A DNA stretch of 23,745 nucleotides from a virus: positions 1 to 23,745 of IMG/VR virus record IMGVR_UViG_3300042542_000320. One strand, 5' to 3'. Within the stretch, counting starts at the first letter, position 1, and every line of letters starts with the position of its first letter. This document shows positions 1 through 23,745 of this stretch, piece after piece. The notes under the pieces are model-generated. The model did no database searches. It was given only the letters and a program-made list of their open reading frames with translations, and had not been told where the DNA came from. The position numbers and the translations under genes are program-made.

Positions 1-98
1 GCAAATCCGATGATGGGTACTTCTTCATCGTAGCCCCGTTCTTGAAAGGTCTTGACTGTATATTTTTGGTCAATAAAGTCTTTAATCATGTGGTTCAT
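1..98 (-). CDS. Partial hypothetical protein, cut by left edge
   Basis: A leftward reading frame starts with ATG at 98 and runs off the window after 32 codons (begins MNHMIKDFIDQKY). A good Shine-Dalgarno sequence (AGGAG, 103-107 on the complement) lies just upstream, and the gene follows the leftward 123-746 gene by about 25 nt, so it is probably the next gene of the same early operon. The visible fragment has no motif I recognise. Only the N terminus is present. Confidence 0.6.
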   Translation of the reverse strand, partial: MNHMIKDFIDQKYTVKTFQERGYDEEVPIIGF

Positions 99-122
99 AG
101 CTCGCTCCTAAAGGTTACCCCC

Positions 123-746
123 TCAAAACGGGACTGAATCGTCCTCTATTACTGCATCTTGCAACTGCTTATTTACATCAGGTTTATTAAAGGTGTTGCG
201 GTACTCGGCTGACAGCATGATTTGGTCTTTTAGACCTTGCGATAAGCTGTCAAATACTTCTTGGTCAAACTTCTGCAAGTCAAACAATACGCATGGGTTT
301 ACACCCTGTGGCATACCCGCTTTTTGTACGATTGCGGGAACTGGGGTAATAGCCACCGCATCAGCGTAGGTATTGCCGTTATTAGCGGTTCTATGCTGAA
401 CAGTAACCATGCACCATTTATCTAACAAATTGCGTAAGTCAAAGCCACGCAACTCATCATCGGTAAATGATTTGCCACGCCAAGATTCCAAGTCTTTCCG
501 TAACGAAGCCTTATCGCCTAGCGACAGCGTGTAGTTGCGTGTTTGGATAAGGGGTTTGCCCTCAATCTTTAAGTCATCGCCATGAAGCTCCCAAAAGAAC
601 TTCACTTTGCGTAGCATCTTGACTTGACCCATGTACTCAGACTTCTGTGTACCTAAGTCAATAATTCGGTATAAACGAGCTAGGTGCGACCCTACTGGGG
701 CTACCTTAAACTCTTTCTTTTCTGTAGTTGTGCCTGTCACAATCAT
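123..746 (-). CDS. Putative phage single-stranded DNA-binding protein
   Basis: This 207-aa protein resembles a phage family usually annotated as ssDNA-binding. It has an N-terminal segment 'KEFKVAPVGSHLARLYRIID', a middle part with 'YTLSLGDKASLRKDLESWRG', and an acidic C-terminal tail ending DDSVPF. Acidic tails ending in Pro-Phe are the partner-docking signature of bacterial SSB proteins (DDDIPF in E. coli), and the predicted strand-rich body would fit an OB fold. It probably coats ssDNA during phage replication or recombination. Its start overlaps the stop of the upstream gene by ATGA (743-746), which implies translational coupling. The family assignment is from memory of similar proteins; the tail is seen directly. 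Confidence 0.7.
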   Translation of the reverse strand: MIVTGTTTEKKEFKVAPVGSHLARLYRIIDLGTQKSEYMGQVKMLRKVKFFWELHGDDLKIEGKPLIQTRNYTLSLGDKASLRKDLESWRGKSFTDDELRGFDLRNLLDKWCMVTVQHRTANNGNTYADAVAITPVPAIVQKAGMPQGVNPCVLFDLQKFDQEVFDSLSQGLKDQIMLSAEYRNTFNKPDVNKQLQDAVIEDDSVPF

Positions 747-952
747 TGTTTCCCCCCAAAAATATTAGAAAAATCATCCACAACAGCAGTCAATAATGGA
801 TTAACCCTACGCTTATGTAGTCCACAATAAAACCTAATTAAGTCAATTTCTGCCAATGTCAACATATCGCCATCCTCTGCCTTATTTAAAGCAATTTCTA
901 AGCGTTCTTGGTCTGCCATCATTTCGTTGTGTAATTCCTGTAAGTCATCCAT
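743..952 (-). CDS. Small early protein, first gene of leftward operon
   Basis: A 69-aa, largely helical acidic/basic protein (MDDLQELHNEMMADQERLEI...) without a motif I recognise. The frame is open further upstream to 991, but I choose ATG at 952 because a GGAG Shine-Dalgarno lies 6 nt before it, whereas the ATG two codons earlier abuts the GGAG with no spacing. It is the first gene behind the strong leftward promoter at 991-1019 and is coupled by ATGA to the ssDNA-binding gene. Its place suggests an early replication or recombination role, but the function is unknown. Confidence 0.7.
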   Translation of the reverse strand: MDDLQELHNEMMADQERLEIALNKAEDGDMLTLAEIDLIRFYCGLHKRRVNPLLTAVVDDFSNIFGGKQ

Positions 953-970
953 AGTCATCTCCAAAAGTAA

Positions 971-984
971 ACAGCTTATGCTGT
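971..984. promoter_or_regulatory. Candidate operator palindrome
   Basis: ACAGC-TTAT-GCTGT is a perfect 5-bp inverted repeat with a 4-nt centre. It covers the predicted start point of the leftward promoter, where a bound repressor would block transcription. Related half-sites overlap the two -10 boxes: ATTAAGC at 993-999 and its inverse GCTTAAT at 1055-1061. The likely binder is the HTH protein encoded at 1060-1299. Binding is inference. Confidence 0.4.
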
Positions 985-990
985 ACCACA

Positions 991-1019
991 ATATTAAGCC
1001 AAATTAAAAAAAAGTGCAA
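991..1019 (-). promoter_or_regulatory. Leftward early promoter (sigma70-like)
   Basis: On the complement strand, TTGCAC (1014-1019) and TAATAT (991-996) are separated by exactly 17 nt, a near-consensus sigma70 promoter. It would start transcription near 984, at the edge of the palindrome 971-984, and drive the leftward operon beginning at 952. Confidence 0.65.
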
Positions 1020-1024
1020 ACTAT

Positions 1025-1053
1025 TTGAATCTGCGTTGTTTATTTGGTAAGAT
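1025..1053 (+). promoter_or_regulatory. Rightward promoter of the repressor gene
   Basis: TTGAAT (1025-1030) and TAAGAT (1048-1053) are separated by 17 nt. Only 6 nt separate the -10 box from the ATG at 1060, so transcription should begin at or within a base or two of the start codon. Its -35 box lies 5 nt from the -35 box of the leftward promoter, giving a compact back-to-back pair. Confidence 0.6.
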
Positions 1054-1059
1054 AGCTTA

Positions 1060-1299
1060 ATGCGAAAGAAAAAAGTATTTACCGATAGCCAAATTATCGA
1101 GTTACTGGGTGGGCCTACCAAAATAGCCAAAATCTGCAAAATTAGCGTACCTGCGGTGTCCATGTGGAAAAACTCAGGTATTCCAGCCGATAAAATGGTC
1201 TATTTAGGGGCGTTATTGGAACAAGAAAGCAAGGGATTAGTTAGCCGTAAGGACTTATTTCCTGAAAGTTACCATTTGATATGGCCTGAGTTGCGTTGA
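1060..1299 (+). CDS. Cro/YdaS-type HTH transcriptional regulator
   Basis: A 79-aa DNA-binding protein. Residues about 16-45 (GGPTKIAKICKISVPAVSMW) form a helix-turn-helix of the Cro/YdaS type, with 'AVSMWKNSGIP' as the recognition-helix region. The C-terminal 'SRKDLFPESYHLIWPELR' matches the closing 'RxDL....W..IWPEL' of phage P22 Cro/YdaS relatives. It is divergent from the leftward early operon, so it most likely represses that promoter, its own, or both. There is no Shine-Dalgarno sequence, and the -10 box ends 6 nt before ATG, pointing to a leaderless mRNA as known for lambda cI from PRM. No cI-like partner is visible in this window. Confidence 0.85.
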   Translation: MRKKKVFTDSQIIELLGGPTKIAKICKISVPAVSMWKNSGIPADKMVYLGALLEQESKGLVSRKDLFPESYHLIWPELR

Positions 1300-1318
1300 T
1301 TTAAAACTAGGTTATACT
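1291..1318 (+). promoter_or_regulatory. Possible promoter for the structured RNA
   Basis: TATACT at 1313-1318 is a good -10 box. TTGCGT at 1291-1296, 16 nt upstream, is a weak -35 match. Initiation would fall near 1325, just before the long hairpin at 1356-1445. That start would remove part of the possible closing helix at 1320-1327, so read-through from the repressor promoter is an alternative source of the RNA. Confidence 0.35.
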
Positions 1319-1319
1319 A

Positions 1320-1530
1320 ATGGGGCAGAGTGAAGTCTGTTTAGTATTACCAGCTAAGACCCTATAGGGTTGCTTTGAGCGTTTTGGAAAGGCTGGCTGG
1401 TCTTTTCTAAAGCGACTTCACCTTAGAGCAACCTTATGGGGTTTTCTCTTTCTGTCTAGCCCGCACACAGGCGTGATGATGCGGTAAAGGCCGTAAATAC
1501 TTCAGAAGCGAAACGGCAGCAATGCCCCAT
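1320..1530 (+). ncRNA. Candidate structured non-coding RNA with long wobble-rich hairpin
   Basis: The core is a hairpin read on the plus strand: 1356-1379 pairs with 1422-1445 over 24 consecutive positions, of which five are G-U and none is mismatched. The stem continues as 1380-1392 with 1402-1414 (13 bp, three G-U) to a 9-nt loop, CUGGCUGGU. The only interruption is the 7-nt bulge ACUUCAC (1415-1421), which is exactly complementary to GUGAAGU at 1330-1336, a possible pseudoknot. Two further small hairpins follow: CCGCA/UGCGG (1461-1465, 1480-1484) and GCCGU/ACGGC (1490-1494, 1513-1517). AUGGGGCA (1320-1327) can pair with UGCCCCAU (1523-1530) to close the whole element. No protein frame explains the region. 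It matches no class I know: tmRNA and RNase P signatures and a tRNA-like end are absent. The boundaries are inference; it may instead be a structured 3' UTR of the repressor mRNA. Confidence 0.55.
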
Positions 1531-1543
1531 ATTTTGCGGATAA

Positions 1544-1681
1544 ATGAGCAAAAATTATGGAACTGTCCTATTGCCTAACGGCAGGGGAAACTGGGTAGTC
1601 TTGGTAATACATAGACCTGAACAAGCAAAACAACCCATCATTTATTTACGACTGATGTCCGAAACATCCGAAGTCGCATAA
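1544..1681 (+). CDS. Possible 45-aa small protein
   Basis: ATG at 1544 opens a 45-codon frame (MSKNYGTVLLPNGRGNWVVL... ending TSEVA) closed by TAA at 1679-1681. The alternation of hydrophobic and polar residues looks protein-like, but the upstream GCGGA is a weak and closely spaced ribosome-binding site, and the frame directly follows the structured RNA. It may be coding or chance. No homologue comes to mind. Confidence 0.35.
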   Translation: MSKNYGTVLLPNGRGNWVVLVIHRPEQAKQPIIYLRLMSETSEVA

Positions 1682-1685
1682 TTCA

Positions 1686-1703
1686 TCCTATCTACGGATA
1701 GGA
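1686..1703 (+). other. Stable UNCG-type hairpin
   Basis: TCCTATC (1686-1692) and GATAGGA (1697-1703) form a perfect 7-bp stem closed by the loop TACG, i.e. C(UACG)G, one of the most stable RNA tetraloops. It lies 5 nt after the stop codon of the 1544-1681 frame. No U-tract follows, so it is not a standard terminator; it could protect an mRNA 3' end or mark the end of a structured RNA. Confidence 0.5.
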
Positions 1704-1732
1704 GTATTACGCCCTTAATCCTCACAAACCGA

Positions 1733-1891
1733 TTCGCATACGAAAAGTTATATATAAATTATATATACCAACATAATGTAACTTATAGGTTACTTTATAG
1801 GCGTTAATGTAATATTTATGAGTCATAAGGGAAAGTACCTATATACCTTATTATTAAGTAAACTTAACCTACAGTCTTTAAAGGGGGAATT
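1733..1891. other. AT-rich non-coding stretch with palindromes
   Basis: This gene-free stretch contains TTCG-CATA-CGAA (1733-1744), then a perfect 9-bp inverted repeat around one base (1749-1757 and 1759-1767, TTATATATAA type), then two near copies of 'actTATAGG' around 1781-1800. TAATAT at 1810-1815 could be a -10 box, but I find no convincing -35 partner. The composition would suit a promoter/operator region for the rightward genes from 1892, or a DNA-unwinding element. No function is demonstrated. Confidence 0.3.
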
Positions 1892-2083
1892 ATGAAAACA
1901 TTTAAATGGGTTGTAGAGTTTGAAGTAACAGAAACTTGGGTAGAAGATGGTTTTGAGATTAATGAAGATAGGGCACAAGATATGCTTGCTAACGCTTTAC
2001 CTTATGCTTATGGGCATGAACTTAAAGCTACAGTAATTAAAGCACCTGACCCAAAATTGATTAAAAAAGCACAAGCTGCATAA
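1892..2083 (+). CDS. Hypothetical 63-aa early protein
   Basis: The protein begins MKTFKWVVEFEVTETWVEDG and ends in a lysine/alanine-rich tail. An alternating strand pattern at the N terminus followed by a helix (DRAQDMLANALPYAY) suggests a small alpha/beta fold. The AGGGGG Shine-Dalgarno is well placed before ATG 1892. A terminator follows immediately, so it may be a highly expressed single-gene unit. I do not recognise the family. Confidence 0.75.
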   Translation: MKTFKWVVEFEVTETWVEDGFEINEDRAQDMLANALPYAYGHELKATVIKAPDPKLIKKAQAA

Positions 2084-2088
2084 CTTAT

Positions 2089-2108
2089 AGCCCCCACGGG
2101 GGCTTTTT
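2089..2108 (+). terminator. Rho-independent terminator
   Basis: AGCCCC and GGGGCT pair around the 4-nt loop CACG (2089-2104), and the run TTTTT ends at 2108. It lies right after the stop codon at 2083 and just before the ribosome-binding site of the next gene, so the downstream cluster must depend on partial read-through or its own promoter. Confidence 0.8.
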
Positions 2109-2118
2109 AGGGGGAATC

Positions 2119-2382
2119 ATGAAACTACTAATCACCGCATTAATCACCGCAACACCTGTAATGGCTCAAACTTATGTAGTTACAAATCCACAGGGTAATG
2201 TTTCTTATTATGTACAAAAACAGGGTAATCAGGTTCAAATAGTAAACAATCAAGGCGTAATACAAAACGCCACAATTTACCCAAATCAAGTCGTTACACC
2301 GCAAGGTTATGCTATTGGTACGCCTAGCTATACAGTACCTATGAGTCCACCAAGCCCACCTAGCCCAAGAGTGTTGCAATGA
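2119..2382 (+). CDS. Small exported protein with signal peptide
   Basis: An 87-aa protein. Residues 1-16 (MKLLITALITATPVMA) form a typical Sec signal peptide with an AxxA-like cleavage site before QTY. The mature part is rich in Gln, Asn, Tyr and Val (QGNVSYYVQKQGNQVQIVNN), and the tail is proline-rich (SPPSPPSP). It is probably periplasmic or secreted. The composition suggests a strand-rich, low-complexity surface protein. A GGGGG ribosome-binding site precedes ATG 2119. It overlaps the next gene by ATGA. No specific function can be assigned. Confidence 0.75.
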   Translation: MKLLITALITATPVMAQTYVVTNPQGNVSYYVQKQGNQVQIVNNQGVIQNATIYPNQVVTPQGYAIGTPSYTVPMSPPSPPSPRVLQ

Positions 2383-2558
2383 CTACCGATGACCGCATAA
2401 ACGCTTATAGCCATTACAAAATCTATGATGAGCATGGTGAATTAATGCGTACAGTTAAGACTAAGCATGAAGCCGAGCATTTAATTAAAACTTATACCGA
2501 TTGGACTTACCAGTTTGTAAAAGCCCAAAAAATTGATTTACCTGACGCACCTTTCTAA
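2379..2558 (+). CDS. Hypothetical 59-aa protein
   Basis: ATG at 2379 overlaps the TGA of the exported-protein gene (ATGA, 2379-2382), and the frame ends at TAA 2556-2558. The product begins MTTDDRINAYSHYKIYDEHG and contains 'ELMRTVKTKHEAEHLI', which reads like a small beta-hairpin plus helix protein. Coupled start and coupled stop (the next gene starts in its stop codon) support it as real. No motif recognised. Confidence 0.65.
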   Translation: MTTDDRINAYSHYKIYDEHGELMRTVKTKHEAEHLIKTYTDWTYQFVKAQKIDLPDAPF

Positions 2559-2704
2559 TGAGTTCTTGGTTAATTATTGTGACGGGGCTTATTTATGCCT
2601 ATATAGGTATAGAACAAGGCTTTAAAGGTAATACAGCTATGGCGGTTGTATATAGCGGTTATGCATTTAGTAATGTTGGACTTTATATACTTGCAACAAA
2701 ATAG
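2558..2704 (+). CDS. Small membrane protein, two predicted TM helices
   Basis: ATG at 2558 shares its A with the preceding TAA (TAATG). The 48-aa product has two hydrophobic segments, about residues 3-19 (SWLIIVTGLIYAYIGIE) and 28-46 (AMAVVYSGYAFSNVGLYIL), separated by a short charged loop. It would be a two-helix inner-membrane protein. Candidate roles include superinfection exclusion or membrane remodelling, but nothing in the sequence decides this. Confidence 0.6.
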   Translation: MSSWLIIVTGLIYAYIGIEQGFKGNTAMAVVYSGYAFSNVGLYILATK

Positions 2705-2712
2705 GGGGATGT

Positions 2713-3087
2713 GTGGATTTTGAAAAGTTTTGGATGAATTGGCCCAAAAAGGTCGCAAAGAAAAAAGCTGAAATTGCTTGGAAACGATTGACTGACCTTG
2801 AAAAGCGTGAAGCCTTAGAAGCCTTGCCAAAACACCTTAGACATTGGCAACTTAAACGCACCGAAATAGACTATATTCCGTACCCTGCATCGTGGATTAA
2901 CGGGCTTAGATTTCAGGATGTTTTAGACATGACCCCCGCCAAAGAAAAGGTGGATAGGTCTTGGATGTTTAGCCAACAAGGTATTGAGAACAAAGCTCGT
3001 GAACTAGGAATACTGGGTAACGGGTACGATAGTTACGATACTTTAAAGAAAAAATGTATGATGCGAATGGGGATGGAAATAGATTGA
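2713..3087 (+). CDS. Phage replication-protein-like domain
   Basis: A 124-aa protein with GTG start and AGGGGG ribosome-binding site (2704-2709). The opening 'FEKFWMNWPKKVAKKKAEIAW' followed by 'IPYPASWINGLRFQD' matches the C-terminal domain of many phage replisome organisers (O/DnaA-like replication initiators), whose typical form is 'FxxFWxxYPKKVxKxxAxxAW ... IPxPxxWLNxxRWxD'. The N-terminal DNA-binding domain usual for such initiators is absent, so this is a stand-alone domain. It may recruit or load the host helicase. The ending overlaps the methyltransferase start by TTGA. Confidence 0.7.
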   Translation: MDFEKFWMNWPKKVAKKKAEIAWKRLTDLEKREALEALPKHLRHWQLKRTEIDYIPYPASWINGLRFQDVLDMTPAKEKVDRSWMFSQQGIENKARELGILGNGYDSYDTLKKKCMMRMGMEID

Positions 3088-3704
3088 AAGTGCTAATTGC
3101 GTGTGAATATTCGGGGCGTGTTAGAGATGCTTTTGCAAAACTGGGCCACGATGCTTGGTCTTGTGACATATTGCCAACTGAAACCAAAGGTAATCATTAC
3201 GAAGGTTCGGTGCTAGACATTCTTGATAATAGCTGGGATTTAATGATTGCCCACCCACCCTGCACCTATTTATCTAATGCTGGTGCTAGGTTTTTATATC
3301 CAAAAGGTATTTTGAACCAAGAAAGATTAACAAAAGGTTTGGCTGCAAAAGAGTTTTTTATGGCTCTTTACAACGCAAACATACCCAAAATAGCCATTGA
3401 AAATCCCATACCCTCAAAGGTATATGGTTTGCCACAATATTCGCAAACAATTCAACCTTACGAATATGGTCATCCAATGCAAAAAAGAACTTGTTTATGG
3501 CTAAAAGATTTGCCAAAATTAGTGCCCACCAATATTGTTGAAGAACGCCAAAGCACTAAAGTGGCTGGTAATTGGTTTAACAAAGGTGGTAAAGACCGCC
3601 AAAAAGAAAGGGCTAGAACTTTTGAAGGAATTGCAGCAGCAATGGCAGAACAATGGGGAGCATCAATACCAATGTGCAGTACGGCAGTTATGCAAGTGGC
3701 GTAA
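3084..3704 (+). CDS. C5-type DNA cytosine methyltransferase-like protein
   Basis: A 206-aa protein with a SAM-binding start 'KVLIACEYSGRVRDAF' (motif I), a catalytic-type 'HPPCTYLSNAG' with Pro-Pro-Cys at residues 58-60 (motif IV), ENP at 106-108 (motif VI), 'QPYEYGHPMQKRT' at 124-136 (motif VIII-like) and 'FEGIAAAMAEQW' at the end (motif X-like). The order is that of C5-cytosine methyltransferases, but the protein is short and lacks a clear target-recognition domain. I choose the TTG at 3084, which overlaps the preceding TGA and has GGGGATGG upstream, because relatives begin with 'MKVLIACEYSG'. An ATG at 3054 would add ten residues that look like out-of-frame coding. It may protect phage DNA from restriction. 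Confidence 0.75.
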   Translation: MKVLIACEYSGRVRDAFAKLGHDAWSCDILPTETKGNHYEGSVLDILDNSWDLMIAHPPCTYLSNAGARFLYPKGILNQERLTKGLAAKEFFMALYNANIPKIAIENPIPSKVYGLPQYSQTIQPYEYGHPMQKRTCLWLKDLPKLVPTNIVEERQSTKVAGNWFNKGGKDRQKERARTFEGIAAAMAEQWGASIPMCSTAVMQVA

Positions 3705-3828
3705 TCAATGGGGGTTAGCAAAGTTTAGAGAATACCTATCAAAATACCAACTTGATAGTAATTTACTAAATGGCTTTGCCGACCAATGGAAAAAAGGTAA
3801 TAAAGGTAATAAGGGGGAATGGAAATGA
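3622..3828 (+). CDS. Small DUF7696-like protein overlapping the methyltransferase
   Basis: The conserved part is residues about 17-68: 'QCAVRQLCKWRNQWGLAKF' to the ending 'ADQWKKGNKGNKGEWK'. This resembles a phage family (DUF7696-like) that ends 'QWxxGNRGxxGEWR'. The start is uncertain: the frame is open back to ATG 3535, but that part reads as a shadow of the methyltransferase gene. The TTG at 3622, with AAAGGG 9 nt upstream, gives 68 aa, the length I expect for the family. No start codon exists in the frame after 3631, so the two genes must overlap by more than 70 nt. Function unknown. Confidence 0.6.
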   Translation: MKELQQQWQNNGEHQYQCAVRQLCKWRNQWGLAKFREYLSKYQLDSNLLNGFADQWKKGNKGNKGEWK

Positions 3829-4154
3829 AAGAGTATGACCCACACGAAGCAATAGACTTTATATTTAAAACCGCACCGCAATACGCTAAAGCAAGCGGTG
3901 AACTAGCCCAACTTGAAAACTTTAGGCATAGTCTTAAAGCCATTAAGATGTCGCAAACTGACGAACAAAGCCTTGGTGCTCAAGAACGGGAAGCCTACCG
4001 CAGTCAAGAGTATCAAGACTTATGCAAAGCCATAGGGGTAGCGGTAGAGCAAAAAGAAGCCCTTAGATGGCAATTAGAAGCCGCCAAGATGCGTTTTGAA
4101 GCATGGCGTACCCAACAAGCTAATGACAGAAATATAGAAAGGTTGACCCGATGA
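3825..4154 (+). CDS. Hypothetical helical protein, early cluster
   Basis: A 109-aa protein beginning MKEYDPHEAIDFIFKTAPQY. Most of it is predicted helix or coiled coil ('GVAVEQKEALRWQLEAAKMR', ending 'FEAWRTQQANDRNIERL'). I recall the ending 'FEQWRTxxANER' from other phage early-region proteins, without a known function. ATG 3825 is preferred over ATG 3819: AGGGGG (3812-3817) is 7 nt before it, and it overlaps the previous stop by ATGA (3825-3828). Adjacent recombination-type genes suggest a replication/recombination role. Confidence 0.7.
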   Translation: MKEYDPHEAIDFIFKTAPQYAKASGELAQLENFRHSLKAIKMSQTDEQSLGAQEREAYRSQEYQDLCKAIGVAVEQKEALRWQLEAAKMRFEAWRTQQANDRNIERLTR

Positions 4155-4318
4155 GAGATTACGCTGAAGTAATGCTAGAAATTAACCATGCCATTAAAAA
4201 AGTGCATGAATTTTGCCTAAAAAATCAGGCAACTGAAGCCTATTTAAAAAGCTGTGATGTGACCGATTTAGCCCAAGAACTAGAGGATGTACTGCAAAAC
4301 AATGCAAACATTCAATAA
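4151..4318 (+). CDS. Hypothetical 55-aa helical protein
   Basis: ATG at 4151 overlaps the preceding TGA (ATGA), and the frame ends with TAA 4316-4318. The product begins MRDYAEVMLEINHAIKKVHE and is predicted to be all helical and acidic. The coupled start and tight packing support it as a gene. No family recognised. Confidence 0.6.
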   Translation: MRDYAEVMLEINHAIKKVHEFCLKNQATEAYLKSCDVTDLAQELEDVLQNNANIQ

Positions 4319-4679
4319 GATAATGCGTAATGCCTACGCCACCCATATAGACTATGGTGCGTTCTTAGGGCTATTGCCTACAAATCCACATTTTTGCCCC
4401 AGTAACATAGATGGGATTGCAGAGCGTAAAGGCAAGTTTTTGGTGATGGAGTGGAAACGCCCCAATGAAAAGGTTAGCGAGGGCCAACGCAGATTATTGC
4501 AAGCCTTTGCTAAAACACCTAACTTTACAGTCGTTATTGTGCAAGGCAACACAGATGACGGGCTAATTATCCAAGACTATTGGCAAGTTCAATCCTACGG
4601 GTCATGCGTTAAACTCGGCACAGGGGTTGATGAATTCAAAGCCTTTTATACAATGTGGTACGAATACGCCAATGAATAA
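4302..4679 (+). CDS. PD-(D/E)XK-like nuclease
   Basis: A 125-aa protein with Asp37 in 'NIDGIAERKGKFLVMEWKRP' and Glu50-Trp-Lys52 forming the D-(X)n-ExK catalytic pattern of PD-(D/E)XK nucleases, followed by a conserved-looking Gln ('SEGQRRLLQAF'). The preceding 'NPHFCPSNID' places the acidic residue on a strand. It probably cuts phage or host DNA in replication or recombination; it could also act as a Holliday-junction or repair nuclease. ATG 4302 is my choice; ATG 4287 abuts GAGG with no spacing, and ATG 4323 is also possible. The ending overlaps the next gene. Confidence 0.65.
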   Translation: MQTFNKIMRNAYATHIDYGAFLGLLPTNPHFCPSNIDGIAERKGKFLVMEWKRPNEKVSEGQRRLLQAFAKTPNFTVVIVQGNTDDGLIIQDYWQVQSYGSCVKLGTGVDEFKAFYTMWYEYANE

Positions 4680-4956
4680 AAAAGAAAGAAAACAAAATGA
4701 CGATATTGCAAGACTTGGTTGCGTCTTATGCTACTACATGGGCTTCAATGACACCCCCGCAGAGCTTCACCATGTCAGACGATTCGGGGGTAAACGGGCA
4801 AATGCACCAATACTCCCCTTATGTACCGAGCATCACCGAGGTGCTACAGGTGTGCATGGACTCGGAGCTAAGGCTTTTGAGAGATACCACGAAGTTGAGT
4901 TCGATACCTTACTAGATATAGTTAAAGTTCGAGTGGGTCAAAACCAAGCTCGGTAG
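4672..4956 (+). CDS. Ref-like HNH nuclease
   Basis: A 94-aa protein with Cys17-x2-Cys20 ('GCVLCYYMG'), 'AELHHVRRFGGKRANAPILP' with His33-His34, then 'LCTEHHRG' with Cys51 and His54-His55, and 'GVHG'. This layout matches the RecA-dependent nuclease Ref of phage P1, an HNH-type enzyme that cuts at RecA-made D-loops. The product is shorter than P1 Ref and has only the nuclease domain. ATG 4672 overlaps the previous stop, and an earlier ATG at 4627 would lie inside the nuclease gene. Its 3' end overlaps the convergent SprT-like gene by 35 nt. RecA dependence is not shown by the sequence. Confidence 0.7.
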   Translation: MNKKERKQNDDIARLGCVLCYYMGFNDTPAELHHVRRFGGKRANAPILPLCTEHHRGATGVHGLGAKAFERYHEVEFDTLLDIVKVRVGQNQAR

Positions 4957-5275
4957 CGACCATTTTTGCCCTATTTCTAAAGGTCTTATCGTGCTTAGTC
5001 CACGCTTGGGTGGAAGTATTCCAACGGCTTGCATGAATCATCTCGTGAGCCATAGTCCTAATTACTGTGTCTAAATGCCCACACCTAGCGTCAGATATAG
5101 TTATGGTATGGGCGTGTTTTTCCCCATCGTCATATAAATAAGTACCCATAGCGTCAAAGTCGCTATCAACGATAAACTTACATTCTTCAGGTAGGGGCAA
5201 ATCCCAAGACGCAAACGGCTCGCAGCAATACAACATGGCATAGATGTTTTCAATAATCTTAGGCGTTAATTTCAT
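4922..5275 (-). CDS. SprT-like zinc metalloprotease
   Basis: A 117-aa protein with the zinc-binding helix HEMIH (residues 77-81) and a downstream His95 in 'WTKHDKTFRNRA', matching the HExxH...H layout of SprT/SPRTN-like proteases. It is reduced to the catalytic core and lacks an obvious DNA-binding zinc finger. In cells this family removes DNA-protein crosslinks; a phage version may clear protein from DNA or process a host target. The gene shares ATGA (5272-5275) with the upstream phosphoesterase, so the two are cotranscribed leftward. Confidence 0.75.
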   Translation of the reverse strand: MKLTPKIIENIYAMLYCCEPFASWDLPLPEECKFIVDSDFDAMGTYLYDDGEKHAHTITISDARCGHLDTVIRTMAHEMIHASRWNTSTQAWTKHDKTFRNRAKMVATELGFDPLEL

Positions 5276-6231
5276 ACTTTTAGTAATTGACCTCGAAAGT
5301 AAATTAAACCCTCATCCTCATTAATAACCTCTGCCAATTCAGGTGGCATCATTTTGCCGTTAATAAAGGTCAATACTGCAAAACCTGCTCTCCAGTTGAC
5401 TGGATTGTTTTCTGTGTACATAAACTGGCTATCTTTAATACAAGCCATTGTTCCAGTATCTACGCCATACCTAGTGCCTGTATAGTCAGACCAAGGCGTA
5501 ATTTTAAGAGAATGTAGATGCCCCGTAACAAAGCTAGTACCTGATTTAATCGTGTTGTTATAAACTGCATGGATGCCGTTATGCCACCGATGCTTAATCA
5601 TGCAAGTTTGATTAACCATAATAGCCCAATACCATTTCCAATGAGGTGTATGGTCTGCAATATCAAAACCTTTGATGCCCTCGTATTGGGGTAAAACATT
5701 GGATAGCTTGCCTGAAAAGCGTAAATCGTGGTTTCCAATCGTAATCATTAACTTACAACCTGCTGGTCGTACTCGCTCAATATCCCCAAGTCGTTCTTGT
5801 ATTTCGTCTAGTTCTTCTTTGACTGTCGGGCCTTTTTGCCAACCAATGCGATGATGGGCTGAGATACTAGCAAAGTCGGCTATATCCCCATTAAGAATCA
5901 CAATCTTTGGTTTTAAATACTTTACAAACTCAATAAACCCTCGGTGGGCTGTAGTTACATATTGCGGGTTATAGTGGCAATCCGACCCAACCAAGATAAC
6001 GCCATTTTCAATGGTGACATTTGCTTGCATTTGCTCGTCAGGAATGTAAATCTTAGGCATCCCATTAGGTTGTAAAGCATCTAAAACTATGTCATGTTCT
6101 TGTTCTATGGTTCTGCGTCTTTTTAAAGTATTGCGTACACTAATACCAATCGCATGACTAACTTTTTCAGGGGATTGATGTTCTTTCCAAAGAGCTATAA
6201 ACTCCTCATCACTACACGCTTTTCGTGCCAT
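5272..6231 (-). CDS. Calcineurin-like metallophosphoesterase with N-terminal HTH-like segment
   Basis: A 319-aa protein. Metal-binding motifs appear in order: 'GSDCH' (Asp84, His86), 'NGDIAD' (Asp116), 'GNHD' (166-169), a His near 221 and 'GHLH' (237-240). These define the calcineurin-like phosphoesterase fold. Residues about 5-45 ('EFIALWKEHQSPEKVSHAIG' and following) look like a helix-turn-helix leader, which is often present in phage members of this family. Substrates could be DNA, nucleotides or phosphoproteins; the sequence does not decide. It heads a leftward pair with the SprT-like protease; AAGG lies 8 nt before ATG 6231. Confidence 0.8.
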   Translation of the reverse strand: MARKACSDEEFIALWKEHQSPEKVSHAIGISVRNTLKRRRTIEQEHDIVLDALQPNGMPKIYIPDEQMQANVTIENGVILVGSDCHYNPQYVTTAHRGFIEFVKYLKPKIVILNGDIADFASISAHHRIGWQKGPTVKEELDEIQERLGDIERVRPAGCKLMITIGNHDLRFSGKLSNVLPQYEGIKGFDIADHTPHWKWYWAIMVNQTCMIKHRWHNGIHAVYNNTIKSGTSFVTGHLHSLKITPWSDYTGTRYGVDTGTMACIKDSQFMYTENNPVNWRAGFAVLTFINGKMMPPELAEVINEDEGLIYFRGQLLKV

Positions 6232-6260
6232 AGCATACCTTTAGATGGTAAAGTTAGCAT

Positions 6261-6288
6261 ATATTAACCGATTACTGTTAAAAAACAA
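6261..6288 (-). promoter_or_regulatory. Candidate leftward promoter of phosphoesterase/SprT pair
   Basis: On the complement strand, TTGTTT (6283-6288) and TAATAT (6261-6266) are separated by 16 nt. It sits in the 56-nt divergent gap and would initiate about 20 nt before the ATG at 6231. For the rightward gene at 6288 I find only weak matches and no Shine-Dalgarno. Confidence 0.45.
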
Positions 6289-6581
6289 TGGCATACGCTA
6301 AAAGAACCGATGAAAATCAAACAGAAATAGTAAAAACCCTAAGAAATGCGGGTGCTGATGTTTATATTCTATCAATGGTAGGCAGAGGAATACCTGACTT
6401 GATGGTATGTTTTAACGGAGAAACTATCTTGATGGAAGTCAAGCGTGATGCTAAAGCTAAGTTCACCGCAGACCAACTTAAATTTATAGCCAATTGGAAG
6501 GGCGGGCCACTAAGTCGGGTTGATAGCCCTGAAGCTGCACTTAGAGCCATAGGACTAATTCGTGTTAGTGAACAATCTTAA
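6288..6581 (+). CDS. VRR-NUC domain nuclease
   Basis: A 97-aa protein with the compact VRR-NUC pattern: 'GRGIPDLMVCFNGETILMEVKR', i.e. Asp37 then Glu50-Val-Lys52, preceded by a helix with Glu13 and followed by 'TADQLKFIANWKGG'. VRR-NUC proteins are small restriction-fold nucleases, often Holliday-junction resolvase-like in phages. No Shine-Dalgarno sequence is visible before ATG 6288 (upstream is TTAAAAAACA), so initiation may be weak or leaderless. It overlaps the next gene by 20 nt. Confidence 0.8.
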   Translation: MAYAKRTDENQTEIVKTLRNAGADVYILSMVGRGIPDLMVCFNGETILMEVKRDAKAKFTADQLKFIANWKGGPLSRVDSPEAALRAIGLIRVSEQS

Positions 6582-7242
6582 GGTCACCGAATACACCCAA
6601 GACTACTATGACGAGCATAAAGACGCTGGTCTAGATTATCTTGGTCATGGCTATTGGCAAGAGGAATACGCCAAAATGGTTGTAGAAGCCTGTAAAACGC
6701 CCACAGACGGGTTTGTAGTAGATGCTGGGTGTGCGTGTGGCTCTATCCTAAAAGGCTTTCATAAGCTCAATATGCGTGTTTTAGGAGTAGATTTAAATGA
6801 TGCCATGATTGGGTTAGGTCGTACCCACTTTGAGTATTACGCCAATGAATTGGTTTGTGGGTCTATTGCTAACACCCCCGCCCTATCTGAAAGTGTTGAT
6901 TTGGTGCATACCGCCCAAGTCTTAGAGCATATCCCCGAAGAACAGATGGATGCCATTCTTCAAGAATTTTCAAGAATTATCAAGAAATTAGGGCGTTTGT
7001 TTATTTGTTTAGATGCCGTAAAGGATGGGGAAACCAAAGAAATGTATATGGGCGACCCTACACATTGCAATATTCAGCCCATTGAATACTGGTACAGGCT
7101 ATTCCAAAAGCATGGATTTATGTTTGATGTCGAGGCATATAACAAATTTGTTAGGTCTAAATACAAACCGACAGAGAATAAAGACGATAACTTTTTTAAC
7201 GCCTACCCTTATTGGAGTGTATGGATTTTGCAAAAAACCTAA
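6562..7242 (+). CDS. Class I SAM-dependent methyltransferase
   Basis: A 226-aa protein with motif I 'VVDAGCACGS' (residues 52-61), the acidic end of strand 2 'GVDLN' (Asp77) and 'VDLVHTAQVLEHIPEE' (motif IV/post region), a Methyltransf_11-type layout. The GTG at 6562 has AGGA 7 nt upstream and is preferred to a second GTG at 6568. No DNA-binding or target-recognition motif is seen, so the substrate may be a small molecule, sugar, lipid or protein. The gene overlaps the VRR-NUC gene and so lies in the same transcript. Confidence 0.75.
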   Translation: MLVNNLKVTEYTQDYYDEHKDAGLDYLGHGYWQEEYAKMVVEACKTPTDGFVVDAGCACGSILKGFHKLNMRVLGVDLNDAMIGLGRTHFEYYANELVCGSIANTPALSESVDLVHTAQVLEHIPEEQMDAILQEFSRIIKKLGRLFICLDAVKDGETKEMYMGDPTHCNIQPIEYWYRLFQKHGFMFDVEAYNKFVRSKYKPTENKDDNFFNAYPYWSVWILQKT

Positions 7243-7248
7243 TATAAT
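7243..7248 (+). promoter_or_regulatory. Perfect -10 box before the 7270 gene
   Basis: TATAAT at 7243-7248 overlaps the stop of the methyltransferase gene; the -35 region (around 7220-7225) is poor. Initiation near 7255 would give a very short leader carrying the AAGGAG ribosome-binding site. Confidence 0.4.
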
Positions 7249-7269
7249 TGGGTATGTAAAGGAGATTCT

Positions 7270-7626
7270 ATGGAAAATTGTGCATTATTTGTAGCTACAT
7301 TGCTACATTCTGCGACTAACACGCATTTCTTCCATTTCACAACGGATTCCTACTCACGCCACAAAGCGTTGCAAAAATACTACGAAGCTATTGTAGATTT
7401 AACTGACAGCTTTGCTGAATCCCACGCTGGCAAGTATGGCAAATTTACCGCATTTCCAAGCGTGTACCACCAACCTAAAGACCCAGTTAAATACATGGAA
7501 TCGCTACAAAACTTTGTAGCTGATGCCCGTCAAGATTTGCCGCAAGATTCTGAACTACAGAACATCATTGATGAGATTGCAGACCTTATCAATTCCACGA
7601 CTTATAAACTTAAGTTCTTGAAATAA
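7270..7626 (+). CDS. Phage DUF5856-like helical protein (ferritin-like pattern)
   Basis: A 118-aa all-helical protein: 'LFVATLLHSATNTHFFHFTT', 'SYSRHKALQKYYEAIVDLTD', 'FAESHAGKYG' and a long C-terminal helix. Spaced His, Glu and Asp residues on successive helices recall ferritin/Dps-like four-helix bundles and the phage family DUF5856, which I recall only loosely. A strong AAGGAG precedes ATG by 5 nt. It may protect or organise DNA, but metal binding is not proved by the sequence. Confidence 0.6.
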   Translation: MENCALFVATLLHSATNTHFFHFTTDSYSRHKALQKYYEAIVDLTDSFAESHAGKYGKFTAFPSVYHQPKDPVKYMESLQNFVADARQDLPQDSELQNIIDEIADLINSTTYKLKFLK

Positions 7627-7637
7627 AAGGATAAATT

Positions 7638-7886
7638 ATGCCTTTGACTATGCAAGATTCTAGCAAATTGGTGGATATGTTACGAAGTTCAGCAATCTTG
7701 CCAGCCGCCAAAATAGACGGCGATGTATTTGTTCGTGCCGCTCAAAGTGCTGGGATTCCTGATGACATGAATACCTTAAACAAAATAGTAAGTTTAGTAA
7801 ATCAAGGTAAATCCCCAAACGAAGCCGCCTTAATTGTGGCTGGAAAACTACAAGGAGTTCAAAATGCCACTAGTCAAATCAAGTAA
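7638..7886 (+). CDS. Hypothetical 82-aa protein
   Basis: It begins MPLTMQDSSKLVDMLRSSAI and contains 'PNEAALIVAGKLQGVQ' near the end. It is predicted mostly helical. AAAGGA lies 5 nt upstream of ATG 7638. Its 3' end overlaps the next gene, which starts at 7864. It may be a small virion-associated protein given its position near small basic proteins. No family recognised. Confidence 0.7.
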   Translation: MPLTMQDSSKLVDMLRSSAILPAAKIDGDVFVRAAQSAGIPDDMNTLNKIVSLVNQGKSPNEAALIVAGKLQGVQNATSQIK

Positions 7887-8049
7887 CAAAGAAGCCGTAG
7901 GCAAAAACATCAAAAAAGAGATGGAAGCTGGCAAACCTAAGAAACAAGCCGTAGCCATTGCTCTTGCAACTGAGCGTAAATACGCTAAAGGCAACCGCAA
8001 GAATAAGCTAGAAGAAGCCTACGGCAAATACATCGAAGAAAAAGCATGA
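7864..8049 (+). CDS. Small basic protein (KKQAVAIAL motif)
   Basis: A 61-aa lysine-rich protein beginning MPLVKSSNKEAVGKNIKKEM. The stretch 'AGKPKKQAVAIALATERK' is a recurring phage motif whose role is not established. ATG 7864 has AAGGAG exactly 6 nt upstream; an in-frame ATG at 7834 lacks this. Strong positive charge suggests nucleic-acid binding. It is coupled to the next gene by ATGA (8046-8049). Confidence 0.75.
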   Translation: MPLVKSSNKEAVGKNIKKEMEAGKPKKQAVAIALATERKYAKGNRKNKLEEAYGKYIEEKA

Positions 8050-8348
8050 GTAGGCAAGACCAAATTCGTGCAGCAATGGATAAGCACGATAAGCCAATAC
8101 CTAAGACTACAACAGGTAAAGGTAAGAATTACTTGCCAACAGAGCAAGGGGCTGGGATGACCGCCAAAGGTCGTGAAGCCTACAATCGTAAGAACAACGC
8201 CAATTTAAAAGCCCCCGCCCCAAATCCTAAGACTGATGCCGATAAGGGTAGAAAAGCTAGTTTTTGTGCAAGAATGGGTGGGGTAGTAGCAAAGAGCAAG
8301 AACGCTGAACGAGCAAAAGCAAGCATGAGGAGATGGAACTGTGGCTAA
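8046..8348 (+). CDS. DUF6321-like basic protein
   Basis: A 100-aa, highly basic protein. The core 'REAYNRKNNANLKAPAPNPK' followed by 'GRKASFCARMGGV' and the ending 'RAKASMRRWNCG' match the phage family I know as DUF6321 (AYNRxTGxNLKAPxPxxK...RKKSFCARM...RKWxC). Two conserved-looking Cys residues (in SFCARM and RWNCG) are present. Likely DNA-associated because of its charge, but its role is unknown. It overlaps both neighbours. Confidence 0.75.
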   Translation: MSRQDQIRAAMDKHDKPIPKTTTGKGKNYLPTEQGAGMTAKGREAYNRKNNANLKAPAPNPKTDADKGRKASFCARMGGVVAKSKNAERAKASMRRWNCG

Positions 8349-8535
8349 ACAAGGACTATACGCAAACATCCACGCTAAGCGTGAGCGAATCAAAGCTGGT
8401 TCAGGCGAAAAGATGAACAAGGTTGGTAGCAAAGATGCCCCTACTAAGCAAGACTTTATTGAGTCGGCTAAGACTGCAAAACCGCCCAAAAAGACTAGAA
8501 AACAAATGCTTACCGATAAGATGAAGGATATGTAA
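8341..8535 (+). CDS. Small basic phage protein (GLYANIHAKRERI motif)
   Basis: A 64-aa basic protein from GTG 8341, with GAGGAG about 9 nt upstream. It begins 'AKQGLYANIHAKRERIKAGS' and continues 'GEKMNKVGSKDAPTKQDFIE', a pattern I recall from small proteins of many marine and freshwater phages. It overlaps the preceding gene by 8 nt and the next by one base. Function unknown; the conserved motif suggests a virion or DNA-binding role. Confidence 0.7.
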   Translation: MAKQGLYANIHAKRERIKAGSGEKMNKVGSKDAPTKQDFIESAKTAKPPKKTRKQMLTDKMKDM

Positions 8536-8681
8536 TGTTTAAAAAAGAAAAGATTAAACCTGAAAACTCTTTGTTGCAACCGCACAAACAGACCACGCTA
8601 GAAAAGAACGAAGATAAGCGTATGAAGCGTAAAGCAGAGCTATCTAAGCACTTTAACCAATTTGTTAAACAGATGGCATAA
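8535..8681 (+). CDS. Small basic 48-aa protein
   Basis: ATG at 8535 shares its A with the preceding TAA (TAATG), and the frame ends at TAA 8679-8681. The product begins MFKKEKIKPENSLLQPHKQT and is rich in Lys and Gln, with a predicted C-terminal helix ('MKRKAELSKHFNQFVKQMA'). It continues the run of tiny basic genes. No family recognised. Confidence 0.6.
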   Translation: MFKKEKIKPENSLLQPHKQTTLEKNEDKRMKRKAELSKHFNQFVKQMA

Positions 8682-8734
8682 ACTTAGTTTTAGTATTAGA
8701 ATTTACCCTAACTAAATCAATCACTTGAGGTAGT

Positions 8735-9877
8735 ATGGAAATCAAAGAAGTCGAAGTATCGGCACTAATCCCTTATGCCAAAAATTCACGCACCCACGAT
8801 GATGCTCAGGTAGCCCAAATTGCCGCCAGTATCAAAGAATTTGGGTGGACTAACCCTATATTAGTTGATGGCGATAAAGGCGTTATAGCGGGGCATGGCA
8901 GGCTATTAGCCGCAAGAAAGCTGGGTATGGCTAAAGTACCTACGATTGAGCTTAAAGACATGACAGAAGCCCAAAAAAAGGCTTATGTGATAGCTGATAA
9001 TAAATTGGCATTAAACGCTGGGTGGGATACAAACTTTCTGTCGCTAGAGCTACAAGAGCTAAAAGACCAAGACTTTGACCTAACGCTACTTGGCTTTGAC
9101 GATAAAGAACTAGACGCTTTACTAGCCCCCGAAACAACTGAAGGGCTAACCGATGAAGATAGCGTACCTGACACGCCAATCGAACCTAAAACCAAGTTAG
9201 GCGATATATATATTCTTGGAAATCATAGACTTATGTGCGGTGATAGCACTAGTATTGATGCTGTAGAAAAGTTAATGGATGGCAATAGCGTTGATTTAAT
9301 CTTTACAGACCCACCATACAATGTGGCGTTTAATGGGCGTAGTGGTAAACATGATGTAATTAAAAATGATGACCTACCTGAACATGAGTTTGAAAACTTT
9401 ATATTGGAAGTATGTAGCGTAATTAAGGTGCTTGACCCAAAAGCCTATTATGTGTGGTGTAACTGGAACTTTTATGGTTTGTTGCAACGCAACCTAAAGT
9501 TTAAGACCTGCATAGTTTGGGCTAAAAATGTATTTGGTATGGGGCAGGGCTATAGGCATCAGCATGAGTTTTGTTTGTTTAACGGCAAAATTGATGAAGT
9601 AATTAAAAATGAATCTGACTTGTGGGAAATAAAAAAAGACCACAATTATGTGCATCCTACGCAAAAACCAGTTGCTTTGTCTGTAAGGGCATTTGGTAAC
9701 CACATCAAATTGCTAAATGTATTGGACTTATTTGGTGGCTCAGGCTCAACTTTAATAGGTGCAGAGCAAACTGGTCGCAAGGCTTTTTTAATGGAATTAG
9801 ACCCTAAATACTGCGATGTAATAGTCAAGCGTTGGGAAGACTTTACGGGCAAAAAAGCTGTTTTATCGGAGTTATAA
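8735..9877 (+). CDS. ParB-like domain fused to DNA N6-adenine/N4-cytosine methyltransferase
   Basis: A 380-aa protein. Residues 3-130 are a ParB/sulfiredoxin-like domain with 'VIAGHGRLLAARKLGM' (about 50-65). The methyltransferase half has 'DLIFTDPPYNV' (DPPY at 192-195), 'HPTQKP' (307-312), then 'DLFGGSGSTLIGAEQTG' (331 on) and 'MELDPKYCDVI'. Catalytic motif before SAM motif marks a beta-class amino-methyltransferase. This fusion is widespread in phages and often sits next to terminase. It likely methylates phage DNA, perhaps to evade restriction or mark DNA for packaging; the ParB half may bind a nucleotide or DNA. No paired restriction enzyme is evident. Confidence 0.85.
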   Translation: MEIKEVEVSALIPYAKNSRTHDDAQVAQIAASIKEFGWTNPILVDGDKGVIAGHGRLLAARKLGMAKVPTIELKDMTEAQKKAYVIADNKLALNAGWDTNFLSLELQELKDQDFDLTLLGFDDKELDALLAPETTEGLTDEDSVPDTPIEPKTKLGDIYILGNHRLMCGDSTSIDAVEKLMDGNSVDLIFTDPPYNVAFNGRSGKHDVIKNDDLPEHEFENFILEVCSVIKVLDPKAYYVWCNWNFYGLLQRNLKFKTCIVWAKNVFGMGQGYRHQHEFCLFNGKIDEVIKNESDLWEIKKDHNYVHPTQKPVALSVRAFGNHIKLLNVLDLFGGSGSTLIGAEQTGRKAFLMELDPKYCDVIVKRWEDFTGKKAVLSEL

Positions 9878-9879
9878 AA

Positions 9880-10215
9880 ATGGCAGAAAAAGGCAGACCC
9901 GCACATAAACCAACTAAAGAAAGCCAAGATACCGCTAAACGCTTATCTGCATTGGGTGTACCCCATGAGGATATAGCTAGTAGGCTAAAGATTAGTGCTG
10001 ATACTTTGGTCAAATATTACAAAGAAGAACTAGACGAAGGGCGTATAGACGCTAATGCTGCAATTGCTGGCACATTGTTTAGCCAAGCCAAGAAGGGCAA
10101 TACGGCTGCCGCTATCTTTTGGCTAAAGACTAGGGCTAGGTGGAAAGAAACCCAAGTTAACGAGGTCACAGGCCAAGATGGTGGCGATATAAAGATTTCT
10201 TGGGCAGATGCCTAA
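9880..10215 (+). CDS. terS: Terminase small subunit
   Basis: A 111-aa protein. Residues about 15-47 ('DTAKRLSALGVPHEDIASRL' and following) form a helix-turn-helix for recognising the packaging site, followed by an oligomerisation-type helix region containing 'KKGNTAAAIFWLKTRARWKE', a signature of many phage TerS proteins. ATG 9880 has CGGAG 8 nt upstream; the frame is open to 9832 but that part overlaps the methyltransferase. Its stop overlaps the terL start by 8 nt. Confidence 0.8.
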   Translation: MAEKGRPAHKPTKESQDTAKRLSALGVPHEDIASRLKISADTLVKYYKEELDEGRIDANAAIAGTLFSQAKKGNTAAAIFWLKTRARWKETQVNEVTGQDGGDIKISWADA

Positions 10216-11548
10216 CATAAAGCTAAAGTACCGCCCTAGACCTATATTTGCTGACTTTCATGAGCGTAAGCAACGATGGTCTATTGTTATTGCCCACCGC
10301 AGGGCTGGTAAGACTGTAGCCTGTATTAATGACCTTATCATTAAGGCTGGATTGGAGAACAAACCCAATGGTAGATATGCCTATATTGCCCCGTATCATA
10401 GCCAAGCCAAATCTATTGCTTGGGATTACTTGCTTAGGTTTAGTGAGCCTTTGTATCGCAGACATAACCAATCAGAGCTGTGGGTTGAGCTTATCAACGG
10501 GTCAAGAATTCGTCTATTTGGTGCAGACAATCCTGACGCATTACGGGGTATGTACCTAGACGGGGTAATCCTAGACGAGTACGCTGACATGAAACCTAGC
10601 GTATGGGGTGCAGTTTTAAGACCACTTTTAAGCGATAGAATGGGTTGGGCCGTTTTTATTGGCACACCAAAAGGCCATAACGCCTTTTATGACATATATC
10701 AGACCGCAGAGATAAACAAAGCGGATTGGTTTAGCAAGGTTTTAAGGGCTAGTAAGACTAAAATCCTACCCCAAGCCGAATTAGATGATGCCCTAAAGTC
10801 TATGTCTATCGACCAATACCAACAAGAGTTTGAGTGTAGCTTTGAAGCTGCCATACTTGGGGCTATATATGGCACAGAGATGCGATTACTGACCGATGCG
10901 GGGCGTATTGATAAGGTTGAGTGCGATACCCTATTCCCTGTGCATACGGCTTGGGACTTGGGCTTTAACGATGCTACGGCTATTTGGTGGTATCAGGTTG
11001 TGCATGGAGAGATACGGGTATTGGATTACCATGAAGCACATGGGCAACCTATTCCTTATTATGCTAACCAAATCAAAGAACGACCATACGAATATGGTAC
11101 ACATTGGCTACCGCATGACGCTAGAGCAAAGACTCTAGCAAGCGGTGGTAAGTCGATAATTGAACAATTAATAGATAAATTGCCCCTAAAAAGCGGAAAT
11201 TTGTTTAAAATCGTACCTAATCTGTCATTACAAGACGGCATACAAGCTACAAGAATGGCGTTAAGTCGCACTTGGTTTGATGCCATGAAGTGTTCAGAAG
11301 GCATTGAATGTTTGCGTCAGTACCAACGGGAATACGATGAAGATAAGAAAGTATTTAGAGATAAGCCTAGACATGATTGGACAAGTCATGGAGCGGATGC
11401 TTTTAGGATGCTTTCTGTGGCTTGGCGAGATGAAGCAGAAATTGCGAAGCAAAACGCACCGATTCGTGGCATCGTTGTTGGACAGAATGAGGTTACGCTA
11501 GAGGAAATGTGGAAATCTACGCCACGAATTACTAATCAAAGGTATTAA
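10208..11548 (+). CDS. terL: Terminase large subunit
   Basis: A 446-aa packaging motor. The ATPase has a Walker A variant 'AHRRAGKT' (29-36), Walker B 'GVILDEYADM' (Asp123-Glu124) and coupling motif 'GTPKG' (152-156). The RNase-H-fold nuclease carries acidic residues in 'HTAWDLG' (Asp250), 'PHDA' (Asp304) and 'HGADAFR' (Asp397). Length and order are normal for a headful- or cos-type large terminase. It pumps DNA into the prohead through the portal encoded next. The neighbouring gene set favours P22-like headful packaging, but this is inference. Confidence 0.93.
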   Translation: MPNIKLKYRPRPIFADFHERKQRWSIVIAHRRAGKTVACINDLIIKAGLENKPNGRYAYIAPYHSQAKSIAWDYLLRFSEPLYRRHNQSELWVELINGSRIRLFGADNPDALRGMYLDGVILDEYADMKPSVWGAVLRPLLSDRMGWAVFIGTPKGHNAFYDIYQTAEINKADWFSKVLRASKTKILPQAELDDALKSMSIDQYQQEFECSFEAAILGAIYGTEMRLLTDAGRIDKVECDTLFPVHTAWDLGFNDATAIWWYQVVHGEIRVLDYHEAHGQPIPYYANQIKERPYEYGTHWLPHDARAKTLASGGKSIIEQLIDKLPLKSGNLFKIVPNLSLQDGIQATRMALSRTWFDAMKCSEGIECLRQYQREYDEDKKVFRDKPRHDWTSHGADAFRMLSVAWRDEAEIAKQNAPIRGIVVGQNEVTLEEMWKSTPRITNQRY

Positions 11549-11550
11549 CT

Positions 11551-13830
11551 ATGAACGATACGCTAAACAAGACTTACGAAGATTGGTACAACACCATCGC
11601 CCAGTACGACAAGTCTTTTAGGGAATGGGAAGCAAGAGTACCAAGAATCATTAAGCGTTATCGTGATGACAGCCGTACCCGTAATAACCCCAATGCTCGC
11701 TTTAATATCCTTTGGTCTAATGTTCAGGTTATCAAGCCTGCTATCTTTGCTAGACTGCCACGCCCCGATGTAAGCCGAAGATTTAGAGATAACGACCCCA
11801 TAGGTCGTGTTGCTTCTATGATGCTAGAACGGGCTTTAGAGTACGAGGTCGAGCATTACCATGACTATCGTTCCGCTATGGATAACGCTGTGCTTGACCG
11901 CTTATTAGGTGGTAGAGGTACGGCATGGGTTCGTTATGAGCCACATATTGTTGCAGAGCAAAATAACATCAACGAAGGTATTGCAGGTCAAATGCCCGAA
12001 GATGGGCTACAAATTACAGAGGATGCCGATGAAGCAGAAACGGAAAACGCTGAACTGGTGGAGTCGCAAGAACGCATTGAATATGAGTGTGCCCCTGTTG
12101 ATTATGTGCATTGGCGTGATTTTGGTCATACTGTTGGACGGACTTGGGAAGAAGTAACAGCCGTATGGCGTAAAGTCTATATGAGCCGACAAGCTCTGAT
12201 TGACCGCTTTGGCGAAGAAATGGGCAGTAAGATTCCGCTAGACACCAAGCCTGACAGCGACAAATGGGCTACCAAACAAATGGCTGCCGAGCATTTCCAA
12301 GCCTGTATTTATGAGATTTGGGATAAAGAACAAGGCAAAGTCTTTTGGGTTAGCAAGTCAATGGGTGAGATTCTTGACGAAAAGGATGACCCATTACAGT
12401 TAGAGGGATTCTTCCCTTGCCCTAAACCAATGTACGCCACGCTGACTACAGACAGCTTAGAGCCTGTACCTGATTTTGTACTATACCAAGACCAAGCCAA
12501 GCAATTAGACACGCTTGCTGACCGCATAGATGGCTTTATTAACGCCTTAAAAGTACGGGGTGTCTATGACGCATCCGAGCCAAGCCTTGCAAGACTATTC
12601 TCTGAGGGCGAGAACAACACCCTGATACCAGTTAAGAACTGGGCTGCTTTTGCTGAGAAACAAGGCATGAGAGGCTCTATTGACTTAGTAGATATAACCC
12701 CAATCGCTCAAGGTTTGACGATGGCTTATCAGGCTATGGAGCAAGTTAAAGGTCAGATTTACGAGATTATGGGTATTGCCGACATTCAACGGGGACAGAC
12801 AGACCCCAATGAAACGCTTGGTGCTCAGATTATTAAGTCGAATAACGCAGCAGGCAGACTCAAGAATATGCAACACGCAGTTGTTGACTTTGCTACCGAG
12901 CTTCTAAGTATCAAGGCTCAGATTATCTGCAAGCATTTCACGGATGACACCATTGTGAAAATTAGTGGTGCAATGCAATTAAGCCCACAAGACCAACAGT
13001 TAGTACCGCAAGCCTTACAGTTATTGAAAGACGAACCCGCTAAGAACTTCCGTATTGAAGTAACTAGCGACTCAATGATTTATCAGGATGAGCAACAAGA
13101 AAAAGCCGACAGAATTGAGTTCTTAGGTGCTTTATCTCAGTTTATGAACCAAGCATTGCCAGTAGCCACCCAAGCCCCTGAACTAACACCATTACTCATG
13201 GAAATGCTCAAGTTTGGCGTGACTGCGTTTAAGGCTGGTAAAGGTATGGAAGGGCTTATTGATGAAACTGCCGACCAATTTAGAAATAAAGCTAAAGCGA
13301 TGGAAGGCCAACCCAAGCCACCCCCACCTGAAGTGCAAAAGATTCAGGCTCAGACTCAGGCTAAGATGCAAGAAATACAGATGTCGGTACAACTGGAACA
13401 GCAAAAGATGGCTGCTCAAATTGAATTTGAAAAGGCTAAACAGGAATATCAGGCACAAGAGAATCAACTTAAGTTCCAACTTGAAGAACAGCGTAATGCT
13501 CAAGACCGAGAGATGGAGATGAAGTTAGCTCAGATGAAGATGATGACTGAGCGTAATACCCAACTCTTGCTTGCTTATATTAACAATGGGGCTAAGATTG
13601 AAACGGCTCGTATTTCCGCAGGTGTAGATAGTGGCGAGGGAATTGCTGAAGAATACACAATGGATGAGGATATGCTACGGGCACAAGAACACCCACTAGC
13701 CCCCATAGCTAACGCTATTGCACAAGGTAATCAAGACATGACAGCAACTTTAGGTGCTTTAATTGACAGACTAAATCAACCAAAACAAGTAGTACGAGAT
13801 GAGAATGGCAAAATTGTAGGGGTTCAATAA
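11551..13830 (+). CDS. Portal protein, P22-like
   Basis: A 759-aa protein, long like the P22 portal (725 aa). The N-terminal region 'RTRNNPNARFNILWSNVQVI' and 'PAIFARLPRPDVSRRF' is typical of podovirus portals. The C terminus (about residues 587-690) is a long Gln/Glu/Lys coiled coil after a proline run, which fits the helical barrel of P22-type portals. It forms the dodecameric DNA channel at one capsid vertex. AAAGG lies 8 nt before ATG, and the stop overlaps the next start (TAATG). Confidence 0.88.
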   Translation: MNDTLNKTYEDWYNTIAQYDKSFREWEARVPRIIKRYRDDSRTRNNPNARFNILWSNVQVIKPAIFARLPRPDVSRRFRDNDPIGRVASMMLERALEYEVEHYHDYRSAMDNAVLDRLLGGRGTAWVRYEPHIVAEQNNINEGIAGQMPEDGLQITEDADEAETENAELVESQERIEYECAPVDYVHWRDFGHTVGRTWEEVTAVWRKVYMSRQALIDRFGEEMGSKIPLDTKPDSDKWATKQMAAEHFQACIYEIWDKEQGKVFWVSKSMGEILDEKDDPLQLEGFFPCPKPMYATLTTDSLEPVPDFVLYQDQAKQLDTLADRIDGFINALKVRGVYDASEPSLARLFSEGENNTLIPVKNWAAFAEKQGMRGSIDLVDITPIAQGLTMAYQAMEQVKGQIYEIMGIADIQRGQTDPNETLGAQIIKSNNAAGRLKNMQHAVVDFATELLSIKAQIICKHFTDDTIVKISGAMQLSPQDQQLVPQALQLLKDEPAKNFRIEVTSDSMIYQDEQQEKADRIEFLGALSQFMNQALPVATQAPELTPLLMEMLKFGVTAFKAGKGMEGLIDETADQFRNKAKAMEGQPKPPPPEVQKIQAQTQAKMQEIQMSVQLEQQKMAAQIEFEKAKQEYQAQENQLKFQLEEQRNAQDREMEMKLAQMKMMTERNTQLLLAYINNGAKIETARISAGVDSGEGIAEEYTMDEDMLRAQEHPLAPIANAIAQGNQDMTATLGALIDRLNQPKQVVRDENGKIVGVQ

Positions 13831-15833
13831 TGGCTATTACAGTCAAACATAGCAAAGTCAGCACAATCCCTGACGAAGCAGATACAAGTCTTGTACGCCC
13901 TAGCGATTGGAACGCTGACCATACCCTAACAGGTACGATAGATATAGCCAATGGTGGTACAGGGCAAACTACAGCTAATGCTGCGTTCAATGCTTTAGTC
14001 CCATCTCAGACAGGCAATACAGGCAAATACCTAACGACTAATGGAACAGATACTTCATGGGCTACAAACCCATTGGGAACAGTTACTAGCGTAGATTTAA
14101 CTGCTAGTACAGGAATTAGCGTATCGGGTGGCCCAATTACTACTTCAGGCTCAATTACTGTTACGAACACCGCCCCCGACCAAACAGTTGTATTGAACTC
14201 AGGTACAGGTATATCAACTAGCGGTACATATCCTAACTTTACAGTTACTAATACCGCACCTGACCAAACAGTCAGTATTGCAAGCGGAACTGGTATATCG
14301 GCAACAGGTACATACCCTGCGTTTACAGTAGCCAACACAGGTGTTACCTCTGCCGTAGCTGGAACTGGTATTAGCGTTAGTGGTTCAACTGGTGCTGTAA
14401 CAGTAACCAACACCGCTCCCGACCAAACTGTTGTTTTAACTGGTGCAGGAACAACTGTAGTAACTGGTACTTACCCTAACTTTACCATTACTTCTACTGA
14501 TTCCACTACTGGAACAGTTACAAGCGTAGCGGCTACGGCTGGAACAGGCATCAGCGTAACAGGTAGTCCTATAACAACAAGTGGCACATTAAACATTACT
14601 AATACTGCACCTGACCAAACTGTAGTTTTAACGGCTGGTACAGGCATAAGCACAAGTGGCACATATCCTAACTTTACTATTACCAACACTAGCCCATCTT
14701 TGGGTGGTGATGTTGTTGGCCCAGCATCTAGCACAGACAATGCAATAGCTCGTTTTGACACCACAACAGGCAAATTGTTGCAAAACAGCGTAGTAACAGT
14801 TGGTGATACAGGTGCAGTTTCAGGCGTTACCACACTATCCGCTTCTACTAGCGTTACTACCCCAATAGTTCAAGCTACCAATTCTGCTGGTTTAGCCCTT
14901 AAAAACTCTGCTGGCACAACCCAAATTAGCATGGGTGGCGGTGGTGGCGATAATGTAACCATTGCTGTAGCTACAAATATTAATGGTGCAAACGCACAAA
15001 TTGACATTAGCCCTACGGGTACTGGTCATGTACACATAAAGCCTACAGGTACAGGTTCTCTTGAAATTGCACCTACTAATGTAGGAACAATGGACAACAT
15101 GACTATTGGGGCTACAACCGCTAGAAACGCAAGCGTTGTAGATTTAAGCGTAACTGGCACACTTAGCTTTGATGCGGCACAAGGTACAGCAGGTCAAGTT
15201 CTTACATCCGCAGGTACAGGCAATACGCCTACTTGGACAACGCCCACTACAGGTACAGTTACAAGCGTTACAGGAACAGCACCCGTAGTATCTTCAGGCG
15301 GTAATACCCCAGCTATAAGCATGGCTCAAGCCACTACTAGCGTAGATGGTTATCTTTCAAGCACCGATTGGACTACCTTTAATAGCAAAGGCAATGGAAC
15401 AGTTACTAGCGTTGCCGCATTAACTCTTGGAACGACAGGCACAGACCTCAGTTCTACTGTGGTTAATGGAACGACAACCCCAGTAATTACTTTGCAAGTA
15501 CCAACGGCATCAGCTACCAATCGGGGTGCGTTAAGTTCTGCGGATTGGACTACTTTTAACAGTAAAGCACCAGCCGTAACTTATACGACCAACTATATTC
15601 CGTATGGTCAAGGTACGACTACGCCTAATCAATCGGCTAATTTGACTTATGACGGCACAACTTTAAAAGCCCAAGCAGTAAATGCCACCAACGGAATTGT
15701 GGTTAATAGCAAAACTGTAGCGGCAAGCTATACGATTGCCACAGGCGATTCAGCTATGTCAGCAGGGCCAATCACAGTTAGTTCAGGGGTAACTGTTACA
15801 GTTTCTAGTGGGTCACGCTGGGTAGTTCTGTAA
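13830..15833 (+). CDS. Repeat-rich fibre-like virion protein
   Basis: A 667-aa Thr/Ser/Gly-rich protein built of internal repeats. 'TNTAPDQTV' occurs at residues 112, 140, 193 and 257, followed by 'SGTGIST.GTYPNFTVT'-type blocks; 'GTVTSV' occurs at 83, 228, 475 and 523; and 'LSSTDWTTFNSKG' recurs as 'LSSADWTTFNSKA'. The N-terminal 'IANGGTGQTTANAAFNAL' is typical of phage tail-fibre and collar proteins, and the end 'VSSGSRWVVL' is a common terminal motif in such proteins. A trimeric beta-rich shaft is likely. It may bind a receptor or decorate the particle. Its place between portal and scaffold is unusual. No chaperone or lyase domain is seen. Confidence 0.7.
   Translation: MAITVKHSKVSTIPDEADTSLVRPSDWNADHTLTGTIDIANGGTGQTTANAAFNALVPSQTGNTGKYLTTNGTDTSWATNPLGTVTSVDLTASTGISVSGGPITTSGSITVTNTAPDQTVVLNSGTGISTSGTYPNFTVTNTAPDQTVSIASGTGISATGTYPAFTVANTGVTSAVAGTGISVSGSTGAVTVTNTAPDQTVVLTGAGTTVVTGTYPNFTITSTDSTTGTVTSVAATAGTGISVTGSPITTSGTLNITNTAPDQTVVLTAGTGISTSGTYPNFTITNTSPSLGGDVVGPASSTDNAIARFDTTTGKLLQNSVVTVGDTGAVSGVTTLSASTSVTTPIVQATNSAGLALKNSAGTTQISMGGGGGDNVTIAVATNINGANAQIDISPTGTGHVHIKPTGTGSLEIAPTNVGTMDNMTIGATTARNASVVDLSVTGTLSFDAAQGTAGQVLTSAGTGNTPTWTTPTTGTVTSVTGTAPVVSSGGNTPAISMAQATTSVDGYLSSTDWTTFNSKGNGTVTSVAALTLGTTGTDLSSTVVNGTTTPVITLQVPTASATNRGALSSADWTTFNSKAPAVTYTTNYIPYGQGTTTPNQSANLTYDGTTLKAQAVNATNGIVVNSKTVAASYTIATGDSAMSAGPITVSSGVTVTVSSGSRWVVL
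13911..15600 (+). repeat. Degenerate internal coding repeats
   Basis: Tandem-like copies of an about 28-residue block (around TNTAPDQTV) and of longer GTVTSV-led blocks lie inside the fibre-like gene. Copies keep the amino-acid motif while changing third codon positions, e.g. Asn-Thr-Ala-Pro is aacaccgccccc, aataccgcacct, aacaccgctccc and aatactgcacct in the four copies. Confidence 0.7.
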
Positions 15834-16312
15834 TGTTTCAAACTGCTTTTCAGTCTAATGCGTTTCAAATCAACGCATTTCAGATAGGTGGAGAACCCCC
15901 AACGCCATCGGGCATAGACACCCATGATGGCTTTACACCTGAAGAAATCCGCAGAGCTAAACGCCTAGATGCCAAAATTAGGGCTAGACAGCTTGCTCTG
16001 TACAAAGCCCAACAAGAGTCTAAGATACGCAGAAAACAACAACTGCGTGATGCAATCGACCCACCAAAAATTGTTGCTAAACAGAAACAAAATAAACTAC
16101 AATCTATTCAAGAGGTTAAGGCTGGTACACCGCCAGTTGATACTACAGAACTAGAGCAGTCTATTGCCTACCTTGAGAACCAACGCAGTAAGTTAATCAG
16201 GGCGGCAGAATTAAGACAGCAACAAGCCTATATATCGGCACAGTTAGCGATTCTTGAAGCCAAACGACAAGCTGAGTTGGATGACGAAGAATCCTTACTG
16301 ATGCTTTTATGA
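15833..16312 (+). CDS. Coiled-coil protein with FQxNAFQ N-terminal repeats
   Basis: A 159-aa protein. The N terminus repeats 'AFQSNAFQINAFQIG', a motif found in small virion-associated phage proteins. From about residue 35 onward it is a Lys/Gln/Glu-rich coiled coil ('AKIRARQLALYKAQQESKIR', later 'LRQQQAYISAQLAILEAKRQ'). It may be a fibre-associated or internal virion protein. The TAATG junction with the fibre-like gene and the ATGA junction with the glycosyltransferase imply translational coupling. No enzyme motif. Confidence 0.65.
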   Translation: MFQTAFQSNAFQINAFQIGGEPPTPSGIDTHDGFTPEEIRRAKRLDAKIRARQLALYKAQQESKIRRKQQLRDAIDPPKIVAKQKQNKLQSIQEVKAGTPPVDTTELEQSIAYLENQRSKLIRAAELRQQQAYISAQLAILEAKRQAELDDEESLLMLL

Positions 16313-17202
16313 CACCTTTCGGGCAATATAAAAAAGGACTAGACCTGCTCCACATGGGGCATTACCATTCAGGGTTTCGGCTCTATGAGTTTCGATGGCA
16401 TCCCAAAACAAGGGAAGCATCGGGTGAGAAATGGGAAAAATGGATTAAAGCCCCAAAATGGGCGGGGGAAAGACTGTACGGCAAACACATTACTGTGCAG
16501 ATGGAACAGGGCTTTGGAGATATTATCCAATTTGCTCGATTCCTACCATTACTTAAGGCTTGGGGAGCTAAAGAAGTATCGGTTATGTGCCACAAGTCGG
16601 TCATGCAACTTTTAGGGCAGATGGACTGTATTGACACCATTTCTTGCGTGCGTGACGAGGGCAGACCACTAGAAGCCGATTATTGGGTAGGTAGCATGAG
16701 CTTGCCATTTTTTGCCATGCACAGCCCTTTATATGTACGGCAATCATTCCCTATTAGCCAAGCAAAGATAGTAGGCTCTGAGGGCTATTTAAACGCCATT
16801 CCAAGCAAGATTGAGCGTAAGGTAGGGGTTAACTGGCACGCCAGTACAGGGCCACTCCATTATGTCAAATCCATTGATGTAACTATATTGCGTGAAATGC
16901 TTGGTAACGATGTATTTTCATTAAATCTAGGCACAGACGATATATTCCAACCCCTACCCCCTGACGGGTGGAAAGAAAACTTTTACAGAACTGCTTGCCA
17001 CATGAAGTCTATGAAAGCGGTGGTTGCCCCCGATACGGCTACGGCTCACCTTGCTGGTGCTTTGGGCGTTAAATGTTTTTTACTATTGCCTGAAGATGAC
17101 TATATCTGTTGGCGTTGGAAAAACGGAGTTTGGTATGACAGCGTTGTACCCCTTAGAAAACACGATTGGCACAAATTACCACACTTATTGGAGAAGCTAT
17201 GA
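16309..17202 (+). CDS. GT9-like glycosyltransferase
   Basis: A 297-aa protein with 'WAGERLYGKHITVQMEQGFG' (residues 51-70) continuing 'DIIQFARFLPLL', and 'APDTATAHLAGALG' (about 240-253) followed by 'LLLP' and 'WRW'. These are hallmarks of heptosyltransferase-like (GT-B fold, family 9) proteins, which in bacteria often follow TPR repeats; the N terminus 'GLDLLHMGHYHSGFRLYEFRW' looks like the last TPR unit. It would transfer a nucleotide-activated sugar. In this virion region it may glycosylate a particle protein or alter the host surface; the donor and acceptor are unknown. Confidence 0.7.
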   Translation: MTPFGQYKKGLDLLHMGHYHSGFRLYEFRWHPKTREASGEKWEKWIKAPKWAGERLYGKHITVQMEQGFGDIIQFARFLPLLKAWGAKEVSVMCHKSVMQLLGQMDCIDTISCVRDEGRPLEADYWVGSMSLPFFAMHSPLYVRQSFPISQAKIVGSEGYLNAIPSKIERKVGVNWHASTGPLHYVKSIDVTILREMLGNDVFSLNLGTDDIFQPLPPDGWKENFYRTACHMKSMKAVVAPDTATAHLAGALGVKCFLLLPEDDYICWRWKNGVWYDSVVPLRKHDWHKLPHLLEKL

Positions 17203-17573
17203 TTTGCCCTAAATGCGGTTACTCTGAATCAAATCATGTAGTTACAAAATCAGATAAGGAATCATATCTAGATTTTTGGGGATTCAAACTGGGTACGCCT
17301 GAAGCGGAAGAAGCGTGGAAACAAAAGCAAGAAATGACCGCCAAAGAATCACCAATGGTTATGTCAGACATTGAAGGCTATGTATCGCAAGTCGATGGCA
17401 CTTGGATTAAATCCCGTAGCCACCACAGAGAACACCTTAAACAGCACCGCATGATTGAGTTAGGTAACGATGTACCCCTAAGACACAAGCCTGTAGAACT
17501 TAGTCGTAAAGAGCAAGAAACCCGTAAACGCAAGATTGCCGAGCTTGCTTACGCCAAACTAAACTATCGTTAA
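17199..17573 (+). CDS. Hypothetical protein with CxxC knuckle
   Basis: A 124-aa protein starting MICPKCGYSESNHV, so it has one CPKC zinc-knuckle half at the very N terminus and no second Cys pair. The rest is charged and Lys/Glu-rich ('SRKEQETRKRKIAELAYAKL' near the end). ATG 17199 overlaps the previous stop (ATGA) and has GGAG 5 nt upstream; the frame is open to 17166, inside the glycosyltransferase gene. It lies directly before the scaffold gene and may act in assembly. No family recognised. Confidence 0.65.
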   Translation: MICPKCGYSESNHVVTKSDKESYLDFWGFKLGTPEAEEAWKQKQEMTAKESPMVMSDIEGYVSQVDGTWIKSRSHHREHLKQHRMIELGNDVPLRHKPVELSRKEQETRKRKIAELAYAKLNYR

Positions 17574-17582
17574 GGAGCAATC

Positions 17583-18653
17583 ATGGCAGACCGCAGAGAG
17601 ATGTTGGAATCCGCATTAGAGGAAGTCTTAGAACCACAAGATGAGGGTAAACCCTTAGAGGAAGAACATGAGGAAGTGCAAGAGGAAGTTTCTCAAGACG
17701 AACCTGCTCGCAATGAGAAGGGACAGTTTGTCGCTAAAGATGAAGCGGTGGCAGAGGAAACGAGCATTGAGGCTGTTGCAGAAGATACGACTGAACCCGA
17801 ACAGCCCGAAGAACAGCCTGAGGTTAGCGATATACCAAAGCCTACGACTTGGAAGAAAGACCTTTTACCTCTTTGGGATAAGATAGCCAAAGGCGAAACA
17901 TTAACTAAAGACGAAAGTAAAAAACATCTTGAATACCTTAACCAAAGAGAGAACGAGTTTAAAAAAGGCGTTAGCGTATATAAAGCGGAAGCGGAACGAG
18001 CAAAGGCTCTTGAGGAAGCAATTACCCCGTTTGTACCCGAACTCCAAGCACAAGGAATCCACCCTGCCGCATGGATAAACAACTTAGGTCGGGCACACAT
18101 GATTCTGACCAAAGCTCCCCATGAACAGAAAGTGCAAATGTTTCATAGACTTGCACAAGATTATGGAGTAAACTTAAATCAAATTAACGAACCGCAACAA
18201 CCAGTTGACGCATATACTCAACAGTTAATGCAACAACTTTATCAAGTTAATCAAGAAGTTAGCACGATAAAAGGGCGGTTTGAGCAAGAAGAACAAGCTC
18301 GATTGAATAATGAGATTGAGCGAGTACGAAGTGACAGAGAGCGGTTTCCGCACTTTGATATGGTTAGGGAAGAAATGGCTCAACTACTTGAGCTAGGTAA
18401 GGCCCAAGACCTTGAAACGGCTTATGCAAAAGCTGTGCGTATGAACGATGAAGCCTTTAGGTTGGAACAGGAAAAACTCCTGAACAACGCTACAAAGCAA
18501 GCATCTAAGGCACAACAAGTAGCACGAGCCAAAGCAACGGCTGTTAGCCCAAAATCCGTTACTCCTAACGGGACACAAGCGAAAGTCGAAGCAAAGGACA
18601 GGCGTTCTCTACTGATGGCTCAGATGACCGAAGCAGAGAGCGGTAGGCTTTAA
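17583..18653 (+). CDS. Scaffolding protein (putative)
   Basis: A 356-aa protein immediately before the coat gene. Its N-terminal half is very acidic (Glu/Asp/Gln-rich), with 'ARNEKGQFVAKDE'. A helical middle region reads 'WINNLGRAHMILTKAPHEQK' and 'FHRLAQDYGVNLNQ', a pattern of phage scaffold proteins. The C terminus is helical and basic ('NNATKQASKAQQVARAKATA'), as expected for coat binding in P22-type scaffolds. It would direct prohead assembly and then exit. AAGGAG lies 5 nt before ATG. Identification rests on position and composition. Confidence 0.7.
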   Translation: MADRREMLESALEEVLEPQDEGKPLEEEHEEVQEEVSQDEPARNEKGQFVAKDEAVAEETSIEAVAEDTTEPEQPEEQPEVSDIPKPTTWKKDLLPLWDKIAKGETLTKDESKKHLEYLNQRENEFKKGVSVYKAEAERAKALEEAITPFVPELQAQGIHPAAWINNLGRAHMILTKAPHEQKVQMFHRLAQDYGVNLNQINEPQQPVDAYTQQLMQQLYQVNQEVSTIKGRFEQEEQARLNNEIERVRSDRERFPHFDMVREEMAQLLELGKAQDLETAYAKAVRMNDEAFRLEQEKLLNNATKQASKAQQVARAKATAVSPKSVTPNGTQAKVEAKDRRSLLMAQMTEAESGRL

Positions 18654-18674
18654 TTAACTTAAAAAGGATATATC

Positions 18675-19649
18675 ATGGCATTTGCTAACTCAGCAATCAC
18701 CGATATTATCGCTACCACCATTCAAAGTCGTAGCGGTGAATTGGCTGATAACTTAACGCAGAACAATGCGATTCTGCAAAGACTTAACTCTAAGGGCAAT
18801 GTACGCCCATTTTCGGGTGGTAATGTGATTTTGGAAGAAATCATGTACAACGACCCTAACACCAACAACGCTAATTCGTATAGCGGTTACGAAGTATTGA
18901 ACATTGCTCCTGATAGCCCAATCTCGGCTGCTCAGTTCAAGATTGCTCAATACGCTGCTGCTGTAACGATGAGCGGTTTAGAGATGCTCCAAAACTCAAG
19001 CAAAGAGGCAATCATTGACCTGTTAGATGGTCGTATGCAAGTTTCTGAAGCTCGTCTTTTGAACCGCATTTCTACCGACCTATATGGTGATGGACTTGGT
19101 AATGGCGGAAAAAACATTGACGGCTTAGCTGCCGCAGTAGCAGTTTCTCCAACCACAGGTACTTATGGTGGTATTAATCGTGCAAACTGGGAATTTTGGC
19201 GTAACCAAGCAACTACTGGCTTGCTCTCTACCAACACCCTTGCTAAGATGACTGAAGCAGCCATCAAGCAGGTTCGTGGTACAGACAAGGCTGACTTGTA
19301 CATTGCAGGTAACACCACATATCAGTATTTTGTAGGTGCATTACAAGCAATTCAGCGTATTACTACCGAAGAAAGTGGTGCAGCAGGTTTTGCATCCCTT
19401 AAGTTCTACGGCGGTGGTACATCTGCTGATGTTGTACTCGGTGGTGGTATTGGTAACCAAGAGAACGCAAACTATATGTATCTCTTGAACACCAATTACA
19501 TTTTCTTCCGCCCACACAAAGAGCGTAATTTCGTACCGATTGGTGGTGAGCGTCAAGCCATCAACCAAGATGCGATTGTTAAGCTCTACGGTTGGGCAGG
19601 CAATTTAACCACCAGCAACGCTCAGTTGCAGGGTATTTTGACCACCTAA
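18675..19649 (+). CDS. Major capsid protein
   Basis: A 324-aa protein beginning MAFANSAITDIIATTIQSRS, with 'LTQNNAILQRLNSKGNVRPF', 'DGRMQVSEARLLNRISTDLY', and a C-terminal 'QAINQDAIVKLYGWAGNLTT', a typical HK97-fold coat ending in podo- and siphoviruses. Codon use is regular, the AAGGA ribosome-binding site is strong, and it follows the scaffold gene and precedes a small head protein. It forms the capsid shell. Length is normal for the fold. Confidence 0.85.
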   Translation: MAFANSAITDIIATTIQSRSGELADNLTQNNAILQRLNSKGNVRPFSGGNVILEEIMYNDPNTNNANSYSGYEVLNIAPDSPISAAQFKIAQYAAAVTMSGLEMLQNSSKEAIIDLLDGRMQVSEARLLNRISTDLYGDGLGNGGKNIDGLAAAVAVSPTTGTYGGINRANWEFWRNQATTGLLSTNTLAKMTEAAIKQVRGTDKADLYIAGNTTYQYFVGALQAIQRITTEESGAAGFASLKFYGGGTSADVVLGGGIGNQENANYMYLLNTNYIFFRPHKERNFVPIGGERQAINQDAIVKLYGWAGNLTTSNAQLQGILTT

Positions 19650-19666
19650 TTTGTAAAGGAAAAATC

Positions 19667-19975
19667 ATGGCTTACACAGTACTCCCTATCTCTGGTGTTG
19701 ACCTTAACGGCATCACTTATGAGAGTTTTGAATACACTAACGGCTCAACCGCTATTGGAATCCCAAGTTTTGGCCCACTAGGCTCACAGACTTTTGGTTC
19801 TGATGGTTTGCGTTATGTATTTGCTAAAGCAGGCGGTGTGATTGCAGCAGGTGCAACCGATGTTACAGTTAACGCTTCAACCTTTGCCGCAACGGCTACT
19901 GGTGGCACTTATATTGCACCAGCAGAGTCGATGGTATCAGGTGATTATGGTTGGTTTGGAAAAACTAGCGTTTAA
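19667..19975 (+). CDS. Small head (decoration-like) protein
   Basis: A 102-aa Gly/Ala/Thr-rich, strand-rich protein ('GLRYVFAKAGGVIAAGATDV', 'STFAATATGGTYIAPAESM'). It lies directly after the coat gene, with AAAGGA upstream of ATG 19667, and is followed by a terminator. Position and size fit a capsid decoration or cement protein. ATG 19592 in the same frame would overlap the coat gene and is not preferred. Identification by position only. Confidence 0.65.
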   Translation: MAYTVLPISGVDLNGITYESFEYTNGSTAIGIPSFGPLGSQTFGSDGLRYVFAKAGGVIAAGATDVTVNASTFAATATGGTYIAPAESMVSGDYGWFGKTSV

Positions 19976-19997
19976 TCATAAATTGTAGTAAAAACAA

Positions 19998-20036
19998 GGG
20001 GCTATCTCGTAATGGGGTAGCCCTTTTTTCTTTTTA
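19998..20036 (+). terminator. Rho-independent terminator after capsid genes
   Basis: GGGCTATCT (19999-20007) pairs with GGGTAGCCC (20015-20023; two G-U pairs), and TTTTTTCTTTTT follows. It would end or attenuate the coat transcript, lowering expression of the genes after 20069. Confidence 0.85.
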
Positions 20037-20068
20037 ACCGCAGTATCCTAACCACTTGGGAGTTTTAA

Positions 20069-20707
20069 ATGATTGAAAGCGATAGCAGAGATGCAGATTC
20101 TCGTCTAGCAGTTAAGTTTTATAAACGAGCAATGAAACTAGAGAATGAATCCAACGAAGCTGGCAGACCAATTTTTAAAGATTACGACTTTGTACGCATT
20201 ATGGTCGCTGGTGACACCCTTACAGAAATTGACACCTATGCACGAGAAAGCCATAAACAGCGTTTTCCAAAGCAATGGCTTCAATATCAGGCTACACAAG
20301 ACTCTAGTAGCGAAATGATTGGAACACCTGTAGAGGAATGGACTTTAATTAGCCAATCCCAAGCCCAAGAACTACGGGGCATCAAGTTTATGACAGTAGA
20401 ATCCATCGCTAACGCATCGGACTTACAGCTTCAACGCATTGGCATGATTGCTGGTATGTCACCCCACGCCTTTAGGGATAAGGCTAGAACCTTTCTAAAC
20501 CTTGCCGAAGAAACCGCAGAAGCTAGTAAGCGTACAGAAGAAATTAATCAGCTAAAGCAAGAACTTGCCAAAAAAGACGAGGAAACTGCTAAAATTAAAG
20601 CTGAAACTGATGCGAAGCTCGCCCTAATGCAAGAACAGATGGCGGCTATACTTGCGGCAGTTGGAGAGAAAAAACCCCGCAAAAAGAAAGTCGTAGAGGA
20701 AGTCTAA
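20069..20707 (+). CDS. Structural-region protein with C-terminal coiled coil
   Basis: A 212-aa protein. The N-terminal half contains 'FKDYDFVRIMVAGDTLTEID' and 'ARESHKQRFPKQWLQYQATQ'; then comes 'SIANASDLQLQRIGMIAGMS', a small helical domain. The C-terminal 60 residues are a Lys/Glu coiled coil ending in a basic patch (KKPRKKKV). I know similar proteins between coat and connector genes in podovirus-like genomes, but not their function. GGGAG precedes ATG 20069. Confidence 0.65.
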   Translation: MIESDSRDADSRLAVKFYKRAMKLENESNEAGRPIFKDYDFVRIMVAGDTLTEIDTYARESHKQRFPKQWLQYQATQDSSSEMIGTPVEEWTLISQSQAQELRGIKFMTVESIANASDLQLQRIGMIAGMSPHAFRDKARTFLNLAEETAEASKRTEEINQLKQELAKKDEETAKIKAETDAKLALMQEQMAAILAAVGEKKPRKKKVVEEV

Positions 20708-20708
20708 T

Positions 20709-21626
20709 ATGTCATCAACGATGCTCCAACTTATGCAACAGACCACTAGCGAGTTAAATCTTGCTATTCCTACCTATGTTGCAGGCAATACCAATCAAGA
20801 TGTACAACAGGTTCTAGCCCTCATGAATCGTACTGGCTATGACTTGGTCAAGGAATATGATTGGCAAGGTTTACAGTTGGAGTATCGTTTCTATACCGAT
20901 GCACAGACTTTTGTAGGTGATACAGTTAGCAACCAAAGTTATAACATTGTTGTTGCTGGTGATGCTACCGCCCTTAATGGCAATTATTCCATTACAGGAA
21001 CAGGCATTAACCAAGATACTTATGTATCCTCTGTAACTTTTAATGGCACGACATCTACCATCGTAATGAGCCAATTAGCAAGTGGCACATACACAGGCGT
21101 AACTTTTACCTTTTCACAAACAAAATACCCATTACCGAATGACTTTGAAGCCATTACGGACAATACCCATTGGGATAAAACGAAGCATTGGCAGATGCTT
21201 GGGCCTGAAGATGCCCAACAATGGCAATGGCTAAAGTCGGGTTATATATCAACAGGCCCACGCATTAGGTGGCGTATTCTAGGCAATAAGTTCCAAATTT
21301 GGCCACCATATAACACACAAGAGTATTTAGGCTTTGAATACCGCTCAAAAGGGTGGGCTAGAAGTGCCACCGACCAAGTTAAGAACAGCTTTACGGCTGA
21401 TACCGATACAACCATATTTGACGATACAGTCATGGTTTTAGGTACAAAACTTAAGTATTTCCAAATCAAGGGGTTTGATACTACTGCATTGCAACAAGAC
21501 TATTTCCGTTATTTGAATGTAGCCAAAGCCAACGACAAGGGTTCTGCAAACCTCAGTTTTGCACCATACCCAACGAAAGTGCTTATTGGTTACGCAAATA
21601 TCCCCGATACTGGCTACGGAACTTAA
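20709..21626 (+). CDS. Head-tail connector protein with Ig-like insertion
   Basis: A 305-aa protein. The N-terminal part 'DVQQVLALMNRTGYDLVKEY' and 'DWQGLQLEYRFYT', then 'YPLPNDFEAITDNTHWDKTK', and 'GPEDAQQWQWLKSGYISTGP' match podovirus head-to-tail connector/adaptor proteins. Residues about 68-138 are a Thr/Gly/Asn-rich insert ('VVAGDATALNGNYSITGTGI' onward) that interrupts the usual fold and looks Ig-like. It would dock under the portal. AGAGGA lies 9 nt before ATG. Confidence 0.7.
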   Translation: MSSTMLQLMQQTTSELNLAIPTYVAGNTNQDVQQVLALMNRTGYDLVKEYDWQGLQLEYRFYTDAQTFVGDTVSNQSYNIVVAGDATALNGNYSITGTGINQDTYVSSVTFNGTTSTIVMSQLASGTYTGVTFTFSQTKYPLPNDFEAITDNTHWDKTKHWQMLGPEDAQQWQWLKSGYISTGPRIRWRILGNKFQIWPPYNTQEYLGFEYRSKGWARSATDQVKNSFTADTDTTIFDDTVMVLGTKLKYFQIKGFDTTALQQDYFRYLNVAKANDKGSANLSFAPYPTKVLIGYANIPDTGYGT

Positions 21627-21629
21627 TCT

Positions 21630-23396
21630 ATGGCAGTTGCTCAACAACGAAGGGCAGTTACCGCTTCTGTGCCAGCCCCTATTGGGGGTTGGAACGCTAG
21701 GGATTCTGTTGCCGAAATGAACCCCTTAGATGCGGTAGTTCTTAATAACTTTTACCCCACCCCATCACAAATACAGCTTAGAAAAGGATATACCGAATAC
21801 GCTACAGGCATTACTGGGCAAGTTGATACCCTTATGCAGTATTCAGGTGGTTCTACAAGCAAGCTATTTGCTGCGGCTGGAAGCGTAATTTATGATGTTT
21901 CTAGTGCTGGTGCGGCTGTTTCTGTCGTTACAGGTCAAGGAAGTGACCGACTACAATATGTAAACGCCTCTACTTCAGGTGGAAACTTTCTTGTAGCGGT
22001 TAATGGTGCAGATGCCCCCCTTATTTATGACGGCACAAATTGGATTAAATACGCCACTATCAACACAGCACAGACTATTAGCAATTTAACCAGTTCAGGA
22101 ACAACTTGTACCCTTGTTACTAGCGTTGCCCATGGTCTAGTTACAGGCAATCAAGTTACCATCGCTGGTGCAAGCCCAGCCGCCTATAACGGCACATTTA
22201 AAATAACTGTTGTAAACGGCACTACCTTTACTTATACGGCACTTTCAGCCCCAGCTAGTAGTCCTGCAAGCCCGTTGGGAACTTACACAGTCGCTAAATT
22301 TCTTACTAATACTACAATTGCTAACCTTATTCACATTAATTTGCATAAAGAACGCCTATATTTTGTAGAAACTGGCACTTTAAAGTTTTATTATTTAGCC
22401 CCTAACGCAATTAGTGGAGCTTTATCATCGTTTGACCTTGGTGCTGTTGCTCGAAATGGTGGTTACATCATGGCAATGGGCACTTGGACATTAGACGCAG
22501 GCTACGGAGTAGATGACTACGCTGTTTTTATCACCAATAACGGGGAAGTTATTGTTTATAAGGGTTCTGACCCATCTGACCCTGATAATTGGTCGTTAAT
22601 TGGGGTATGGCAACTTGGTCAAGTCTTTGCTAGACGCTGTTTTTTCAAGTTTGCAGGCGATTTACTGTTAATTACCCAAGACGGCATAGTCCCATTGGCT
22701 TCTGCCCTGCAATCTAGCCGTTTAGACCCAAGAATTAACATTACAGACAAGATTTATTACGCTGTAAGCGAAGCTGCCGATTTATATAACACAGAATTTG
22801 GCTGGCAAATCCACTATTACGCCAAACAGAATATGCTGATATTTAACATTCCCGTAATTGGCGGTCAACAACAATATGTTATGCACAACATTACTAAGGC
22901 ATGGGCTAGTTTTTCAGGCATAAACGCTACTTGCTTTGAAGTTTATGACGAGGATATGTACTTTGGTGGTAATGGCTTTGTTGGAAGGTTTTGGGATGGA
23001 TTGTCAGACAACGACCAAAACATCAGGGCATCTTGCCAACAGGCATATAGCTATTTTGACGCTAGAGGGCAGTTAAAACGCTTTACTATGGTACGCCCTA
23101 TCCTCTTTACCGATAATGGCTTACCGACTGTTTTATGCGGTATAAACACCGATTTTGAAACCCAAAACAATATAGGACAGGTTAGTTTTAACCCTGCCTT
23201 AGTTTCTGTGGGTATTTGGGATACTAGCCTTTGGGATGATGCAGAATGGGGTGGTGGAAATACCATTTCTAAGAATTGGCAGGGCGTGACAGGTATAGGC
23301 TATGCAGCAGGGATTATCCTAAATATTGCATCGCAAGATATTGATGTTCGGTGGGCTAGTACAGACTATGTAATGGAAAGGGGAGCTATTCTGTAA
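21630..23396 (+). CDS. P22 gp10-like packaged-DNA stabilisation / tail hub protein
   Basis: A 588-aa protein. The N-terminal 'APIGGWNARDSVAEMNPLDA', 'VVLNNFYPTPSQIQLRKGYT', and later 'FVGRFWDGLSDNDQNI' and the C-terminal 'WASTDYVMERGAIL' match proteins annotated as phage stabilisation protein (P22 gp10-like; P22 gp10 is 472 aa). The body is a repeat-like beta fold. About residues 155-215 form an inserted strand-rich domain ('GLVTGNQVTIAGASPAAYNG', 'TTFTYT'). It would plug the head-tail channel. The ribosome-binding site is weak. Confidence 0.75.
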   Translation: MAVAQQRRAVTASVPAPIGGWNARDSVAEMNPLDAVVLNNFYPTPSQIQLRKGYTEYATGITGQVDTLMQYSGGSTSKLFAAAGSVIYDVSSAGAAVSVVTGQGSDRLQYVNASTSGGNFLVAVNGADAPLIYDGTNWIKYATINTAQTISNLTSSGTTCTLVTSVAHGLVTGNQVTIAGASPAAYNGTFKITVVNGTTFTYTALSAPASSPASPLGTYTVAKFLTNTTIANLIHINLHKERLYFVETGTLKFYYLAPNAISGALSSFDLGAVARNGGYIMAMGTWTLDAGYGVDDYAVFITNNGEVIVYKGSDPSDPDNWSLIGVWQLGQVFARRCFFKFAGDLLLITQDGIVPLASALQSSRLDPRINITDKIYYAVSEAADLYNTEFGWQIHYYAKQNMLIFNIPVIGGQQQYVMHNITKAWASFSGINATCFEVYDEDMYFGGNGFVGRFWDGLSDNDQNIRASCQQAYSYFDARGQLKRFTMVRPILFTDNGLPTVLCGINTDFETQNNIGQVSFNPALVSVGIWDTSLWDDAEWGGGNTISKNWQGVTGIGYAAGIILNIASQDIDVRWASTDYVMERGAIL

Positions 23397-23745
23397 ATGC
23401 GACAAGTTACAACTGAAAACCAACGCTATTTGGGGGAATGGTTGGTTCGCATACTGAATTTTCCCCTACCTGAAACCACCCAATGTATTGGACAGTTAAA
23501 AGACGGCAATTTGGTAGCGGTGGCTGGATATACCAACTTTATGCCAAAGGCTTGTGAGATTCATATTGGTAGTGTTGGTGAGCATTGGGCTAGTAAAGAT
23601 TTTATATGGGCGGTATTTGATTACCCCTTTAATAAACTTGGACTTAGCGTTATACTAGGGCAAATCTGTGCTGATAACACAGATGCCCTAAAGTTAAACC
23701 GACATTTGGGCTTTAAGGTTGTAGCTGAAATACCTGATGCCCACA
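23397..23745 (+). CDS. GNAT-family acetyltransferase, cut by right edge
   Basis: ATG 23397 directly follows the previous stop; the frame runs 116 codons off the window. 'VAVAGYTNFMPKACEIHIGS', then 'GLSVILGQICADNTDALKLN' and 'RHLGFKVVAEIPDA' show the GNAT strand 4/strand 5 pattern and the 'N..A..L...LGF' motif. Phage tail regions often carry such a GNAT protein; it would acetylate an unknown substrate or be a non-enzymatic morphogenesis protein. GGGGAG lies about 11 nt upstream. Confidence 0.7.
   Translation, partial: MRQVTTENQRYLGEWLVRILNFPLPETTQCIGQLKDGNLVAVAGYTNFMPKACEIHIGSVGEHWASKDFIWAVFDYPFNKLGLSVILGQICADNTDALKLNRHLGFKVVAEIPDAH

Follow-up and report, generated by a model that had tools for sequence, protein, structure and literature searches.

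The locus lies in a 23.7-kb virus fragment (IMG/VR record IMGVR_UViG_3300042542_000320, positions 1 to 23,745; hereafter the window, meaning the whole stretch analyzed). The fragment is of the tailed-phage type, with large terminase and portal genes detected. The best-covered matches of the large terminase, the closest in our search, were HTVC010P-type Pelagibacter phages at ~43%–45% identity, and the closest named relatives of the regulator were the uncultured Manatee Spring phages MW202674 (56%) and MW202520 (41%). Judged from where relatives were sampled, the group is apparently freshwater. A scan of genome contigs for hosts found three loci in metagenome bins, which belong to different groups, and a fourth in Xenorhabdus; we therefore assign no host.

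The regulator gene (1060–1299, plus strand) encodes 79 aa. Leftward from it, on the minus strand, are a 69-aa gene (743–952) that matches no PHROG or Pfam family and a 207-aa gene (123–746) that matches PHROG 862, of unknown function. A 63-aa gene at 1892–2083 (plus strand), also without a PHROG or Pfam match, heads the rightward genes, which include a replication-initiation-like protein (2713–3087). Elsewhere in the window, a SprT-like metalloprotease-type protein scored above the Pfam cutoff (4922–5275, minus strand). Just 3′ of the regulator is a candidate conserved structured RNA (1319–1449, plus strand), a long hairpin with a U-rich tail and an invariant TATACT upstream. In this candidate, 96.8% of cells were paired, with a covariation score of 0.259 versus 0.120 in shuffled data, and its covariance model had sense-strand matches in 24 of 44 sources searched, four of them training sequences. 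It had no Rfam match, and the Rfam search returned nothing at the gathering threshold.

The regulator matched PHROG 35, a repressor family (E = 4e-12). In Pfam, it scored 29.5 bits against PF15943 (curated cutoff 30) and 26.3 against PF14549 (cutoff 30.2), and because both scores fall narrowly under the curated cutoffs, we call it Cro-like rather than a family member. Profile comparison matched it to YdaS of CP-933P (8co2, E = 1e-5) and P22 Cro (1rzs, E = 4.5e-5). The structure model (pLDDT 89.7) has six helices in an all-alpha helix-turn-helix fold with a recognition helix; its top Foldseek matches were YdaS 8co2 and Xfaso 1 Cro, with P22 Cro lower, although these E-values were weak and none was 0.001 or less. 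The proposal, made in a sequence-only reading of this DNA, that a Cro/YdaS-like protein would control two divergent promoters here is supported.

We compared the region across relatives. Several hundred loci came from six viral-contig scans and from named phage records. The full regulator upstream region was present in 328 of them, which contained 147 different 110-nt sequences and grouped into 58 clusters at 85%. Sixteen clusters were set aside before counting, either as HNH-interrupted (L019 and L196) or as prophage-type or outgroup (L063, L068, L325–L328, L332, L333, L335, L336, and L338–L341). The remaining 42 clusters, comprising 17 regulator groups at 80% identity, rest on 291 loci, with some contigs repeated from different scans. 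For L015 and L078, we shifted the start codon 12 nt upstream by hand, and the leftward operator of L182 appears misassigned. Loci from one of the six scans, added later, entered only the analyses of L105-type looser sites and class-2 sites, not the clustering.

Divergent promoters and the start of the regulator mRNA

The predicted leftward promoter has a −35 box TTGCAC (1019–1014) and a −10 box TAATAT (996–991), with a predicted +1 at 984; the Shine-Dalgarno sequence (SD) of the leftward gene, GGAG, is at 959–962 on the same strand. The rightward promoter has a −35 box TTGAAT (1025–1030) and an extended −10, TGG plus TAAGAT (1045–1053, with TAAGAT at 1048–1053), on the plus strand. The coordinates first proposed for this pair held up, as did the two 17-nt spacers and the 5 nt between the −35 boxes, but neither promoter is good by consensus. 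Their scores of 8/12 (rightward) and 7/12 (leftward) are under the 9/12 scan threshold, and shuffles of the interval reach scores equal to the real one. The pair is credible because it is conserved among relatives: for example, of the 37 clusters with an assigned leftward operator, 36 have a leftward −35 that starts with TTG and a spacer of exactly 17 nt. Judged by this shared geometry, the predicted divergent promoters at 971–1061 are real and conserved.

A gap of 6 nt separates the rightward −10 from the regulator ATG at 1060, and no SD precedes that codon, just as the earlier reading had it. Across the 42 clusters, the distance from a −10-like hexamer to the ATG was 6 nt in 20, 7 nt in 15, 9 nt in three, 5 nt in two, and 8 nt in one, and one cluster had no such hexamer. 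This places the box 5–9 nt from the ATG in 41 clusters and 6–7 nt from it in 35 (shuffle null 5.3%). The −10 was TG-extended in 27 of the 42, and none had an SD 4-mer. Given this spacing together with the lack of an SD, the suggestion that the regulator mRNA is leaderless, or nearly so, is well supported by the comparison, and translation would begin at or close to the 5′ end. We considered whether transcription might instead start further upstream, giving a leader that is translated without an SD. Starts without an SD are frequent here, with only nine of 28 listed window genes qualifying under a strict SD rule, so a missing SD is by itself weak evidence. The near-constant spacing over 17 protein groups, L203 excepted, nonetheless makes an upstream start unlikely.

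The exceptions were few. The leader of L203 is longer and includes a G-rich stretch, and L068, among the clusters set aside, has an SD. In the two clusters dropped as HNH-interrupted (13 and three rows), an HNH gene lies between the promoter and the regulator, so the regulator would not be leaderless there. We note that the HNH endonuclease-like gene is inserted exactly between the promoter/operator and the regulator ATG in L019, L023, and L024, and in L196 of the sister group. In the first three of these loci, the ATG of the inserted gene holds the 6-nt position after TAAGAT, that is, the leaderless slot. The regulator ATG overlaps the HNH stop codon (ATGA) in these interrupted loci, so translational coupling would be possible. 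Separately, the prophage-type relatives L326, L327, L335, and L336 have several CTTAG-N4-CTAAG-like sites and a TAAGAT −10 that ends 6–7 nt before the regulator ATG, which suggests that leaderless regulator starts also occur beyond this clade.

Predicted operator sites and the absence of detected CI genes

An inverted pair, ATTAAGC/GCTTAAT, had been proposed to overlap both −10 boxes. The first half (993–999) does overlap the leftward −10, but the second (1055–1061) starts 2 nt past the rightward −10 and overlaps the ATG. Nor do the two form one inverted pair: they are halves of two separate TTAAG-N4-CTTAA dyads. The predicted operator O_L, TTAAGCCAAATTAA (994–1007), has one mismatch and overlaps the leftward −10, and the predicted O_R, GTAAGATAGCTTAA (1047–1060), also with one mismatch, covers the rightward −10 and the A of the ATG. 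When we scanned all 23.7 kb, the only other site with at most one mismatch was a perfect one before the rightward early genes, O3, TTAAGTAAACTTAA (1854–1867, also predicted). Of shuffled sequences, 42% contain a 7-nt inverted pair. The window by itself could not carry the finding.

The comparison establishes the motif, its positions, and its variable center. In an unbiased scan of all 5-mer dyads across the 42 clusters, TTAAG-N4-CTTAA ranked first, occurring exactly in 15 clusters and with at most one mismatch in 38. At that tolerance, O_L was found in 37 of the 42 clusters (shuffle mean 0.52 clusters) and O_R in 30 (shuffle mean 0.09), with the caveat that the start codon partly dictates the right half of O_R, as the −10 does its left half. 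The arms are kept and the N4 center varies. Position tables for the 36 clusters with both operators showed nearly fixed left-arm half-site bases and a mostly variable O_L center; the O_R center is largely ATA(G/C) because the −10 requires those bases. O_L was the better match in 22 of these clusters, equal in 14, and worse in none. We make no claim for helical phasing of the O_L–O_R spacing, for which p was ~0.02–0.05 on distinct values, uncorrected for relatedness.

In a scan of whole records, 19 of 24 phage records had one to three exact sites, and the reversed pattern was absent from all 24. (A 25th scanned record, a 3-Mb bacterial bin, had seven sites versus three for the reversed pattern.) Of the five phage records that lack an exact site, one is QAVH-type, another is L183, and three belong to the SQW type, in which sites read TTAAG-N4-CTAAA or TTTAG-N4-CTTAA. 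A downstream site within 2.2 kb was found in 124 of 135 distinct main-helix regions, two of 14 QAVH-type regions, and none of 20 outgroup regions, with recognition-helix type assigned by us from the region list. In relatives, O3 is ~0.5–1.8 kb downstream of the regulator start. In the sister group, O3 takes up the 17-nt spacer between the TTGACA and TAAACT boxes of a promoter, and the transcript predicted from this promoter begins with a stem-loop; stem-loops occurred in 21 of 44 O3 contexts (7.9% under the null). In the window's own subgroup, we found neither this stem-loop nor a convincing −35 at the O3 promoter. Most relatives that show a fourth site have it ~1.8–2.7 kb left of the regulator, which in the window would be past its end. 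Because the window carries a third predicted operator ~0.8 kb from the other two, and relatives have a fourth on the left, the circuit is not the self-contained one that had been supposed. A sequence-constant dyad, AGGG-N5-CCCT or near, was also seen upstream of O3 in the window (~1826–1840) and of O3 and O4 in relatives, possibly the site of a second protein or a terminator.

Operator sequence appears to track the recognition helix, with PAVSMW accompanying TTAAG-N4-CTTAA and QAVHRW accompanying TAAAC-N4-GTTTA or a looser TAAA-N6-TTTA. In the L105 type, both O_L and O_R carry the looser form. This covariation is only suggestive, because exact class-2 sites occurred in only two of nine QAVH-type records (and in none of 16 others).

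We considered a true lysis-lysogeny switch, in which the regulator would be the prophage repressor (a CI analogue) of a temperate phage and another gene its Cro. Related proteins do face a LexA/CI gene in Acinetobacter phage Ab1656-2, and PHROG 35 is named "transcriptional repressor." However, the gene opposite the regulator is not recognizable as a divergent CI-type repressor by PHROG or Pfam, and clade records yielded no tyrosine integrase (PF00589, 24 distinct records), serine recombinase (PF00239, 14 records), HTH_3 (14 records), or Peptidase_S24 (18 records), counts that apply to these families only and include fragments. The control phage Ab1656-2 was positive for integrase, HTH_3, and S24, although not for serine recombinase. 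A lambda-type switch is therefore not indicated and seems improbable here, and we favor reading the locus as a Cro-only circuit for early shut-off. These negative searches likewise argue for, short of proof, a lytic lifestyle, several of the records being fragments.

The 5′ end of the leftward mRNA

At 971–984, what had been called a perfect palindrome is ACAGC-TTAT-GCTGT, two 5-bp arms around a non-palindromic center. By itself it is unremarkable: 56% of shuffles contain two 5-bp arms separated by no more than 4 nt. Read on the minus strand, it would give the leftward mRNA a 5′-terminal stem-loop, ACAGC-AUAA-GCUGU, with covarying stems in relatives. A stem of five Watson-Crick pairs, at least two of them G-C, began at position +1, +2, or +3 of the leftward RNA in 30 of the 42 clusters, as against 0.75% of shuffles; for this count, we placed the leftward −10 boxes of L105, L078, L086, and L066 manually. 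When a single wobble was tolerated in either sense, the number rose to 39 clusters, with 14 distinct 5′ arms and a loop that measured 4, 5, or 6 nt.

These data bear on the earlier view that the regulator binds the palindrome as an operator. The dyad is short and sits at the leftward start point, where a repressor would block, but a protein-bound dyad should keep its sequence and spacing. At 971–984, only the pairing is kept: arm sequences differ even among phages that share a recognition helix, loop length varies, and on the leftward RNA strand eight clusters have one G·U and one cluster has one A·C. We consider an operator here very unlikely; the element looks like an RNA stem-loop at the mRNA 5′ end. 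Hairpins at the 5′ end are described as impeding RppH conversion and stabilizing bla mRNA (PMC3997798). As in such mRNAs, the stem here begins at the predicted +1, and it may stabilize the leftward transcript.

Known systems and a proposed early shut-off circuit

The closest fold match, YdaS of CP-933P (a cryptic prophage of E. coli O157:H7), shares with the regulator a C-terminal stretch ending IWPE. PF15943 is named "Bacterial toxin YdaS," yet a toxin of a toxin-antitoxin pair is scarcely plausible here, as CP-933P YdaS/YdaT are argued to be Cro/CII analogues rather than such a pair (PMC8630535), and no YdaT/CII-like gene was found beside the regulator, the adjoining gene at 1892–2083 matching no PHROG or Pfam family. 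In the account given there, CP-933P YdaS acts first on the opposing promoter and on its own at higher dose, an order that the filling proposed below would mirror; its opposing gene is the CI analogue paaR2, itself the leaderless one, and the published repeat consensus is GTTTAGTAA.

With P22, the locus shares a Cro-type protein and an identical operator core. P22 c2 operator DNA of 2R1J is given as including TTAAG-ATAT-CTTAA (PMC9976882), and in our phages a dyad of this P22 type lies at the promoters predicted to be controlled, where the regulator would bind. Unlike in P22, we found no c2/CI-like gene, the regulator mRNA is apparently leaderless, and two operators lie between divergent promoters with distant single copies elsewhere. 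PY54 cro and cI mRNAs are reported as leaderless by RACE (PMC4488713), but PY54 is temperate with a CI, and its Cro is described as having a single binding site and as probably leaving its own promoter unbound. The cI mRNA that lambda makes from PRM is also cited as leaderless (PMC8630535); there, cI is the lysogenic repressor and three operators serve a CI-Cro antagonism, unlike the circuit here. Each element thus has a precedent, namely P22-type operators, a leaderless cro in PY54, the Cro-like YdaS, and 5′ stem-loops. Their combination in phages without a detected CI appears to be new, and we found no description of this circuit in the literature searched.

We consider it likely that the 1060–1299 protein is a repressor of the P22-Cro/YdaS type that brings about a CI-free, auto-limited early shut-off through repeated TTAAG-N4-CTTAA sites. 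Upon infection, both divergent promoters would fire, the leftward one giving an early mRNA with a 5′ stem-loop and an SD and the rightward one a leaderless regulator mRNA. As the regulator accumulates, its dimers would bind three sites: O3, which precedes the rightward early genes; O_L, at the leftward −10; and O_R, at the regulator's own −10 and start point. O3 and O_L match the motif at least as well as O_R does. Occupation of the operators would turn early transcription off and then cap the regulator's own synthesis.

More tentatively, about four promoters may form a regulon that is run by Cro without a CI and timed by mRNA 5′ ends. One repeated operator, its sequence seeming to vary with the recognition helix, would shut all the early promoters. 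Early mRNAs with a stem-loop and an SD would be long-lived, and the leaderless, unprotected regulator mRNA would make the shut-off signal short-lived and self-limiting.

For a group of uncultured phages, these results provide a concrete regulon with its sites predicted, and the 42 natural promoter variants allow operator, start point, and recognition helix to be compared. Three questions become open to direct test: the reason that some regulators of phages are leaderless, the possible use of Cro-type proteins by phages that have no CI, and the possible role of 5′-terminal stem-loops in setting the lifetime of early mRNAs.
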